In this document: positions 1 to 64,000 of the stretch, one piece after another
How the letters are laid out: the number at the start of each line of letters is the position of its first letter
How positions within the stretch are numbered: position 1 is the first letter of the stretch
DNA from: Bacillota bacterium
GTDB taxonomy: Bacteria; Bacillota; Clostridia; Lachnospirales; CAG-274
NCBI GenBank assembly: GCA_017543265.1
Contig: JAFYGI010000028.1
Span: 1-64,000 of the forward strand
Direction: 5' to 3'
DNA: 64,000 nt
The notes under the pieces: generated by a model
Databases searched by the model: none
Told to the model about the DNA's origin: nothing
The model's input: the letters and a program-made list of their open reading frames with translations, nothing else
Position numbers and translations under genes: made by a program

Positions 1-2582
1 CCCTGACCCTTTTCGTTTGTTGTATAAGGTGTGGAAGGTGCGGAGCCGCCCCAGATCGAAGAACAACCTGTAGCGTTTGCTATGTACATTCTGTCACCGT
101 AAAGCTGTGTGATAAGTCTTGCATAAGCTGTTTCAGCACAACCGCCGCAGGAACCGGAGAATTCAAGGTAAGGAAGCTCGAACTGAGAACCCTTTACGCT
201 GTATTTATCCTCGGGATTTTCCTTGCGAGGAAGCTTAACTGCATAGTCCCAAGCCTCAACCTGATCGCGTGCGTCGTCGATAGGTACAAGCTTAAGAGGA
301 TCGCTCTTGCCTGCAAGAGGACAGCTTGCGATACAGTTGCCGCAGCCTGTACAGTCCATAATGTCAACCTGCATTACATACTTGAAGCCTGCTTCCTTGC
401 CCTTGCCGTCCACTGCCTTTAATGAAGCGGGAGCAGCCTTTGCCTCGTCCTCTGTAAGAAGGAAAGGTCTGATACAAGCGTGAGGACAAACAAATGCACA
501 CTGGTTACACTGGATACAGGTAGAAGGATCCCAAACGGGAACATTGATAGCGATACCGCGCTTCTCGTAAGCTGCTGTACCGTGCTCGAATGTACCGTCC
601 TCGATACCCTTGAATGCGGATACGGGAAGTGTGTCACCCTTCTGAGCGTTCATAACGTCTACTATATCTGTGATGAACTTAGGTCTGTCTGTTACTTCAA
701 CCTTTTCGTCAACTGCGTTAGCCCAGTCAGCGGGGATAGCAACCTTGTGGAAGCCCTCTGCACCTGCGTCAACAGCAGCGTAGTTCATGTTTACGATCTT
801 TTCGCCCTTCTTGCCGTAGGACTTAACGATAAATTCCTTCATGTACTTGATAGCGTCATCCTTGGGGATGATCTCTGTGATCATGAAGAATGCGGACTGA
901 AGAACCATGTTGAACTTGCTGCCAAGTCCAAGCTCTGCACCGATCTTTACAGCGTTGATGGTGTAGAAGTTGATGTTCTTCTTGGCAAGGTCTCTCTTAA
1001 CATTTGCGGGAAGATGAGTATTAAGCTCTTCATCCGACCAAATAGTGTTAAGAAGGAAGCTGCCGCCGTCCTTAAGGTTGGATGTCATATCATACTTGTT
1101 AAGGTATGACTGCTGATGACAAGCAACAAAGTCAGCCGTATCAATAAGATAAGGCGAACGGATAGGCTTGTGACCAAATCTTAAGTGAGAATTGGTGATA
1201 CCGCCTGACTTCTTGGAGTCATAAGCGAAGTAAGCCTGTGCATACATATCTGTATGGTCACCGATGATCTTGATGGAGTTCTTGTTTGCACCAACTGTAC
1301 CGTCGGAGCCGAGACCCCAGAATAAGCAGTTCTTTGTGCCCTCGGGTGTAACGTCAACAACCTCACCGCGCTCAAGCGAAAGGCCTGTAACGTCGTCGTT
1401 GATGGCAAGTGTGAAAGGATTCTTGGGCTGTGCAGCGTCAAGATTCTTGTAAACAGCAATGATGTCCGCAGGAGTAGTGTCCTTTGAACCGAGACCGAAA
1501 CGGCCGCCGATGATCTCGGGCTTTCTGTCGCTGTGGAAGAATGCTGTACAAACGTCCTGATATAAAGGCTCGCCGAGTGAACCGGGCTCCTTTGTTCTGT
1601 CAAGAACAGCGATCTTCTTTGCAGTTGCGGGGATAGCCTCAAGAAGCTTCTCGGGTACGAAAGGTCTGAAAAGATGTACATTTACAAGACCGACCTTCTC
1701 GCCCTTTGCTGCAAGGTAGTCGATAGTACCGGCGATAGTATCGCAGATAGAACCCATAGCAACGATAACCTTTTCTGCATCGGGTGCGCCGTAGTAGTTG
1801 AACAGCTTGTACTCTCTGCCTGTAAGCTTGCTGATCTCTGCCATGTATTCCTCAACAACAGCGGGTGCTGCGTCGTAGTAGGGGTTGCAGGCCTCACGAG
1901 CCTGGAAGAAGATATCCGGGTTCTGTGCTGTACCGCGTGTGCATGGATGCTCGGGGTTAAGGGCATGCTCCTTAAACTCCTTTACCTTGTCCATATCAAC
2001 TAATTTAGCGAGGTCTTCATAGTCAAGAACCTCGATCTTCTGAATTTCGTGTGAAGTACGGAAACCATCAAAGAAATGAAGGAAAGGTACCTTTGCCTTG
2101 ATAGTTGAAAGGTGTGCAACCGCACCGAGATCCATAACTTCCTGTACGCTTGAAGAAGCAAGCATAGCAAAACCTGTCTGACGACAAGCCATAACGTCGG
2201 AGTGGTCACCGAAGATGTTAAGTGCGTGACTTGCTACACAACGAGCACTTACATGAAGTACACAGGGAAGTAATTCACCTGCGATCTTGTACATATTGGG
2301 GATCATAAGAAGAAGACCCTGTGATGCTGTGTAAGTCGTTGTTAAAGCACCCGATGCAAGTGAACCGTGTACTGTACCTGCAGCACCGGCCTCTGACTGC
2401 ATCTCTACAACCTTAACAGTCTGACCGAAAATGTTTTTCTTACCTCTGGCAGCCCATTCGTCAACGTGCTCAGCCATAGGCGAGGATGGTGTAATGGGGT
2501 AAATGCCGGCAACTTCCGTAAAAGCGTAGGAAACCTCAGCAGCAGCCTGATTACCATCCATGGTTTTCATAACCTTTGACAT
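1..2582 (-). CDS. nifJ: Pyruvate:ferredoxin (flavodoxin) oxidoreductase, C-terminus beyond the window
   Basis: Oxidatively decarboxylates pyruvate to acetyl-CoA and CO2 while reducing ferredoxin; a central enzyme of anaerobic carbon metabolism in the cytoplasm. About 860 of an expected ~1,170 residues lie in the window. The N-terminus carries the family-typical MKTMDGNQAAAEVSYA. Two ferredoxin-type clusters are visible near residues 690 and 745 (CNQCAFVCPHAC and CTGCGNCIASCP). The thiamine-diphosphate motif ANATGCSSIWG is near residue 835, just before the window edge. The start at 2582 has an ideal GGAGGAATAAAT spacing. It is monocistronic as far as visible, with its own promoter upstream. 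The assignment is secure; only the last quarter is unseen. Confidence 0.97.
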   Translation of the reverse strand, partial: MSKVMKTMDGNQAAAEVSYAFTEVAGIYPITPSSPMAEHVDEWAARGKKNIFGQTVKVVEMQSEAGAAGTVHGSLASGALTTTYTASQGLLLMIPNMYKIAGELLPCVLHVSARCVASHALNIFGDHSDVMACRQTGFAMLASSSVQEVMDLGAVAHLSTIKAKVPFLHFFDGFRTSHEIQKIEVLDYEDLAKLVDMDKVKEFKEHALNPEHPCTRGTAQNPDIFFQAREACNPYYDAAPAVVEEYMAEISKLTGREYKLFNYYGAPDAEKVIVAMGSICDTIAGTIDYLAAKGEKVGLVNVHLFRPFVPEKLLEAIPATAKKIAVLDRTKEPGSLGEPLYQDVCTAFFHSDRKPEIIGGRFGLGSKDTTPADIIAVYKNLDAAQPKNPFTLAINDDVTGLSLERGEVVDVTPEGTKNCLFWGLGSDGTVGANKNSIKIIGDHTDMYAQAYFAYDSKKSGGITNSHLRFGHKPIRSPYLIDTADFVACHQQSYLNKYDMTSNLKDGGSFLLNTIWSDEELNTHLPANVKRDLAKKNINFYTINAVKIGAELGLGSKFNMVLQSAFFMITEIIPKDDAIKYMKEFIVKSYGKKGEKIVNMNYAAVDAGAEGFHKVAIPADWANAVDEKVEVTDRPKFITDIVDVMNAQKGDTLPVSAFKGIEDGTFEHGTAAYEKRGIAINVPVWDPSTCIQCNQCAFVCPHACIRPFLLTEDEAKAAPASLKAVDGKGKEAGFKYVMQVDIMDCTGCGNCIASCPLAGKSDPLKLVPIDDARDQVEAWDYAVKLPRKENPEDKYSVKGSQFELPYLEFSGSCGGCAETAYARLITQLYGDRMYIANATGCSSIWGGSAPSTPYTTNEKGQ

Positions 2583-2658
2583 TATTTATTCCTCCTTGTC
2601 AAAATAAATTTGTGATTATGCACTGTAGATCACATAAACACCAATAACAGGCAAAGCC

Positions 2659-2684
2659 CTGTCCGACATATGCAATGCGGACAG
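2659..2684 (-). promoter_or_regulatory. Hairpin in the nifJ 5' leader
   Basis: A 7-bp perfect inverted repeat (CTGTCCG/CGGACAG, loop 12) lies between the likely nifJ promoter and its start codon. No T-run follows, so it is not a terminator. It may stabilise the mRNA or bind a regulator. Its function is unknown. Confidence 0.35.
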
Positions 2685-2711
2685 ACCTGTACCGATTATC
2701 TTATGCTTATA

Positions 2712-2740
2712 ATTATACCAAGTTTTCACCAAATAGTAAA
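2712..2740 (-). promoter_or_regulatory. Likely sigma-A promoter of nifJ
   Basis: On the minus strand, -35 TTTACT (2735-2740) and -10 TATAAT (2712-2717) are separated by 17 bp. They lie about 130 bp upstream of the nifJ start in an AT-rich gap between nifJ and the glycosylation operon. Confidence 0.65.
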
Positions 2741-2801
2741 TAACAAATTTTAAAAAATTTAAATTTTTTTTACAATTTGGTTACAGCAGGTTACAAATAT
2801 G

Positions 2802-5477
2802 TTATACGGCATTATTTGTTTTTTGCTTTTTGATGTACATGGTATATGCAATTATGCCGATAAGTGACAGTATAGAGATACCGATACCGGCAAAGAAGCC
2901 CGAGGGCTTGTATTCAAACACTATCTCGTGCGTGCCTGCCTGAACATCCACACCGATAAGGCCGTCATTGCCTATGGGTGTCTTTTTCTGTGCATGGCCG
3001 TCCACCGTAACGCTCCAGCCGGGAACGTAGGGGATGGAGGTGTATAAAACGCCGTCCTCGCCCGCGGAGATGGTGCCCGTTATCTTTGTGTCCTTAAAAT
3101 CGGTTATTGTAAAGGGCTCTGCGGAAAGTCTGTCGTAGGCCTTCTGGAATACCGCATCGTCGTAGCTGGAGGCGTATATCTTGACGGTACCGTCCTTACG
3201 GTAGGTATGCTCGAATTCACCCTTGTTTGTCAGCTCAAACTTGACGGTTATCTCCTCGCCCGCCTTTACGTTGCCTATATCAAACAAACTCTTGCCGGCG
3301 GAGAGCTCGCGCTGCTCGTTGGCGGTATCGGTTATATAGGTCACGTTTTTGGTGTTGCCCGCATCCACATAAAGGTAGAGATACTGGTCCTTGTCGGAGA
3401 TTATCTTTGCCGTTACCGTGGGGTGGAGCGAAAGGTCGGCGGGGTTTGTCAGCTCGTACTTGTACTCGTTGTCGTTTATCTGCTCGGTTATGTTCATATA
3501 GGTATAGTCAAAGCTTGAAAGCGGTACATCCGTGAACATTTTTTCCTCAACGCCTGCGGCCTTTTCGATAAAGTCGTTTTGTACGTCAAAGGGCATGGAG
3601 TCGTCCGTTTTCCAGTCCTTTATCTTGTCCGATACCATAAATGCAAGGGGCAGTATGCGGTCATTTTCGTATACCCATACATTGTCAAATTTTTCAAGCA
3701 GGGTATATCTTTCGTTCTTTATTGCTCCGTCATATTCGCCGTCGTCACGCACCTTTGCCTTGTTCATAACATATTTCATGTCAAACATGGCATCCACCAG
3801 CGCGGTGGGGTCGTAGTAACGGTAGGAGTTGCCCGTTGCGGCGATACCGAGTGCACCGATAAGCTCCGAAATGCCGCCCGGTGCCATAGAGCTGAACTGC
3901 GAGAAACCGTTGTAGTGGTAGAGTGACGCATCGTTTATTGTGGTAAAGCGTCTGAACTCCGTGCGGTAGAAATTGCCGTCCTCTTTTTTGTTGAGGAATT
4001 TAACGGCGCGGTTGGTGTTGTCTATATACTGCACATAGCTGTTTCTGTCGGTGGTCCTGTCAAGACCCTCGTGGCTCGAGAACAGGGCCTCCGCGCAGAT
4101 ACATATCAAAAGTACGGTCAAAACGCTCTTATGCTCGGACTTTTTGGCGCTGCGCTCGTAGTAGAGCAGCACGATGTAGACCATCATCGCAATAAGATTT
4201 ATCACGATGTCGGAGCCCTTGAGTACGGTGTCTATCTCGCTGTAGTTGGGCACAAGTATAAACTCCGTAAAGAATATGATAACGGCATAGAAAATAAATG
4301 CCTTATACACAAGGCCGAATTTTACATCCTTGAAGTTGATGAAAGCCTTGTAAGCTATCATTATAAGTATAAAGCTGTAAATAAATGTGTAGCGGTGCGG
4401 CAGGTTTGACGGGAAATGCGCACCGTGTATAAGGTAATCCAGCGGCTTTACGCACGCGCATACAAGCATGAACAAAAGCAGGCCGCCGTACCACCATTTT
4501 TCGCGCGAACTGATCTTTCTGTTAAAGAAATAAAACGGCATAAGCAGCATTGTAAGCACGCCGCTGTATACGTTGGGAAGGTCCTCGTTACGCGCAAGTA
4601 CAACGGGACGCGCACCAACAAAGTGGTTTGTTATAAGCTGGTAAATGTTTTCGTATATCTCAAACTTGGGGAAGCTTGAATCGCTTGTTGCGGTATGAGA
4701 AAGCGCAATAACGGTGGGTATGGTCAAAAACATAGATATACCGCCCGCAAGCAGCGACAATATGCCGAATTTTATAATACGGTCAAAAATAAGCTTCTGG
4801 TCTTTTTTTATCGTGTAATTGCCAAAGGTATACGCAAAGAAGTAAAGCACGGCAAATATACATACGATAAACGCGATATAGAAGTTTATGATAATAACAA
4901 GGCCAAGTGCGATAAAGTAGGTAAGGTGGCTTCCCTCATCCACAAGGCGCTGTATGCCGAGTGCAACAATGGGGAAAAGCGCAACGGCATCAAGCCACAT
5001 GACATTCCAGTAGTAGCCTGTTATATAGGAAGAAAACGCATAAAGCAGACCAAAGACCACGATGGTAAGGTCGTTTTTGTTAAATGTCTTTTTAAGGTAG
5101 TAGGAAAAGAATGCGCCGCTGAATGCTATTTTTAAAATAATAAAGATAGCAAGTGCCTCGGGCAGACTGTTCTGCGAAAAAAGAAGTATAAATATACTCA
5201 GCGGGCTTGCGGTGTAGTAGGCCGACTGCACAAGAAATTCCTTGCCCAGACCGCCTTCCCAGCTGTAGAAAAGGCTTTGTCCGTTAAGTATGCGGCTGCG
5301 CAGCTCCTCGTGGAAGGGTGCGTACTGATGATAAAGGTCTACCTTAAGCACGATGTTTTCGCCAAAGGGATAGACACCCCTTATTGCATAGGTTATTGTG
5401 TAGATAAGCAATGTCAGCAGAAAAGTGAGTATTATATACTTGTTTTCCGCCAAAAATTTGTTGTTTTTGGTTTTCAC
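2802..5477 (-). CDS. YfhO family multi-spanning membrane protein
   Basis: A large polytopic membrane protein of the YfhO family (891 aa), linked in Firmicutes to glycosylation of teichoic acids or other surface polymers at the outer face of the membrane. The first ~480 residues hold roughly a dozen hydrophobic segments. A long extracytoplasmic part of ~370 residues follows, then a final membrane segment and a short basic tail. I chose the GTG at 5477 because AAAGGAGG sits just before it. An in-frame GTG at 5501 would overlap gtrA and place the start ahead of that site. It is the last gene after GT2 and gtrA, so a lipid-linked sugar made by the GT2 and flipped by GtrA could be its donor. That role is inferred from the neighbours. 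Confidence 0.88.
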   Translation of the reverse strand: MKTKNNKFLAENKYIILTFLLTLLIYTITYAIRGVYPFGENIVLKVDLYHQYAPFHEELRSRILNGQSLFYSWEGGLGKEFLVQSAYYTASPLSIFILLFSQNSLPEALAIFIILKIAFSGAFFSYYLKKTFNKNDLTIVVFGLLYAFSSYITGYYWNVMWLDAVALFPIVALGIQRLVDEGSHLTYFIALGLVIIINFYIAFIVCIFAVLYFFAYTFGNYTIKKDQKLIFDRIIKFGILSLLAGGISMFLTIPTVIALSHTATSDSSFPKFEIYENIYQLITNHFVGARPVVLARNEDLPNVYSGVLTMLLMPFYFFNRKISSREKWWYGGLLLFMLVCACVKPLDYLIHGAHFPSNLPHRYTFIYSFILIMIAYKAFINFKDVKFGLVYKAFIFYAVIIFFTEFILVPNYSEIDTVLKGSDIVINLIAMMVYIVLLYYERSAKKSEHKSVLTVLLICICAEALFSSHEGLDRTTDRNSYVQYIDNTNRAVKFLNKKEDGNFYRTEFRRFTTINDASLYHYNGFSQFSSMAPGGISELIGALGIAATGNSYRYYDPTALVDAMFDMKYVMNKAKVRDDGEYDGAIKNERYTLLEKFDNVWVYENDRILPLAFMVSDKIKDWKTDDSMPFDVQNDFIEKAAGVEEKMFTDVPLSSFDYTYMNITEQINDNEYKYELTNPADLSLHPTVTAKIISDKDQYLYLYVDAGNTKNVTYITDTANEQRELSAGKSLFDIGNVKAGEEITVKFELTNKGEFEHTYRKDGTVKIYASSYDDAVFQKAYDRLSAEPFTITDFKDTKITGTISAGEDGVLYTSIPYVPGWSVTVDGHAQKKTPIGNDGLIGVDVQAGTHEIVFEYKPSGFFAGIGISILSLIGIIAYTMYIKKQKTNNAV

Positions 5478-5490
5478 CTTTGATCCTCCT

Positions 5491-5931
5491 TTATTCTTCA
5501 CGTTTCTTGAATATGAAAAGCTTGCTGAAAATGTAATTCAGTATAACTATAACGACCTGCGCGATAAGCTTGCTTATGTAGAAATTCCAATGCAGGACGT
5601 TGACCGTTAAGTTCATCCATACTATCTCAAAGCCGAAGGAAAGCAGTCTTGCCGCAAAAAATGCCGTCATTTCCCGCAGTATGGACTTAATATCCCTGGT
5701 TTTTGACCTGAACACATAAATTTTGTTTGTTACATACGCAAACAGTACGGCGGCTATCCATGAAACGACCGTGGCAACATTTACCCTGACATCATATCTT
5801 ATATTGGTGCAAAAATGCATCACCAAAAAAGATACAAAGTAATTGACAATGGTCGTCAGCACACCAAAGATAAGATAGCTTATGGTCTCACGGTTGATAT
5901 ATTTTCCGAATAAGTTTTTTAATTTTTCCAT
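5491..5931 (-). CDS. GtrA family membrane protein
   Basis: A 146-aa protein with four predicted membrane segments and the GtrA-family pattern: the N-terminal TISYLIFGVLTTIVNYFV helix and later the VLNYIFSKLFIF helix followed by a basic tail. GtrA proteins are thought to help move undecaprenyl-phosphate-linked sugars across the membrane. The gene lies 14 bp downstream of a GT2 gene, the usual GtrB partner, and 13 bp upstream of yfhO, so the three form one operon. Family membership is clear. The transported lipid-sugar is unknown. Confidence 0.88.
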   Translation of the reverse strand: MEKLKNLFGKYINRETISYLIFGVLTTIVNYFVSFLVMHFCTNIRYDVRVNVATVVSWIAAVLFAYVTNKIYVFRSKTRDIKSILREMTAFFAARLLSFGFEIVWMNLTVNVLHWNFYISKLIAQVVIVILNYIFSKLFIFKKREE

Positions 5932-5945
5932 ACATCCACCGTCCG

Positions 5946-6899
5946 TCAGCTGCGGAAATCGTCCTTTGGCTCGTCAACATTTGTTTTTCTTATAATGTAG
6001 ACGGGTCTGTTTTTGACTTCCAGATATATTTTTGCTATATATTCGCCCAGAACACCGCAGGCCATAAGCAGCATACCGCCCACAAACAGTATAAGCGTCA
6101 CGGTAGAGGCGTAGCCCGGCAGATCCTTGCCGAAAATAAGCGTTTTTACAATAATGTATATAAGGTAAACAAAGGCAGAGGCGGCGGTAAGCAGACCCAT
6201 ATAGCTCGATACCTTCAGCGGAAAGGTGGAAAACGCCGTTATGCCGTCAATAGCATAGGAAAACAGCTTCCAGAAGCTCCACTTGGTCTCGCCTGCGGCA
6301 CGCTCCACATTTTCAAAGTCTATCCACTTTGTTTTAAAGCCTACCCAGCTGAATATTCCTTTTGAAAAACGCTGTACCTCGCTCATTGCGATGACCGCGT
6401 TTACCATCGGGCGGTTCATCATGCGAAAATCTCCCGCGCCGTCGGGCATATCCACCTCGGATATCTTGTTTACAAGGCGGTAAAAGCGTCTTGTAAAGAA
6501 GGTGCGCATGGGCGGATCGCCGTCGCGTGTCGCACGGTTGGCCGCACAGCAGTCATAGCCTTCCTCCATGGCCTGCAGCATGGGTATAATAAGCTTCGGC
6601 GGGTGCTGTAAGTCTGCATCGAGCACCAGCATATAATCGCCCGTGGAGTTTTTAAGCCCTGCATACATTGCGCTCTCCTTGCCGAAGTTGCGCGAGAAGG
6701 ATATGTACTTTACGTCCTTGTACTTTTGCGCAAAGCCCTCCAGTATCTCCGGCGTTTTGTCCTTGCTGCCGTCGTCAATAAATATAAAGGTAAACTCATA
6801 GCCGCTTATGCCGCTTGTTACCTTTTTTGCTTCGTCGTAAAAAAGATTTAAGACCTGCTCCTCGTTGTAGCAGGGGACTATTAAATCTACTTTTTTCAT
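5946..6899 (-). CDS. Family 2 glycosyltransferase, GtrB/DPM1-like, membrane-anchored
   Basis: A 317-aa glycosyltransferase that probably moves a sugar from a nucleotide donor to undecaprenyl phosphate at the cytoplasmic face. The GT-A fold is seen in VDLIVPCYNEE at the N-terminus, the acidic DDGSKD stretch, and LDADLQHPP with its metal-binding DxD near residue 90. Two membrane helices follow (about 220-300) and a basic tail ends the protein. I chose the ATG at 6899 because AGGAGC lies 8 bp ahead. An upstream in-frame start would add 11 residues without a site. First gene of the GT2-gtrA-yfhO operon. The sugar cannot be told from sequence. Confidence 0.9.
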   Translation of the reverse strand: MKKVDLIVPCYNEEQVLNLFYDEAKKVTSGISGYEFTFIFIDDGSKDKTPEILEGFAQKYKDVKYISFSRNFGKESAMYAGLKNSTGDYMLVLDADLQHPPKLIIPMLQAMEEGYDCCAANRATRDGDPPMRTFFTRRFYRLVNKISEVDMPDGAGDFRMMNRPMVNAVIAMSEVQRFSKGIFSWVGFKTKWIDFENVERAAGETKWSFWKLFSYAIDGITAFSTFPLKVSSYMGLLTAASAFVYLIYIIVKTLIFGKDLPGYASTVTLILFVGGMLLMACGVLGEYIAKIYLEVKNRPVYIIRKTNVDEPKDDFRS

Positions 6900-6940
6900 T
6901 TTAAATGCTCCTGTCAAGTCAAAAAATTGCATACTTTATT

Positions 6941-6969
6941 ATTGTAACTCAAAACACAAATAATATCAA
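6941..6969 (-). promoter_or_regulatory. Promoter of the GT2-gtrA-yfhO operon
   Basis: Minus-strand -35 TTGATA (6964-6969), 17-bp spacer, -10 TACAAT (6941-6946), about 40 bp upstream of the GT2 start. Good match to the housekeeping consensus. Confidence 0.7.
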
Positions 6970-6980
6970 TAAGAATTTAC

Positions 6981-7036
6981 AAAAAAAAGTAAAAAAATAA
7001 GATATCCGGCAAAATGCTTTGCAAAGCGGATATCTT
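6981..7036 (-). terminator. Terminator of the argGH-transporter operon
   Basis: Inverted repeat AAGATATCCG/CGGATATCTT (6999-7036, loop about 18). On the minus strand it is followed by an interrupted run of more than 15 T residues (seen as A on the plus strand at 6981-6998). It lies 50 bp after the stop of the 76-aa gene. Confidence 0.8.
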
Positions 7037-7085
7037 TATTTCGTCAATTTAATGCGTTTTTGCGCCCGTATATGCCAAAAACGGC

Positions 7086-7316
7086 TTAATATTGCAGACT
7101 TCCGAGGTCTATACCCTTGTCGGTCAGGCGGAATTTTATCCTTATCTCCGACTCGTGGGTTATCTCCACAAGCCCTTGGTCGCACAGGCTTTTAACGGCA
7201 TCTGCGTTTTTTTTGTTTATTTCGGGCTTTTTATTGAAATTTACGGCGTGAAGATCGCCGCCCATAAGGTATGACTGATAGGCACGCTGAAAAATTTCGG
7301 ACTCGTATTTGTTCAT
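7086..7316 (-). CDS. Small protein of unknown function, winged-helix-like
   Basis: A 76-residue soluble protein that I do not recognise as a named family. The second half (alternating helix-forming stretch, then VEITHESEIRIKFRLTDKG) looks like the recognition helix and wing of a small winged-helix domain, but this is an impression. The ATG at 7316 follows AAGGGGG. A longer frame upstream would run into the ATPase gene. It is the last gene of the argG-argH-transporter operon, 13 bp after the ATPase and 50 bp before the terminator, so it is very likely expressed. Confidence 0.6.
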   Translation of the reverse strand: MNKYESEIFQRAYQSYLMGGDLHAVNFNKKPEINKKNADAVKSLCDQGLVEITHESEIRIKFRLTDKGIDLGSLQY

Positions 7317-7329
7317 ATCGGCTTCCCCC

Positions 7330-8064
7330 TTACAGCACCTTGTCAAGAAATTCTTTAAGGCGCTGTGTCTGCGGCTCGTCAAAGAACTTCTGCGGCTCGT
7401 TTTCTTCTATTATCTGACCCTTTTCCATAAATATAACCCTTGTTGCCACCTCGCGGGCAAAGCCCATTTCGTGCGTTACAACTATCATGGTCATATTGTC
7501 CTTTGCAAGGTCACGCATTACCTCCAGCACCTCGCCGACCATTTCGGGGTCAAGCGCGGAGGTAGGCTCGTCAAAGAGCATAACATCGGGCTCCATGCAA
7601 AGGGCGCGTACAATGGCTATACGCTGCTTTTGTCCGCCCGAAAGCTGGGTAGGGTAGCTGTCGGCACGGTCCGCAAGTCCTACCCTTTTTAAAAGCTCCA
7701 GCGCCTTTTCCTCGGCCTGTGCCTTTGTCTTGCCCTGCAGCTTCATGGGTGCAAGCGTCAGGTTTTGCATGACCGTCATATGCGGGAAAAGGTTAAACTG
7801 CTGAAACACCATGCCCATACGCTGGCGCAGCTTGTTTATGTCGTTTTTGGGGTCGGTAATGTCGCTTCCATCAAAAAATATATGTCCGCCCGTAGGCTCC
7901 TCCAAAAGGTTGAGACAGCGCAGGAATGTGCTTTTGCCGCTTCCCGACGGGCCGATAACGGCCACGACCTCACCCTGACAGATCTGTGCATTTACGTTAT
8001 CAAGAGCCGTTGTAGTGGAAAATTCCTTGACAAGCCCCTGTACATTTATCAATACTTCGGACAT
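7330..8064 (-). CDS. Polar amino acid ABC transporter ATP-binding protein, probably arginine
   Basis: A 244-aa ATPase of the GlnQ/ArtP type that powers amino acid import. Visible motifs are Walker [10 protein letters not shown] (38-46), the Q-loop region [12 protein letters not shown], signature LSGGQKQR, Walker B with [10 protein letters not shown], and the switch histidine in VTHEMGFA. It lies 9 bp after the permease gene in the operon argG-argH-binding protein-permease-ATPase. Family and subunit are certain. Arginine or another basic amino acid as substrate is inferred from the operon with argG and argH. Confidence 0.95.
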
Positions 8065-8073
8065 CGTCTCACC

Positions 8074-8814
8074 TTACCTTTCATTTGCCCTTGTGTTCTT
8101 TTCAAGCTTTTTAACGCCCGCACTCAGCAGCATAACTATCACAAGATAGATGCCCGCCGCCGCAAACAGCGGCAGAAATGCCGAATACGTCTGACCGCGT
8201 ATGATATTTGCGCCCATTGTCAGGTCTTCAAGCGCTATGTAACCCGAGATAGAGGTCTCTTTAAGCAGAACTATGACCTCGTTGCCAAGGGCAGGCAAGA
8301 CGTTTTTAAACGCCTGCGGAAGTATTATATACCACATCGTGGGCACATAGCCGAAGCCGAGACTGCGGCCCGCCTCAAACTGGCCGTTGTCAACGCTCAT
8401 AATACCGCTTCGTACTATTTCGGCAACATACGCGCCCGAGTTGATGCCAAAGGCACATATCGCCACGATGGATTTGTCGATATTAACACTGCCGAAAATA
8501 ACAAAGTAAATTATCATCAGCTGTACTGTGGAAGGTGTACCGCGTATAACGGTAAGGTAAATATTGCAAAAAAAGTTTGCTATGCTCAGCAATATCTGCA
8601 AAAAGCAGTGCAGAGGGCTGCTGTATCTGGTGGTATGCGTTTTGTCGTAGGATGAACGGATTATTGCAATAACAACACCTATCACAAGACCCACTATAAG
8701 CGCAAAAAAAGTGACCTTAAGCGTTACCTGCAAACCGTTAAGCAGGTATTTGTAGCGGTCGTCCTTTATAAAATTACGGTAGAAATCTTCTCGAAATCCC
8801 TGGCTTAAAAACAT
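8074..8814 (-). CDS. Polar amino acid ABC transporter permease
   Basis: A 246-aa membrane subunit of the HisM/GlnP family. A hydrophobic N-terminal segment (YLLNGLQVTLKVTFFALIVG) is followed by four more membrane spans. The ATPase-contact EAA loop is visible as EAGRSLGFGYVPTMWYIILP with a GRSLG core. The start at 8814 has AGGAAA upstream; an earlier in-frame start would lie inside the stem-loop region. Only one permease gene is present, so it presumably works as a homodimer. It sits between the binding-protein and ATPase genes. Confidence 0.93.
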   Translation of the reverse strand: MFLSQGFREDFYRNFIKDDRYKYLLNGLQVTLKVTFFALIVGLVIGVVIAIIRSSYDKTHTTRYSSPLHCFLQILLSIANFFCNIYLTVIRGTPSTVQLMIIYFVIFGSVNIDKSIVAICAFGINSGAYVAEIVRSGIMSVDNGQFEAGRSLGFGYVPTMWYIILPQAFKNVLPALGNEVIVLLKETSISGYIALEDLTMGANIIRGQTYSAFLPLFAAAGIYLVIVMLLSAGVKKLEKNTRANER

Positions 8815-8878
8815 AGTTGATTTCCTTTCGGTATCGGGTGAGATGTAAAATTTGCTCCACACAAGTGTAAACGACTGC

Positions 8879-8933
8879 AAAAGCGGCTTGACAGACACAA
8901 TGCACGGGACATTGACAATATCAAGCCGCTTTT
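8879..8933 (-). promoter_or_regulatory. Intercistronic stem-loop between binding-protein and permease genes
   Basis: A perfect 13-bp inverted repeat (8879-8891 with 8921-8933, core AAGCGGCTTGA) encloses a second 5-bp stem (CAATG/CATTG at 8898-8902 and 8910-8914). On the minus strand only four T follow, so termination would be partial. Such structures after binding-protein genes commonly give more binding protein than membrane subunits, by transcript processing or partial termination. That role is inferred here. Confidence 0.7.
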
Positions 8934-8979
8934 ATTTTAAATCGTTTTCAAAAGCAATTTTTAAATGGACCCGACAAAA

Positions 8980-9858
8980 TTATGCAGCTGTTGTTGCAGC
9001 CTCTTCGGTCGATGCAGCCTCGGAGCTTCCCTCAGCCTCTTCTTCGCTTTCAGTAGCTGCCTTGTGTGCAGCGATTATTTCGTCAAGCTTGCCGTTTTCC
9101 TTCATTTCGGCAAGTGCATCGTTGATAGCGTTTAACAGCGCTGTGTTGCCCTTTTGTACGGCAAATGCGTATTCTTCCTCTGTAAGTGTCTCGTCAAGCT
9201 TTACAAGGTCGTCGTCAGCCTCGATAAACTTGTCTGCCGTGTCACCGTCGATAACAACAGCGTCTATCTTCTTTTGCTTTAATGCCTCGATAGCCTCAAA
9301 GCCCTTGCCGTAACGCTCTACAGCAGAGCTTGCATAGTTTTCGGTAACATACTCGTCGCCCGTTGTGTTAAGCTGTACGCCGATAGTCTTGCCGTCAAGC
9401 TCGTTTGCGGACTTGATGGGAGAGTCAAATCTTACGATAACAACCTGGCTGGTCGTTACATAAGGTGTGGTAAAGTCAACGCTTTCCTTTCTGTCTTCCC
9501 TTATTGTTATGCCGGAAGCGGCAACATCTGTTTTGCCGGAGCTTACTGCGGTAATTACGGAGCTGAAATCCATATTTTCGGCTGCGGATTCAAGGCCGAG
9601 CTTCTGTGCAACATAAGCCATAACATCGGCATCGATACCAACGACCTGCTCGTTCTCGATATACTCGTAGGGCGGGAAGTCTGCGCTGGTAGCCCATGTA
9701 AGCTTGCCGTCAACAGCGGTCTTTATCTCTTGTGTGGCTGCGGGATTTTCTGTGCCGGGATTTTCGGGCTGGGGCTGCTGACTGCCGCTGCAGCCGAACA
9801 TCGACATAAGAATAACTCCTGCTAGAGATGCCGCAATAAGGCTTTTGAATTTTTTCAT
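8980..9858 (-). CDS. Amino acid ABC transporter substrate-binding lipoprotein
   Basis: A 292-aa lipoprotein of the bacterial extracellular solute-binding family 3, catching polar amino acids outside the membrane. It has a signal peptide with lipobox MFGC near residue 23, then an acidic/proline spacer. The family-typical stretches WATSADFPPYEYIENEQVVG and GIDADVMAYVA follow, and later ITIREDRKESVDFTTPY. It ends in an unusual ~25-residue low-complexity tail rich in E, A, S and T. The start at 9858 is supported by AAGGGG upstream. It lies 16 bp after argH in the same operon, which suggests arginine or another basic amino acid as ligand. Confidence 0.93.
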   Translation of the reverse strand: MKKFKSLIAASLAGVILMSMFGCSGSQQPQPENPGTENPAATQEIKTAVDGKLTWATSADFPPYEYIENEQVVGIDADVMAYVAQKLGLESAAENMDFSSVITAVSSGKTDVAASGITIREDRKESVDFTTPYVTTSQVVIVRFDSPIKSANELDGKTIGVQLNTTGDEYVTENYASSAVERYGKGFEAIEALKQKKIDAVVIDGDTADKFIEADDDLVKLDETLTEEEYAFAVQKGNTALLNAINDALAEMKENGKLDEIIAAHKAATESEEEAEGSSEAASTEEAATTAA

Positions 9859-9874
9859 GATGAAATTTCCCCTT

Positions 9875-11257
9875 TCACTTTTTGATGTTGTTAAGATAAT
9901 CTTTATTAAGCGCAATAAGGCCCTTTATGTAGTCCTCGGAAGGACCGCCCTCTACCGTGCGCGAATTTACGCAGGTCTCAAGGCTTATTGCGTTATAGAT
10001 GTCCTCTGTAAACACGTCACTGACTGCCCTGAACTCGTCAAGGGTAAGCTCGTCAAGTGCTTTTTGGCTGTTTACGCAGTACAGCACGAGCCGACCCACA
10101 ACGGCATGGGCATCCCTGAAGGGCATACCCTGCTTTACAAGCCAGTCCGCAGCATCTGTGGCGTTCATAAAGCCGCCCTTTGCCGCCCTGTACATATTGT
10201 CCTTGTTTACAGTCATTGTTGCTATCATGCGCGTAAATACGGGCAGACACATTTCAAGCGTATCAACTGCGTCAAATACGCCCTCCTTGTCCTCCTGCAT
10301 ATCCTTGTTGTATGCAAGCGGTATGCCCTTCATGGTGGTAAGCATACCCATCAGGTGTCCGTATACACGTCCTGTTTTGCCCCTTATAAGCTCTGCCATA
10401 TCGGGGTTTTTCTTCTGCGGCATAATGGAAGAACCCGTTGAATAGGCATCGTCCATTTCCACAAATTTATACTGCTGGCTGTTCCATATTATTATTTCCT
10501 CACAGAAGCGGCTCAGGTGCATCATTATTATAGACAATGCACTTAACAGCTCTATGACAAAATCACGGTCGCTCACGCCGTCCATGCTGTTGAGGGTTAT
10601 TGCATCAAAGCCCAGCTCCTCACATACAAAGCGGCGGTCGATGGGGTAGGTGGTGGCAGCCAGTGCGCCGCTGCCAAGCGGCATAACATTTGTACGGCCG
10701 TACACATCGCCCAGACGTGCGTAGTCACGCTTGAACATCTCCATATATGCAAGCAGATGATGCGCAAATGTGACAGGCTGCGCGTTTTGCAGATGTGTGT
10801 AGCCGGGAAGTATCGTCTTTGTGTGTTCTTCGGCCATGCTGTTCAATGTCTGCATAAGCTCGAAAACAAGCTGCTTTATATCGACTATATGGTCTTTAAG
10901 ATACATCCTTATATCAAGTGCTACCTGGTCGTTGCGGCTTCTGCCCGTATGAAGGCGTTTGCCCACATCGCCGATCCTTTGTATAAGTATGGTCTCGATA
11001 TTCATGTGGATATCCTCGGCCTTTTCGTCAAATGTGACCTTGCCGTCCTCGATATCGTGAAGTATATCAAGCAGTGTTTTTTGTATCAGCTCGCTGTCCT
11101 GTGCGGGTATAATGCCTTGCTTGCCCAGCATTTTCGCATGGGCGATGCTGCCTGTTATATCCTGCTTGTACATACGGCTGTCAAAGCTTATGGACGAGTG
11201 AAAATGGTCCGTAAAGCTGTCGGTTGATTTTGTAAATCTTCCGCCCCAAAGTTTCAT
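9875..11257 (-). CDS. argH: Argininosuccinate lyase
   Basis: Cleaves argininosuccinate to arginine and fumarate, the last step of arginine synthesis, in the cytoplasm. The 460-aa length is normal. It begins with LWGGRFTKSTD, and the fumarase/aspartase-superfamily signature SSIMPQKKNPD (serine loop) lies near residue 275. Other family stretches are GRSRNDQVALDIRMYL and GYTHLQNAQPVTFAHHLLAY. It is 15 bp downstream of argG and 16 bp upstream of a binding-protein gene, so it belongs to the argG-argH-transporter operon. Confidence 0.98.
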   Translation of the reverse strand: MKLWGGRFTKSTDSFTDHFHSSISFDSRMYKQDITGSIAHAKMLGKQGIIPAQDSELIQKTLLDILHDIEDGKVTFDEKAEDIHMNIETILIQRIGDVGKRLHTGRSRNDQVALDIRMYLKDHIVDIKQLVFELMQTLNSMAEEHTKTILPGYTHLQNAQPVTFAHHLLAYMEMFKRDYARLGDVYGRTNVMPLGSGALAATTYPIDRRFVCEELGFDAITLNSMDGVSDRDFVIELLSALSIIMMHLSRFCEEIIIWNSQQYKFVEMDDAYSTGSSIMPQKKNPDMAELIRGKTGRVYGHLMGMLTTMKGIPLAYNKDMQEDKEGVFDAVDTLEMCLPVFTRMIATMTVNKDNMYRAAKGGFMNATDAADWLVKQGMPFRDAHAVVGRLVLYCVNSQKALDELTLDEFRAVSDVFTEDIYNAISLETCVNSRTVEGGPSEDYIKGLIALNKDYLNNIKK

Positions 11258-11272
11258 ATTATATACCTCGAA

Positions 11273-12493
11273 TTATTTGTTCTCGTTTCTTTGCTTCATC
11301 ATAGCTCTGACCTTTAACGGCAGACCGAAAAGGTTGATAAAGCCGACAGCGTCCTTGTGGCTGTAAAGCTCGCCTGTGGTGAAGCTTGCAATATCCTCGT
11401 CATACAGGCTGTAAGGTGAAGAAGAACCTGCGGAGATAATATTGCCCTTGTAAAGCTTTAACTTTACCTTGCCCGTAACTGTCTGCTGGAGAGAGTCGTT
11501 AAATGCGTCAAGCGCCTCACGAAGGGGAGTGTACCACTCACCGCTGTAAAGAAGCTCGGCATACTTTGTTGCGATAGTCTCTCTGAACTGCTGTGACTGC
11601 TTGTCCAGGCAAAGATATTCAAGCTCACGGTGTGCATACATAAGGATAGTGCCGCCCGGTGTCTCGTATACACCGCGTGACTTCATGCCTACAACACGGT
11701 TTTCAACGATGTCCGCGATGCCTATACCGTTTGCGCCGCCGACCTCGTTAAGCTTGGTCATTATTTCGATGGGTGAAAGCTTCTTGCCGTCTATTGCAAC
11801 GGGAATACCCTTTTCAAATTCAATTTCGATATATGTGTCCTTGTCGGGAGCCTTTTCCGGTGTCACGCCAAGCACAAGCAGGCGGTCGTAATTAGGCTCG
11901 TTTGCGGGATCCTCCAGCTCAAGACCCTCGTGGCTGATGTGCCAGAGGTTGCGGTCGCGGCTGTAGCTGTCGTCCTTTTTCATGGGTACGGGTATGCCGC
12001 GCTCTTCAAGGTAAGCTATCTCGTCTTCTCTGGACTGCATTTTCCATTCGTCCATCTTCCAGGGCGCGATTATTTCAAGGTCGGGTGCAAACGCCTTAAC
12101 GGTAAGCTCAAAGCGTACCTGGTCGTTGCCCTTGCCCGTAGCACCGTGGCAGATAGCGAAAGCGCCTTCCTTGCGTGCTATCTCAACAAGACGCTTTGCG
12201 ATAATGGGTCTTGCCATAGATGTACCGAGAAGATACTTGCCCTCGTAAACTGCATTTGCCTTAACTGTAGGATAAATAACGTCGGTAATGAATTCCTCCG
12301 TCAGATCCTCGATGTAAAGCTTGCTTGCGCCCGTTGAAAGCGCACGCTCCTCAAGACCGTCCGTCTCGCTGCCCTGTCCCACATCGGCACATACCGCGAT
12401 GACCTCAACGTCCTTGTAAAGCTCCTTTAACCAAGGAATAATAACGGTGGTATCAAGACCGCCGGAGTAAGCCAAAACTATTTTTCTGCTCAT
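11273..12493 (-). CDS. argG: Argininosuccinate synthase
   Basis: Joins citrulline and aspartate with ATP to form argininosuccinate. The 406-aa length is typical. The N-type ATP pyrophosphatase P-loop AYSGGLDTT is at residues 8-16. [17 protein letters not shown] and the [12 protein letters not shown] region follow as in the family. The start follows GGGAGG at good spacing. It is the first gene of the minus-strand arginine operon and is divergent from argC, with which it shares a 283-bp control region. Confidence 0.98.
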
Positions 12494-12523
12494 TTTACAA
12501 AACCTCCCATAATGTTTTTAATG

Positions 12524-12553
12524 ATTATATCACAATATACATAAGATATTCAA
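12524..12553 (-). promoter_or_regulatory. Promoter of argGH-transporter operon
   Basis: Minus-strand -35 TTGAAT (12548-12553), 18-bp spacer, -10 TATAAT (12524-12529), about 30 bp before the argG start codon. Confidence 0.65.
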
Positions 12554-12600
12554 GTACAAATAACAATTTTTTGATAAAAAAATAATTTTTTAAAAAAAGT

Positions 12601-12638
12601 GTTGCATAATATACATTTGTGGTGTATAATTATAAATC
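12601..12638 (+). promoter_or_regulatory. Candidate arginine promoter overlapped by two ArgR-like boxes
   Basis: A plus-strand promoter TTGCAT-17-TATAAT (12602-12630) is overlaid by two AT-rich ARG-box-like palindromes, TGCATAATATACA (12603-12615) and TGTATAATTATAAA (12623-12636). Their centres are about 20 bp apart, close to the two-turn spacing of tandem ArgR sites. The general box TGNATWWWWATNCA is known from the ArgR/AhrC family; these matches are imperfect. It sits midway between argG and argC and could control both. Confidence 0.45.
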
Positions 12639-12696
12639 ATTTGCATTAAACGGACACGGTTTACCTTATTAAAAGGAAAATCTTTTCAATTAGTAC

Positions 12697-12725
12697 TGTA
12701 CATTTGATGCGAATGGGTGTATAAT
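12697..12725 (+). promoter_or_regulatory. Second candidate promoter of the argCJBD operon
   Basis: -35 TGTACA (12697-12702), 17-bp spacer, -10 TATAAT (12720-12725), about 50 bp before argC. The -35 is a weak match, so it may need help or be secondary to the promoter near 12602. Confidence 0.5.
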
Positions 12726-12776
12726 ATAGAGATTAAAATAATTATGATAAAACTATTGTAAACGGAGGAATATAAA

Positions 12777-13817
12777 ATGATAAAAGTTGGTATTATCGGT
12801 GCAACGGGATATGCGGGCAGCGAGCTTGTAAGACTTATCACAAGCCATCCGCAGGCAGAGGTAAAAACGCTTACATCCCAGTCCTATGCGGGCAAGGAGT
12901 TCGGCAGCGTGTACGAAAGCTACAGACACAGACCCGACTATGTATGCGAGGAAGAAAATATCGAAAAAATGGCAAAAGAGTGTGATGTTATCTTTCTGGC
13001 ACTTCCTCACGGCGTTGCAAGCAAAAAAATAAACGAGGATATTCTTTCCAAAACAAAGATAATCGACCTTGGTGCGGATTTCCGCTTACAGGATATCGAA
13101 ACATACGAAAAGTGGTATACAACACATTATGCAAAGGATATCCTTCCCGAGGCTGTGTATGGCCTTTGCGAGATAAACCGCGATAAAATAAAGGGCAGAC
13201 GCATTGTCGCAAACCCAGGCTGTTATACGACTTGCAGCATTTTATCGCTGTACCCGCTTGTAAAGGAAAAGATGATAGACCTTTCCACTATAGTAATAGA
13301 TGCAAAATCGGGCGCAACGGGCGCAGGCAGAGGCCTTTCCCTCGGCAACCATTACTGCGAGCTTAATGAGAGCGTAAAGGCGTATAAAATTGCAAACCAC
13401 AGACATACGCCAGAGATAGAGGAGCAGCTTTCATACGCTGCGGGTGAGGATGTTGTTTTAAGCTTTACACCGCATCTTATCCCTATGGACAGGGGCATAC
13501 TTGCCACCTGCTATGCAAAGCTTGCTAATAAATATACATATGAGGACATACTTGCCGCATACGAGAAATATTACAAGGACGAATATTTTGTAAGACTTAC
13601 CAAAAAGGATGCCTTCCCCGAAACAAAGTGGGTAAAGGGCTCAAACTTTGTGGATATTGGCTTTACAATAGACGAAAGAACAAACCGCGTTATCGTTATA
13701 GGCGCTCTTGACAACCTCTTTAAGGGTGCTGCGGGACAGGCTGTTCAGAATATGAATATCCTGTTCGGCCTTGACGAAAAAACAGGACTTGACTACATAC
13801 CGGTATTCCCGGCTTAA
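12777..13817 (+). CDS. argC: N-acetyl-gamma-glutamyl-phosphate reductase
   Basis: Reduces N-acetylglutamyl phosphate with NADPH to the semialdehyde in ornithine synthesis. The 346-aa length is typical. The dinucleotide-binding GATGYAGSELVRL is at the N-terminus, the catalytic cysteine is Cys149 in NPGCYTT, and the SGATGAGR and HRHTPEIEEQL stretches follow. The start has CGGAGG at good spacing. First gene of argC-argJ-two unknown genes-argB-argD, with 14 bp to argJ. Confidence 0.98.
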   Translation: MIKVGIIGATGYAGSELVRLITSHPQAEVKTLTSQSYAGKEFGSVYESYRHRPDYVCEEENIEKMAKECDVIFLALPHGVASKKINEDILSKTKIIDLGADFRLQDIETYEKWYTTHYAKDILPEAVYGLCEINRDKIKGRRIVANPGCYTTCSILSLYPLVKEKMIDLSTIVIDAKSGATGAGRGLSLGNHYCELNESVKAYKIANHRHTPEIEEQLSYAAGEDVVLSFTPHLIPMDRGILATCYAKLANKYTYEDILAAYEKYYKDEYFVRLTKKDAFPETKWVKGSNFVDIGFTIDERTNRVIVIGALDNLFKGAAGQAVQNMNILFGLDEKTGLDYIPVFPA

Positions 13818-13831
13818 AAGGAGTAATTTAT

Positions 13832-15046
13832 ATGAAAACAATAAACGGTAATGTTACATCGCCCATAGGCTTTTCTGCGGGCGGATGCAATATAGGACTT
13901 AAAAAAGACAAAAAGGATATGGCTGTTATAGTCAGCGAAAAAATGTGTACCGCTGCGGGCTGCTTTACGACCAATGTTGTCAAGGCTGCACCCGTAATGT
14001 GGGATATGGAAAAGGTAAATAACCCCATAAAGGGCATTGTTGCCAACAGCGGCAATGCAAACGCCTGTACGGGTCAGCAGGGTATAAAGGACTGTGAGGA
14101 TACGGCTGCAAGGCTGGCCGCTCATGTCGGCGCAAAGGCCGAGAATGTGCTTGTATGCTCAACGGGCGTTATAGGTGTAAACCTTGATATGGATAAGATA
14201 TTACCCGGTGTTGACAAAACATTTGCGGCAATATCAAACGATTTTGCGGGCGGCGAAAGCGCAAGCCATGCGATCATGACCACCGACACGCGCCCCAAGA
14301 CCGCCGCTGCCGAGATAGAGATAGGCGGCAAAAAGGTCACTCTTGCAGGTATGGCAAAGGGCTCGGGTATGATAAACCCCAATATGGCTACCATGCTTTG
14401 CTTTATCACCACGGACTGCGCAATAGAGAAAAAACTGCTTGATAAGGCTCTTAAAGCCTGTGTTTTGGATACTTTTAATATGATAAGCGTGGACGGCGAT
14501 ACCTCCACAAACGATACCGTGCTTGTGCTTGCAAACGGTATGGCGGAAAACCCCGTTATAAGCAGCGAAAACGACGATTACAACAAGTTTGTCGAGGCAC
14601 TTTTCTACATAAATAAAACGCTTGCCGTAATGTGCGCCGATGACGGTGAGGGTGCAACAAAGCTGATGGAGGTCAATGTTACAGGCTGCTCGGACGAAAA
14701 AAGCGCAAGGCTTATAGCACAGTCCGTTACAAGCTCAAACCTTTTAAAGTGCGCACTTTTCGGCGAGGATGCAAACTGGGGCAGGGTGCTTTGTGCTATG
14801 GGCTACTCGGGCGGCAAGTTTGACCCGATGGGTGTTACTATCAATTTTAAAAGCGCGAAAGGCGAAATAAACCTTATGGATAACGGCACGCCTATCGTTT
14901 TTGATGAGGATCTGGCAGCAAAGATACTCTCCGAGCATAACATCTATATCGACATAATCCTGAAAGAGGGCAGTGCAAAGGCCACCGCATGGGGCTGTGA
15001 CCTGACTTATGATTATGTTAAGATAAACGGGGATTACAGAAGTTGA
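13832..15046 (+). CDS. argJ: Glutamate N-acetyltransferase / amino-acid acetyltransferase (ornithine acetyltransferase)
   Basis: Transfers the acetyl group from N-acetylornithine to glutamate, recycling it, and in bifunctional forms also makes N-acetylglutamate from acetyl-CoA. The 404-aa length is normal. The self-cleavage site is visible in KGSGMINPNMATML, whose nucleophile is Thr187; this splits the protein into alpha and beta chains. With argJ present, no argA or argE is needed for the cycle. Clear AAAGGAG site. Whether it is mono- or bifunctional cannot be told from sequence. Confidence 0.97.
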   Translation: MKTINGNVTSPIGFSAGGCNIGLKKDKKDMAVIVSEKMCTAAGCFTTNVVKAAPVMWDMEKVNNPIKGIVANSGNANACTGQQGIKDCEDTAARLAAHVGAKAENVLVCSTGVIGVNLDMDKILPGVDKTFAAISNDFAGGESASHAIMTTDTRPKTAAAEIEIGGKKVTLAGMAKGSGMINPNMATMLCFITTDCAIEKKLLDKALKACVLDTFNMISVDGDTSTNDTVLVLANGMAENPVISSENDDYNKFVEALFYINKTLAVMCADDGEGATKLMEVNVTGCSDEKSARLIAQSVTSSNLLKCALFGEDANWGRVLCAMGYSGGKFDPMGVTINFKSAKGEINLMDNGTPIVFDEDLAAKILSEHNIYIDIILKEGSAKATAWGCDLTYDYVKINGDYRS

Positions 15047-15083
15047 GTTAAATTGTTAAAAAATATATTTAGAATAAACAACA

Positions 15084-15521
15084 ATGAAAATAAAATGTAA
15101 CGATACAAAAAAGGCAGAGCAAAAAATAAAAAATTTGCGCCCGCAGCAAGGCGCGACAATCTCGGATAGGATATATATAGAGCAGAAAAACGGCGAATGT
15201 TATGTTTCTTTTCGCAGCGGGCGGAGAATATCCGCTTGTTATAAAGTATGCCGAGACGAAAATTGTATAATATTAAAAAGATATGATGAAGACATAATTC
15301 GGCTTATTTTTGAGCGTATTTCGATGATATTGGTTTGTATGCTGCTGTTGTTTTATTCGATTTGTATTATTTATACACTTATAAGCCGTGTCCTTGAGTT
15401 ATATGAGATAGGCGCAGCATCTCTTGCGGCGTTTATGCTGATCGTTATATTTTGGATAGCATACCTCGGTCCTAAATATCATATAAAAAAATACATAAAA
15501 AAAGGTATTTCCGAGGATTGA
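15084..15521 (+). CDS. Unknown small membrane protein inside the arg operon
   Basis: A 145-aa protein that I do not recognise. The first ~75 residues are polar and basic with strand-like stretches. Two hydrophobic segments follow at about 78-100 and 113-131, separated by a short acidic loop, and a lysine-rich end (HIKKYIKK) follows. This is compatible with a PH-like or sensor domain ahead of a membrane hairpin. No clear ribosome site precedes the ATG, and the 37-bp gap after argJ is AT-rich. An in-frame stop lies 3 codons upstream, so the start cannot move far. It sits between argJ and argB, which are normally adjacent. Confidence 0.6.
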   Translation: MKIKCNDTKKAEQKIKNLRPQQGATISDRIYIEQKNGECYVSFRSGRRISACYKVCRDENCIILKRYDEDIIRLIFERISMILVCMLLLFYSICIIYTLISRVLELYEIGAASLAAFMLIVIFWIAYLGPKYHIKKYIKKGISED

Positions 15522-15538
15522 AACGGAGAAGAAATAAG

Positions 15539-16147
15539 ATGATAATAATAAGCGACCGCTGTCCGTGGTGCGGCGAAAAGCTGCACGGAAGCCAACCTAA
15601 AACAGAACGTCCCAACAGCCTTGCAATAGGACGCGGTCTGGGATGGTGCCGAAGCTGCGGCAATTGGTACACATATAAACCCACATTAGCCGCTTTTGTT
15701 TTATTTACGGCATTATTCATAGGCTGTGCAATGCTTAAATCAACGCCTACAGCAGGCATTGCCTTAATTTTGATTTGCTGCTTTTTGGGGTCGCTGTTAG
15801 TTATCAAGCTGCCAAGACAAAGGTACATTACAGGAACACAAACATTTCGTACATTCTGTAATGTAAAAATAGACTGGGATAAAAAGTATTTTATGTTAAA
15901 CCTAAGGGTATGGAGCGGTTATGTTTTTCCGGTGTGTTTTATAGACGAGAGCGATATGCCGCAAAGTCTAATGTGGTGTGTGGAATTTGACATATCAAAA
16001 AGATACGGGAATACAGCGGACGCTTCAATGTGTTTTTTAAAAGACGAGGCACCCGCCGAGCTGATCAAAACGGGAAACAGATTTAATATTTATTACAATA
16101 AACAAAAAATAGGGCAGGGTATCATAACTGCCGACAAGATTTATTAA
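15539..16147 (+). CDS. Unknown zinc-ribbon membrane protein inside the arg operon
   Basis: A 202-aa protein of no family I can name. The N-terminus carries a treble-clef or zinc-ribbon pair CPWC (about 9-12) and CRSC (about 38-41). Two membrane helices follow at about 50-65 and 70-88. The C-terminal ~110 residues are hydrophilic and strand-rich. I chose the ATG at 15539, which follows GGAGAAG; a TTG at 15518 is possible. It follows the other unknown gene and ends 14 bp before argB, so it is read with the arginine genes. It could be a membrane-attached sensor or unrelated cargo. Confidence 0.65.
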   Translation: MIIISDRCPWCGEKLHGSQPKTERPNSLAIGRGLGWCRSCGNWYTYKPTLAAFVLFTALFIGCAMLKSTPTAGIALILICCFLGSLLVIKLPRQRYITGTQTFRTFCNVKIDWDKKYFMLNLRVWSGYVFPVCFIDESDMPQSLMWCVEFDISKRYGNTADASMCFLKDEAPAELIKTGNRFNIYYNKQKIGQGIITADKIY

Positions 16148-16161
16148 GGAGGTCTTGACCG

Positions 16162-17028
16162 ATGAATATGCAGGACATTATAAGCAAGGCAGAGGTGCTG
16201 ACCGAAGCGTTGCCTTATATCAAGGAATTTTCGGGTATTACCGTTGTAATTAAATACGGCGGCGCAGCCCTTATCAACGAGGAAATAAAAAGTACGGTAA
16301 TAAAAGATATTGCACTTATGAAATATGTTGGCTTTAAGCCCGTGCTTGTACACGGCGGAGGTAAGGACATAAACAAGGCACTTGAAAAAATAGGTAAAAA
16401 GCCCGAATTTAAGGACGGACTCCGCGTGACCGATGAGGAGACCATGGACGTTGTTCAGCAGGTGCTTGCGGGCAAACTGAACAAAGACCTTGCTACCGAG
16501 CTTTGTATGCATGGTATAAATGCGGTCGGCATCTGCGGTAAGGACGCAAACTTTATGCAGGTAAGAAAGGCTATGCCAAACGGTCTCGATCTTGGTCTGG
16601 TCGGTGAGGTGACAGAGGTAAACACAGGTCTTGTAAGGACGCTTTTGGACAATGATTTTGTACCTGTTATCTCTTCGATAGGTGTTGACGAAAACGGTAC
16701 TGCATACAATGTCAATGCGGACTATGCGGCTGTTGCCGTTGCGGGCGCACTTAATGCCGAAAAGCTGGTATTTATCACCGATGTCGCAGGCATTATGGAG
16801 GACGTGAACGATCCCGACAGCGTAATTTCGGTCGCTCATGTTGACGAGGTAAAGGGTATGATCGACAGCGGCGTTATATCGGGCGGAATGATCCCCAAGG
16901 TACAATGCTGTATAGCGGGCGTTGAAGCGGGTGTCGGCAATGTGCATATCCTTGACGGCCGCATTCCTCATTGCCTTATACTTGAAATATTCACAAAACG
17001 CGGCTGCGGTACGCTTATCGAGGGATAA
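16162..17028 (+). CDS. argB: Acetylglutamate kinase
   Basis: Phosphorylates N-acetylglutamate, the usual feedback-controlled step of arginine synthesis. 288 aa, the normal length. Family motifs are IKYGGAALINEE (nucleotide and phosphate binding), LVHGGGKDINKAL, the substrate-binding NVNADYAAVAVAGAL, and SGVISGGMIPKV near the C-terminus. AAGGAGG precedes the start. It is 15 bp upstream of argD. Arginine-inhibited forms carry an N-terminal kinked helix; a short helix-like stretch (MQDIISKAEVLTEALPYI) is present and fits that form. Confidence 0.98.
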   Translation: MNMQDIISKAEVLTEALPYIKEFSGITVVIKYGGAALINEEIKSTVIKDIALMKYVGFKPVLVHGGGKDINKALEKIGKKPEFKDGLRVTDEETMDVVQQVLAGKLNKDLATELCMHGINAVGICGKDANFMQVRKAMPNGLDLGLVGEVTEVNTGLVRTLLDNDFVPVISSIGVDENGTAYNVNADYAAVAVAGALNAEKLVFITDVAGIMEDVNDPDSVISVAHVDEVKGMIDSGVISGGMIPKVQCCIAGVEAGVGNVHILDGRIPHCLILEIFTKRGCGTLIEG

Positions 17029-17043
17029 AGGAGGAAAAATTCA

Positions 17044-18219
17044 ATGAATACATTTGAAAAAGGCGAAAAATATGTAATGCACACATACAACCGTTTCCCG
17101 CTGGCGTTTACGCACGGCGAGGGTATGTATGTCTATGACGAGGACGGCAAGGAATATCTGGATTTTGTTGCGGGTATTGCGGTAAACAGTCTGGGACACA
17201 ACTACAAGCCCCTTGTTGATGCAATTACCGAGCAGGCATCCAAGATGATACATATATCAAATTTATATTATACAAAGCCCCAGACCGAGCTTGCGGAAAA
17301 ATTGGTCGAGGCAGGCTCGCTTGATAAGGTATTTTACTGCAACAGCGGTGCGGAGAGTATAGAGGCAGCTTTAAAGCTTGCAAGAAAATACGGCAGCAAA
17401 ACAGGCCGTCAGGAGATAATCACTATGGAGCATTCCTTCCACGGCAGGACCTTCGGTGCTGTTACCGCAACGGGTCAGCCGCATTATCACGAGGGCTTCG
17501 GTGATATGCTTCCGCATATAAAGTACGCTGTTTATAACGATATCGAATCGTTAAAAAATACCATAACAGACAGGACCGTGGCCATACTTTTTGAGCCCGT
17601 GCAGGGCGAGGGCGGTATTCACCCCGCAGAGCAGGCATATATCGAGGAAGTAAGAAAAATATGTACGCAAAAAGACATTCTTCTTATCTTTGACGAGGTA
17701 CAATGCGGTGTCGGCCGTCTCGGTACGCTTTTTGCATACCAGTATTTTGATGTGGTGCCCGATATCATGTGTACGGCAAAGGGTATCGCAGGCGGTATTC
17801 CCTGCGGTATCATGATGGCAAAAAAGAGGGTAGCGGAGTATTTCAAGCCGGGCGACCATGCGTCTACCTTTGGCGGCAACCCGCTTGCAACGGCTGCGGG
17901 CAATGTGGTGGTAGATACGCTGTTAAACGGCGGTGTGCTTGACAATGTCAAAAAAATGGGTGCTTACCTTACGGAATGCCTTGCAAAAATAAAGGAAAAA
18001 TACAGCTTTGTCACCGATGCAAGAGGTGTCGGCCTTATGCAGGGTATCGAGCTTGACAGACCCGTGGGCGATATTGTGGGCAAATGTATAAAAAGCGGTC
18101 TTTTGCTTGTTAATGCGGGCAAAAACGTGATACGTTTCGTTCCCTCGCTTATCGTCTGCAAGGAGGACATAGACAAAGCAATGGAGATACTTGACAAGGT
18201 ATTGAGCGAAGAAAAATGA
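17044..18219 (+). CDS. argD: Acetylornithine aminotransferase
   Basis: A PLP enzyme that converts N-acetylglutamate semialdehyde to N-acetylornithine with glutamate as amino donor. 391 aa, typical of class-III aminotransferases. The PLP lysine is Lys246 in CTAKGIAGG. The pocket motifs YCNSGAESIEAALKLAR, FHGRTFGAV and LIFDEVQCGVGR are all present. AAGGAGG lies 9 bp ahead of the ATG. Last gene of the plus-strand arginine operon, followed after 7 bp by a terminator. Confidence 0.97.
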   Translation: MNTFEKGEKYVMHTYNRFPLAFTHGEGMYVYDEDGKEYLDFVAGIAVNSLGHNYKPLVDAITEQASKMIHISNLYYTKPQTELAEKLVEAGSLDKVFYCNSGAESIEAALKLARKYGSKTGRQEIITMEHSFHGRTFGAVTATGQPHYHEGFGDMLPHIKYAVYNDIESLKNTITDRTVAILFEPVQGEGGIHPAEQAYIEEVRKICTQKDILLIFDEVQCGVGRLGTLFAYQYFDVVPDIMCTAKGIAGGIPCGIMMAKKRVAEYFKPGDHASTFGGNPLATAAGNVVVDTLLNGGVLDNVKKMGAYLTECLAKIKEKYSFVTDARGVGLMQGIELDRPVGDIVGKCIKSGLLLVNAGKNVIRFVPSLIVCKEDIDKAMEILDKVLSEEK

Positions 18220-18226
18220 TATGTTA

Positions 18227-18257
18227 AAGGCTGTACAGAAATGTGCAGCTTTTTTTA
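18227..18257 (+). terminator. Terminator of the argCJBD operon
   Basis: 11-bp stem AAGGCTGTACA/TGTGCAGCTTT with two G-U pairs and a GAAA loop, followed by a run of T (18250-18256), just after the argD stop. Confidence 0.85.
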
Positions 18258-18265
18258 TACAATAA

Positions 18266-18294
18266 TTGACATAAATGCGCCGAAATAGTATAAT
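18266..18294 (+). promoter_or_regulatory. Consensus promoter for the triple-repeat protein gene
   Basis: Perfect TTGACA (18266-18271) and TATAAT (18289-18294) with a 17-bp spacer, right after the arg terminator and ~50 bp before the start codon. It predicts strong constitutive sigma-A transcription. Confidence 0.85.
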
Positions 18295-18342
18295 TATCGT
18301 AAGAACAGAAATAATGAGACATCGGGGAAGGGGGTATTTGAC

Positions 18343-19536
18343 GTGTATAACAACGATAAAAATGATTTTGAAAAGTTCGTGGCTCTGTACCTTGCCGAGC
18401 AGGATAAGCGCAATGAGGAACTGCGCGACAGGGATATACAGCTGCGGTCGCTGAGAATAATAAATACCGTGCTTACCGCGCTTTTGCTTATTTCGCTTAC
18501 GGTGATAGGGTGGCTGTACCTCGGCAAAAATCAGGGTGTTTTTGTACAGCCCGTGCCAAAGGATGCACAGTACACGCAGATAACCCTGGACGAGCTTAAG
18601 ACCATGCGTAAAAACAATCTTGCCAGGACAAAATACGACTGCGTGGGACAGCTTTACAGCATTACGGGCAATATCGACAAGATAAATGACGATCTTAAGC
18701 ATATAACGCTGTTAAATCCCGATGATTTTCTGGACAGAACGACCTATAAATTCAATATCGGCAGTGATGAATTAAGGTCGGTGCTTTCCGCCTATAATGC
18801 GGGCGACAGGATAAGTCTTAACTGCAAATGCGTGTCGGTCGGCCGCTTTGCGGGCTTTGAATTTGATATTATCGAAATACCCACGGAGGAAAGCGAATAT
18901 ACGGCAGTACGGCTTTCGGCGCTTAACGAGGCACGCAGAAGCGATTCGGGCGCAGCGCGTACACAGTATGAGGGCAAAAAGCTTGTTACGGAGGGCGCTG
19001 TGGAAAGCATCGACAAGGGGCTTTCGTATTTTACGCTGACAGATACGGCGGATACGTCCGACAAAACGGAGTATAAATTTTATGTGCCCGCCGAGCTTCA
19101 GCAGTCGGTTGTGATACTCAGCAAGGGACAGACCGTAAGGGTAAAATGCCAATGCACAAGTGTCGGCTTTATACAGGGGTACGAGTTTGTGCTGGAGGAG
19201 ATATTTACCGACCCGCAGGAATATACCGATATACTTATGTCGCAGCTTTCCTATGAATACAGCGAGGATTTTGCGGCGGCTGCGGAAAACAAAGGCAGGT
19301 TTTTCAAATTCAAAGGCCTGTATGAGTCTGCGGCAAACGACATGAGCTATATTACCTTAAAAAATCCCGAAAACTCATACGACAGGACGGTATATAAAAT
19401 TTATCTCAATAACAGCGAACAATTCAGACAGCAGGTAAACGACCTTGTGCCGGGCAGAGAGATAACCGTATCCTGTCAATGCCGCGATGTAATAAGGTTC
19501 AAGGGCTATGAATTTGACCTTAAAGCTATGGAATAG
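18343..19536 (+). CDS. Unknown membrane-anchored protein with three tandem ~105-residue repeats
   Basis: A 397-aa protein that I cannot name. An acidic/basic N-terminus (about 1-40) is followed by one membrane helix (about 46-66), then three consecutive repeats beginning YTQITLDEL, YTAVRLSAL and YTDILMSQL. Each repeat holds a YKF/YKI strand, a G-[DQR]-x-[IV] turn, a C-x-C pair (CKC, CQC, CQC), and ends in GFEFDI, GYEFVL or GYEFDL. The pattern of short strands resembles tandem OB-like folds, as in tRNA_anti-like domains of secreted proteins; this is inference. Starts with GTG after GGAAGGGGG. It has its own consensus promoter. Confidence 0.75.
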   Translation: MYNNDKNDFEKFVALYLAEQDKRNEELRDRDIQLRSLRIINTVLTALLLISLTVIGWLYLGKNQGVFVQPVPKDAQYTQITLDELKTMRKNNLARTKYDCVGQLYSITGNIDKINDDLKHITLLNPDDFLDRTTYKFNIGSDELRSVLSAYNAGDRISLNCKCVSVGRFAGFEFDIIEIPTEESEYTAVRLSALNEARRSDSGAARTQYEGKKLVTEGAVESIDKGLSYFTLTDTADTSDKTEYKFYVPAELQQSVVILSKGQTVRVKCQCTSVGFIQGYEFVLEEIFTDPQEYTDILMSQLSYEYSEDFAAAAENKGRFFKFKGLYESAANDMSYITLKNPENSYDRTVYKIYLNNSEQFRQQVNDLVPGREITVSCQCRDVIRFKGYEFDLKAME

Positions 19537-19673
19537 TGATGAGGGGGATATATTATAACTGTTCGCAAAATACAGATTTTACGAATAGTAAGCCCCCGAT
19601 TTTCCGATATACCGCCTTTCGGGTGATAAACGCCCCGTTTTGGTAATATACTATCAATAAAAAGGCTGTTTAC

Positions 19674-19943
19674 ATGAACGGTGATATTATTAAGGCTTCC
19701 GTTGCCGATAATCTGGATATACCAAAGGAAGTATTGATGAATATACCCGTGATAACCGTTTCGGGCAAGGACGAAATGACAATTGAAAATTTTAAGGATA
19801 TCAGAGATTTTTCCGAAGAACACATAACGATAAATACCAAAATATCAAAAGTAAAACTTACGGGCACCGGACTTGAAATAAGCTATCTTACAAAGGAAAC
19901 GCTTACTGTCAAAGGCTGCTTTAAAACTTTGGAATTCGGGTGA
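19674..19943 (+). CDS. yqfC: Sporulation protein YqfC (YabP/YqfC family)
   Basis: An 89-aa protein of the YabP/YqfC family, made in the mother cell under sigma-E in Bacillus; its biochemical role is not known. Family-like stretches are DIPKEVLMNIPVITVSGKDE and the short-strand pattern ISKVKLTGTGLEISYL. It lies 4 bp upstream of yqfD, the conserved partner, and starts the run that leads to phoH, ybeY and era. The ribosome site is weak (AAAAGG). No clear sigma-E promoter could be drawn in the 137 bp upstream. Confidence 0.88.
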   Translation: MNGDIIKASVADNLDIPKEVLMNIPVITVSGKDEMTIENFKDIRDFSEEHITINTKISKVKLTGTGLEISYLTKETLTVKGCFKTLEFG

Positions 19944-19947
19944 TAAA

Positions 19948-21180
19948 TTGTTATTGGAATTATGGAAAAATATCAAGGGCCATGTGCGTATATCGGTCAC
20001 GGGTTTTGCAAAGGAACGCTTTTTAAATCTTTTGTCGGCAAATGATATATTTGCATGGGATATCGTAAATACGGGCGGCAAATTGATGCTTAGCGTCAGT
20101 ATTTCGGGGCTGAGAAAGCTGAGACCTATATTAAGAAAGACACACTGCCGCTTTCGGATAATTTCCAAGCACGGCCTGCCGTATTTTATATACAGGCATA
20201 AAAAACGCACCGTTTTTGTCTTTGGTGCATTTATGTTTCTTGTGCTTGTATTTGCTATGTCGCAGTTTATCTGGCTGATAGAAATAAATGGAAATTTTTT
20301 CCTGACGGACACGGAGCTTATTCAATTTTGCAAAAATAACGGCGTTTATACGGGTATGTATAAGCATAATATCGATACGGATATACTAAAGACAAAAATC
20401 AGGCAAAATTATCCGCAGATAAGCTGGATAAGCATTGTGCAAAACGGTACAAGGCTTCTTATCGAGATATCCGAAAACAGCGGCGACACCGTTATTGCCG
20501 GTGATGCGGGGCCGCTTGATGTAATAAGCGCAAGGGACTGCATCGTTACAAAAATTATTGCACAAAACGGCACACCCGCCGTAAATGTGGGCGATACGGT
20601 CAAAAAAGGCGATGTTCTTATACGCTCGGTCTTTGATACATTGGACGAAAACGGCCAGCCCGCACCGCTCTCCCCTGCCCGCTCATCTGGCATAGTGCGC
20701 GGCAAATGGCGCTGCCGCGTCTGTGCGGACATACCGTATAAGGCCAATATAAAGGCTTTTACGGGCAAACGCGACGTTTTTTTGTCCTTGGAGCTTTTTG
20801 GTATTGATTTTAATACAAATTTTATAAAAAACGATACAAAATTCAAAAATTATGATATAATAAAAAGGAATATACAGCTTTGTATCGGTGCGGACTATCC
20901 GCTGCCCGCCGTTATAAAAAAGACGGTTTATGCGGAATATGTGCCAAAGCAGGTGGTCTATACCGAGGAAAAGGCCAGACAGGCTGCCGAAACGGCGCTC
21001 AATAAAAAGCTTTTTGCCGTCCTGCCCCAAAGCTGCGATATTCTTGACAAAAAAGTCGATTTTACATACAGCGGGGAGCTCGTGACCGCGGCGGCCGAGC
21101 TTTTGCTTGAAGATGATATAGGTGTAAACACAGGAGGAATTGCAATTAATGGAACAAACGAAGCTTCAGATAGACAATAG
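19948..21180 (+). CDS. yqfD: Sporulation protein YqfD
   Basis: A 410-aa membrane protein conserved with yqfC in endospore formers and required for efficient sporulation. The N-terminal ~80 residues are cytoplasmic (LLELWKNIKGHVRISVTG is the family opening). A basic stretch and one membrane helix follow at about 90-112, then a large outer domain. TTG start at 19948 after GGGTGAT, overlapping the yqfC stop region. Its 3' end overlaps phoH by 32 bp, so translation is probably coupled. Confidence 0.9.
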   Translation: MLLELWKNIKGHVRISVTGFAKERFLNLLSANDIFAWDIVNTGGKLMLSVSISGLRKLRPILRKTHCRFRIISKHGLPYFIYRHKKRTVFVFGAFMFLVLVFAMSQFIWLIEINGNFFLTDTELIQFCKNNGVYTGMYKHNIDTDILKTKIRQNYPQISWISIVQNGTRLLIEISENSGDTVIAGDAGPLDVISARDCIVTKIIAQNGTPAVNVGDTVKKGDVLIRSVFDTLDENGQPAPLSPARSSGIVRGKWRCRVCADIPYKANIKAFTGKRDVFLSLELFGIDFNTNFIKNDTKFKNYDIIKRNIQLCIGADYPLPAVIKKTVYAEYVPKQVVYTEEKARQAAETALNKKLFAVLPQSCDILDKKVDFTYSGELVTAAAELLLEDDIGVNTGGIAINGTNEASDRQ

Positions 21181-22120
21181 GCTGATATCACATATATTCG
21201 GCAATTTTGATGCAAATATCAAAAAAATCGAGCATGAATACGGTGTCAGCATTGTAAATCGGGGTGATGATATAGTCGTAAGCGGTGAGCAGGATAATAT
21301 CAAAACCGCCGTTCAGGTGCTTAATGCGCTTATCCGCACCGCCGACAAGGGCGAGGAGATATCGGAGCAGAACCTTAATTATTTTATCGAGGAGGCCAAC
21401 GAAAACAATATCGAAAATGCGCAGACCCTCTCGGATGATTATATCTGCTCCACCGTCAACGGCCGCGCCCTGCGTCCCAAAACTCTCGGCCAGAAAAAAT
21501 ATATCGACTCTATCCGCGGCAATACCATTGTTTTCGGCGTTGGCCCCGCAGGTACGGGCAAGACATATCTTGCAATGGCAATGGCTATAACAGCCTTTAA
21601 AAATAACGAGGTAAACAGGATAATCCTCACCCGCCCCGCCATCGAGGCAGGCGAAAATCTGGGCTTTCTTCCGGGTGATCTTCAGCAGAAGGTTGATCCC
21701 TATCTGCGCCCGCTTTATGATGCCCTTTATGAGATAATGGGTGCGGAGACTTTTTTAAGAAATATGGAAAAGGGCACTGTCGAGGTGGCTCCGCTTGCCT
21801 ATATGCGCGGCCGCACCCTCGATAACTCCTTTATCGTTCTGGACGAGGCACAGAACACCACTCCCGAGCAGATGAAGATGTTTCTTACCCGTCTCGGCTA
21901 CGGCTCCAAGGCGGTAATTACGGGCGATGTTACGCAGATAGACCTGCCAAAGGGCAAAAACAGCGGTCTTATCGAGGCCGTAAAGATACTGTCCGAGGTG
22001 GAGGATATCGCGGTATGCAGGCTTTCAAACAAGGACGTTGTAAGGCATCCCCTTGTGCAGAATATCATCAAGGCCTATGAAAAGTACGAAAAGAAGCAGG
22101 AATACAAAAAGGGAAAATAA
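21149..22120 (+). CDS. phoH: PhoH family ATPase
   Basis: A 323-aa cytoplasmic ATPase of the PhoH/PhoL family, associated with RNA metabolism and found with ybeY across bacteria. An N-terminal KH-like segment (IFGNFDANIKKIEHEYGVSI) precedes the ATPase core with Walker A GPAGTGKT (about 132-139), NRIILTRPAIEAGENLGFLP, and Walker B LDEAQNTTPEQMKMFLTR. I chose the ATG at 21149, 11 bp after GGAGG, over a TTG three codons earlier. It starts inside yqfD and ends 2 bp before ybeY. Confidence 0.95.
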   Translation: MEQTKLQIDNRLISHIFGNFDANIKKIEHEYGVSIVNRGDDIVVSGEQDNIKTAVQVLNALIRTADKGEEISEQNLNYFIEEANENNIENAQTLSDDYICSTVNGRALRPKTLGQKKYIDSIRGNTIVFGVGPAGTGKTYLAMAMAITAFKNNEVNRIILTRPAIEAGENLGFLPGDLQQKVDPYLRPLYDALYEIMGAETFLRNMEKGTVEVAPLAYMRGRTLDNSFIVLDEAQNTTPEQMKMFLTRLGYGSKAVITGDVTQIDLPKGKNSGLIEAVKILSEVEDIAVCRLSNKDVVRHPLVQNIIKAYEKYEKKQEYKKGK

Positions 22121-22122
22121 TA

Positions 22123-22572
22123 ATGGAATTAATTTACGAAAACGAAACGGAATATGATGTTGACTATTCCCTGATAGAAAAAACAGCCAAGGCCGCCCTT
22201 GAATACGAGCATTTTACCGACAACACCGAGATAAGCGTGACCGTTGTTTCGCTTGAGGATATACACCGGATAAACCTTGAACACCGCGGCATTGACCGCC
22301 CTACCGACGTTTTAAGCTTTCCGCTTATTGATTTTACGCGGGACAAGCTTAAGGACGGCGAAAAGGTATATCTGGGCGATATCGTTTTATGCTATGACAA
22401 GGTGCTTTCACAGGCAAAGGAATACGGTCACAGCGTTGAACGCGAGCTGGCCTTTCTGACGGCGCACAGTATGCTGCATCTCATGGGCTACGACCATATG
22501 GTGCCCGAGGAGGAAAAGGTCATGTTTGCAAAGCAGGAAGAGATATTAAAGGGTATGGGACTTACGAGGTAA
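22123..22572 (+). CDS. ybeY: Endoribonuclease YbeY
   Basis: A 149-aa zinc-dependent endoribonuclease needed for 16S rRNA 3'-end maturation and ribosome quality control. The UPF0054 metal motif H-x3-H-x5-H is clear in HSMLHLMGYDH (about 115-125). NLEHRGIDRPTDVLSFPL and LGDIVLC are also typical. It lies between phoH and cdd. In Bacillus the 7TM-HD gene pgpH and dgkA sit in this stretch. Both are absent here. Confidence 0.96.
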   Translation: MELIYENETEYDVDYSLIEKTAKAALEYEHFTDNTEISVTVVSLEDIHRINLEHRGIDRPTDVLSFPLIDFTRDKLKDGEKVYLGDIVLCYDKVLSQAKEYGHSVERELAFLTAHSMLHLMGYDHMVPEEEKVMFAKQEEILKGMGLTR

Positions 22573-22576
22573 TAAT

Positions 22577-22975
22577 ATGGAAGAAAACAAACAGCTTTTG
22601 GAAATTGCATCAAAGGCGGCAAAATACGCTTATGCCCCCTACTCCGATTTTAAGGTCGGTGCTGCGCTTTTAACGGACGACGGCCTTGTTTTCACGGGCT
22701 GCAATATTGAAAACGCAAGCTACGGCCTTTGCAACTGCGCCGAAAGAACGGCTGTTTTTAAGGCTGTTTCCGAGGCCAAGACAAATTTTAAAAAAATCGC
22801 GGTCGCCGTTGAGGATATCAATAAAACAGTCTATCCCTGCGGTGCCTGCTTACAGGTGCTTGCGGAATTCATGTATGACGGCAGCGTTATAATAAGCCGA
22901 AACGGCGTGCCCGAGGAAATAAAAGTAAAAGATATGCTGCCGTATAATTTTACTTTGGGCGAAAAAAATGAATAA
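22577..22975 (+). CDS. cdd: Cytidine deaminase
   Basis: Deaminates cytidine and deoxycytidine to uridine forms for pyrimidine salvage. 132 aa, as in tetrameric bacterial enzymes. The zinc ligands Cys54, Cys88 and Cys91 and the catalytic Glu56 are in CAERTAVFKA and YPCGACLQVLAEF. FTGCNIENASYG binds nucleoside. It is 4 bp after ybeY, preceded by GAGGT. Confidence 0.97.
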   Translation: MEENKQLLEIASKAAKYAYAPYSDFKVGAALLTDDGLVFTGCNIENASYGLCNCAERTAVFKAVSEAKTNFKKIAVAVEDINKTVYPCGACLQVLAEFMYDGSVIISRNGVPEEIKVKDMLPYNFTLGEKNE

Positions 22976-23017
22976 GCGGTTCTTCGTTTGCAAATATTTT
23001 TGAAATAAGGTGATATA

Positions 23018-23503
23018 TTGAACATACAAGTAATAAAAGGCGATATTACAAAGCTTGATGTGGATGCGATAGTAAATGCCGCAAATTCAAGCCTTTTGGG
23101 CGGAGGCGGCGTTGACGGGGCTATACACCGCGCCGCGGGCAAGGAGCTTCTTGCCGAGTGCCGTCTGCTTGGCGGCTGCAAAACGGGCGAGGCCAAAATA
23201 ACAAAGGGCTATAATTTAAAGGCCAAATACGTTATACATACGGTCGGCCCCGTTTACCATGACCGCGAGGATGATTCCGTGCTGCTTGAAAGCTGCTATA
23301 AAAGCTCAATGGCGCTTGCCCTTGAAAACGATATACACAGCATTGCCTTTCCCGCGATCTCGACGGGTGTTTACGGTTATCCCAAGGACAAGGCCTGCAA
23401 AATTGCCGTAAAAACGATAAAGGAATATGACAAATACGATATAGATGTATACTTTGTATGCTTTGACAGCGAAACTTACGGGCTGTACAATGATTTGATT
23501 TAG
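23018..23503 (+). CDS. Macro domain protein (ADP-ribose / O-acetyl-ADP-ribose hydrolase type)
   Basis: A 161-aa stand-alone macro domain of the MacroD/YmdB class, which removes ADP-ribose or the acetyl group from O-acetyl-ADP-ribose. [21 protein letters not shown] and HRAAG carry the catalytic Asn/Asp and glycine-rich loop. [17 protein letters not shown] is the second ligand loop. It starts with TTG after AAGGTGAT, 42 bp after cdd. It sits in an operon of nucleotide salvage, DNA repair and ribosome maturation, an uncommon position. Confidence 0.93.
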
Positions 23504-23512
23504 GAATAAGCT

Positions 23513-24082
23513 ATGACTACCTGGGAAGAACTTGAACAGATGTGCCTTAACTGCCGTGGCTGCCGCCTTTGCGAAACACGGAACAATGTGGTTATAGGCG
23601 TAGGAAATAAAAATGCGGATATTATGTTTGTCGGCGAGGGTCCCGGCTATCACGAGGATATGCAGGGCGAGCCCTTTGTTGGTGCCGCAGGACAGCTTCT
23701 TGACAAAATGCTGGCCGCTGTCGGTCTTGACAGAAGCATTGTTTACATAGCAAATGTGGTCAAGTGCCGTCCGCCCAACAACCGCAACCCCGAACAGGAC
23801 GAGCAGGATGCCTGCATAAACTATTTAAGGCGGCAGTACCTTCTTATAAGGCCGAAAATTATAGTTTGCCTTGGGAAGATAGCCGCATCGGCACTTATTG
23901 AACAAAACTTTCCCATTACAAGGGATCACGGGGTATGGTACAGCAAAAAGGACTGCGAATTTATCGCTACCTTCCACCCCTCTGCCCTGCTGCGCGACGA
24001 GAGCAAAAAGCGTATTGCGTGGGAGGATCTGAAAAAGATAAAGCAAAAATACGACGAATTAAAAAGTGAGGACAACAAATGA
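23513..24082 (+). CDS. Uracil-DNA glycosylase, family 4-like, iron-sulfur
   Basis: A 189-aa repair enzyme that cuts uracil from DNA. The family-4 pattern is clear: four cluster cysteines begin with CLNCRGCRLC (Cys14 and Cys17 are the likely first pair). The active site is GEGPGYHEDMQGEPFVG, with VVKCRPPNNRNP following. The C-terminal ATFHPSALLRD holds the catalytic histidine. It follows the macro gene by 9 bp and overlaps era by 4 bp (ATGA). Family-5 enzymes are the nearest alternative. Confidence 0.93.
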   Translation: MTTWEELEQMCLNCRGCRLCETRNNVVIGVGNKNADIMFVGEGPGYHEDMQGEPFVGAAGQLLDKMLAAVGLDRSIVYIANVVKCRPPNNRNPEQDEQDACINYLRRQYLLIRPKIIVCLGKIAASALIEQNFPITRDHGVWYSKKDCEFIATFHPSALLRDESKKRIAWEDLKKIKQKYDELKSEDNK

Positions 24083-24984
24083 GCAATAATTTTAAATCGG
24101 GCTTTGTGTCGCTTATCGGCAGGCCTAACGTGGGCAAGTCCACGCTTATGAACTGCCTTATAGGCGAAAAGATAGCCATAATATCAAGCAAGCCCCAGAC
24201 CACCCGCAACAAGATACAGTCCATACTTACAACGGACGATATGCAGGTGATATTCATTGATACGCCCGGGCTTCATACGCCCAAGTCAAAGCTTGGCGAC
24301 TATATGGTAAAAAGTGCGGAAAACACGCTGTCAAACGTGGATATAGTCATGTACCTTATTGAGCCGTTCGAGAAAATAAAGGACTCCGACAGGGCTATCC
24401 TTGAAAGGCTTAAAAGGGTAAAATCGCCCGTATTTCTTGTTATAAACAAAATAGATACCGTCGAAAAGCCCGAGCTTTTAAAGGTCATCGAGGCCTACAG
24501 CAAGGAATATCCGTTTAAGGAGATAATCCCCATTTCGGCGCTTAAAGACAAAAACACGGACGACCTTTTAAACGCCATAAAAAAATATATCCCCGAGGGC
24601 CCGAAGTATTTCCCCGACGATATGATAACCGACCAGCCCGAAAGGCAGATAGTTGCCGAGATAATCCGCGAAAAGGCGCTTTATCTTTTACAGGACGAGA
24701 TACCCCACGGCATAGCCGTTGAGATAACCTCCATGAAGCCCAGAAAGGACAAGGATATTACCGATATCGAGGCTACCATCTACTGCGAGCGGGAGTCACA
24801 TAAGGGCATAATCATCGGCAAGCAGGGCTCCATGCTTAAAAAGATAGGCTCCAACGCGCGCCGTGATATTGAAAGATTTATTTCGGGCAGCGTTAATTTG
24901 CAGATCTGGATAAAGGTCAAAAAAGACTGGCGTGACAGCGATTTTCTTTTAAGAAACTTTGGCTACAACGAAAAGGAGATCTGA
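24079..24984 (+). CDS. era: GTPase Era
   Basis: A 301-aa GTPase that binds the 3' end of 16S rRNA and checks 30S assembly. G1 GRPNVGKST, G2 region KPQTTRNKI, G3 DTPGLH, G4 NKID, G5 SALKD are all present. The C-terminal KH domain holds GIIIGKQGSMLKKIG. It overlaps the uracil-DNA glycosylase by 4 bp. It works in the same process as ybeY three genes upstream. Confidence 0.98.
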   Translation: MSNNFKSGFVSLIGRPNVGKSTLMNCLIGEKIAIISSKPQTTRNKIQSILTTDDMQVIFIDTPGLHTPKSKLGDYMVKSAENTLSNVDIVMYLIEPFEKIKDSDRAILERLKRVKSPVFLVINKIDTVEKPELLKVIEAYSKEYPFKEIIPISALKDKNTDDLLNAIKKYIPEGPKYFPDDMITDQPERQIVAEIIREKALYLLQDEIPHGIAVEITSMKPRKDKDITDIEATIYCERESHKGIIIGKQGSMLKKIGSNARRDIERFISGSVNLQIWIKVKKDWRDSDFLLRNFGYNEKEI

Positions 24985-25047
24985 AATCCAATTTTTCCAA
25001 AGTATATTACCCCCATGATATGAACAAAGTATAGTGAGGTGATATAT

Positions 25048-25191
25048 ATGAAAAATTATTTCTGGCGCTTATTTGAACATACGGGTAATATTGATGCTTA
25101 TCTTGCCTACAAGGATGCGCAACGTACACATACATCAAAGAATTCAGGTGATATAAATGAGCAAGCGGAAGGTACGGGGTATCGTTATTGA
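25048..25191 (+). CDS. yqzL: YqzL-like small protein
   Basis: A 47-aa protein between era and recO. Its N-terminal half, MKNYFWRLFEHTGNIDAYLA, matches the YqzL family known at this place in Firmicutes, whose function is unknown. GTGAGGTGAT precedes the ATG. It overlaps the start of recO by 35 bp, in another frame, so recO translation is probably coupled to it. The C-terminal ~20 residues (polar, EQAEGTGYRY) are longer than I expect for the family and coincide with the recO overlap. Confidence 0.85.
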   Translation: MKNYFWRLFEHTGNIDAYLAYKDAQRTHTSKNSGDINEQAEGTGYRY

Positions 25192-25888
25192 GGCCTCGAA
25201 TAAAGGTGAAAATGACAGGTGGCTTACCGTGCTTTGCAAGGATCTGGGCAAGATCTCCGTCAAGGCACGCGCCTGCCGCAAGCCCAATGCAAAGCTTTTC
25301 GGCTGCTCTGCCCTGTTCAGCTACTGTGATTTTATCATTGACGACCACTTGCAGTTTTATCAGCTTTTAAGCGGCGAACCGCTGACACATTTTTTTGTCG
25401 GCTGTGACGACATCAAAAAGCTGGCGCTTGCAAATTATTTTGTGTCAATGACAAACAAAATGCTGAAGCACGGGCAGGAGGACAACGAGTTTATGTATTT
25501 TCTGCTAAAGGCTTTGCAGGCACTTGACAAGGATATAAACGATATACGCACTATCGGCTATATTTTTGAGATACGCTCGCTTGTTATACTTGGGTTTATG
25601 CCGTATATGGAAGGCTGTATTGCCTGCGGTGCGGAAAATACCGGATATTTCACACCCGAGGGCATGGTCTGTCCCGCCTGCGCAAAGGACGGGGATATAC
25701 GCCTTACGCCCGAGACCTGCCTTGCCCTGTCGGAGATCACAGCCTGTGATGCGGACAAGGTTTTCAGGCTTAAATACAACAGCGCGGTCAAAAAACAGCT
25801 TTCGGACTGCGCAAGGATAATGATGAACTATTATATGAACACAAGCTTTCATACATACAATGTTATGGGCTATGTAAAATGGTATTAA
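25157..25888 (+). CDS. recO: DNA repair protein RecO
   Basis: A 243-aa recombination mediator that helps load RecA on single-stranded DNA in the RecFOR pathway. The N-terminal OB domain begins RGIVIEASNKGENDRWLTVL. A zinc finger is visible in the middle with the pairs CIAC (about 155-158) and CPAC (about 173-176). C-terminal helices follow. Its start lies inside yqzL, with AGGTGAT upstream. Confidence 0.96.
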   Translation: MSKRKVRGIVIEASNKGENDRWLTVLCKDLGKISVKARACRKPNAKLFGCSALFSYCDFIIDDHLQFYQLLSGEPLTHFFVGCDDIKKLALANYFVSMTNKMLKHGQEDNEFMYFLLKALQALDKDINDIRTIGYIFEIRSLVILGFMPYMEGCIACGAENTGYFTPEGMVCPACAKDGDIRLTPETCLALSEITACDADKVFRLKYNSAVKKQLSDCARIMMNYYMNTSFHTYNVMGYVKWY

Positions 25889-25903
25889 AAAAGGAAACAC
25901 AAA

Positions 25904-26416
25904 ATGAAAAAAACGATGATCTTACTTACGCTTGCCGTGCTTATGACGGGCTGCGGCAGCAAAAAAACAAACGACAGCGATATCGAGATGACCACCGAAA
26001 CAACAATTGAGACCTCCGAAACCACTACCGCCGAGCCACTTGTTGTTGTGGACACCCCCGAGGCCTTTCTGGATATGGGTATATTTATCGATGCTCCGTC
26101 GGGTGCGGAAAAGATAAGCTACTCCATCCTTAACGGCAATATGGCGGAAATAGATTTTCAATATTCCTCTGTACAGTATGTACTGCGCGGCACAAAGACA
26201 AACGAACAGCTTGACTTTGACATTAACGATGAATATGACAGTCTGGAGGACACCATAGACAACGGTACAAGACAGGCCGTTATCAAAACGACCGTAGGCG
26301 GAAACCATGTATGCTTCTGGCAGTATGACGGCGTGAATTATGCGCTTATGTCCCTGCAGGGCGTTGACAAGGACGAGTTTACAAAGCTTGCCATGTGGTT
26401 TTCCTTCCCCGATTAA
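25904..26416 (+). CDS. Predicted lipoprotein of unknown function
   Basis: A 170-aa secreted lipoprotein with signal peptide and lipobox LMTGC (lipid-bearing Cys at about 17). A Thr/Glu-rich spacer of about 25 residues follows, then a compact globular part of ~120 residues with many short strands and a single Trp-rich end (FWQYDGVNYALMSL). It resembles small DUF4367-like or anti-sigma-like lipoproteins in outline, but I do not recognise it. It lies 15 bp after recO and is followed by the shared terminator, so it ends this operon. Confidence 0.75.
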   Translation: MKKTMILLTLAVLMTGCGSKKTNDSDIEMTTETTIETSETTTAEPLVVVDTPEAFLDMGIFIDAPSGAEKISYSILNGNMAEIDFQYSSVQYVLRGTKTNEQLDFDINDEYDSLEDTIDNGTRQAVIKTTVGGNHVCFWQYDGVNYALMSLQGVDKDEFTKLAMWFSFPD

Positions 26417-26422
26417 AGCAAT

Positions 26423-26453
26423 AAAAAAGAGCCGCTTTTGCGACTCTTTTTTT
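26423..26453. terminator. Bidirectional terminator between the recO operon and gap
   Basis: AAAAAAGAGCCGC - TTTT - GCGACTCTTTTTTT: a near-perfect hairpin (one C-A mismatch) with T-runs on both strands, between convergent genes. Confidence 0.9.
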
Positions 26454-26463
26454 ATGTCTTGAA

Positions 26464-27477
26464 TTATGCTAATTCAGAGAAATACTTGATAGTTCTTACC
26501 ATCTGGCTTGTGTAAGAGTTTTCGTTGTCGTACCAGGAAACAACCTGTACCTGATATTCGTCATCGGAAACCTTGGAAACCATGGTCTGTGTAGCATCAA
26601 ATAATGAACCGTAAGTCATACCTACGATATCGGAAGAAACGATCTCATCCTCGTTGTAGCCGAAGGACTCGTTAGCAGCAGCCTTCATAGCAGCGTTGAT
26701 GCCTTCCTTTGTAACGTCCTTGCCCTTAACAACAGCTGTAAGGATAGTTGTGGAACCTGTAGGTGTGGGAACACGCTGTGCGGAACCGATAAGCTTGCCG
26801 TTAAGCTCGGGGATAACAAGACCGATAGCCTTTGCAGCACCTGTCGAGTTGGGAACGATGTTTACAGCAGCAGCACGGCTTCTTCTGAGGTCACCCTTTC
26901 TCTGAGGACCGTCAAGAGTCATCTGGTCGCCTGTGTAAGCATGGATAGTACACATAATACCCGACTGGATAGCAGCATACTTATTTAAAGCATCAGCCAT
27001 AGGTGCAAGGCAGTTTGTTGTACATGAAGCAGCGGAAATGATATTGTCGCTTGCCTTTAATGTTGTGTGGTTTGTGTTGTAAACGATCGTAGGAAGATCA
27101 TTGCCTGCGGGTGCGGAAATAACGACCTTGCGTGCACCTGCGTTGATGTGAGCCTGAGCCGTTTCCTTTGATGTGTAGAAGCCCGAGCACTCAAGAACAA
27201 CGTCTACATTGTTTTCCTTCCAGGGGCAGTTGTTAGCATCGGTGAAAGCGTAGATCTTGATCTCCTTGCCGTCAACTGTGATGGAGTCCTCACCTGCGGT
27301 TACAGTGTGACCCTCAAATCTGCCCTGTGATGAATCGTACTTTAAAAGATGAGCAAGCATCTTGGGGCTTGTAAGATCGTTGATAGCAACAACCTCGTAA
27401 CCCTCAGCAACAAACATCTGTCTGAAAGCAAGACGGCCGATACGACCGAAACCGTTAATAGCAACTTTTACTGACAT
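26464..27477 (-). CDS. gap: Glyceraldehyde-3-phosphate dehydrogenase, type I
   Basis: Oxidises glyceraldehyde 3-phosphate to 1,3-bisphosphoglycerate with NAD in glycolysis. 337 aa, the normal length. The NAD-binding [12 protein letters not shown] opens the protein. The catalytic cysteine is Cys152 in [29 protein letters not shown] and SWYDNENSY are family hallmarks. AGGAGG lies before the start. It is monocistronic between its own promoter and a shared terminator. Codon choice is more uniform than in neighbours, as expected for a highly expressed gene. Confidence 0.98.
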
Positions 27478-27527
27478 TTATAGTTACCTCCTATAAAAAA
27501 TTTTTTAAAAAATTACCTACGTTGATT

Positions 27528-27555
27528 ATTATACCACAAAAAACCAAAATGTTAA
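27528..27555 (-). promoter_or_regulatory. Promoter of gap
   Basis: Minus-strand -35 TTAACA (27550-27555), 16-bp spacer, -10 TATAAT (27528-27533). It predicts a leader of about 45 nt. Confidence 0.75.
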
Positions 27556-27663
27556 ACGTTTTTTTAACAAAAATCGTCGTTTTGGAACACTTTGTAAGTT
27601 TTTGATATAATTGCATAAAAATATAAAATTTTTTTGTGCTTATTTACCCAAGGAAAATTTTGT

Positions 27664-28722
27664 TTATTTGCCCAAAAAGGCCTTTATCTCTTGTACAAGC
27701 CTGTCCGTTTCCGCGTCCGTACCTATGGAAATACGCAGATAACCGCTGATACGCGGCTTATTGAAGTACCTTACTATCACGCCCTTGCTGCGCAGATACT
27801 CAAAAAGCTCGGCGGCATTTATATCCTTGTTGGTCGTAAAAATAAAGTTTGCACTGCTCGGCAGGGTATCAAAGCCCAGCGCGGACAGCTCCCCGATAAG
27901 GCGTGTGCGTGTTGCCTTTATCTTGCCGCAGCACTCCTGCCAATATTTTGTGTCGTTTGCGGCAGCTGCGGCGGCAGCCTGCGAAAGGGAGTTGAGCGTA
28001 TAGCTGTTAAAGCTGTTTTTTACCGCCTCCAGCGCGTCGATAAGCGGCTTGCCCGCCATTGCATAGCCTACGCGTATACCCGCCAGCGCACGGCTTTTGG
28101 AAAATGTCTGCACTACTGCCAGATTGTCATATCTGTCAAGCAGGCTTACAGCCGAGACCCCGCCAAAATCTATATACGCCTCGTCAACTATAACGATAAC
28201 ATCGCGGTTGTGCCGCAGTATCTCCTCTATGCTTTCAAGCGGCATACATATCGAGGTGGGTGCGTTCGGGTTGGCGATGACTATACCGCCGTTTTCGCCG
28301 AAATAATCCTGCGGCACTATCTCAAATTTATCGTTTACGGGCACCGTTTTATACTTTATGTTGTAAAGGTCGCACCATACATCGTAAAACGAATATGTTA
28401 TATCGGGGAAAAGCACGGGCTTGTCGCTGTTGAAAAAGGTAAGAAAGCAAAGCGCCAGCACCTCGTCCGAGCCGTTGCCCAGAAACAGCATATCGTCCGT
28501 TACGGGATAGGTCTTTCTCAGCGCCGCCTTAAGCTCCCTGCACGCAAAGCTGGGGTACTTGCGCAGCTGACTTTCGTCATACTCCGCTATCGCCTTTTTC
28601 ACCTGCGGTGACGGCGGATAGGGGCACTCGTTTGTGTTAAGCTTGATTATATCCTTTATCTGCGGCTGTTCGCCCGGAACATAGGGAACGACCTGCCTTA
28701 TTTTATCCTGCCATGTACTCAT
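27664..28722 (-). CDS. hisC: Histidinol-phosphate aminotransferase
   Basis: A PLP-dependent class I/II aminotransferase, 352 aa, of the HisC type, which transaminates imidazole acetol phosphate in histidine synthesis and can act on aromatic keto acids. The opening PYVPGEQPQIKDIIKLNTNE, FLGNGSDEVL, NPNAPTS and the PLP lysine in TFSKSRALAGIRVGYA are typical. It lies 5 bp after an unknown 523-aa gene and away from other his genes. Aromatic aminotransferase is the main alternative. No terminator was recognised after it. Confidence 0.9.
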   Translation of the reverse strand: MSTWQDKIRQVVPYVPGEQPQIKDIIKLNTNECPYPPSPQVKKAIAEYDESQLRKYPSFACRELKAALRKTYPVTDDMLFLGNGSDEVLALCFLTFFNSDKPVLFPDITYSFYDVWCDLYNIKYKTVPVNDKFEIVPQDYFGENGGIVIANPNAPTSICMPLESIEEILRHNRDVIVIVDEAYIDFGGVSAVSLLDRYDNLAVVQTFSKSRALAGIRVGYAMAGKPLIDALEAVKNSFNSYTLNSLSQAAAAAAANDTKYWQECCGKIKATRTRLIGELSALGFDTLPSSANFIFTTNKDINAAELFEYLRSKGVIVRYFNKPRISGYLRISIGTDAETDRLVQEIKAFLGK

Positions 28723-28727
28723 TTTTG

Positions 28728-30299
28728 TTACTTCCTTTCAGTTTTTACAATAAACCTTGCACCGCCGTCGTATACGTTTGACATGGGTATAAGCCAAACC
28801 TCGCAGTTGTCGGCATAGGGGGTGTCAAGTATAAAACTTACCTTGATCGAGGCCTGTGTATGGGCCTCACGAGCCGCTTCTTTGTCGGCATCGGTCTTTA
28901 TATGGTCTTTGTTTATTACCGTACCGGGGGCGATATCAAAGCTGTCGTCCTCGTACACAAGCGCATACGCGCCGAAAAACATCCTGTACTCTGCTTCGGC
29001 GTTTATGCTGCGGTATATGTATTTGTCATCCTTCGGCATATAGCCGCTTATGGTCAGACCGCTTATTTTTACGGAAAAACCGCCGCCCGAAGCAATGCCG
29101 TTTGATATATCCCTGTGTATGCTTTTGCTGCGCACCGCAAAGGCAATGCCTCGGGAGTACGAGCCCGTATTGACAAACTCCGCCTCAAAACGCTTGCCCG
29201 ATACAAGCACGCCGTCCGACCTGAACGCATCAAAGGCGGGCGAGCCCTGATATATCCTGTCGTACACGCCCTTTACGGACTTTTCGTTTGGCCTTATGCG
29301 GTAATGCACGCTTTTATAGCCGTTTGCAAACTCCATCATCTCCGCGTGGCTCATGCAGGAGATATCGTAAAAGCCCGCGCGTATAAAATAGTCGTTTATG
29401 CCCAGCCTGTGGGCTATCTCCGTAAGGCGTTCGTCCATATCCATATCATCGCACAAAAGCTGTTTAAAGCTGTGCGGTGTATCCTCGGCCTTTAAAGCCT
29501 CAAGCCTGTCGTACTCTTCGGAGATATTGTCGCTTTTATGCAGAAACTGTGCATCCTCGTCGCTGCCGCAGTAGAACACGGCAACATCGTCGTTGAACGA
29601 ATGCGCCAGAAACAGCGCCCTGCCCTCGTACACTGACACAAGTATTATGTCCCTGTCGGGGTTTTCACAGCTGTAAATACTGCATTGGTTCACAACGCCC
29701 TTTTCAAGAAGATGCTCTATCGAATCGTCGTATATCGTTATCCACGGGTCATCGGGCGAGAAATACAGCACCTCGTCAAAACAGCAGCTCTCGTTGTCGG
29801 CGCATTGCCTGAAGCCGCATTTTTCCGCCCATTTTTGTTTTATTTGGATGATATAATCCTTTGGCGTGTGGGTGTTTTTGTCAAGCACATACACGGATGC
29901 AAAGTTTTTGTGCTTGTCGAAAAAGTCGTCGTTTATGCCGCCTTTGTATCTGTACGCCAGCTTTACGCCGCGGAAGCTGTACCATGCCTGCACCGCGGGA
30001 AACAGGCGCTTGAAAAGCATATATGCCTCCATGACCCTGTATACACAGTTAAAGCTGTGTGTCGCGGTAGTCATTTCTATCACCACGCTGCCCTTTAATG
30101 CGTGTAAAGGCGGTCTTTCCGTCAGGGCATCTATATTGCCGCAGTTTTTTCTCACGGGGAAAAAGCGGCCAAGGTTTGCCGTTACGGATATGCTTTTTAT
30201 GTCCGCGCCCGTATACGAAACGCCGTCAATGGTGATACTGCGGCCGTCTGTGATAAACAGCGGCTTTTTTTGTGCTGCCGATGTTTTGTAAAAACGCAT
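28728..30299 (-). CDS. Unknown 523-aa soluble protein upstream of hisC
   Basis: I do not recognise this protein. It has no signal peptide and no membrane helix. It mixes alpha and beta stretches, with several aromatic-rich segments (VQAWYSFRGVKLAYRYKGG near 105-125). There are scattered cysteines, including an ESCCFDE pair near 170, without a metal-binding pattern. It is preceded by GGGAGGCGG and a good promoter and ends 5 bp before hisC, so the two are co-transcribed. No evident link to histidine. Its length and composition look like a genuine gene. Confidence 0.75.
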   Translation of the reverse strand: MRFYKTSAAQKKPLFITDGRSITIDGVSYTGADIKSISVTANLGRFFPVRKNCGNIDALTERPPLHALKGSVVIEMTTATHSFNCVYRVMEAYMLFKRLFPAVQAWYSFRGVKLAYRYKGGINDDFFDKHKNFASVYVLDKNTHTPKDYIIQIKQKWAEKCGFRQCADNESCCFDEVLYFSPDDPWITIYDDSIEHLLEKGVVNQCSIYSCENPDRDIILVSVYEGRALFLAHSFNDDVAVFYCGSDEDAQFLHKSDNISEEYDRLEALKAEDTPHSFKQLLCDDMDMDERLTEIAHRLGINDYFIRAGFYDISCMSHAEMMEFANGYKSVHYRIRPNEKSVKGVYDRIYQGSPAFDAFRSDGVLVSGKRFEAEFVNTGSYSRGIAFAVRSKSIHRDISNGIASGGGFSVKISGLTISGYMPKDDKYIYRSINAEAEYRMFFGAYALVYEDDSFDIAPGTVINKDHIKTDADKEAAREAHTQASIKVSFILDTPYADNCEVWLIPMSNVYDGGARFIVKTERK

Positions 30300-30361
30300 C
30301 GTACCGCCTCCCTCCCATGTTTTGCGGCAAAGATCTGCACTTCGTCGTTTACCGTAACAAG

Positions 30362-30390
30362 ATTATAACACATTTTTACATAATTTTAAA
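30362..30390 (-). promoter_or_regulatory. Promoter of the 523-aa gene and hisC
   Basis: Minus-strand -35 TTTAAA (30385-30390), 17-bp spacer, -10 TATAAT (30362-30367), ~65 bp before the start. In the rest of the 279-bp gap up to the CAP gene no clear plus-strand promoter could be drawn. Confidence 0.6.
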
Positions 30391-30578
30391 GCATAATTTT
30401 AAAAAAACCCGAACCAACGGTCCAATAGATAGCAAAAGCTCCTTATTATCCCATATATGCCAAATATTTTGCATTTATTTATTATTAAAAATGTATTACA
30501 ATAATATTACCGAAAGGAAAGTCCCTGTAACAGTTTTAACACGGATTTCCGAATAATAAAAAAAACGGAGGTATTGAT

Positions 30579-31238
30579 ATGAAAAAATTTACAGTCATAT
30601 TAAGTATTATGCTTATGTCAACCAATGTTTATGCGGGCTGTACATACAAAATACAGCAAAACCCGTATACAAAAAGATATGAAATATCCTGTACGGGCGG
30701 CAGGACATATACATACAGCATATACAAAAAAACGGCGGCAAAAACGCAGTCCGTGCAGACAGCACAAACATCCCGTCCCACGCAGACAACACAACCGACA
30801 CAAACAACACAAACGACACAGACAACAAAACCGACGCAGACAACGCAGACATCTCAAAGCACGGATATTGAGCAGCAGATACTTTCGCTTGTAAACAGCG
30901 AGCGCAGGGCAAACGGACTTTCCCCGTTGGTGCTTGACAGCGGACTTTGCCGTGTGGCCGCAGCCAAGGCAGAGGATATGAAAAACAAGGGGTATTTCTC
31001 GCATACCTCACCTACCTACGGCTCGCCCTTTGATATGCTGAAAAGCTTTGGCATCAGCTACCGCACCGCGGGCGAAAATATTGCAAAGGGACAAAAGACA
31101 CCACAGGCCGTAATGACGGCATGGATGAATTCGCAGGGGCACCGTAAAAATATCCTTGCACAGGGCTATACAAAGCTCGGTGTGGGTTATGTATACAATA
31201 ACGGCAGTCCCTACTGGGTACAGATATTTACGGGCTGA
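30579..31238 (+). CDS. Secreted CAP-domain (YkwD/SCP-like) protein
   Basis: A 219-aa secreted protein with a signal peptide (about 1-19). A short domain with two cysteines (about 20-45) is followed by a linker of about 40 residues built from Thr-Gln repeats (TQTTQ type). A CAP domain of about 125 residues ends the protein. CAP motifs are IEQQILSLVNSERRANGL, YFSHTSPTYGSPFDML, AGENIAKG, and WMNSQGHRKNIL, with GVGYVYNNGSPYWVQIF at the end. The His/Glu/Glu/His cavity is present. Bacterial CAP proteins are often spore-coat or wall-associated; the molecular activity is unknown. Clear CGGAGG site. Confidence 0.92.
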   Translation: MKKFTVILSIMLMSTNVYAGCTYKIQQNPYTKRYEISCTGGRTYTYSIYKKTAAKTQSVQTAQTSRPTQTTQPTQTTQTTQTTKPTQTTQTSQSTDIEQQILSLVNSERRANGLSPLVLDSGLCRVAAAKAEDMKNKGYFSHTSPTYGSPFDMLKSFGISYRTAGENIAKGQKTPQAVMTAWMNSQGHRKNILAQGYTKLGVGYVYNNGSPYWVQIFTG

Positions 31239-31271
31239 AAAAAAGAGGCTTTCCCGAAGGAAGGCCTCTTT
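31238..31271. terminator. Bidirectional terminator between CAP and cohesin/SLH genes
   Basis: Hairpin AAAGAGGC/GCCTCTTT (31242-31249 with 31264-31271). Seven T follow on the minus strand. A weaker T-rich tail follows on the plus strand. It lies between two convergent stops. Confidence 0.85.
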
Positions 31272-31275
31272 GATA

Positions 31276-32601
31276 TTATTTGGATATCTGCTCGCATATC
31301 TTGCTGATTATTACGGCTGCCTGTGCGCGTGTTGTGTTGCCCTTGGGGTCGATCTTGCCGTTTGAGCCGTTTACAATACCCGCATTTACCATTGCGGATG
31401 CACCGGGCTTTGCGTATGCGCTTATCTGTGCGCTGTCCGTGAAGCCGTTAAGCACGCTCTCGTCCGTATTTACGGTCAAGCCCGCATATTCAAGCGCACC
31501 CTTTGCAATAACCATCATATCCTGACGTGTTATAAGGCTGTCGGGCTTGAATGTGCCGTCCGTGTTGCCGTTTACTATCTTTGCTGCCTTTGCAGCGGAT
31601 ACTGCCTTTGCGTAGTACGCACCCGAAGCAACATCGCTGAAATTGTCCGTGCCGTCAGGAAGGTCAAGTGCCTTTGCAAGCATGACTACAAAATCACAGC
31701 GCTTTACATTTGCATTGGGCTTGAATGTGCCGTCGGAATAGCCGTTTACAATGCCCTTTGCCGAAAGGTCGTTGATATAGGGAACAGCCCATGAAACGCC
31801 CGAAAGGTCGCTGAATGCGGGAGCTGCGGGAGCTTGTGCCGTGGTCGGCTCGATGGTCTCTTCCTCAACTGTCTGCACGGCCTGTGTCTCTTCCTCGGCT
31901 GCTGCCGTGGTTGTCTCCGTAGTCTTTTCGGACGAGACCTTGCTTGACGAGGAACCACCGCCGCCGCCACCGCTTCTGCCCGAAGCTGCTGCTGTGGTAG
32001 CTTCCGTCTTATTCTCGGATGCCGCTACCTCGATCGAAGAGGATGCGTCCGAATGCCATCTGTCTGACGGATTTACGGTCGAAAACAGGGTGTTTTTAAC
32101 TTCTATTGCGGTCTTGCCGCTGCCTATGGCCTCAAACCTGAGGGTGCAGAGCGTACCTGTGCCCTCTACCCTGAGAAGCTTGTTATTGCTGTCTGCCGAG
32201 TCAACATAGTTGGCAAGCTTTACAGCACCGATAGCCGCCGCCGTATCCTTGCCGTTTGCCCTGCCGTCATAGAAGGAGTCCGACTCGGGCGGCACTTGTG
32301 TTACCATAGAGCTTATAAAGCTGTTTGTAAGGAAGAAGTTTTCATACTCTCCCACGGGATATTTAAGTCTGTCCGCAGCGCTCTCGCCGGGGCCTGTCAG
32401 ACGAACGACTGTCGGATCGTATTCGATAAGGCCGTCAAAGCTTGTAAAGCCCGTGTTGCTAACAACATCTATATCCACATCGAAAGTCTCGCCCTGTGTT
32501 ACGGACGACGGCACAACGACTTTAAGCTCCGTAGAGCCCGCATACACGTTTACTGCCGAAAAAAGTCCCATTACCAAGGCTGCTGCCAAAATTTTTTTCA
32601 T
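31276..32601 (-). CDS. Cohesin-like domain protein with three SLH domains (cell-wall anchor)
   Basis: A 441-aa secreted protein. Signal peptide about 1-21. A cohesin-like beta-sandwich domain spans about 22-175, seen in ELKVVVPSSVTQGETFDVDI and the FDGLIEYDPTVVRL strand typical of type I cohesins. A Gly/Ser- and Glu/Thr-rich linker follows, then three SLH repeats (about 268-441) with VPYINDLSAKGIVNGYSDGT and NGNTDGTFKPDSLITRQDM. SLH domains bind pyruvylated wall polymer, so this would display a cohesin at the surface, as OlpA does in Clostridium thermocellum. Start at 32601 follows AAAGGAGG. Two dockerin-bearing proteins are encoded 8-15 kb away. The cohesin call rests on pattern only. Confidence 0.82.
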   Translation of the reverse strand: MKKILAAALVMGLFSAVNVYAGSTELKVVVPSSVTQGETFDVDIDVVSNTGFTSFDGLIEYDPTVVRLTGPGESAADRLKYPVGEYENFFLTNSFISSMVTQVPPESDSFYDGRANGKDTAAAIGAVKLANYVDSADSNNKLLRVEGTGTLCTLRFEAIGSGKTAIEVKNTLFSTVNPSDRWHSDASSSIEVAASENKTEATTAAASGRSGGGGGGSSSSKVSSEKTTETTTAAAEEETQAVQTVEEETIEPTTAQAPAAPAFSDLSGVSWAVPYINDLSAKGIVNGYSDGTFKPNANVKRCDFVVMLAKALDLPDGTDNFSDVASGAYYAKAVSAAKAAKIVNGNTDGTFKPDSLITRQDMMVIAKGALEYAGLTVNTDESVLNGFTDSAQISAYAKPGASAMVNAGIVNGSNGKIDPKGNTTRAQAAVIISKICEQISK

Positions 32602-32650
32602 ATGTATATTGCCTCCTTTTATCCTTAAACGGATATTTATTACACTATCT

Positions 32651-32679
32651 ATTCTAATACTTTTTTTGAAATAAATCAA
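32651..32679 (-). promoter_or_regulatory. Promoter of the cohesin/SLH gene
   Basis: Minus-strand -35 TTGATT (32674-32679), 17-bp spacer, -10 TAGAAT (32651-32656). It gives the anchor gene its own transcription, apart from the subtilase gene upstream. Confidence 0.6.
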
Positions 32680-32694
32680 TAGTATCTTTGTAAA

Positions 32695-34089
32695 TTACCG
32701 CACATCGGAATAATTTCTTTGCGTATCCAGTCCGTCCCATACAAAAAACTTCATCTCGTCGCCCTCTTCACAGCCTGCCGTGGTATAAAACAGGTTTTCG
32801 TCGTCAAAGACTATAGGCTCCGTTTCAAGGCTTTTGAGCATGCCGCCGCTGTATGCCGCCTTAATAAGCGTAAGGCCTTCTATATTGCTTTTTGCAAAGG
32901 CCTTAAGGCAGACCATCTGCGAGCCGCTTATATACGGCGAAAGAAATATCTTGTGCTTGTAGTGTATTATGTGGTCTATCTCGTCGCACATCAGCACGCC
33001 GTAGCCCGCAAAATCCTTGCCGCTGCCCGTTATATCCGCGGATGCGCCCTTTATTATGTCGCGGATCGACTCCACGTTAAATTTCGGGTATTCGCTTATA
33101 ATAAACGCCGCTATGCCCGACATTACGGGGGCTGCATAGGATGTGCCCGCGCCGTAGTCATAGCCGCCCTTGTTGTTTGGCAGATACATGGATGTAAGCA
33201 CAACGCCCGTGTCTATCGCCTCGCTCCTGCGCGAATAAGATGCTATTGTATAGTTCGGCAGTACCGAGCCGACGGATATGGTCGATGAATAGCCTGCGGG
33301 ATAGCTTATCTCCGTTCCCTTGGAGGTGCTGCCGTCATTGCCCGCAGCGCAGATTATGACCGCGCCCTTTTCCGCCGCATTGTCGCAGGCCACCTTTAAA
33401 AGCTTGCTGTAGGTCACGCCCAGACTGATATTTATTACCTTGCAGTCGTAATCGTCTACGGCGGCATTTATCGCCTGTATAACATCGCTTGTATAGCCGC
33501 CCGAGCCCGTAAGCGCAACAAGCGGCACTATCACCGCATTGGGCACAACGCCCGCAACGCCTATGCCGTTGTTCGGCTGTGCGGCAAGCACGGAAATTAC
33601 CTTTGTGCCGTGGCCGTTAAGGGTGGATGTTGTCATTGTATCGGCGGTATCGTCGTTTTCATCCACAAAGTTATAGCCCTTTTCGATATTGGCATTTACA
33701 AGGTCGGGATGTTCCCTGTTTACGCCCGTGTCAATAACGGCGATACGCACATTTCCGCTGTAGCGCTGCTGTAAAACGGGTATTTTCATCTTGTCCATAT
33801 AGACCTGTGAGCTGTAGTACGGGTCGTTGGGGGTTTCGCTGCCCCCGTCACAGATATAAACCGGCATATCGGGCTCGATAGCCTCAGCCGTGCCGTTTTC
33901 AAGCATTTTTTCGGCCCTGCTTTTTGTTGTGACGTACATATCGTCTCCGAGTGCCTCCATACCGCCGTCTGCCGAAAACGCCCTTACAAGGCCGTCCTTC
34001 GTTTTGACGATATAGTCGCCCTCGCCTGCGTATACGGCGCAGGACATGGCCAGTACGGCAGCAAATACCGCTGTAATTTTTTTAAGCAT
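32695..34089 (-). CDS. Secreted subtilisin-like serine protease (S8)
   Basis: A 464-aa exported protease. Signal peptide about 1-21, a prodomain-like stretch to about 95, then the catalytic domain with Asp120 (AVIDTG), His160 (NGHGTKV), oxyanion Asn251 (AAGNDG) and Ser317 (GTSYAAPVMSG), so the triad is intact. About 110 further residues of no known fold end the protein. It overlaps the TrhP-like gene by 8 bp and is last in the ecf-truA-mltG run. It lies just upstream of the cohesin/SLH gene and may act on surface proteins. Confidence 0.95.
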   Translation of the reverse strand: MLKKITAVFAAVLAMSCAVYAGEGDYIVKTKDGLVRAFSADGGMEALGDDMYVTTKSRAEKMLENGTAEAIEPDMPVYICDGGSETPNDPYYSSQVYMDKMKIPVLQQRYSGNVRIAVIDTGVNREHPDLVNANIEKGYNFVDENDDTADTMTTSTLNGHGTKVISVLAAQPNNGIGVAGVVPNAVIVPLVALTGSGGYTSDVIQAINAAVDDYDCKVINISLGVTYSKLLKVACDNAAEKGAVIICAAGNDGSTSKGTEISYPAGYSSTISVGSVLPNYTIASYSRRSEAIDTGVVLTSMYLPNNKGGYDYGAGTSYAAPVMSGIAAFIISEYPKFNVESIRDIIKGASADITGSGKDFAGYGVLMCDEIDHIIHYKHKIFLSPYISGSQMVCLKAFAKSNIEGLTLIKAAYSGGMLKSLETEPIVFDDENLFYTTAGCEEGDEMKFFVWDGLDTQRNYSDVR

Positions 34090-35323
34090 TTCCGGCCGCC
34101 TCCCTGCGCATCATGTCAAAGGCTCTCACGGGCTTGGGCACCCTAACCCAAAGCTTTTGCTGCGGGTGCGGCGCATCCGTGACACCTTGCATATCCTCCG
34201 TATATATCTCGTCTATCTTATGTGTAAAAAAGCCGTCTGCGGGGCACATAAACTCTATCTCGTCCCCGACGGAAAATTTGTTGCGCTGCTCCACAAGCGC
34301 AAGCCCCTTTTCCTCGTCATATCCAAGCACCATACCGACAAAATCGCAGGTGCGTATATAGCTTGATGTTGTGTATATCTGCTCCTTGTCGGAGGGCTTG
34401 CCGAAGTAAAAGCCCGTTGTAAAGCCGCGGTAGCTGGCCTTTGACACAAGGCCGAGATATTTGGCTTTGTTTTTTTCGTACAGCGCAGGGTCTTTGAGAT
34501 AATCGTCTATGGCCTGCCTGTAAGCGTTTACCACCGTGCCGACATAGTAAGCGGTCTTTATGCGTCCCTCTATTTTAAGGCTGTATATGCCCGCCTCTGC
34601 AAGCTGCGGTATATACTCTATCATGCAAAGGTCCTTGCTGTTAAAGATAAAGGTGCCGCGTTCGTCCTCAACTATGGGCATATATTCGCCTGGACGGGTC
34701 TTTTCGGTAACAAAATACTCCCAGCGGCAGGGATGCGAGCAGGCACCCTTGTTTGCGTCACGTCCCGTCAGATAATTGCTTAAAAGACAGCGGCCCGAAT
34801 AGCTTATGCACATTGCGCCGTGCACAAAGGCCTCTATTTCAAGGTCGGCGGGGATATTGTCGTGTATGCCCTTTATCTCCTGCATGGAAAGCTCACGCGC
34901 CATAACTATACGCTTTGCACCGAGCTTTTGCCAGAACAGCGCCGTTTGGTAGTTGGTGTTGTTGGCCTGTGTGCTTATATGCACGTCAAGGTCGGGCACC
35001 GTTTCGCGTATTATCGAAAATACGCCGGGGTCGGCCACCAGCACCGCATCCACATCTATTTCCTTTAAAAACCTTGCATAGTCGGGAAGCTCGGCAAGGT
35101 CGCCGTTATGCGCAAAAATATTGCAGGTGACATAGACCTTGACACCGTGGGCATGGGCAAAGGCCACACCCTCGCGCATATCGTCCTCGGTAAAGTTTTT
35201 TGCTTTTGCGCGAAGCCCGAAGCTGGTGCCGCCCAGATATACGGCATCCGTACCGTATAAAACGGCTATTTTCAATTTTTCCAAATCACCCGCAGGTGCA
35301 AGCAGTTCGATCTTTTTCGTCAT
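34082..35323 (-). CDS. U32 family protein, TrhP-like tRNA wobble-uridine hydroxylation factor
   Basis: A 413-aa member of the U32 'peptidase' family, closest in size and opening (IELLAPAGDLEKLKIAVLYG) to TrhP/YegQ-type proteins. Those are needed for 5-hydroxyuridine at tRNA position 34, using prephenate. The U32 signature EAFVHGAMCISYSGRCLLSN holds the cysteines; further Cys follow in the CSHP segment. The next gene upstream is a TrmR-like methyltransferase, 1 bp away, which would methylate that hydroxyuridine. The pairing supports a tRNA role over proteolysis. RlhA-like and collagenase-like labels exist for relatives. Confidence 0.88.
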   Translation of the reverse strand: MTKKIELLAPAGDLEKLKIAVLYGTDAVYLGGTSFGLRAKAKNFTEDDMREGVAFAHAHGVKVYVTCNIFAHNGDLAELPDYARFLKEIDVDAVLVADPGVFSIIRETVPDLDVHISTQANNTNYQTALFWQKLGAKRIVMARELSMQEIKGIHDNIPADLEIEAFVHGAMCISYSGRCLLSNYLTGRDANKGACSHPCRWEYFVTEKTRPGEYMPIVEDERGTFIFNSKDLCMIEYIPQLAEAGIYSLKIEGRIKTAYYVGTVVNAYRQAIDDYLKDPALYEKNKAKYLGLVSKASYRGFTTGFYFGKPSDKEQIYTTSSYIRTCDFVGMVLGYDEEKGLALVEQRNKFSVGDEIEFMCPADGFFTHKIDEIYTEDMQGVTDAPHPQQKLWVRVPKPVRAFDMMRREAAGNA

Positions 35324-35324
35324 T

Positions 35325-35975
35325 TCAGTCTTCCTTTTTCCTGATTATCGCAACTCCGTCACCTATCGTCAGTATGGACGATGTCAGTTTCGGGTCATTG
35401 CTTATGGTCTCCAGAAACTCGTTCATTCGCTTGTGTATGGTGCGCTGGCGGCGGGGTATCTCCTCGTAGGGCTGTGCCACCCTGCCGTCCTGCAGGATGT
35501 CGTCCGCCACGATAAGGCCGCCGGGGCGCAGCATCCTTAAGCAATGCGGCAAAAATTCTATATACTTGCCCTTTGCGGCATCCATAAATATAAAATCAAA
35601 GGTGCCGTCCATTTCGGCAAGTACCTCCTCCGCATGGCCTATCTTCATCGTCACCTTGTCCTCAACGCCCATGCGCCTGAAATTTTCCTTTGCGGCCTCT
35701 ATCATAATGGGATAGCGGTCTATCGTGGTAAGGTGGCCGCCCTCTTGAAGATAGCCGCACATAAAGCTTGCCGAAAAGCCGACAGCCATGCCTATCTCCA
35801 GTATATACTTGGGCTTGACCATTTCCAGCAGCACCGCCATAAGCCTTGCAACGTCGTTGTGTATTATGGGGAGATTTTCCTCATAGGCCTGCTGCTGCAG
35901 ATCGCCCAGCTTGCCGCCGCAGTAAGGCTGTATCTCGTCTATATAATCGCTTAAATATTCGGGTATAAGGCTCAT
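35325..35975 (-). CDS. O-methyltransferase, TrmR-like (tRNA 5-hydroxyuridine methyltransferase)
   Basis: A 216-aa SAM-dependent class I methyltransferase of the family 3 / COG4122 type. The SAM site is LEIGMAVGFSASFMCG. The acidic TTIDRYPIMIEAAKENF motif follows, then DFIFMDAAKGKYIEFLP. The start at 35975 is set by AAGGAGATTGAA; a GTG-type start six codons earlier is less likely. TrmR of Bacillus subtilis makes 5-methoxyuridine at tRNA position 34 from the product of TrhP, whose homologue is the next gene. Catechol-type methyltransferases look similar, so the assignment leans on context. Confidence 0.85.
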   Translation of the reverse strand: MSLIPEYLSDYIDEIQPYCGGKLGDLQQQAYEENLPIIHNDVARLMAVLLEMVKPKYILEIGMAVGFSASFMCGYLQEGGHLTTIDRYPIMIEAAKENFRRMGVEDKVTMKIGHAEEVLAEMDGTFDFIFMDAAKGKYIEFLPHCLRMLRPGGLIVADDILQDGRVAQPYEEIPRRQRTIHKRMNEFLETISNDPKLTSSILTIGDGVAIIRKKED

Positions 35976-35976
35976 T

Positions 35977-37086
35977 TCAATCTCCTTGGTCAAGCTGGCT
36001 TCTGTAGTTGTTTGCTGCGTTTGTAAAGTCGTTGTAATCGGCGGTAAAGTAATGCTCGCCCGAATTAACGTCCTTTAAAACATAGTAAAGATAATTTGTG
36101 TCGGCGGGATATATTGCCGCCTCTATGCAGGCAGCACCGGGGTTGCCCACGGGACCCGATGGAAGACCCGTGACATAGTAGGTGTTGTGGCCGTCCTGCA
36201 CCTCGAGATCCTCGTAAAGCACACGCTCCTTGCGCTCGCCGAGTGCATATAAGACCGTGGCATCCATCTGGAGCTTCATGCCCTTTGCAATACGGTTTTC
36301 GATAACGGAGGCAACTGTCGCGCGTTCCTCGGGATAGCGCACCTCCGCCTCGATAACGGAGGCCTCGGTCACGATGTCATCGACCGTCTTGCCGCGCATG
36401 GTGGTCTCTGCCCTTAATTCGCCGCTGTATATCTCGTCAAAGCGTGCAAGCATACGCTCGACAATGCCCTTTGCATCGGTGCCTACGGTAATGTTGTAGG
36501 TATCGGGGAAAAGATAGCCCTCAAGCAAAGGCTCCCTGTCGGGTATCTGCTGTACAAAGTCGTAGTTGTAGTCCCTTGAATTTGCGGCCTGCATAAACTC
36601 GTCATAGGTGCAAAGCCCCTGCTCTTCAAGGTATTTTGCTATCTCCTTTGCCCACATTCCCTCTCTTATGGTTATATCGACATACTCCTGCTTAACATAG
36701 CCGCTTTCAAGCGTGTCACATATCTCGTTAAAGTCCATGTAGTTGTTGAAGGTGTAGGTACCGGGCTGGAAGCTGGAGCCCCTGCCCTCACGCCTGCAAA
36801 GATAGATAAACTGCGCCTGACTGTCTATTATGCCCGCCTCGTTAAGCTGTACGGCAATATCCTTTACGGATGCGCCCTGCTCTATGGTAAGGCTTACCTC
36901 GGTCTGCTCCCTGTGCTTTCTCTGCGCCGAGCTTACCTCGAGCGAGTTGAAGCGCTTTACGCCCTCATACAGCTTAAAACAGCCTATAAGCACTATCACC
37001 AGCAGTATTGCGCCCACTATAAGTCCCGTATAGGAGCGCTCCACCTTATTATCGTTCAATTCGTTGTCATCGACCAATTTTTTCAT
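35977..37086 (-). CDS. mltG: Endolytic murein transglycosylase MltG
   Basis: A 369-aa single-pass membrane enzyme that cuts nascent peptidoglycan strands and helps set glycan length. Cytoplasmic tail about 1-22, membrane helix about 23-43, a LysM-like segment (EQGASVKDIAVQLNEAGII), then the YceG catalytic domain with glutamate in ASVIEAEV. The end motif LPSGPVGNPGAACIEAAIYP is a family hallmark. It overlaps truA by 20 bp and ends 1 bp before the methyltransferase gene. Confidence 0.95.
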   Translation of the reverse strand: MKKLVDDNELNDNKVERSYTGLIVGAILLVIVLIGCFKLYEGVKRFNSLEVSSAQRKHREQTEVSLTIEQGASVKDIAVQLNEAGIIDSQAQFIYLCRREGRGSSFQPGTYTFNNYMDFNEICDTLESGYVKQEYVDITIREGMWAKEIAKYLEEQGLCTYDEFMQAANSRDYNYDFVQQIPDREPLLEGYLFPDTYNITVGTDAKGIVERMLARFDEIYSGELRAETTMRGKTVDDIVTEASVIEAEVRYPEERATVASVIENRIAKGMKLQMDATVLYALGERKERVLYEDLEVQDGHNTYYVTGLPSGPVGNPGAACIEAAIYPADTNYLYYVLKDVNSGEHYFTADYNDFTNAANNYRSQLDQGD

Positions 37087-37813
37087 AGTTGACCTCCAAT
37101 AGTGTTAATCCGTTCGGTACAAGTGTTTTGCCCGCACGCGCCCTGTCGCGGCTTTGTATTATCTGCGGTATCTCGTCGGGTTGTATCTTGCCCAGTCCCA
37201 CATATACAAGCGTGCCCGCGATTATCCTTACCATGTTGTATAAAAAACCGTTTCCCCTGACCTTTATGGATATTATATCGCCGCTTTTTTGCACGTCAAG
37301 GCTGTATATCGTGCGCACCGTTGTTTTGGCATCGCTGCCGCTGGCGCAAAAGGCCTTAAAGTCGTGCTCGCCGATAAAATGTATGCAGGCTCGGCGCATT
37401 TTTTCCATATTCAGCGGATAATGTATAAACTCCGTATAGTGGTTTAAAACGGGGTCGCGAAAAGGTGCATTAAGTATTTTATATTCGTATGTTTTGTCTA
37501 TTACGCTGTACTGCGGATGAAAGCCGTCATCCACGATATATGCCCCGTTTACCACGATATCATCGGGCAAAAAGGCATTTACCGCATAGGGCAGCCTGTC
37601 GGCGGGGATATTCTGCTCCACGGTGTAGAGTGCGCCCTGACCCTTGCAGTGCACGCCCGTATCCGTGCGCGATGAGCCCCTGACCGTTATGGGCTTTTTG
37701 TAAAGCTGCGACAAAGCCTCCTCCAGCCGCTGCTGTACCGTCATTTGTCCGCTCTGGCGCTGCCAGCCGCAGTAGTTGGTGCCGTCGTATGCCACCATCA
37801 ACAAAATGTTCAT
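37067..37813 (-). CDS. truA: tRNA pseudouridine synthase A
   Basis: A 248-aa enzyme making pseudouridine at tRNA positions 38-40. The catalytic Asp51 is in SSRTDTGVHCKGQ. VAYDGTNYCGWQRQ opens the fold and NGFLYNMVRIIAGTLVYVG ends it. I chose the ATG at 37813 after GGGGG; an in-frame start six codons earlier would overlap ecfT. The ecfA-ecfA-ecfT-truA order is the common Firmicutes arrangement. Confidence 0.96.
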   Translation of the reverse strand: MNILLMVAYDGTNYCGWQRQSGQMTVQQRLEEALSQLYKKPITVRGSSRTDTGVHCKGQGALYTVEQNIPADRLPYAVNAFLPDDIVVNGAYIVDDGFHPQYSVIDKTYEYKILNAPFRDPVLNHYTEFIHYPLNMEKMRRACIHFIGEHDFKAFCASGSDAKTTVRTIYSLDVQKSGDIISIKVRGNGFLYNMVRIIAGTLVYVGLGKIQPDEIPQIIQSRDRARAGKTLVPNGLTLLEVNYEKIGR

Positions 37814-37814
37814 A

Positions 37815-38618
37815 TCATAACCCCCACACAAGCCTTAAAATAAGCACCGCAAACAAAAACACAAGCACGGACGCAAGTGCGGTATAATCGTTTTTTTCCA
37901 TTACAAGCTCGTTCATTCTGGTACGGTTTATATCGCCGCGGTAGCAGCGTGCCTCCATAGCCATAGCCAGCTCGTCCGCACGGCGAAAGGCCGATACGAA
38001 CAGCGGCACCAGAAGCGGTATCAGGCTTTGCGCCCTTTGTATAAGACCGCCCGTGTCAAAGTCCGCACCCCTTGCCATCTGCGCCTTGCGTATCTTGTCA
38101 AGCTCCTCCACAAGGGTCGGGATAAAGCGCAGCGCAATTGATGTCATCATCGCTATCTCGTGCGCGGGCAGGCCGAACCTTTTGTACGGCTTTAAAAGAT
38201 ATTCCATACCGACAGTAAGCTGTATCGGCGTTGTGGACAGCGTAAGCACGGACGAGCCCATAACAAGCAGTATAAGCCTTACGGCCATTTTTACCGCCAT
38301 AAGTATACCCTGCACGCTTATCCGTATCACGCCGTACTGCCACAGCATATCCTTGCCGCCCGTGAAAAGTATGTTAAGCGCTACCGTAAAGATGATAATG
38401 ACGATTATGGGCTTCAGACCGCCCAGAAGCATTTTTACCGGCACGGCCGACAGCCTGACCACCATTGCAAGGAAAGCCGCGCAAAGCAGATACCCAAGCA
38501 CGCCCTTGGCGATAAAGCACGCCGTTATGTACAAAAACGTGCCCATTATTTTTATTCTTGCATCCAGATTATGTATCACCGAGTTTGTCGGATAATACTG
38601 ACCTATCGTTATATTCAT
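37815..38618 (-). CDS. ecfT: Energy-coupling factor transporter transmembrane protein EcfT
   Basis: A 267-aa membrane scaffold of the group II ECF transporters that import vitamins, linking the two ATPases to exchangeable S components. N-terminal [20 protein letters not shown] is typical. Five to six membrane spans are visible. The ATPase-coupling motifs appear as [11 protein letters not shown] and a later ARCYRG in the last third (the two A-R-G/A-R-x motifs). Start at 38618 follows GGGGGTGAG; it overlaps the ATPase gene by 4 bp. Confidence 0.95.
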
Positions 38619-40369
38619 GCGCTCACCCCCGCCAAAGCATTGTACAATACCTCGCACGCGGTATCCACATCAAAAATACTGCGGGGAAGCGCCGTTCCCT
38701 CGTCGTTGAGCCTGTCCATCAAAAGGGATATCTGCGGCGCATTAAGGCCTATCTCGGTAAGCCTTTTTATATGGCCGAATACCTTTTGCGGTGTGTCAAA
38801 AAACTCCACACAGCCCTTGTTCATCACAAGTATCCTGTCGGCTATGCGGGAGATGTCCTCCATGCTGTGACTGACAAGTATGACCGTCATATCAAGCTCC
38901 TTGTGCATACGCTTTATATTGGCCAAGATCTCGTCACGGCTGTAGGGGTCAAGCCCCGCCGTAGGCTCGTCCAGCACAAGCACCTCGGGGTGCATGGCCA
39001 GCACGCCCGCAATGGCAACGCGCCTTTTCTGACCGCCCGAAAGCTCAAACGGGGATTTTTCGTAATATTCCTCACCCATGCCCACCGATGCCAGCGCATC
39101 CTTTACACGGGTCTGTATCTCTTCCGCGGAAAGACCAAGATTTTCGGGGCCGAAGGCAACATCCTTAAACACGGTCGTTTCAAAAAGCTGATGTTCGGGA
39201 TACTGGAAAACAAGGCCGACACGGCGGCGGACCTCTTTCAGCCTTGACTTGTCGCTGTTTATGTCAAAGCCGTCCAGCATAACACAGCCCTCGTCGGGCT
39301 TTGAAAGTGCGTTAAGATGCTGTATAAGCGTGCTTTTGCCCGAGCCCGTGTGCCCGATAAGGCCTATAAGCTCGCCCTTGCCTATTTTTAGGCTGACATT
39401 TTTAAGCGCAACACTTTCGTAAACCGTCTCCTTGCCGTAGATATGGGTAAGATTTTTTACCTCTATAAGGGTCTGGGGTATCTTGTATTCCCGCTCGTCA
39501 CGGGGGAAGGATACATCCTTTTTAAAGCCCTTTTCAAGCAGAGCCGCCGCCATATCGTCAATTGTCAGTATATCGTTTGGCAGACTTACGCCGCGCTTTA
39601 TAAGCTTGCTTGCAAGCTCCGTCACCTGCGGCACGTCAAGGTGCAGCTGCTTTACCCTTTCCACCTGTCTGAAAATTTCCGCAGGCGTGCCGTCCATAAC
39701 AAGGCTGCCCTTGTCAAACACAGCCACACGGTCGGCAAGGCAGGCCTCCTCCATGTAATGTGTTATAAGCACGATGGTTATGCCCTGCTTGTTAAGCTGC
39801 AAAAGGGTATTTATTACCTGTCTGCGGCCTATCGGGTCAAGCATGGCCGTAGGCTCGTCCAGCACTATGCAGTCGGGACGCATGGCCAGCACGCCCGCAA
39901 TGGCGATACGCTGTTTTTGTCCGCCCGAGAGCATCATAGGCGAGGAATTTCTGTACTTTGACATATTAACGCTTAAAAGCGCATCCTCAACGCGCGTTTT
40001 TATCTCGGCCGAGGGTATGCCCAGGTTTTCGGGGCCGAAGGCTATCTCCTCTTCTATTATCGTTGCAATTATCTGATTGTCGGGGTTTTGAAACACCATG
40101 CCCGCACTTTGTCTTATGCTCCAGGTGTTTTTCTCGTCCGCGGTATCAAGCCCGTTTACCGTCATTTTGCCGTCCGACGGCAGCAAAAGCGCATTTATCT
40201 GCTTGGCAAAGGTGGACTTGCCCGAGCCGTTGTGACCCAGCACGGCTATGAACTGTCCCTTGGGTATGGCTATGTCCAGGCCGTTTATCGCCCTGTTTGT
40301 CACTATCTCCGAATTTTCGTTATATGTTTTGTAATCATAAACAAGATGTTCGCTTTTGACGAAATCCAT
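38615..40369 (-). CDS. Fused EcfA1-EcfA2: two ECF transporter ATPases in one chain
   Basis: A 584-aa protein with two complete ABC ATPase domains. Domain 1 (about 5-240) has Walker [10 protein letters not shown], signature LSGGQKQR and DEPTAMLDP. Domain 2 (about 300-555) has [17 protein letters not shown] and DEPTAGLDP. The join is a short acidic stretch where a separate ecfA2 would begin ([13 protein letters not shown]). No stop or frame change lies between them. The two ATPases of housekeeping ECF transporters are usually separate genes, ecfA1 and ecfA2. The order with ecfT and truA is otherwise standard. Start at 40369 is after GGTGG. Fused dual ATPases are known for some dedicated ECF systems. 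Confidence 0.93.
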
Positions 40370-40405
40370 GTAATACACCACCAAAATAATATTGTTCCAC
40401 AATAG

Positions 40406-40434
40406 ATTTTATCATATATCGGGGGTTTTTTCAA
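40406..40434 (-). promoter_or_regulatory. Promoter of the ecfA-ecfT-truA-mltG run
   Basis: Minus-strand -35 TTGAAA (40429-40434), 17-bp spacer, -10 TAAAAT (40406-40411), ~35 bp before the start. It may drive eight genes down to the subtilase, since all gaps are short or overlapping. Confidence 0.7.
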
Positions 40435-40460
40435 GATAAATTTATGATTTGACAAAATAG

Positions 40461-40517
40461 CGCTGACAGCCGAAGAAACCCCTCCGCCACCGCTGCGCTC
40501 CCCCGGCTGATGCAATG
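40461..40517. repeat. Degenerate fragment of the hairpin-rich intergenic repeat
   Basis: Shares CTGACAGC, GAAACCCCTCCG, CCGCTGCGCTC and GGCTGATGCAATGC with the full copies near 55.0 and 63.5 kb, in scrambled and decayed form. Confidence 0.5.
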
Positions 40518-40554
40518 CTATTTTAAATGTATATGACGTTCCGACCGGTGCAGC

Positions 40555-40600
40555 AAAAAACAGCGGATACATCCCCGCGAGAGGAAAATATCCGCCGTTT
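40555..40600 (-). terminator. Terminator of the transglutaminase/dockerin gene
   Basis: Stem AAACGGCGGATA/TATCCGCTGTTT on the minus strand (one mismatch, loop ~19) followed by six T, just after the stop at 40607. Confidence 0.85.
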
Positions 40601-40606
40601 CTTATC

Positions 40607-42487
40607 TTATGAGTGCATTGCGATATCCCTGAGTATTACTTTAAGGTCGTTATCGTCAACAACATTATTCATATCCGCATCATATTTTTCGTAATCCGTG
40701 TTGTTGCCGGTGCCGGGAATATAGGTCAAATTCGCAAAGGCAATGGCATCAAGCAGGTCGATGGTCTCGTTGCCGTCCACGTCTGCAAAGGGATGCACCT
40801 TCATATTGTACAAAAGGAAGTTCTCGCCGTCGCCGCTGTGCTTGACGGTCAGCAAATGTCTGCCGCTTGGTATATCATAGCCGAGATACATTTTATTTGA
40901 CGAGCCTTCTCGTTCTTCTATCTTGACACCGTCGGCAAATACCTCTACCTTGCCCGCATTGGTCTGTGCCGTAAAATACACCTGTGTTGCACGCTCGGTC
41001 AGAAATGTCACCGAGCCGTTACCCTTGGCATAAAGCACCTTTGTTCCCGCATCAACATACTGCATATTGCCTGTTGTGTTGCCCATTTGTATAAATTTGC
41101 TGCCCGAAACGATGACGTTTTTCAGATCGTCGTTTGCCGCAAAGGCGGCATTGTTGTCATCCGCGGGTATCCTTACGGGGACACTTGTGTCGGACGGTGC
41201 GTAGAACGAGCGGTGCGCAAGTATACTCACCTGCGGCGGGGGATATACCCTGTTGCCGTTTATTATCGTATAATTGCCGGGCGTGACCGAATTGTCATAG
41301 ATGTTGTTGTAGAAGTTTTCGTTGTCGCTCAGCTCGGGCATAACGTCGGGGTACATGGTCAGGTTGGGCTCGTGCCTGAATTCACCGTTATAAAACTGGG
41401 AATACGGTGCATTAAAAAACCTGTACGACATAATGCTTATCCTGTTTCCGCCCGAACCCGTCATAACGGTATCGTCAAGGGTGACATCAAGGCCGTGATA
41501 CTCGCCGTCGTCAAGCATGACCGAATTCCACGCATGACCGCCCATATCTCTGTATGTCCCGTCGGCCTGTCTTTGGTAGGCATGACCCTGTAAGTAATAG
41601 CTCGGTATGCCGTATCTGTTGAACAGCAGCTGTGCGGCCTTTGCATAGCCCTCGCAGACAGCACCCTCGTACTGCTTGTCAAGAATACCGATTATCGAAT
41701 GTGAATAGAAGGTATCAAGCGGTTCTTTCGTTTCAAAATCCGTAAGCGTGTAATTGTTTTCAAGCACCATTTTATCGTGTATCGCCTTTTCCATTTTGTA
41801 ATTGGAGTCATAACAGTCCGATACGGCAGCATCGTATTCCTTGACGGTCTGCGTAATGGCCGCATTTTGTGTAACAACAGCCTCGCCGGTGCAAAATTCG
41901 TTTTTGAGCGAAAAGCCCGCACAAACCAGATTTTCGTCAAAAAATACCTGGTTTATCTTTGATGAGGCAAAATAAAACTGCGGGTTGTCGTAAATGACAG
42001 CCTTGATAACGGTATATATATCCTGATACACCTTTTTGCCCGAATCGGGCTCCAGCACGCTGCTGCCTATGACCTCGTGCAGGGTAAGGCAGTCGGAAAG
42101 GTCGGTTACAAGAAAATACGGTTCTTCAATACCCGAAACATCATATTTCAGCGTTCTTGTGCTGTGTGATGCGCCGTAATTGTACATGGTATTGTATATC
42201 CTTTTGTATATTTCCGCATAAACGGGCGGATACTGCTGCTTTATATACTCATAGCAGGGCAGATTTTTATTGTCAAGCCAATCGGGGGCTTCCTCCGCAG
42301 CAAAGGCCGATACCTCGCCCGGGAGTGCATCTTCAAGCATACCGTCCGGCAGACGGACAGGCTCGGCTTCGCGGCTTTCGCTTATTTCAAGGCCGCCGCA
42401 CGGCATCACCGTTTCGTCCGCGTATGCGGTGTGTACCGCACCAAAGGCCAATACCGCCATAATTGTAAAAATCGCGATCTTTTTCAT
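40607..42487 (-). CDS. Secreted transglutaminase-like protein with C-terminal dockerin
   Basis: A 626-aa exported protein. Signal peptide about 1-23. A transglutaminase-like cysteine protease fold lies at about 225-345 with Cys in GAVCEGYAKAA, His in GGHAWNSVML and Asp in HGLDVTLDD, so the triad is complete. A strand-rich middle (about 430-555) follows. The last ~62 residues form a type I dockerin with two calcium loops, DVDGNETIDLLDAIAF and DADMNNVVDDNDLKVI. This would let it bind a cohesin such as that of the SLH protein at 31.3 kb. Substrate unknown. Its own promoter and terminator flank it. Confidence 0.9.
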   Translation of the reverse strand: MKKIAIFTIMAVLAFGAVHTAYADETVMPCGGLEISESREAEPVRLPDGMLEDALPGEVSAFAAEEAPDWLDNKNLPCYEYIKQQYPPVYAEIYKRIYNTMYNYGASHSTRTLKYDVSGIEEPYFLVTDLSDCLTLHEVIGSSVLEPDSGKKVYQDIYTVIKAVIYDNPQFYFASSKINQVFFDENLVCAGFSLKNEFCTGEAVVTQNAAITQTVKEYDAAVSDCYDSNYKMEKAIHDKMVLENNYTLTDFETKEPLDTFYSHSIIGILDKQYEGAVCEGYAKAAQLLFNRYGIPSYYLQGHAYQRQADGTYRDMGGHAWNSVMLDDGEYHGLDVTLDDTVMTGSGGNRISIMSYRFFNAPYSQFYNGEFRHEPNLTMYPDVMPELSDNENFYNNIYDNSVTPGNYTIINGNRVYPPPQVSILAHRSFYAPSDTSVPVRIPADDNNAAFAANDDLKNVIVSGSKFIQMGNTTGNMQYVDAGTKVLYAKGNGSVTFLTERATQVYFTAQTNAGKVEVFADGVKIEEREGSSNKMYLGYDIPSGRHLLTVKHSGDGENFLLYNMKVHPFADVDGNETIDLLDAIAFANLTYIPGTGNNTDYEKYDADMNNVVDDNDLKVILRDIAMHS

Positions 42488-42528
42488 CTTTATACCTCCT
42501 TTTATGATCCGTGTCCGATGTTACTTAT

Positions 42529-42558
42529 ATTTTACGTCCTGAATGTATGTTTTGTCAA
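42529..42558 (-). promoter_or_regulatory. Promoter of the transglutaminase/dockerin gene
   Basis: Minus-strand -35 TTGACA (42553-42558), 18-bp spacer, -10 TAAAAT (42529-42534), ~40 bp before the start codon. Confidence 0.65.
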
Positions 42559-42740
42559 GTATTATAATATTGTGGATAAAAAGAGAATTTATGCCGTATA
42601 GTCAAGATAGCAAAAAAAGCGAAATAAAAGGGTTTTGACAGATAATACTGCTTACGGCGTAAATTTTCATACGTTTTGTTTGGTATAATACCATTTACAG
42701 CGTAAAGCCTCTTTTATTTGCACTATAACATCAGATAAGA

Positions 42741-42790
42741 AAATAAAAAGCGGATATATCCCTGTTTAAAGAGATATACCCGCTGTTTTT
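42741..42790 (-). terminator. Terminator of the esterase/SLH gene
   Basis: Stem AGCGGGTATATC/GATATATCCGCT with one mismatch on the minus strand, followed by TTTTT-ATTT, immediately after the stop at 42794. Confidence 0.85.
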
Positions 42791-42793
42791 GTT

Positions 42794-44053
42794 TTATTTA
42801 TTCAACACCACGTTTTCGGTAGCCTCTATCTCGTCAAGGGACTGTTCCTTTGCGGCTTCAAGGCTCTGTATCTCCGTTACCTCGTTAAAGGCATCGGTAA
42901 GCACGGCATAGCAGTCCTCCTGTGTAAGGACAGACTTTACACCTTCGTCAAGGCCGATGGATGCAAGGTTTGCAACAGCACTTTTAACGTGCTCGTCCAT
43001 AGTCGCACCCACATTTTCGGGCATCTGCGCACCGCAGGCTCTGAGACCTCTTTCCAGCATAAGCAGCATCTCCGCGGAGGTTATCGTCCTTTCGCCGTCA
43101 AATACCGCCTTGTCGTCACCGAGAACTATACCGTATGCCTTGGCAACAGCTACAGACTCCGCATACTCCGCATCGGCGCTGACATCTGCAAAGTTGTCCT
43201 TTGCGTTTTCGTCGGTAAGCTGGAGCACACGTACAAGCGACTGCGTGAATTGGCCGCGTGAAACGGGCGCATTTTCAAAGTCTGCCGCAAGCGTGAACAC
43301 ACCCTTGTCCGCAAGCTCCTTTGCGGTAAGGTATGCTATCTTTTCACCGCCCCAATGGTTAAGGTGAGTATTGTCTATACCGTTTTTGCCCTTTTCCCTG
43401 TTGTTGTAGATGGCATGATAGTACATGGCACCCTTTTCGCCAAGCTTGTTGTATATGTCCTCTGTGACCTTTGTCATATCAACGTATGTAATGCCCAGCT
43501 CGTCCGCAAGCTCTCTTACGGCATCGTCATAAAGACCGTGGGAGTCCTTTACCTTGCCCGTGTCCTCAAAGTTTCTTCTGGAAATGGGTGTTAAAAGTAT
43601 GGGTGTTGCGCCCTTTTCCTGTACGGGCAGGATATAATTCTTGTAAAGGCTGTTTTTAAAGCTGCCCTCCGTGTCCTTGTCGCCCTTGGGGTCTGTGTAG
43701 CGCAGCTCCTTGTCCTCGTCGCTGGAATTTTTTGCATCGTTGTGGCCGAACTGGATTATAACATAGTCGCCCTCGCCCACATCACGCATCAGCTTGTAGT
43801 AGTTGTCCTCTGTTGTAAAGCTTTTGGAGCTTCTGCCCGAAAGCGCATAGTCCGTAACATTTACGTCCTTTACATACTTGCCGAAGTACATACCCCAGCC
43901 TGCACGCGGGAGCGCATAGTTTTCGTCAAAACCGTATTCGCACGCCGTAGAGTCGCCTGCGATAAATACATCGGGCGTATCCGCCATTGCGGGCACACAA
44001 AGTGCCGAAAATGCCATGATACCGGTAAGTAATGCTGCCAAAGTTCTTTTCAT
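42794..44053 (-). CDS. SGNH esterase, rhamnogalacturonan acetylesterase-like (CE12), with SLH-like C-terminus
   Basis: A 419-aa exported protein. Signal peptide about 1-24. An SGNH-hydrolase domain spans about 25-250, with the nucleophile serine in IAGDSTACEYGF, glycine block YALSGRSSKSF, asparagine block IQFGHNDAKN and the catalytic pair in DNTHLNHWGG. This order and spacing match rhamnogalacturonan acetylesterases, which remove acetyl groups from pectin. An SLH-like repeat follows (FADVSADAEYAESVAVAKAY, then ITSAEMLLMLERGLR), and weaker copies flank it. This suggests wall attachment. Start at 44053 follows GGAGG. Related xylan or peptidoglycan esterases are possible. Confidence 0.85.
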   Translation of the reverse strand: MKRTLAALLTGIMAFSALCVPAMADTPDVFIAGDSTACEYGFDENYALPRAGWGMYFGKYVKDVNVTDYALSGRSSKSFTTEDNYYKLMRDVGEGDYVIIQFGHNDAKNSSDEDKELRYTDPKGDKDTEGSFKNSLYKNYILPVQEKGATPILLTPISRRNFEDTGKVKDSHGLYDDAVRELADELGITYVDMTKVTEDIYNKLGEKGAMYYHAIYNNREKGKNGIDNTHLNHWGGEKIAYLTAKELADKGVFTLAADFENAPVSRGQFTQSLVRVLQLTDENAKDNFADVSADAEYAESVAVAKAYGIVLGDDKAVFDGERTITSAEMLLMLERGLRACGAQMPENVGATMDEHVKSAVANLASIGLDEGVKSVLTQEDCYAVLTDAFNEVTEIQSLEAAKEQSLDEIEATENVVLNK

Positions 44054-44084
44054 GTTTTTAACCTCCAAATCATATAATACATTT

Positions 44085-44113
44085 ATTTTATCATATTTAA
44101 TTTAAAATTGCAA
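44085..44113 (-). promoter_or_regulatory. Possible promoter of the esterase/SLH gene
   Basis: Minus-strand TTGCAA (44108-44113), 17-bp spacer, TAAAAT (44085-44090), overlapping the stop of the upstream LRR gene. Weak -35, so read-through from upstream is also possible. Confidence 0.4.
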
Positions 44114-46874
44114 TAACATCTGCAATATCCGTTTTGCCGTTGTTGTCCCTGTCGGTATCCGCAAAGGGCTTTTGTGTGTCTATGCCGCTTATATACCTTA
44201 ATAAAAGCCTTGCTTCAAGGGCAGAAAGCCTGCCGTTTTCGGGATAGCACTTGTATCCGCACCACTCCGGGGTTGTAAAGCCTTTGCTGTCCTTGCTGTA
44301 ATAGACCGTCACATTATCCTTGCTTGATTCAAAGGCATATCTGTCTGTGCCGTTATAGGTCGAGCATACCATCTCGGGTGCATCACCCGTAAAAAATACG
44401 CTTGTCAGCGCCGTGTTGCCGCTGAACGCCAAATACTCCACCTTTGTAAGCGTTGACGGCATTTTTATCGTTTTTAACGCAGGACAGCTGCTGAACGCAT
44501 AGGTATCTATAGTCTGCACACCCTCTTCAAACACCACGGTCTCAAGCTGCTTACAGCCGGAAAATGCACCGTTGGATATTTCCGTCAGACTGCCGGGTAT
44601 GTTTATTGATGTTATCCCCATATTTCCAAACGCACTCATGTCGATTTTTTGTATACCGTCGGGCAGTACAAGACTTTTGACCGACTTATTTGACAAAAAT
44701 GCGGAACTGCCTATTTCTTTAACTCCGCTGCCAAGCGTGAGCTTTTCATTTGCGACACAGTCGAAAAAGGCGCTGCTGCCAATTTTTTTAACACTATCGG
44801 GGATATTTACAGCCTTTATTTTTTCGCAGTAGGAAAAGCAGTTTGTCGGTATTTCCTCAAGATTTTCGGACAAAGTCAGATACTCCATGCTGTTGCATTC
44901 GGAAAACGCCCAATTACCTACGCTTGTTACGGTATCGGGCATTATAAAGCCCTCCAGCGCCCCACACTTTTCAAAGGCATAGGTACCGATATATTCAAGA
45001 CCGCTGCCAAATTCGGCCGATTTAAGGGCGCTGCATTCGCGGAACGCATAAAGGCCTATACTTTTTATACCGTTTTCACCCTTGACGGAGGTTACGGACT
45101 TACAGTAGCGAAAGGCCGACTCATCTATAACTTCAACGCCTGCGGGGATATTTACCGCCCCGCTTTTTGCGCGGGGACACATAATAAGCTCTTTCATGTC
45201 GGCGGTATATAATATGCCGTCCACAGCTGCGTAGGACGTATTGCCGTCGGAAACGATAAACTCCTCCAGCTTTTTGCGGTTTATGCCCGACGCATCTATA
45301 TTTGTCGTGTTTTTTCCGAGCGTTATGCTGACAAGCTCGGAGCAATCGTCAAAAGCACTCTTGTCAACATTCAGTGCGCTGTCGGGGATAACTATCCTGC
45401 TTGCGCCCGTGCTTCCAAAGGCCATACTGCCTATGCTCACCACACCCTCGGGGATGATGACCGTCTGCGCGGACGAACAAAAGCGAAATGCGGAGCCCTC
45501 GACCGTTTCGACACTATCGGGCAGGATTATCTCTTTTAATGCGCTGCATCCCGAAAAAGCCGAGTTTCCCACGGTTTTAAGCCCCTGCGGCAGAGTGATG
45601 CTTTCAAGCGAGGTACAGTTGTAGAACGCTTCCTCGTCGATAAGCTCCGCACTTTTGGGAATATTTACGTTTTCAAGCTTCGTGCAATAGAAAAACATTC
45701 TCTTTGAAAGGTGTGTAAGCTTGTCGGGAAGCACAGCCGTAACGATGCCCGAGCGGCCAAATACACTTTCGCCTATGCTTTCTATGCTTTCGGGAATAAC
45801 TATCTGTTTGATGCCGCAGTCATAAAAGGCTTGCTTTCCTATGCTTTTCAGCCCGCTGCCGACATTGACCGTTTCAAGCTCTGTGCACGAAGAAAAGGCT
45901 TCGTTTCCTATGGTCTCCAGCTTATCGGTAAAATCAAGTGCCTTAAGCTTACGGCAGTAGTAAAAAGCTTCTTCCCCAACGGTTTTTATATTCTTGCTCA
46001 TTACCGCGGTCTCCAGCGCTTCACAGCCGTTAAATGCGTTTTTGCCTATCTCGGTCACGGTATCGGGCAGGGTCACGGCGGTTATTGTTTTATTTGAATT
46101 AAAGGCATCCTCGGGTACGGTCAAAAGCCCGTATGCAAGTGTCACGCTGCCGCTTTTGCCCTCGGGAACGACCACAAGCTCTGTTTTATCTTTGGTATAA
46201 ACTATACCGTCAACGGAACAATAGTTTTCGTTTTCCGCGGATACGTTTATATCGGTAAGGGGACAGTCCGAGAAAATTCTTTTTGTTATCTCCTTCAATC
46301 CGCTGCCTATGCTTACGGTCTTTAATTTCGTACATCCCCTGAACGTTGTGCTGCCCATTGTTTCCACGCTGTCGGGGATATCGGCCTTTTCAAGCATATA
46401 ACAATGATTGAAAGTATCGGAGCCCATTGTTTTAAGCCCCTGCGGCAGGGTCACATCCGTCAGTATCTCACAATCCGAAAATACGCTGTTGCCCATCTTT
46501 GTCAGGCTTGACGGAAGCGTGACATCTGCCAGCGATCTGCAATATAAAAAGGCATATGCGCCTATTTCCGTCACACCCTCCGGTATGGAAACCGTAACGA
46601 TATTTTTGCCGTTAAATGCCATGCTGTTTATTTTCTTTACATTTTTGCCGTTTATCTGCGAGGGTATTTTTACAAAAAGTGCGGTTTCGTCACAGCCCGT
46701 AATGGTAAGACCCCCGTTTTCCTCCTTGTATTTAAGTCCCTCGGCGGCATTGCTTTCGTCTATCGTTGTATAGTCTGCCGCGTACACCGTTTTTTCGGAT
46801 AAAACGGCATCGTGCAGAACAAAACCCCCGAAGATGAGCATTGCCGCAGCCATATAAGCAAATATTTTTTTCAT
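44097..46874 (-). CDS. BspA-type leucine-rich-repeat surface protein with C-terminal dockerin
   Basis: A 925-aa exported protein. Signal peptide about 1-33. About 30 LRR_5/BspA-type repeats follow, of pattern I-x2-x-AF-x2-C-x2-L-x3-x-[IL]-P, for example SIGSMAFGSTGASRIVIPDS. Two short interruptions (VDGIVYTKDKTELVVVPEG and VDGILYTADMKELIMCPRAK) break the array into blocks. The last ~47 residues look like a dockerin: a first half without a calcium loop (LSALEARLLLRYISG) and a second half with a complete loop (ADTDRDNNGKTDIADVIAIL). BspA-type repeats often mediate adhesion. It overlaps nagZ by 4 bp (ATGA), in an operon with an aminotransferase. Confidence 0.9.
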   Translation of the reverse strand: MKKIFAYMAAAMLIFGGFVLHDAVLSEKTVYAADYTTIDESNAAEGLKYKEENGGLTITGCDETALFVKIPSQINGKNVKKINSMAFNGKNIVTVSIPEGVTEIGAYAFLYCRSLADVTLPSSLTKMGNSVFSDCEILTDVTLPQGLKTMGSDTFNHCYMLEKADIPDSVETMGSTTFRGCTKLKTVSIGSGLKEITKRIFSDCPLTDINVSAENENYCSVDGIVYTKDKTELVVVPEGKSGSVTLAYGLLTVPEDAFNSNKTITAVTLPDTVTEIGKNAFNGCEALETAVMSKNIKTVGEEAFYYCRKLKALDFTDKLETIGNEAFSSCTELETVNVGSGLKSIGKQAFYDCGIKQIVIPESIESIGESVFGRSGIVTAVLPDKLTHLSKRMFFYCTKLENVNIPKSAELIDEEAFYNCTSLESITLPQGLKTVGNSAFSGCSALKEIILPDSVETVEGSAFRFCSSAQTVIIPEGVVSIGSMAFGSTGASRIVIPDSALNVDKSAFDDCSELVSITLGKNTTNIDASGINRKKLEEFIVSDGNTSYAAVDGILYTADMKELIMCPRAKSGAVNIPAGVEVIDESAFRYCKSVTSVKGENGIKSIGLYAFRECSALKSAEFGSGLEYIGTYAFEKCGALEGFIMPDTVTSVGNWAFSECNSMEYLTLSENLEEIPTNCFSYCEKIKAVNIPDSVKKIGSSAFFDCVANEKLTLGSGVKEIGSSAFLSNKSVKSLVLPDGIQKIDMSAFGNMGITSINIPGSLTEISNGAFSGCKQLETVVFEEGVQTIDTYAFSSCPALKTIKMPSTLTKVEYLAFSGNTALTSVFFTGDAPEMVCSTYNGTDRYAFESSKDNVTVYYSKDSKGFTTPEWCGYKCYPENGRLSALEARLLLRYISGIDTQKPFADTDRDNNGKTDIADVIAILN

Positions 46875-48031
46875 TTATTGTCTCTCCTATTGTCTCTCCG
46901 TAATTTCTTTTTTAATTTTAATATCCTGTAGACAGACTCGTCTATCCTGTCCCTGCTGATATCACCGTTTTCGGCCATAGCAAGCAGGGCATCGTATGCT
47001 TTGCCCGTATCGGGCGGCATAAGCAGCATATCCGCGCCGGCATCAACGGCGTATTTTATACTGTCCTCCATACCGTATACGGTGACTGCGCCCATATTCA
47101 TAGCATCCGTCACCACCACGCCGTCATAACCAAGCTCACCGCGCAAAAGTCCCGTTATTATGTCGGGGTCGAGGGTCGCGGGCCTGTCGCTGTCGCTTAA
47201 GGCGGGGACCTTTATATGTCCGACCATTATCACCTCTGCCCCGTTTTCTATCGCCTTTTTGAACGGCACCAGCTCCACGCTGTCAAGGCGCTGTCTGTCA
47301 TGCCGTAAAACTGCCGTGCCGACATGGCTGTCGGTCGCCGTGTCGCCGTGCCCCGGGAAATGCTTCACAACGGGGATCACCCCGTTATCCCTTAAAGCGT
47401 TCATGGCAATAACGACATTCTCCCCCGCCGTCTGTGCATCTGTGGAAAAAGCCCTGCTGCCTATTATGGGATTGTCGGGGTTTGTGTCCACATCGGCATC
47501 GGGGGCAAAGTCCATGTTAAAGCCCATTGCCGCAAGCGTTTTTGCGATTTTGGCATAGTTTTCCCCGACAGTACCGTTTTCCGCCATGCTGCGTGCCGAC
47601 GGGACGGAATAATCCGCCACGGCACCCGATCTCCCGATACGGCTTACCGCACCGCCCTCCTCGTCCACGGCAATAAAGGGCGGTATGTCGCTTATCTGTC
47701 TTAATTTGGCCGTAAGTGCCTGTGTATCGGCAACACCCCTTATATCATCGTCAAAAAGGATATAGCCGCCCGCGTTATGCACCTTTGCATCAAAGCTGCC
47801 GCTGACAAAGTCCGTGTCCAGCTCGCCCACATCAACTATAAGCATCTGCCCCACCTTGTCCTCAAGGCTCATTTCGTCTATCTGCGATGCGATCTCGTCA
47901 ATGGTGGTCGTTTCGGTAGTCTCCTCGGTGACCGTGGTTTCAAAGACGATCTCGGTCGGCGGGGTCTGTCCCGAGGGGGAACAGCCGACACACAAAAGGC
48001 AAAGCCAGAAAATATATAATACCCGCTCCAT
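46871..48031 (-). CDS. Beta-N-acetylhexosaminidase, GH3 NagZ-type lipoprotein
   Basis: A 386-aa exported lipoprotein of glycoside hydrolase family 3, releasing N-acetylglucosamine from muropeptides or other glycans. Lipobox LCVGC (Cys near 17), a Thr/Glu-rich spacer, then the GH3 domain. NagZ hallmarks are KHFPGHGDTATDSH with the catalytic His/Asp dyad, and the nucleophile Asp in VVTDAMNMGAV. It begins 2 bp after the aminotransferase with no clear ribosome site, so translation is probably coupled. It overlaps the LRR gene. Gram-positive NagZ is external, which fits the lipoprotein signal. Confidence 0.93.
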   Translation of the reverse strand: MERVLYIFWLCLLCVGCSPSGQTPPTEIVFETTVTEETTETTTIDEIASQIDEMSLEDKVGQMLIVDVGELDTDFVSGSFDAKVHNAGGYILFDDDIRGVADTQALTAKLRQISDIPPFIAVDEEGGAVSRIGRSGAVADYSVPSARSMAENGTVGENYAKIAKTLAAMGFNMDFAPDADVDTNPDNPIIGSRAFSTDAQTAGENVVIAMNALRDNGVIPVVKHFPGHGDTATDSHVGTAVLRHDRQRLDSVELVPFKKAIENGAEVIMVGHIKVPALSDSDRPATLDPDIITGLLRGELGYDGVVVTDAMNMGAVTVYGMEDSIKYAVDAGADMLLMPPDTGKAYDALLAMAENGDISRDRIDESVYRILKLKKKLRRDNRRDNK

Positions 48032-48033
48032 GA

Positions 48034-49227
48034 CTAAAAATTCTCTTTTACAAAGCGTTCTATGCGGTTTACGCCCTCGACCACATCACGCATGCTTGTT
48101 GCGTAGGATATGCGGATATGATCCTCAAACCCGAAGGCATCGGAGGGCACCACGGCAACATTGTACTTGTCGAAAAGCACCTCCGCAACGTCCCCCGCGG
48201 TCTCTATCTTATATTCGCCCACACTCTCGCCCAAAAGCTTTGACACATCCACAAACAGGTAAAAAGCGCCCTTTGGCAGAAGATTGCTCAAAAACGGTAT
48301 GTCCGATATGCGCTGTGCGATATAGTCGCGCCTGTGCTCAAAATGCTTCAGCATCTCCGCCGCATCGTCCTGCGCCTGCGTAAGTGCCGCCAAAGCCGCC
48401 TTTTGCGCAATGGAGTTGATGTTTGAGGTGGAGTTTGACTGTATGTTTGCAATTACCCTTGCAAGCTCCGCATCGGAGGCCGAAAAACCCACACGCCAGC
48501 CCGTCATGGCATGGCTTTTGGAAAGACCGCCTATCACGACAGTCCTCTTTTTTATTTCCTCCCCGAGTGATGCAATACTGCAATGCAAAAGCTTTTTGCT
48601 GTATATAAGCTTGCAGTATATCTCGTCCGATATGATGAAAAGGTCGTTTTTGACGGCAAAATTGCCTATCTCCAGCAGCTCGTCCGCAGAGTACACCATG
48701 CCCGTGGGATTGTTCGGGCTGTTGATGATAACGGCCTTTGTGCGCGGTGTCAGCGCCTCTTCAAGCTGTTTTGGCGTAACGCGAAAGCCGTTTGACTTTA
48801 ATGTCTTTATCGTTACGGGTACGCCGCCGCACATCTTTACAATGTCTATATAGCTGTTCCAGTACGGGGCGGGCACAAGTACCTCGTCACCCGCATCAAG
48901 TATAGCCGAAAATGCGTTTTTAAGCGCGTGCTTGCTGCCGTTTGAAACCACTATCTGCGTATAGTCGTATTCAAGCCCCATTGTACCGAGATATTGGGCA
49001 AAGGCCTCACGCAGCTCCCTGATGCCCGCATAAGGCGTATAGTGCGTAAAGTTTTCCTCCAGCGCCTTTACTGCGGCCTGCTTTACACATTCGGGCGTAT
49101 CAAAATCGGGCTCGCCCGCGCTGAAATCCACAACATCAATGCCCTGCGCCCGCTTCTCCGCCACACGCGCTGCCATACTGAGCGTAGGTGACGGGCAGAT
49201 CTCCAATGCAATTTTTGATAACTTCAT
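48034..49227 (-). CDS. Class I/II aminotransferase, aspartate aminotransferase-like
   Basis: A 397-aa PLP enzyme of the aspartate aminotransferase Ib subgroup, length typical. It opens with ISPSPTL-like ICPSPTLSMAARVAEKRAQG. The substrate Arg region PYAGIRELREAFA, NSPNNPTG, and the PLP lysine in GLSKSHAMTGWRVGF are clear. It probably exchanges amino groups between aspartate or aromatic acids and 2-oxoglutarate. It heads an operon with nagZ and the LRR/dockerin gene, an unexpected grouping, with a GGGGTGAT site. Confidence 0.92.
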   Translation of the reverse strand: MKLSKIALEICPSPTLSMAARVAEKRAQGIDVVDFSAGEPDFDTPECVKQAAVKALEENFTHYTPYAGIRELREAFAQYLGTMGLEYDYTQIVVSNGSKHALKNAFSAILDAGDEVLVPAPYWNSYIDIVKMCGGVPVTIKTLKSNGFRVTPKQLEEALTPRTKAVIINSPNNPTGMVYSADELLEIGNFAVKNDLFIISDEIYCKLIYSKKLLHCSIASLGEEIKKRTVVIGGLSKSHAMTGWRVGFSASDAELARVIANIQSNSTSNINSIAQKAALAALTQAQDDAAEMLKHFEHRRDYIAQRISDIPFLSNLLPKGAFYLFVDVSKLLGESVGEYKIETAGDVAEVLFDKYNVAVVPSDAFGFEDHIRISYATSMRDVVEGVNRIERFVKENF

Positions 49228-49271
49228 TTATATCACCCCATGAAACGAAAGATTTCGATATTATCGTTTTT

Positions 49272-49300
49272 ATTTTAACATAAACCGATATTTTTTTCAA
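49272..49300 (-). promoter_or_regulatory. Promoter of the aminotransferase-nagZ-LRR operon
   Basis: Minus-strand -35 TTGAAA (49295-49300), 17-bp spacer, -10 TAAAAT (49272-49277), ~45 bp before the start. Confidence 0.65.
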
Positions 49301-49364
49301 GGGTTTTATTTTTTTGGATGTATACGTACATTTGCGTTTTTGCCAATAACTTGCGTAAAAAACA

Positions 49365-49393
49365 CAAAAAACCGAAGCATTATTGCTCCGGTC
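49365..49393 (-). terminator. Terminator of the lgt-nrdR operon
   Basis: Stem ACCGGAGCA/TGCTTCGGT (one G-U, 3-4 nt loop) followed by TTTTTT on the minus strand, just after the nrdR stop. Confidence 0.9.
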
Positions 49394-49397
49394 GTTT

Positions 49398-49859
49398 TCA
49401 ATTCTTTCTGTCATCAAGTATTTTACTCAATTCCTGCATAAAGCTATCAATATCCTTAAATTTTCTATACACCGATGCAAAGCGCACATAGGCAACATCG
49501 TCCATATCCTTCAGACGCTCCATGACCATTTCGCCAAGCTCCTTGCTGTATATCTCCCTGCGCATGGAGTTCATCACCTGGTTTTCTATGTCCGTGACCA
49601 TTTCCTCGATGCTCTCCACCGACACGGGGCGCTTGTTGCAGCTCATCATGATACCCTTAACAAGCTTATCCCTGTCAAAGCTCTCGCGGGTCTCGTCGGC
49701 CTTGATGACCGTCAGGGGGATGGTATCCACCCTTTCGTATGTAGTGAAACGCTCGTTGCATTTTTCGCAGATACGGCGGCGGCGTATGGCGGAATTATCC
49801 TCCATGGCGCGTGTATCGATAACCTTTGTGTCTATATTTCCGCAAAAGGGACAACGCAT
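49398..49859 (-). CDS. nrdR: Transcriptional repressor NrdR
   Basis: A 153-aa zinc-finger ATP-cone protein that represses ribonucleotide reductase genes when dATP is high. The zinc ribbon is seen in MRCPFCGNIDTKVIDTR and RRRRICEKCNERFTTYE. The ATP-cone follows at about 49-139. Length is standard. I chose the ATG at 49859 after GGAGG; a longer frame upstream lacks a site. It lies 64 bp after lgt. Confidence 0.97.
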   Translation of the reverse strand: MRCPFCGNIDTKVIDTRAMEDNSAIRRRRICEKCNERFTTYERVDTIPLTVIKADETRESFDRDKLVKGIMMSCNKRPVSVESIEEMVTDIENQVMNSMRREIYSKELGEMVMERLKDMDDVAYVRFASVYRKFKDIDSFMQELSKILDDRKN

Positions 49860-49923
49860 AAATAATACCTCCGATTTTGTTATATTATACTTCATTATAA
49901 TACATAATTTGGGGATTTACAAG

Positions 49924-50811
49924 TTACGACTTTGTTACAGTTTTGCACCTGCGGCGGCATACTATAAGCGCACAGAGCGCGGAAGCGGCCACAACGGCGC
50001 TTACTATCATGCTGACGGGGATATTGCCTATCATAAGCTGGTCCGTCCTGATGCTTTCTATAAAAAACCTGCCTATGCCGTAAAACAGGAAATACATACA
50101 GCTTATCTCACCGTCAAATTTTTTGTGCCTGCGGTAAAGCACCATTATAATAACGATAAGTATATTGCACATCATCTCATATAAAAACGTGGGATGCACG
50201 GATATATACGCCGTCCCCGATATTATGGTAAGCGGATATTCGCTGATGCCCCTGTACAGCGCCGTATCGGCGTTTACGGTAAGGTGCGGCACCTCGTCTG
50301 CCTTGTACATAAGCGAAAACAGCCCCGTTGTCGCACGGCCGAAAGCCTCGCGGTTGACAAAGTTGCCCATCCTGCCCACTATCTGTCCCACCAAAAGCGG
50401 TGCGGCGTAAATGTCGGTAAACCTGAAAAGGGGAAGCTTTTTTATCCTTGTGTATACCACAACGGCAATGACCGCCGCGATAACACCGCCGTATATGGCA
50501 AGACCGCCGTCACGGAAGGCAAAAAAGTTTATCAGACTTTTGTCGTTAAAAATAAGATAATACGCCCTTGCGCCCGTTATGCCGCTGATAAGGCCGTAAA
50601 ACACAAAATCTATGTATGGGTCGGGGTTTTCCTTCTCCGCCCTGACATTGTACATAAGCATACAAAAGCCCAGCACAACGCCCGTGCAAATAAAAAGCCC
50701 GTACCAGTATATATCAAACCCGAATATCGAAAATGCGACTCTGTCCAGCTCCTGAAACACTATCCCCAGATTGGGGAAACAAGCATCGGGCAATGACTGT
50801 AGTTTGTCCAT
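49924..50811 (-). CDS. lgt: Prolipoprotein diacylglyceryl transferase
   Basis: Adds diacylglycerol to the lipobox cysteine of pre-lipoproteins in the membrane. 295 aa with about seven hydrophobic spans. The Lgt signature GRMGNFVNREAFG is at about 136-148, and the IYWYGLFICTGVVLGF segment opens the protein. It serves the lipoproteins encoded here (amino acid binding protein, NagZ, the 170-aa lipoprotein). It has its own promoter and is likely read with nrdR. Confidence 0.96.
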   Translation of the reverse strand: MDKLQSLPDACFPNLGIVFQELDRVAFSIFGFDIYWYGLFICTGVVLGFCMLMYNVRAEKENPDPYIDFVFYGLISGITGARAYYLIFNDKSLINFFAFRDGGLAIYGGVIAAVIAVVVYTRIKKLPLFRFTDIYAAPLLVGQIVGRMGNFVNREAFGRATTGLFSLMYKADEVPHLTVNADTALYRGISEYPLTIISGTAYISVHPTFLYEMMCNILIVIIMVLYRRHKKFDGEISCMYFLFYGIGRFFIESIRTDQLMIGNIPVSMIVSAVVAASALCALIVCRRRCKTVTKS

Positions 50812-50832
50812 ATTCTCACCTGCCTTATATAC

Positions 50833-50860
50833 ATTGTACCATATTTGGCAAAAATGTCAA
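50833..50860 (-). promoter_or_regulatory. Promoter of lgt
   Basis: Minus-strand -35 TTGACA (50855-50860), 16-bp spacer, -10 TACAAT (50833-50838), about 20 bp before the start codon, so the leader is very short. Confidence 0.7.
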
Positions 50861-50868
50861 GCGGCGGC

Positions 50869-50911
50869 AAAAAACGGCGCTGTAAGCGGGCAAAGTCGTC
50901 TTCGCCCGCCT
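50869..50911 (-). terminator. Candidate terminator of the sigG-M16 operon
   Basis: A 12-bp stem with two G-U pairs, AGGCGGGCGAAG/CTTTGCCCGCTT (50884-50895 with 50900-50911), after the M16-like stop. Six T follow, about 9 nt further on, which is looser than usual. Confidence 0.55.
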
Positions 50912-50918
50912 GCCTTTT

Positions 50919-52067
50919 CTACTCGCTGCCCAAAAGGTACACAACGCTTATCCTTGGGTGAAGGTCGATCCTATCCACGGCCTTTACCTTATCTATCGCC
51001 TTTTCGGGGCTTACCTTATCGTCAAGTATGCCCTGTATCAAATAAAAATCCATAAGTGCGGTGGGATATTTCTTCACCAGTTCAAGGGTATGCGTTACGG
51101 CGGCCTTTGCACCGTCTATCTCCCGCGGCGTACTCTTTTTTTCAAGACGGCTTTTTATAAGGCTGACAGCCTTATCCGCATCGCCTTCCTCAATATCGGC
51201 CTGTACCAGCATAGCGTTTAAAAGCGTGTAAAACCTGCTTGTTATCGCGCGGCAGAGCCCCCCGCGCTTCATGCTGCCCAGAACGGACGAATAAAAAAGC
51301 TCGTTGAACACCATTTTTTCAAACCTGCTGCCCTCGCCCATATCCACCCCGACACAAAGCTTTGCGTGCTCGCCCGGCAAACGCTCGGTCACGGCGCGGT
51401 ATTCGCAGGGCACGGCCGCCTTGCCCGCGGGTGTTTCGTGTGTTTTAAGGTCGGGGAAATATTTGTCGAAAAGCTCTTTTGCCCGCCCCTCGTCAATATC
51501 CCCCAGCACAAATACATCTATGCCCGCATTTGCAAAAAGGCTTTTGTAATAGCCGTAAAGGTCCTTTATACCGCACAGATCGCCCAATATCCCGTCACAG
51601 TCGATGCCGTGCGCGGTCTTTTCAAACATCAGCTCCGTACAGCGGTCAAGGGCGTAATGCCGCTTGTCGGCGGGCTTGTTTTCTATCAGATTTTTAAGAT
51701 GCTTTTTGCACGATACGGCAAAGTCGTCCGCCCTGAGATAAGGCCTGTTTATTATCTCGCTTAAAATGGCAAACTGCCGTTCCTCGCTGCCCTTGGGTGC
51801 CGCGATAAGCAGGCGCAGCACCATTGTATCACCCCTTTTGACGGACGAAATTTTAAGCTGTGCCCCGTTGCACTCGGCAAGGGCGCTGTTAAGCTGTGTC
51901 GGCGTTTTGTAGCGCTCGCACCCGCTGCCCAGCACCAGCGACAGCAAACGGTTTTTCGTCACCGTCCCCTTTTCAAGCGGCCGTTTAAAACATATACAAA
52001 GATAAGACCCCTTGAAATTTTTGTTATTTTCCACATATAGGTTTACCCTGTCCCTGATCAGTTTCAT
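50919..52067 (-). CDS. M16 (insulinase-like) family protein without zinc site, YmfF/YfmF-like
   Basis: A 382-aa protein of the M16 peptidase fold, in the group typified by YmfF/YfmF of Firmicutes. Fold-typical stretches are KNRLLSLVLGSGCERYKTPTQ, AECNGAQLKISSVKRGD and the second-half VFNELFYSSVLGS. The HxxEH zinc motif is missing, so it is probably non-catalytic on its own. In many Firmicutes such a protein pairs with an active M16 partner. No partner is encoded beside it here. It follows sigG by 9 bp and may therefore be made in the forespore. Confidence 0.82.
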   Translation of the reverse strand: MKLIRDRVNLYVENNKNFKGSYLCICFKRPLEKGTVTKNRLLSLVLGSGCERYKTPTQLNSALAECNGAQLKISSVKRGDTMVLRLLIAAPKGSEERQFAILSEIINRPYLRADDFAVSCKKHLKNLIENKPADKRHYALDRCTELMFEKTAHGIDCDGILGDLCGIKDLYGYYKSLFANAGIDVFVLGDIDEGRAKELFDKYFPDLKTHETPAGKAAVPCEYRAVTERLPGEHAKLCVGVDMGEGSRFEKMVFNELFYSSVLGSMKRGGLCRAITSRFYTLLNAMLVQADIEEGDADKAVSLIKSRLEKKSTPREIDGAKAAVTHTLELVKKYPTALMDFYLIQGILDDKVSPEKAIDKVKAVDRIDLHPRISVVYLLGSE

Positions 52068-52076
52068 ACCATCACC

Positions 52077-52850
52077 CTACACATACTTTCTCATATTTCT
52101 TAATGCCCCCTTTTCAAGACGGCTTACCTGAGCCTGGCTGATCCCTATTTCCTCTGCAACCTCCATCTGCGTTTTACCCCTGAAAAACCGCAGCTTTATT
52201 ATATATCTCTCCCTTTCGCCGAGCTTGTCCATTGCCTCTTTCAGCGCCAGATTTTCAAGCCATGCCTCGTCGCTGTTTTTCTCGTCGCCTATCTGGTCCA
52301 TAACAAACAGCGCATCCGTGCCGTCATGGTAAACGGGCTCAAACAGCGACACGGGCGTTTGTATCGCCTCTATTGCAAAGACCACCTCGTTTTTGGGGAT
52401 GTTCAGCTCCTTTGCTATCTCGTCCGCGGTGGGCTCCTTGTTGTTGGCGGCGGTCAGCTTTTCCTTGGCCTGCAATGCCTTGTACGCCGTATCACGCAAA
52501 GAACGGCTGACCCTTATGGCGTTGTAGTCCCGCAGATACCGCCTTACCTCGCCTATTATCATTGGTACGGCGTATGTCGAAAACTTTACCCCGTGGGAGG
52601 TATCAAAGTTGTCTATGGCCTTTATAAGCCCGATACAGCCCACCTGAAAAATGTCGTCTATATTTTCGCCGCGGTTGTTAAAACGCTGTATAACGCTTAG
52701 TACAAGCCTTAAATTGCCGTATATATATTCCGCCCTGGCCTGCTTGTCGCCGCTGCGTGCACGCTCGAATAAAGCCTGCTTCTCCTCCTCGTTAAGGACG
52801 GGCAGCTTGCCTGTGTTTACACCGCAAATCTCTACCTTGGTGACTGCCAT
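52077..52850 (-). CDS. sigG: RNA polymerase sporulation sigma factor SigG
   Basis: A 257-aa forespore sigma factor. The opening KVEICGVNTGKLPVLNEEE is specific to SigG, including the residues that separate it from SigF with respect to SpoIIAB/CsfB control. Region 2 is NLRLVLSVIQRFNNRGENID plus DIFQVGCIGLIKAIDNFD. Region 4 has KTQMEVAEEIGISQAQVSRL. In Bacillus sigG follows spoIIGA and sigE; here neither is next to it. A sigma-F-type promoter lies upstream. Confidence 0.97.
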   Translation of the reverse strand: MAVTKVEICGVNTGKLPVLNEEEKQALFERARSGDKQARAEYIYGNLRLVLSVIQRFNNRGENIDDIFQVGCIGLIKAIDNFDTSHGVKFSTYAVPMIIGEVRRYLRDYNAIRVSRSLRDTAYKALQAKEKLTAANNKEPTADEIAKELNIPKNEVVFAIEAIQTPVSLFEPVYHDGTDALFVMDQIGDEKNSDEAWLENLALKEAMDKLGERERYIIKLRFFRGKTQMEVAEEIGISQAQVSRLEKGALRNMRKYV

Positions 52851-52885
52851 ATACTCATCTCCTCAAATGAAACGGTTATGAATAT

Positions 52886-52913
52886 ATTATTTCCCGTGAA
52901 TGTGAGTATATAC
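52886..52913 (-). promoter_or_regulatory. Sigma-F-like promoter of sigG
   Basis: Minus-strand GTATA (52909-52913), 14-bp spacer, GGAAATAAT (52886-52894). This fits the known sigma-F pattern GYWTA-15-GGNRANANT with all conserved bases and a spacer one short. It is the expected control, since sigma-F switches on sigG in the forespore. Confidence 0.7.
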
Positions 52914-52937
52914 AGCTATGTATGTGACAAATTTTGC

Positions 52938-52975
52938 AAAAAAAAAGCCGTACAGCAGTTATATCTGCTGTACGG
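52938..52975 (-). terminator. Terminator of the PHP-WYL operon
   Basis: Perfect 10-bp stem CCGTACAGCA/TGCTGTACGG with an 8-nt loop and nine T on the minus strand, right after the WYL gene and 25 bp before the sigG promoter. Confidence 0.93.
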
Positions 52976-52980
52976 ATAAA

Positions 52981-53958
52981 TCATCTGTAATTTTCCGCGA
53001 TATCCAGAACAAACCGTCTGAATTCCTCCGCGGCCATATAAGGCTCCAGTATTTTTGCCCTTGTGCCGAAGCCCGCGAGCCAGCCGAAAAACCTTTCGCT
53101 GACATCTATTTCCAGCGACACGCTGAAGCTGTGTTCGTCATAGGGTGCGGTCTGTATCTGCGTGCCGAAGCGGTCTATGACCACGCCTATAAGCTCGTTT
53201 TCAAACCAAAGCTTCATATGTGCCCTGCTGCCGCCGAACATACCGAAGGTCGCCTTGCCGTATGATGCACGGTCAAGCATCTCATACTCCTGCTCGTTTA
53301 CGCACTCGTCCTTTGTGACGGTGACATTTTTCATCTTGTCCACCCTGTAATGGCGTTTTTCTTCCGAAAAATCGTCAAAGCCCACAAGGTAGTAGTTTTC
53401 GTCGTCCCATACCAAAAGCCACGGCGACACCCTGTACTGTCTCGGCTTTTCGACAAGGGTCTTGTCAAGCGTCCACTCCATGTAGTTGAAGGTTATCTGC
53501 TTTCTTTTGGCAATGGCCGCGTGTATATGGTCGATATTGTAGTATATGTTTTCGTTTGCGGTCTTGGCGCGGTTTACAAGCAGCACCTCGCGGTCCAGCT
53601 CGTCCGCATGGTATTTGCTGGTCTGCTTGGAAAGCTTTTCTATAAGCTCCCGCGACTTTTTGGGCGTGATGACCTTTGCCACCTGCACGGCATCCACCAA
53701 AAGCTTAAGCTCCGCAAGCTGAAACTCCCCGCTTGCAAGATAACAGCCGCCGCGCCTGCCCTTTTGTATAATGTCAAGGCCGTACTCACGCAGTATCTGT
53801 ATATCCCTGTAAACGGACTTTCTTTCGGCCTGTATGCCGAGGGTCGCAAGGTATTCTATTATATGTTCCGCATTTGTGGTATGCTCCTCATCGGTATTTT
53901 CCAGAAAATACTTCATCATATAAAGGAGCTTTAGCTTCATTTTGTTGTAATTTGTCAT
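52981..53958 (-). CDS. WYL-domain transcriptional regulator
   Basis: A 325-aa DNA-binding regulator. An N-terminal winged helix-turn-helix of the HTH_11 type lies at about 10-70 (AEHIIEYLATLGIQAERKSV then YRDIQILREYGLDI). The WYL domain at about 145-220 contains the YRVSPWLLVWDDENYYLVG segment with the conserved hydrophobic/Trp/Tyr cluster. A WCX-like C-terminal part follows (about 240-320). Such proteins often sense nucleic acid ligands; its targets are unknown. It is 8 bp after the PHP gene. Confidence 0.92.
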   Translation of the reverse strand: MTNYNKMKLKLLYMMKYFLENTDEEHTTNAEHIIEYLATLGIQAERKSVYRDIQILREYGLDIIQKGRRGGCYLASGEFQLAELKLLVDAVQVAKVITPKKSRELIEKLSKQTSKYHADELDREVLLVNRAKTANENIYYNIDHIHAAIAKRKQITFNYMEWTLDKTLVEKPRQYRVSPWLLVWDDENYYLVGFDDFSEEKRHYRVDKMKNVTVTKDECVNEQEYEMLDRASYGKATFGMFGGSRAHMKLWFENELIGVVIDRFGTQIQTAPYDEHSFSVSLEIDVSERFFGWLAGFGTRAKILEPYMAAEEFRRFVLDIAENYR

Positions 53959-53966
53959 AACTGCAC

Positions 53967-54764
53967 CTACAGAGTGATAAATGAGGGCTCCCTGCCCTTG
54001 AATACCGTTACATACTTATATCCCGCGATATTCAGCATATCGTAGGCCGCGCCTATATGGTCGGCAACATCACGCGGGAAGTGGGCATCGGAGCCGACTG
54101 TCACGATCTCGCCGCCCAGCGCCTTATAGCGTTTAAGTATCTCAATATCGGGATAGCAGTCGTTTATGCCGTATCTGTAGCCCGAGGTATTTATCTCTAT
54201 GCCCTTGCCCCGCTCTATAAGCTCTTTAAGCACGGCATCTATAAGGGACGAAAACTCCATATAGTTTACCGCGTTGTCCTCGTACAGGCCGTAGCGCGAC
54301 ACAAAGTTAAGGTGTCCGTATACGCAAAAGTCCGTGCAGGAGCGTATGTTTTTGAGCATCTCCTCAAAGTAGGTGCTGTATGCCTCCTGCTTGGTGCGGG
54401 AGGAAAAGAACTCGTTTTGGTCAAAGTAAAGGTCGTAGCACTTTACGCTGTGGGACGAGCCGATAATAAAGTCAAACGGAAACGCCGCCGTAATGGTGTT
54501 TACCAGATCGGCCTTGGTGTTTTCAAGCCCCACCTCTATACCCAGCTTTATGCTTATGTCGTCCTTGTATTTGTGGCGCAGGTCGTCAAGATAAGGTATG
54601 TACAGATTGTAGTCGGGATGGGTGTACCTTTCGTCAAAATCAACGTGGTCGGTAAAGGCTATCTCATCCAGCCCCTTGTCTATCGCGGCAAGTATCATGT
54701 CCTCCATCGGTGCCTCGCTGTCCGCCGAAAAGCTGGTGTGTATGTGATAATCCATCAAAAACAT
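53967..54764 (-). CDS. PHP-domain phosphatase, HisJ-like histidinol-phosphatase
   Basis: A 265-aa metal-dependent phosphatase of the PHP superfamily, closest to the HisJ histidinol phosphatases. The first metal motif YHIHTSFSAD is at about 5-14, DHVDF follows near 46, the GSSHSV motif is in the middle, and GSDAH near the C-terminus completes the trinuclear site. Start at 54764 follows AAGGGGGAG; a much longer upstream frame has no site and runs through a repeat remnant. It is co-transcribed with a WYL regulator rather than with his genes, so other phosphate esters are possible substrates. Confidence 0.85.
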   Translation of the reverse strand: MFLMDYHIHTSFSADSEAPMEDMILAAIDKGLDEIAFTDHVDFDERYTHPDYNLYIPYLDDLRHKYKDDISIKLGIEVGLENTKADLVNTITAAFPFDFIIGSSHSVKCYDLYFDQNEFFSSRTKQEAYSTYFEEMLKNIRSCTDFCVYGHLNFVSRYGLYEDNAVNYMEFSSLIDAVLKELIERGKGIEINTSGYRYGINDCYPDIEILKRYKALGGEIVTVGSDAHFPRDVADHIGAAYDMLNIAGYKYVTVFKGREPSFITL

Positions 54765-54796
54765 TTTTTCTCCCCCTTTTGCGTTGTTATATGTTG

Positions 54797-54825
54797 ATTG
54801 TATCACATTTCGGGGGCGGTTACAA
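54797..54825 (-). promoter_or_regulatory. Promoter of the PHP-WYL operon
   Basis: Minus-strand -35 TTGTAA (54820-54825), 17-bp spacer, -10 TACAAT (54797-54802), ~30 bp before the start codon. Confidence 0.65.
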
Positions 54826-54883
54826 TAGGTTTTTGTTTGAGATTTTCCTTTTTTGTTAATAACCGACGGATTTAAGGGGTGCT

Positions 54884-54905
54884 TGATTAGACTTGGCTCC
54901 CCTTG
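54884..54905. repeat. Truncated left end of the hairpin-rich repeat
   Basis: GATTAGACTTGGCTCCCCTT matches the left part of the full copies (GCATTAG-CTTGGCTCCCCTT), but the element stops after about 20 bp. A full copy begins about 30 bp further on. Confidence 0.55.
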
Positions 54906-54932
54906 GAAGGCGTGTGCTGTTATTTTAGACAA

Positions 54933-55155
54933 CAACCAACACTTTTAAAATGCGTTGCATTAGCCTTGGCTCCCCTTCACAGGGGAGCTGTCAGCCGTTA
55001 ATTCGTTGGGATAGGTAAAAACCATTATTACGGCTGACTGAGGGGTTTCTCCGTTCCAAAGCTTTAAGAAACCCCTCCACCAAACTGCGTTTGGTCCCCC
55101 TCCCCTGACCGCTGCGCTCAAGGGGAGGTGCGTTCATTACCCCGCGCAGGGGCAA
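54933..55155. repeat. Full copy of a hairpin-rich intergenic repeat (copy 1)
   Basis: About 220 bp made of consecutive inverted repeats: CTCCCC/GGGGAG, CAGCCGT/ACGGCTG, GAGGGGTTTCT/AGAAACCCCTC, CCTCCCCT/AGGGGAGG and CCCC/GGGG around GCGCA. It matches copy 2 at 63.45-63.67 kb in order and sequence over most of its length. It has no coding capacity of its own. It fills the 525-bp gap between the PHP gene and the pyr leader peptide. Confidence 0.85.
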
Positions 55156-55226
55156 GTTGTAAAGTTTGTGACACCTCACCCCTGTAACAATCCTGTAATC
55201 TTTCTGAAAAAAATGTCACATTTGTA

Positions 55227-55255
55227 TTGACAAATTTCGCGGGTGGTGTTACAAT
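55227..55255 (+). promoter_or_regulatory. Promoter of the pyrimidine operon
   Basis: TTGACA (55227-55232), 17-bp spacer, TACAAT (55250-55255). The predicted start near 55262 puts a leader peptide, a U-rich tract and a terminator before pyrB. Confidence 0.85.
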
Positions 55256-55289
55256 TATACGGATATGAAAATAAAAGGAGGAAATCACG

Positions 55290-55397
55290 ATGTGTATGCC
55301 ATATATCGACAGCGTAAATTTACATTTATCCCCGTTTTATTTTCGTTTTATTATTATTTTTATTGATAATATAAAGACAATGAAAAGATTTATTTGA
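55290..55397 (+). CDS. Candidate leader peptide of the pyr operon (pyrL-like)
   Basis: A 35-codon open frame with a strong AAAAGGAGG site 8 bp ahead of its ATG. The peptide is hydrophobic and rich in Phe, Tyr and Ile in its middle (SPFYFRFIIIFID). Those codons are U-rich: 23 of 32 bases at 55334-55365 are T. Its stop codon (55395-55397) falls in the loop of the terminator that precedes pyrB. A translating ribosome would therefore cover the 5' arm of that stem. This matches the layout of enterobacterial pyrBI leaders; the sequence itself is not similar. The peptide probably has no role beyond being translated. Confidence 0.7.
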   Translation: MCMPYIDSVNLHLSPFYFRFIIIFIDNIKTMKRFI

Positions 55398-55420
55398 TTT
55401 TTCTTTTTATTGTCTTTTTT
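55374..55420 (+). terminator. Attenuator (intrinsic terminator) before pyrB
   Basis: 14-bp stem AAGACAATGAAAAG (55374-55387) with CTTTTTATTGTCTT (55403-55416), one G-U pair and a 15-nt loop, running into TTTTTT at 55415-55420. It lies 39 bp before pyrB and after the promoter, so it must be passed for operon expression. The 5' arm lies inside the leader peptide frame. Confidence 0.85.
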
Positions 55421-55458
55421 GTTGCCTTTCGGACGAATAACAATAAGGGGGAATATAA

Positions 55459-56385
55459 ATGTACAACAGAAAAGACCTTTTGGGTCTGCGTGATCTGACG
55501 GAAGAAGAGATAATGACCATACTCAACACCGCAAAGGACATGAAGGCCAAGATAGACGACCCGTCCCTGCGCAGTTACGAGCTTCGCAAAAGCAGTATCG
55601 TAACGCTGTTTTACGAGAACAGCACCAGGACGAAAATGTCCTTTATGCTTGCAGGTGACTACCTCGGCGCAATGGTAAAGGACCTGGGCGTTGCCACAAG
55701 CAGCGTAAACAAGGGTGAAAGCCTTATTGATACGGGTATGACCCTTGACCAGATGGGTATAAACGTAATGATAATACGCCACCAGCTTACGGGCGCGGCG
55801 CATATACTTGCAAAAAACGTAAAGGCCAGCGTTGTAAATGCGGGCGACGGCTCAAACGAGCATCCCACGCAGGCACTTCTCGACCTTTTCACCATACTTG
55901 AATATAAAAAGCATTTTGACGGCCTTAATGTCACTATTTTGGGCGATATTTCCCACTCCCGCGTGGCAAGGAGCAACGCCTTCGGCCTGACAAAGCTCGG
56001 CGCAAATGTTACACTTGCAGGACCGTCAACGCTTATAAGCGGCTCTATGCGCTCTCTCGGCGTAAATGTCACCTCCGATATAAAGGGTGCTATCAAAAAT
56101 GCCGATGTTATCATGGGACTTCGCATACAGTTTGAAAGGCAGAAAAATATGCCCTTCCCCAATCTGCGTGAGTATTCATCGCTTTTCGGCGTAAACAATG
56201 AGCTGTTAAAGAAATATGCAAAAGAGGATGTCCTCATCATGCACCCGGGCCCCGTAAACCGCGGCGTGGAGCTTGCAAGCGAGGTAATTGACGGCAAAAA
56301 CTCCGTTATAAACGTACAGGTCAAAAACGGCGTTGCCGTAAGAATGGCCATACTTAAACTTCTTACCGAAAGGAGCGCAAATTAA
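55459..56385 (+). CDS. pyrB: Aspartate carbamoyltransferase catalytic subunit
   Basis: Forms carbamoyl aspartate from carbamoyl phosphate and aspartate, the committed step of pyrimidine synthesis. 308 aa, as for catalytic chains. The carbamoyl phosphate site is FYENSTRTKMSF. GDGSNEHPTQALLDLFTI and the aspartate-binding HPGPVNRGVEL are present. No pyrI regulatory subunit follows. First gene of the operon, behind the attenuator, with AAGGGGG ahead of the start; pyrC starts directly at its stop. Confidence 0.98.
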   Translation: MYNRKDLLGLRDLTEEEIMTILNTAKDMKAKIDDPSLRSYELRKSSIVTLFYENSTRTKMSFMLAGDYLGAMVKDLGVATSSVNKGESLIDTGMTLDQMGINVMIIRHQLTGAAHILAKNVKASVVNAGDGSNEHPTQALLDLFTILEYKKHFDGLNVTILGDISHSRVARSNAFGLTKLGANVTLAGPSTLISGSMRSLGVNVTSDIKGAIKNADVIMGLRIQFERQKNMPFPNLREYSSLFGVNNELLKKYAKEDVLIMHPGPVNRGVELASEVIDGKNSVINVQVKNGVAVRMAILKLLTERSAN

Positions 56386-57672
56386 ATGAAAACACTTATC
56401 AAAAACGGCCGTGTTATCGACCCGTATAACAATATAGACAAGGTACTCGACATACTTGTTGAGGACGGCAAAATCTCAAAGGTAGAGGAAAATATCTCCG
56501 ACAATGCGGACAAGACCATAGATGCAAAGGGTTGCTGGGTAACACCCGGTTTTATCGACCTGCACGTTCATCTGCGCGACCCGGGCTACGAGCATAAGGA
56601 GACTATCGCAACGGGTACCCGCGCGGGCGCAATGGGCGGTTTTACCACTATCTGCGCTATGCCCAACACCAACCCCGTTACCGACAACGAAATTCTTGTG
56701 GAATATGTTAAAATGAAAGCCGAGCGTGACGGCGTTATAAATGTACTGCCTATCGGTGCGATAACGAAGGGGCAGCACGGCGAGGAGCTTGCGGATATAG
56801 GCAAAATGGCACAGGTGGGTGCCTGCGCTATCTCCGAGGACGGCAAAAGCGTACCGGGACCCTCACTTATGAAAAATGCTTTAAGATATGCAAAAATGTT
56901 CGACCTGCCCGTTTTTGACCACTGCGAGGAGATAAGCCTTGCCAAGGGCAGCATGAACGCGGGCGACAGGGCAAGTCTTTTGGGTCTTAAGGGCATATCC
57001 AACGACAGCGAGGAGCTTATAGTTGCAAGGGATATGATACTTGCGGGCAGCGTTAAGGCACAGATACACCTTTGCCATATAAGCACAACGGAAAGCATCA
57101 TACAAATACGACAGGCAAGGGAGCGCGGCGTAAATGTTACCGCCGAGGCAACGCCCCACCACTTCACCCTCTGTGACGAGGATATAACCGAGTATGATGC
57201 CAATTTTAAAATGAATCCCCCGTTAAGGAGCAAAAAGGATGTGGAGGCTGTCAGACAGGCCTTAAAGGACGGCACGATAGATGTTATCGCCACCGACCAC
57301 GCTCCGCACCATATCGACGATAAAAACTGCGAGTTTGAAAAGGCCGCAAACGGCATTATAGGCCTTGAAACGGCACTTCCGCTGGGTATAAAGATACTTG
57401 TGGAGGGCGGCTACCTTACCCCGAGCGAGCTTATTGCAAAAATGACCTGCAACCCCGCCAAAATACTTCACAGCGATAAGGGTACATTAAGTGTTGGCGC
57501 CGCTGCGGACATCACCATAACAGACCCCGAATGCGAAAACATCTTTGATGTAAGCAAAATGGCAAGCAAGGCAAAAAATACACCCTTTGGCGGCTATAAG
57601 GCAAAAGGCAAGGTGCTTTACACCATAGTAGGCGGCGAGATAGTTGTCGAGGATGGAAAGCTTGTGAAATAA
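56386..57672 (+). CDS. pyrC: Dihydroorotase
   Basis: Closes carbamoyl aspartate to dihydroorotate. A 428-aa class I zinc dihydroorotase. Metal ligands are in IDLHVHLRDPGYEHKE (HxH), and in the later CHISTTES and ATDHAPHH segments. The carboxylated-lysine position of some class I enzymes is taken by Asp (FDHCEE region). AGGAG lies before the start inside the end of pyrB. Confidence 0.97.
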   Translation: MKTLIKNGRVIDPYNNIDKVLDILVEDGKISKVEENISDNADKTIDAKGCWVTPGFIDLHVHLRDPGYEHKETIATGTRAGAMGGFTTICAMPNTNPVTDNEILVEYVKMKAERDGVINVLPIGAITKGQHGEELADIGKMAQVGACAISEDGKSVPGPSLMKNALRYAKMFDLPVFDHCEEISLAKGSMNAGDRASLLGLKGISNDSEELIVARDMILAGSVKAQIHLCHISTTESIIQIRQARERGVNVTAEATPHHFTLCDEDITEYDANFKMNPPLRSKKDVEAVRQALKDGTIDVIATDHAPHHIDDKNCEFEKAANGIIGLETALPLGIKILVEGGYLTPSELIAKMTCNPAKILHSDKGTLSVGAAADITITDPECENIFDVSKMASKAKNTPFGGYKAKGKVLYTIVGGEIVVEDGKLVK

Positions 57673-57673
57673 A

Positions 57674-58039
57674 ATGCAGTTACAAAAATTACCCTACTCA
57701 CTTACCGTCTGCAAGGTGCAGAGCACATCCCGGCTTGACCTTACGAAAGATTTTTACTTTATTGCAAAAACCGACGAGGAGATCTCCCTTGTCTGCAAGG
57801 CGGAGGACACACCGAAAGACACCGTCGAAAGAAGTGACGGCTGGAAAGCTTTTCGCATACAGGGCGTTTTGGATTTTTCGCTTATCGGTATTTTGTCCAA
57901 GCTGACGGGCATACTTGCGGATAATAAAATAGGTATTTTCGCGGTTTCCACATTTAATACCGACTATATACTTGTAAAAGCAGAAAACTTTGATAAAGCC
58001 GCGGAGGTTTTGTCAAATAAGGGCTATGTGATAATATAA
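57674..58039 (+). CDS. ACT-domain protein (ACT_7/CASTOR-like) in the pyr operon
   Basis: A 121-aa protein with two ACT-like halves. The N-terminal half opens LPYSLTVCKVQSTSRLDL and the C-terminal half is an ACT_7-type unit (IQGVLDFSLIGILSKLTGIL, then AVSTFNTDYILVKAENFDKA). Such proteins bind amino acids or other small ligands and regulate enzymes. It begins 1 bp after pyrC with no ribosome site, so its translation is coupled to pyrC. It ends 20 bp before pyrF. Small ACT_7 proteins are common but have no assigned role. Its place among pyrimidine genes suggests, but does not show, ligand control of an enzyme made here. Confidence 0.8.
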   Translation: MQLQKLPYSLTVCKVQSTSRLDLTKDFYFIAKTDEEISLVCKAEDTPKDTVERSDGWKAFRIQGVLDFSLIGILSKLTGILADNKIGIFAVSTFNTDYILVKAENFDKAAEVLSNKGYVII

Positions 58040-58059
58040 TATCAAAAGGAGGACAAAAA

Positions 58060-58992
58060 ATGCTTATCATTGACAAACTTATCAAAAAAATCAACGAAAC
58101 GGGCAATCCTACGGTCGTAGGTCTTGACCCACGTTTAAACTACATTCCCGAATACATTACAAAAAAATATTACGACAAGTACGGCTATACGCCCAAGGCT
58201 GCGGCAAAGGCCATGCTTAAATTCAACAAAAAGATAATTGACAATGTATGCGACATCGTGCCTGCGGTAAAGCCCCAGATAGCCATGTATGAGCGCTACG
58301 GCATTGACGGTCTCAAGGCCTACATCAAAACCTGCGAATATGCGGCGGAAAAGGGACTTATCGTTATAGGCGATATAAAGCGCAGCGATATTTCCTCAAC
58401 TGCGGAGGCTTATTCGGATGCGCACCTTGGCAAATGCCGCGTGGGCGAGAATGAGTTTTCCTGCTTTACACACGATTTTGTCACCGTAAACGCATATCTC
58501 GGCTCGGACGGCATAACACCGTTTCTTGACGACTGCCGCGCTTACGAAAAGGGCATATTCGTCCTTGCAAAAACATCAAACCCCCACAGCGGCGAAATTC
58601 AGGATCTTCTTGTGGACGGCACACCCATATACGAAAAAATGGGTGCTCTTATAGAAAAATGGGGCGAGGAATTTGTGGGCGAATACGGCTTTTCAAGCGT
58701 GGGCGCTGTTGTCGGAGCAACACACCCCCAGCAGGCAAAGCGTCTGCGTGATGTAATGCCCCACACCTTCTTCCTTGTACCGGGCTACGGCGCACAGGGC
58801 GGCAAGGCCGAGGACTTGGCCGTTTGCTTTGACAAAAACGGCATTGGCGCGATAGTCAATTCCTCCCGCGGTATCATTGCCGCACATACAAAAGACCAAT
58901 ACAAGGACTGCTTCACGGACGACAGGGACTTTGCCCTTGCCGCAAGACAGGCCTGTATAGATATGAAAAACGATTTAAGGAGATGTATATGA
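58060..58992 (+). CDS. pyrF: Orotidine 5'-phosphate decarboxylase, long (type 2) form
   Basis: Decarboxylates OMP to UMP. 310 aa, the longer type 2 subfamily. The opening GNPTVVGLDPRLNYIPEYI, the catalytic Asp-Lys set in GDIKRSDISSTAEAYSDAHL, and VVGATHPQQ are characteristic. AAAGGAGG precedes the start. It overlaps carA by 4 bp. Confidence 0.96.
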   Translation: MLIIDKLIKKINETGNPTVVGLDPRLNYIPEYITKKYYDKYGYTPKAAAKAMLKFNKKIIDNVCDIVPAVKPQIAMYERYGIDGLKAYIKTCEYAAEKGLIVIGDIKRSDISSTAEAYSDAHLGKCRVGENEFSCFTHDFVTVNAYLGSDGITPFLDDCRAYEKGIFVLAKTSNPHSGEIQDLLVDGTPIYEKMGALIEKWGEEFVGEYGFSSVGAVVGATHPQQAKRLRDVMPHTFFLVPGYGAQGGKAEDLAVCFDKNGIGAIVNSSRGIIAAHTKDQYKDCFTDDRDFALAARQACIDMKNDLRRCI

Positions 58993-60080
58993 TGGAAAAA
59001 ACAGTAAAGGCCATGCTGATACTGGAAAACGGTGCCCGCTTCAAGGGCAGTGCCTTCGGCTGCATCAAGGAGACCGTGGGCGAGGTCGTTTTCACAACGG
59101 GTATGACGGGCTATCAGGAGACCCTCACCGACCCGTCCTTTGCGGGACAGATAGTCACAATGACCTACCCGCTTATCGGCAACTACGGCATAAATCTGGA
59201 GGATATGGAAAGCAAAAGGCCGTATCTTAAGGGTTTTATCGTCAGGGAAAAATGCGATGTACCCAACAACTGGCGCTGTGAAATGGAGCTTGACGGCTTT
59301 TTAAAGCAGCACAGGATAATGGGTCTGGAGGGGATAGACACCCGCGCCCTTACCCGTGTTTTAAGGGATAACGGCACCATGCGCGGCATTATCACCACCC
59401 GCTTTGAGGACCTTACCGAAAGCCAGATAAAGCAGAAATTCGACACCTACACAAATAAATTTGCCGTAAAGGAGACCACCTGCGAGGCACCCTACACCAT
59501 AAACGGCAGCGGTACCCACCTCGCGGTGCTGGACTGCGGCATCAAGCAGGGCATCTTGCGCGACCTTAATAAGCGCGGCTGTAAACTGAGTGTTTTCCCC
59601 GCCTACACCTCGGCGGAGGACATACTTGCCGTTAAGCCGGATGCGGTCTTCCTCGGCAACGGCCCCGGCGACCCGCAGGACATCCCCGAAATTACCGCGG
59701 AGGTAAAAAAGCTTATCGACAGCGGCATACCCGTCCTTGGTATCTGCCTTGGACACCAGCTTATAAGCCTTGCCCTGGGGTGCAATACAAAGCGTCTTAA
59801 ATTCGGCCACCACGGCGGCAATCACCCCGTAAGGGACGTACAGACGGGACGTGTGTACATCACAAGCCAGAACCATAACTTTGTTGTCTGCGACCTTACG
59901 GACGAGGTGGAGCCCTCCTTTGTAAACGTAAACGACGGCAGTATCGAGGGCATACGCCACAAGACAAAGCCCATATATTCCGTGCAGTTCCACCCCGAGG
60001 CAAGCCCCGGACCGCTGGACACACAGGTCTTGTTTGACAAATTTCTGAAAATTATCGAGGAGGCGAAGAAAAATGCCTAA
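58989..60080 (+). CDS. carA: Carbamoyl-phosphate synthase small (glutaminase) subunit
   Basis: Releases ammonia from glutamine for carbamoyl phosphate synthesis. A 363-aa protein. The N-terminal CarA domain has [20 protein letters not shown]. The class I amidotransferase triad is in [16 protein letters not shown] (Cys) and [11 protein letters not shown] (His/Glu). The start at 58989 (ATG overlapping the pyrF TGA) is set by AAGGAG 6 bp ahead; the ATG at 58983 is too close to that site. It overlaps carB by 8 bp. Its product serves both arginine and pyrimidine synthesis, both encoded here. Confidence 0.97.
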
Positions 60081-63000
60081 GGACAATTCCATAAAAAAGG
60101 TGCTTGTTATTGGCTCGGGCCCCATAGTTATCGGTCAGGCGGCGGAGTTTGACTACTCGGGCACACAGGCCTGCGAATCCATAAAGGAGGAGGGCGTGGA
60201 GGTCGTACTGGTAAACTCCAACCCCGCTACCATAATGACGGATATAGGCATGGCACACTACACCTATATCGAGCCTCTTACAATAGATTTTCTTGAAAAG
60301 GTCATCCAAAAGGAACGCCCCGACAGCATAATTGCGGGCATGGGCGGTCAGACAGGCCTTAATTTAAGCTGTGAGCTTTACGATGCGGGCATACTTGACA
60401 AGTACAACGTGCGTGTTATCGGTACATCTATAGAGTCCATAAAAGAGGGCGAGGACCGCGACAGCTTCAAGCAGCTTATGGAGCGCACCAATCAGCCCAT
60501 AGTTGACAGCGACATCGTGACGGACGTGGACAGCGCCGTGGAGTTTGCCGATGCCATCGGCTACCCCGTTATCGTGCGCCCCGCCTACACTCTCGGCGGC
60601 ACGGGCGGCGGTATTGCCGAAAACGAGGACGAGTTAAGGGAGATATGCTCCCAGGGTCTGCACCTTTCCCGTGTCGGTCAGGTGCTTATCGAAAAAAGCA
60701 TAAAGGGCTGGAAGGAGATAGAGTTTGAGGTCATGCGCGACGGCGCAGGCAACTGTATCACCGTCTGCTCCATGGAAAACGTGGATCCCGTGGGCGTGCA
60801 TACGGGCGACAGTATCGTTGTTGCACCCGCGCAGACCCTTTCCGACAGGGAATATCAGATGCTGCGAAGTGCCGCTATAAATATCATCAACTCTATCGAG
60901 ATAAAGGGCGGCTGCAATGTGCAGTTTGCGCTTGACCCCAACAGCTACAACTACGCCGTTATCGAGATAAACCCCCGTGTCAGCCGTTCCTCCGCCCTTG
61001 CATCCAAGGCAACGGGCTACCCCATTGCAAAGGTGGGCGCGAAGATCGCACTGGGCTACAACCTTGACGAGATAAAAAATGCGGTCACGGGCAAGACCTT
61101 TGCCTGCTTTGAGCCCGCTATAGACTATGTTGTTTTAAAATTCCCCCGCTGGCCGTTTGACAAGTTCTTCTCCGCAAAAAGGACGCTTGGTACAAAGATG
61201 ATGGCAACGGGCGAGATAATGAGTATCGGCAAAAGCTTTGAAGCCGCACTTTTAAAGGGCGTGCGTTCGCTGGAGATAGGCCAGTACGGGCTTGAAAGAA
61301 AATCCAGCAAGACCCGCACCCTCGAGGAGCTTAAAAAGCGTGTACAGGTTCCCGACGACGAGCGTCTTTTCGACCTTGCGGAAATGCTGCGCCGTAACTA
61401 CCGCGTGGAAAAGGTGTGCCAGATAACGGGCATGGACCTTTTCTTTATCCACAAGATAAAAAGCATTGTCGATATGGAGGAGGAGCTAAAGCAGATGTCG
61501 CTTGACGACTTTAATGCCGACAACCTGCGCTTTTTCAAGGAAAAGGGCTTCTCGGACAAGGCCATTTCAAACTTTGTGGGCTGCACTCCCCCCGACATCT
61601 ATGCTTTAAGGCAAAAATTTAACATTATGCCCGTATTTAAAATGGTAGATACCTGTGCGGGCGAGTTTGAGGCCGTGACACCCTACTACTACTCCAGCTA
61701 CGACAGCGAGGACGAGGTCATCGTATCAAACCGCAAAAAGGTCATGGTCATCGGCTCGGGTCCCATCCGTATCGGTCAGGGCATCGAGTTTGACTACTGC
61801 TCCGTTCACTCCATAAAGGCGCTTAAAAAGGCGGGTATGGAGACAATAATCGTAAACAACAACCCCGAGACAGTCTCCACGGACTTTGACACGGCGGACA
61901 AGCTGTACTTTGAGCCCCTGACGGAGGAGGATGTTTTAAACGTTGTGGAGCGTGAGCGTCCCGACGGCGTTATCTTACAGTTTGGCGGTCAGACGGCCAT
62001 TAAGCTGGCAAAATTCTTTGACGAGATGAATATCCCCATCTACGGCACCAAGCCCGAGCAGATAGATGCCGCAGAGGACAGGGAAAAATTTGACGAGATA
62101 CTTGAAAAGCTGCATATCAGCCGTCCCAAGGGCAAGGGCGTATGGAGCGTTGAAGAGGGCTGTGATGTGGCCGAGGCTCTGGGCTTCCCCGTACTGGTGC
62201 GCCCCAGCTACGTTCTGGGCGGTCAGGGCATGGAGATAACCTACAACCGCGAGCAGCTTATAAAATACCTGCGTGAGGCCTTTGAAAAGGACAGCAAAAA
62301 CCCCGTGCTTATCGACCGCTACCTTGCGGGACGTGAGATAGAGGTAGACGCTATCTGCGACGGTGTTGACGTGTATATCCCCGGCATTATGGAGCATCTG
62401 GAGCGTGCGGGCGTGCATTCGGGCGACAGTATATCCATCTACCCGCCCCAGCACCTTACGGACGACATCAAGCACCGCATAATGGATGTCACCAAGAAAA
62501 TATCCGTCGAATTAAAGGTAATAGGCATGATAAACATACAGTTTATCGAGTATAAGGGCGAGCTGAATATTATCGAGGTAAACCCCCGCTCGTCAAGAAC
62601 CGTGCCCTACATCACAAAGGTCACGGGCGTACCCGTTATCGACATCGCCACAAGGGTCATGCTGGGTGAAAGACTTGCGGACATGGGCTACGGCACGGGT
62701 ATCTGCGATATACCCAAGGTCGTTGCTGTCAAGGTGCCCGTATTCTCCACCGAAAAGCTTCCCCAGGTGGAGGCCAGCCTCGGCCCCGAGATGCGCTCCA
62801 CGGGTGAGGTGCTCGGCGTTGGCTATAACCTTGAAAACGCGCTTTACAAGGGCTTTATCGCTGCGGGCATGACCGTGCCCAAGGCAGGCAGCACCATTGT
62901 TGCCACCGTAAGAAGTCAGGATCACGAAAAGTTTATCGACATAGCCAAACGCTTTGAAAACATGGGCTGCCGCTTTATCGCCACCAGCGGTACGGCAAGG

Positions 63001-63288
63001 GCGCTGAAAGAACACGGCCTGGAGGTAAAGCCCGTTAAAAAGATAAGCGAGGGCGTGCCCAATATCGTGGATACTATCCGAAGCGGCGTTGTGGACCTTA
63101 TCGTGGATATTCCCAAAAAGGCCAATAATGCACACTCCGACGGCTTTAAGATAAGACGTACCGCAGTCGAGTCCAGCGTTACGCTGATTACCAGCCTCGA
63201 TACACTTAACGCTATGGCCGATGTTATGGAAAAGAATATAGATAGAAAATCCCTTGATCTGTTTGATATAAATAGGGATTTGAGGTGA
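60073..63288 (+). CDS. carB: Carbamoyl-phosphate synthase large subunit
   Basis: Makes carbamoyl phosphate from bicarbonate, ammonia and two ATP. 1,071 aa, complete. Two homologous halves are visible: [20 protein letters not shown] at the start and [20 protein letters not shown] near residue 557. Each has its own ATP-grasp domain, with [12 protein letters not shown] in the first and [11 protein letters not shown] in the second. The C-terminal ~130 residues form the allosteric MGS domain ([15 protein letters not shown]). It follows carA and ends the operon; a hairpin-rich repeat begins 5 bp after its stop. Confidence 0.98.
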
Positions 63289-63292
63289 ATTA

Positions 63293-63383
63293 TGGCTGAC
63301 GGAGAGGTTTCTGCGTGCGAAAGGCATTGAGAAACCCCTCCGTCACGGCTAAAGCCGTGCCACCTCCCCTGAGCAAGGGGAGG
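63293..63383. repeat. Partial copy of the hairpin-rich repeat after carB
   Basis: Holds the right half of the element (GGCTGACGGAGAGGTTTCT, GAAACCCCTCCGTCACGGCT, CCTCCCCTGAGCAAGGGGAGG), matching copy 2 at 63.54-63.64 kb nearly base for base. The left half is missing. It starts 5 bp after the carB stop and its GAGAGGTTTCT/AGAAACCCCTC stem may act on the 3' end of the pyr transcript. Confidence 0.8.
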
Positions 63384-63452
63384 CAAGACCACGGTGTTCT
63401 CAAACCTTGGTGTTATCACAAACTGAAATTCAATGACTAAAATCTATTAAGT

Positions 63453-63667
63453 AACCAACAAATTTAATAGACGTTGCATTAGTCTTGGCTCCCCTTGTTA
63501 GGGGAGCTGTCAGCCGTAAATTTGTTGGGATAAGTGAAAAGCTATATTACGGCTGACTGAGGGGTTTCTTTGTACGAAAGGTTTTGAGGAACCCCTCCGT
63601 CACGGCTAAAGCCGTGCCACCTCCCCTGAGCAAGGGGAGGCTCGGTCATTGCCCCGCGCAGGGGCAA
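63453..63667. repeat. Full copy of the hairpin-rich intergenic repeat (copy 2)
   Basis: Six consecutive stem-loops: CTCCCC/GGGGAG, GTCAGCCGTAA/TTACGGCTGAC (63509-63519 with 63547-63557, perfect 11 bp), GAGGGGTT/AACCCCTC, CACGGCT/AGCCGTG, CCTCCCCT/AGGGGAGG and TGCCCC/GGGGCA. Same order as copy 1 at 54.9-55.2 kb. Confidence 0.88.
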
Positions 63668-63714
63668 GGCATGGATTTTCTCTGTACGATGGGGTTTCCC
63701 AAAAACCCACAAAA

Positions 63715-63778
63715 ACATATAAAATCATTACTTTTACATATAAAATCTGTATTTTTCATCAATAAAACATATAAAATC
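63715..63778 (+). repeat. Three direct copies of a 12-bp AT-rich motif
   Basis: ACATATAAAATC occurs at 63715-63726, 63736-63747 and 63767-63778, spaced 21 and 31 bp (two and three helical turns). It lies upstream of the promoter near 63.83 kb and may be a protein-binding array. Confidence 0.65.
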
Positions 63779-63780
63779 TG

Positions 63781-63820
63781 TGAAATTCGATGAAATTCGA
63801 TGAAAAACGATGAAAAACAT
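63781..63820 (+). repeat. Four tandem 10-bp repeats abutting a promoter
   Basis: TGAAATTCGA, TGAAATTCGA, TGAAAAACGA, TGAAAAACAT in immediate succession, one per helical turn, ending 1 bp before the -35 at 63822. Confidence 0.75.
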
Positions 63821-63821
63821 A

Positions 63822-63850
63822 TGGAAAACGTTGCCCGAGTGTGGTATAAT
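63822..63850 (+). promoter_or_regulatory. Promoter of the last gene in the window
   Basis: -35 TGGAAA (63822-63827), 17-bp spacer, extended -10 TGGTATAAT with TATAAT at 63845-63850. Confidence 0.75.
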
Positions 63851-63864
63851 GGTATCATCGAAAG

Positions 63865-63919
63865 AAGAGGAACTGTAGGACAGGCCGAAAGGGTCTGCCG
63901 CATACGGCTCCTCTTTTTT
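63865..63919 (+). promoter_or_regulatory. Structured leader ending in an intrinsic terminator (attenuator-like)
   Basis: The outer stem AAGAGGA (63865-63871) pairs with TCCTCTT (63909-63915), followed by T to 63919. Inside are CAGGCC-GAAAG-GGTCTG and a small CCG-CATA-CGG hairpin, giving a three-way junction. The transcript starts near 63857, so this is essentially the whole leader, ending 49 bp before the next start codon. It could be a riboswitch-like or protein-controlled attenuator, or a short RNA. I do not recognise the class. Confidence 0.6.
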
Positions 63920-63968
63920 GTATCCAAAAACGATAACAAAAACATTTTAAAACAAAAGGAGGAAATCT

Positions 63969-64000
63969 ATGTACGATTATTTTAAGGTTTATTCTTCGCC
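63969..64000 (+). CDS. Start of an unidentified gene, runs off the window
   Basis: ATG at 63969 after an excellent AAAGGAGG site, behind a promoter and leader. Only ten residues (MYDYFKVYSS) are visible, too few to name it. It is not part of the carB transcript unless read-through passes two repeat copies. Confidence 0.7.
   Translation, partial: MYDYFKVYSS

Follow-up and report, generated by a model that had tools for sequence, protein, structure and literature searches.

A probable protein-free attenuator ahead of pyrB in Clostridia without PyrR, with a U-rich tract that appears to mask the leader ribosome site

The pyrB leader and its operon

The window analysed here, i.e., the whole stretch of 64,000 nt, carries a pyrimidine operon in which a short leader is followed by the genes pyrB-pyrC-ACT-pyrF-carA-carB. 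The host lineages of this locus and its relatives are gut clostridia. The features are as follows, in window coordinates.

55227-55255, + strand: sigma-70-type promoter, TTGACA-17-TACAAT, with TG before the -10 (11/12 consensus matches)
55265-55282, + strand: 5' arm of the helix that masks the leader ribosome-binding site (RBS), pairing with 55329-55346 (nascent-RNA fold; cognate-versus-swapped test)
55276-55281, + strand: Shine-Dalgarno sequence of the leader, AGGAGG, within that 5' arm
55290-55397, + strand: leader frame MCMPYIDSVNLHLSPFYFRFIIIFIDNIKTMKRFI, 35 codons, ATG at 55290 (frame open to the stem in relatives)
55329-55346, + strand: putative anti-RBS; lies within the leader frame and supplies the pyrimidine-rich 3' arm of the helix
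55347-55365, + strand: U-rich run just 3' of the anti-RBS, proposed as a UTP-sensitive slow stretch for RNA polymerase
55373-55420, + strand: intrinsic terminator; stem 55373-55388/55402-55417, loop 55389-55401, T run 55415-55420 (fold, covariation)
55395-55397, + strand: leader stop TGA, in the terminator loop
55459-56385, + strand: pyrB, aspartate carbamoyltransferase
56386-57672, + strand: pyrC, dihydroorotase
57674-58039, + strand: ACT-domain protein
58060-58992, + strand: pyrF, orotidine-5'-phosphate decarboxylase
58983-60080, + strand: carA-like, which we take to be the carbamoyl-phosphate synthase small subunit (reading of the open reading frame, and synteny)
60073-63288, + strand: carB-like, which we likewise take to be the large subunit (reading of the open reading frame)

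Most of what an earlier note had drawn at this site was borne out. The consensus promoter is present, and a promoter of the sigma-70 type is retained in nearly all relatives; the 35-codon frame does have a strong ribosome site before its ATG; the leader stop does lie in the terminator loop; and the count of 23 T in 32 bases at 55334-55365, the tract as it was drawn there, is exact. The terminator stem and its T run were also confirmed, but the stem had been given as 14 bp and is in fact 16 pairs long (13 plus three A-U pairs with the T run; -16.1 kcal/mol), and it lies 42 nt ahead of pyrB. Besides this tract and the T-rich part of the terminator (32-base windows starting at 55387-55399), comparably T- or A-rich 32-base windows occur in the 64 kb only at 6968-6971, and within the pyr coding region such windows never exceed 18.

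Elsewhere in the same genome, pyrE was considered as a second site for this leader and rejected, as it has a separate promoter and lacks a leader, and a uracil permease of the ncs2 family was not found in this genome. A second pyrB-pyrC-like pair (L082, 5458-6390 and 6326-7666 of G000:C63) lies directly after a topoisomerase gene; it has neither leader nor terminator, and its pyrB paralogue scores above the family cut-off.

The leader in relatives with and without PyrR

A PyrR family search of the whole genome returned no pyrR gene over the cut-off of 138 bits; its sole match, a hypoxanthine phosphoribosyltransferase-like gene adjacent to tilS, scored 33 bits. The PyrR loop (RF00515) had no match in the window, in the leader even with the threshold relaxed, or in the genome (G000). 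The earlier note had seen neither a PyrR site nor the gene; both are absent genome-wide, and the gene is over the cut-off in none of the 48 genomes of the family, the window's own included. Across the order, 40 of 146 genomes carry PyrR over the cut-off. It is also missing from the genomes of the other PyrR-less loci described below, including that of a Defluviitaleaceae bacterium (L027).

In the pyrB tree, f1 and f17, both of them PyrR-less, cluster (84/98) among PyrR-bearing lineages, while L027 and f4, a possible further lineage of PyrR loss which has no leader, are placed apart from them; because f1 and f17 form one group and the other two stand elsewhere, two or three losses of PyrR are indicated. 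Many PyrR-less genomes were also seen in families f5, f6, f9, f16 and f19 (L092-L096, L100, L112-L139), which have another pyrB type, and no leader or attenuator is visible ahead of that type in these families.

The scan of pyrB relatives gave 28 further readable leaders and, with the window, a set of 29, in which L027 is the most distant (65% pyrB identity); L020 and L024 went unscored (no leader beside pyrB in a short contig; an assembly gap). Five leaders of the second family, f17 (L123-L126, L129), bring the PyrR-less leaders to 34, from two families and one Defluviitaleaceae. All 29 loci of the first set keep frame 0 open as far as the stem, compared with 12 and 8 for frames 1 and 2 respectively; by dinucleotide shuffling, the joint chance of such open frames in 11 dissimilar leaders is 2.6e-7. 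The design in f17 is the same as in the window, with the leader frame open to the stem in all five leaders and the other frames in 0 and 1. The sequences of the leader peptides are not conserved among these relatives.

An open frame up to the stem is the informative fact here. The stop lies between -21 and +77 nt from the stem start across all leaders, a position which is not independent evidence, as the terminator arm and loop carry stops in several frames, and these partly account for a stop in the loop. An intrinsic terminator in E. coli is repressed by a ribosome whose stop codon is no more than ~27 nt away, and full termination is regained only beyond ~27-30 nt (PMC4824070), so that all leader stops fall within the zone of terminator repression.

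The terminator is under selection as a stem: 8 of its 16 pairs have changed on both sides in relatives, and its covariation score of 0.302, against 0.171 for shuffles, was exceeded by 0/500 shuffles and by no slid control. The T fraction of the PyrR-less leaders is highest 8-32 nt before this stem. Comparison with relatives had been proposed in the earlier note as a check, and frame, U-tract and stem all proved to be conserved; no PyrR loop was found in the leader, and there was no loss of the frame where the terminator is kept. Insertions of ~150-400 bases, some of them inverted-repeat-like, were observed between terminator and pyrB in L018, L020, L026 and L029, and another between promoter and leader in L004.

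Upstream of the same pyrB type, PyrR-bearing families (f2, f7, f8, f21, f22 and f24) display the other state of this leader. In 17 of 20 leaders (L103, L108, L141, L170, L172-L175, L177, L178, L181-L186, L188; the exceptions are L176, L179 and L180) the PyrR loop adjoins the Shine-Dalgarno sequence of a leader frame that enters or crosses the terminator. More distant PyrR-bearing clostridia (L031, L033, L034, L035) have the same arrangement of loop and leader frame; the leader of L033 has only six codons (MYENCA), and its loop attains the Rfam cut-off. All 20 PyrR-bearing leaders scored, a set which leaves out L176, L179 and L180, have the frame open up to the stem; the other frames are open in 2 and 2. 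Since the loop adjoins the leader Shine-Dalgarno sequence, PyrR in these sister families may act by preventing translation of the leader instead of via a classical antiterminator. A PyrR loop beside a leader frame that enters a terminator was reportedly proposed in the 1990s for the pyr genes of Thermus strain ZO5.

Pairing of the U-rich tract with the leader ribosome site

Segment 55329-55346 pairs with 55265-55282 over 17 bp, with two single-base bulges. The resulting helix covers the leader Shine-Dalgarno sequence, and once the polymerase has moved beyond 55350 it is the fold of lowest energy for the nascent RNA. Complementarity to Shine-Dalgarno sequences is a generic property of pyrimidine-rich tracts. 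To separate pairing from mere purine-pyrimidine complementarity, the RBS of each leader was scored against its own tract and against those of the other leaders. Cognate pairing was stronger (mean -15.6 kcal/mol, against -13.2 for swapped pairs; z = -5.2), with p = 1.4e-4 for 11 leaders below 65% identity, p = 1e-4 for 15 dissimilar leaders including f17 (6e-4 without the long leader L025) and p = 0.024 in f17 alone (n = 5). Generic complementarity explains part of the pairing strength but not this cognate excess. Control positions in the first codons, in the promoter region and after the terminator yielded no cognate excess.

Once the tract is added, opening the leader Shine-Dalgarno sequence costs 9.2 instead of 2.8 kcal/mol in f1, and 9.1 instead of 2.1 kcal/mol in f17, while shuffled tracts give 5.9 and 5.4 kcal/mol respectively. 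The fit is not universal, as L014 has no masking and L007, L015 and L030 mask only weakly. The anti-RBS lies a median of 20 nt before the stem.

PyrR-bearing leaders differ on each of these measures. They have no cognate excess between RBS and tract (z = 0.03), their opening cost barely moves with the tract (2.2 to 3.3 kcal/mol), and the 40 nt that precede their stem are 42% T, whereas the two PyrR-less families have 57% and 55% (p = 1e-7); some PyrR-bearing leaders (f24) nevertheless have U-rich stretches there too. Leader RBS and tract have co-evolved where PyrR is gone, and masking by the tract stands in place of the PyrR loop. On these comparisons, the U-rich tract appears to serve as the anti-RBS of the leader in PyrR-less lineages.

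Two other partners for the tract were considered and rejected. Pairing with the pyrB Shine-Dalgarno sequence is present in the minimum-energy fold of the full-length leader, but cognate pairs had no advantage over swapped ones (p = 0.17 to 0.26), and for a role as anti-terminator against the 5' arm of the terminator, cognate pairing was weaker than swapped.

A proposed UTP switch and its alternatives

We consider it probable that this is a protein-free, translation-dependent pyrB attenuator whose U-rich tract acts as sensor and, at the same time, as a lid over the leader ribosome site. The ancestral output of the operon would be leader translation running into the terminator. Where PyrR is present, it would control leader translation through the loop beside the RBS; in PyrR-less lineages a U-rich tract, transcribed 50-80 nt after the RBS, would cover that site instead. 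By default, tract 55329-55346 would emerge from the polymerase and fold onto RBS 55265-55282, no ribosome would load, the terminator would form, and transcription would end. At low UTP, the polymerase would linger in 55347-55365 with the anti-RBS still in its exit channel, leaving the RBS open and giving a ribosome time to load on the leader. This ribosome would trail the polymerase over the 35 codons to the stop in the terminator loop, where its presence would prevent the stem from closing, and pyrBCF-carAB would be transcribed. In this scheme the leader is presumed to be translated in vivo, the polymerase to pause and UTP to set the pause, and of the readings considered we infer that sensing of UTP by such a race fits best.

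It appears that PyrR was lost and that the U-rich anti-RBS, probably a direct gauge of UTP, took its place. The fuller claim, in which the speed of making the lid decides leader translation, and in which this switch displaced PyrR from an ancestral leader-terminator module common to both states, once in the ancestor of the two families and apparently again in a Defluviitaleaceae lineage, seems to us about evenly balanced. Exchange of the sensing system over the same genes is known in principle, and leader-peptide systems are rare in Firmicutes (PMC2965389). In many low-GC Gram-positives transcription outruns translation (PMC13323073), so the pause would have to be effective.

The closest known system is pyrBI of E. 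coli and other enterobacteria, where the pyrL leader frame also enters an intrinsic terminator before pyrB, has a U-rich stretch in the frame before the stem, and stops at or beyond that stem. Read-through at E. coli pyrL needs tight coupling of transcription and translation (PMC5021804). The window leader has no match to PyrBI_leader (Pfam), which the E. coli PyrL control matches at 3e-34, and it lies in another phylum, nested in a clade that uses PyrR; as judged from these comparisons, the clostridial leader would work like pyrBI but is not its homologue. Slippage at the start site, as at initiation of E. coli pyrBI, was dismissed for the window because there is no U run at the likely start. 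The shared order of parts would also allow the plain E. coli mechanism, i.e., a race between an already elongating ribosome and a polymerase stalled in the U-tract, with the complementarity of RBS and tract incidental or serving only to lower basal leader translation. We regard this as unlikely: the complementarity is specific to the RBS and co-evolves only in PyrR-less lineages, whereas in E. coli pyrBI it is no better than chance (79% of shuffles are as good). The earlier note's proposal of a pyrBI-style attenuator stands as regards attenuation by leader translation, but not as a mere copy of E. coli pyrBI, as the tract is also an apparent anti-RBS.

A trans-acting factor, either a protein substituting for PyrR or a small RNA, might instead target the RBS-tract helix, report the pyrimidine level and so control leader translation. 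The masked RBS does occupy the site of the PyrR loop in PyrR-bearing relatives, but the helix has no sequence motif conserved among relatives, unlike that loop, and the operon has no conserved extra gene; among the relatives examined the ACT-domain gene is present only in the window and L028, and was ruled out as a replacement regulator on that ground. We think such a factor improbable. Still less credit is due to the reading that there is no pyrimidine regulation at all, with frame and terminator merely tuning basal expression and masking limiting leader translation: leaders with terminators can be tuning devices, but the sister families have the same module under a PyrR loop, and U enrichment and RBS masking occur where PyrR is gone. 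Amino-acid attenuation through the Phe, Ile and Tyr codons abundant in the leader is scarcely credible, as their abundance follows from U-richness, the unconserved peptides have no codon run in common, and the tract has no anti-terminator-like pairing excess to the 5' arm of the terminator.

With a protein-free UTP switch as the preferred reading, the likeness to PyrR-loop attenuators of the Bacillus type (RF00515) is limited to a pyrimidine operon, a leader and an intrinsic terminator, and the window's genome differs in having neither pyrR gene nor loop. The PyrR-bearing relatives come nearer, with the same output and the same pyrB type; their sensor is the loop at the RBS, while here it would be self-masking of RBS and tract together with the U-run. 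Because the module of leader and terminator is also present in these relatives, the novelty lies in the sensor: what is added is the RBS-masking tract, and the output resembles that of E. coli pyrBI. No description of such a leader was found in the open literature, which is weak evidence of novelty given that the main reviews were outside this coverage.

If this reading is true, a bacterium can drop an RNA-binding regulator and keep the genetic output, with the message itself as the sensor, and sister lineages preserve the states before and after the exchange of sensor. It would also place a translation-coupled attenuator in bacteria whose polymerase is often thought to outrun the ribosomes (PMC13323073), and provide a specific system in which coupling in low-GC Gram-positives could be examined.

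Some further features of the leaders were also observed. Leader peptides of PyrR-bearing relatives (L103, L141, L172, L181-L183, L185, L186 and others) have a common start like MRDI(G/S)AFF, encoded by GA(C/T)AT(C/T)(G/A)GTGCGTT(C/T)TTTTAT, and GISAFFF is retained in the f17 leaders and in L025. Furthermore, in f24 (L172, L182, L183, L186) a hairpin, GGTAGA ... TCTACC, which resembles a pause hairpin, lies 5' of the U-rich stretch before the terminator.
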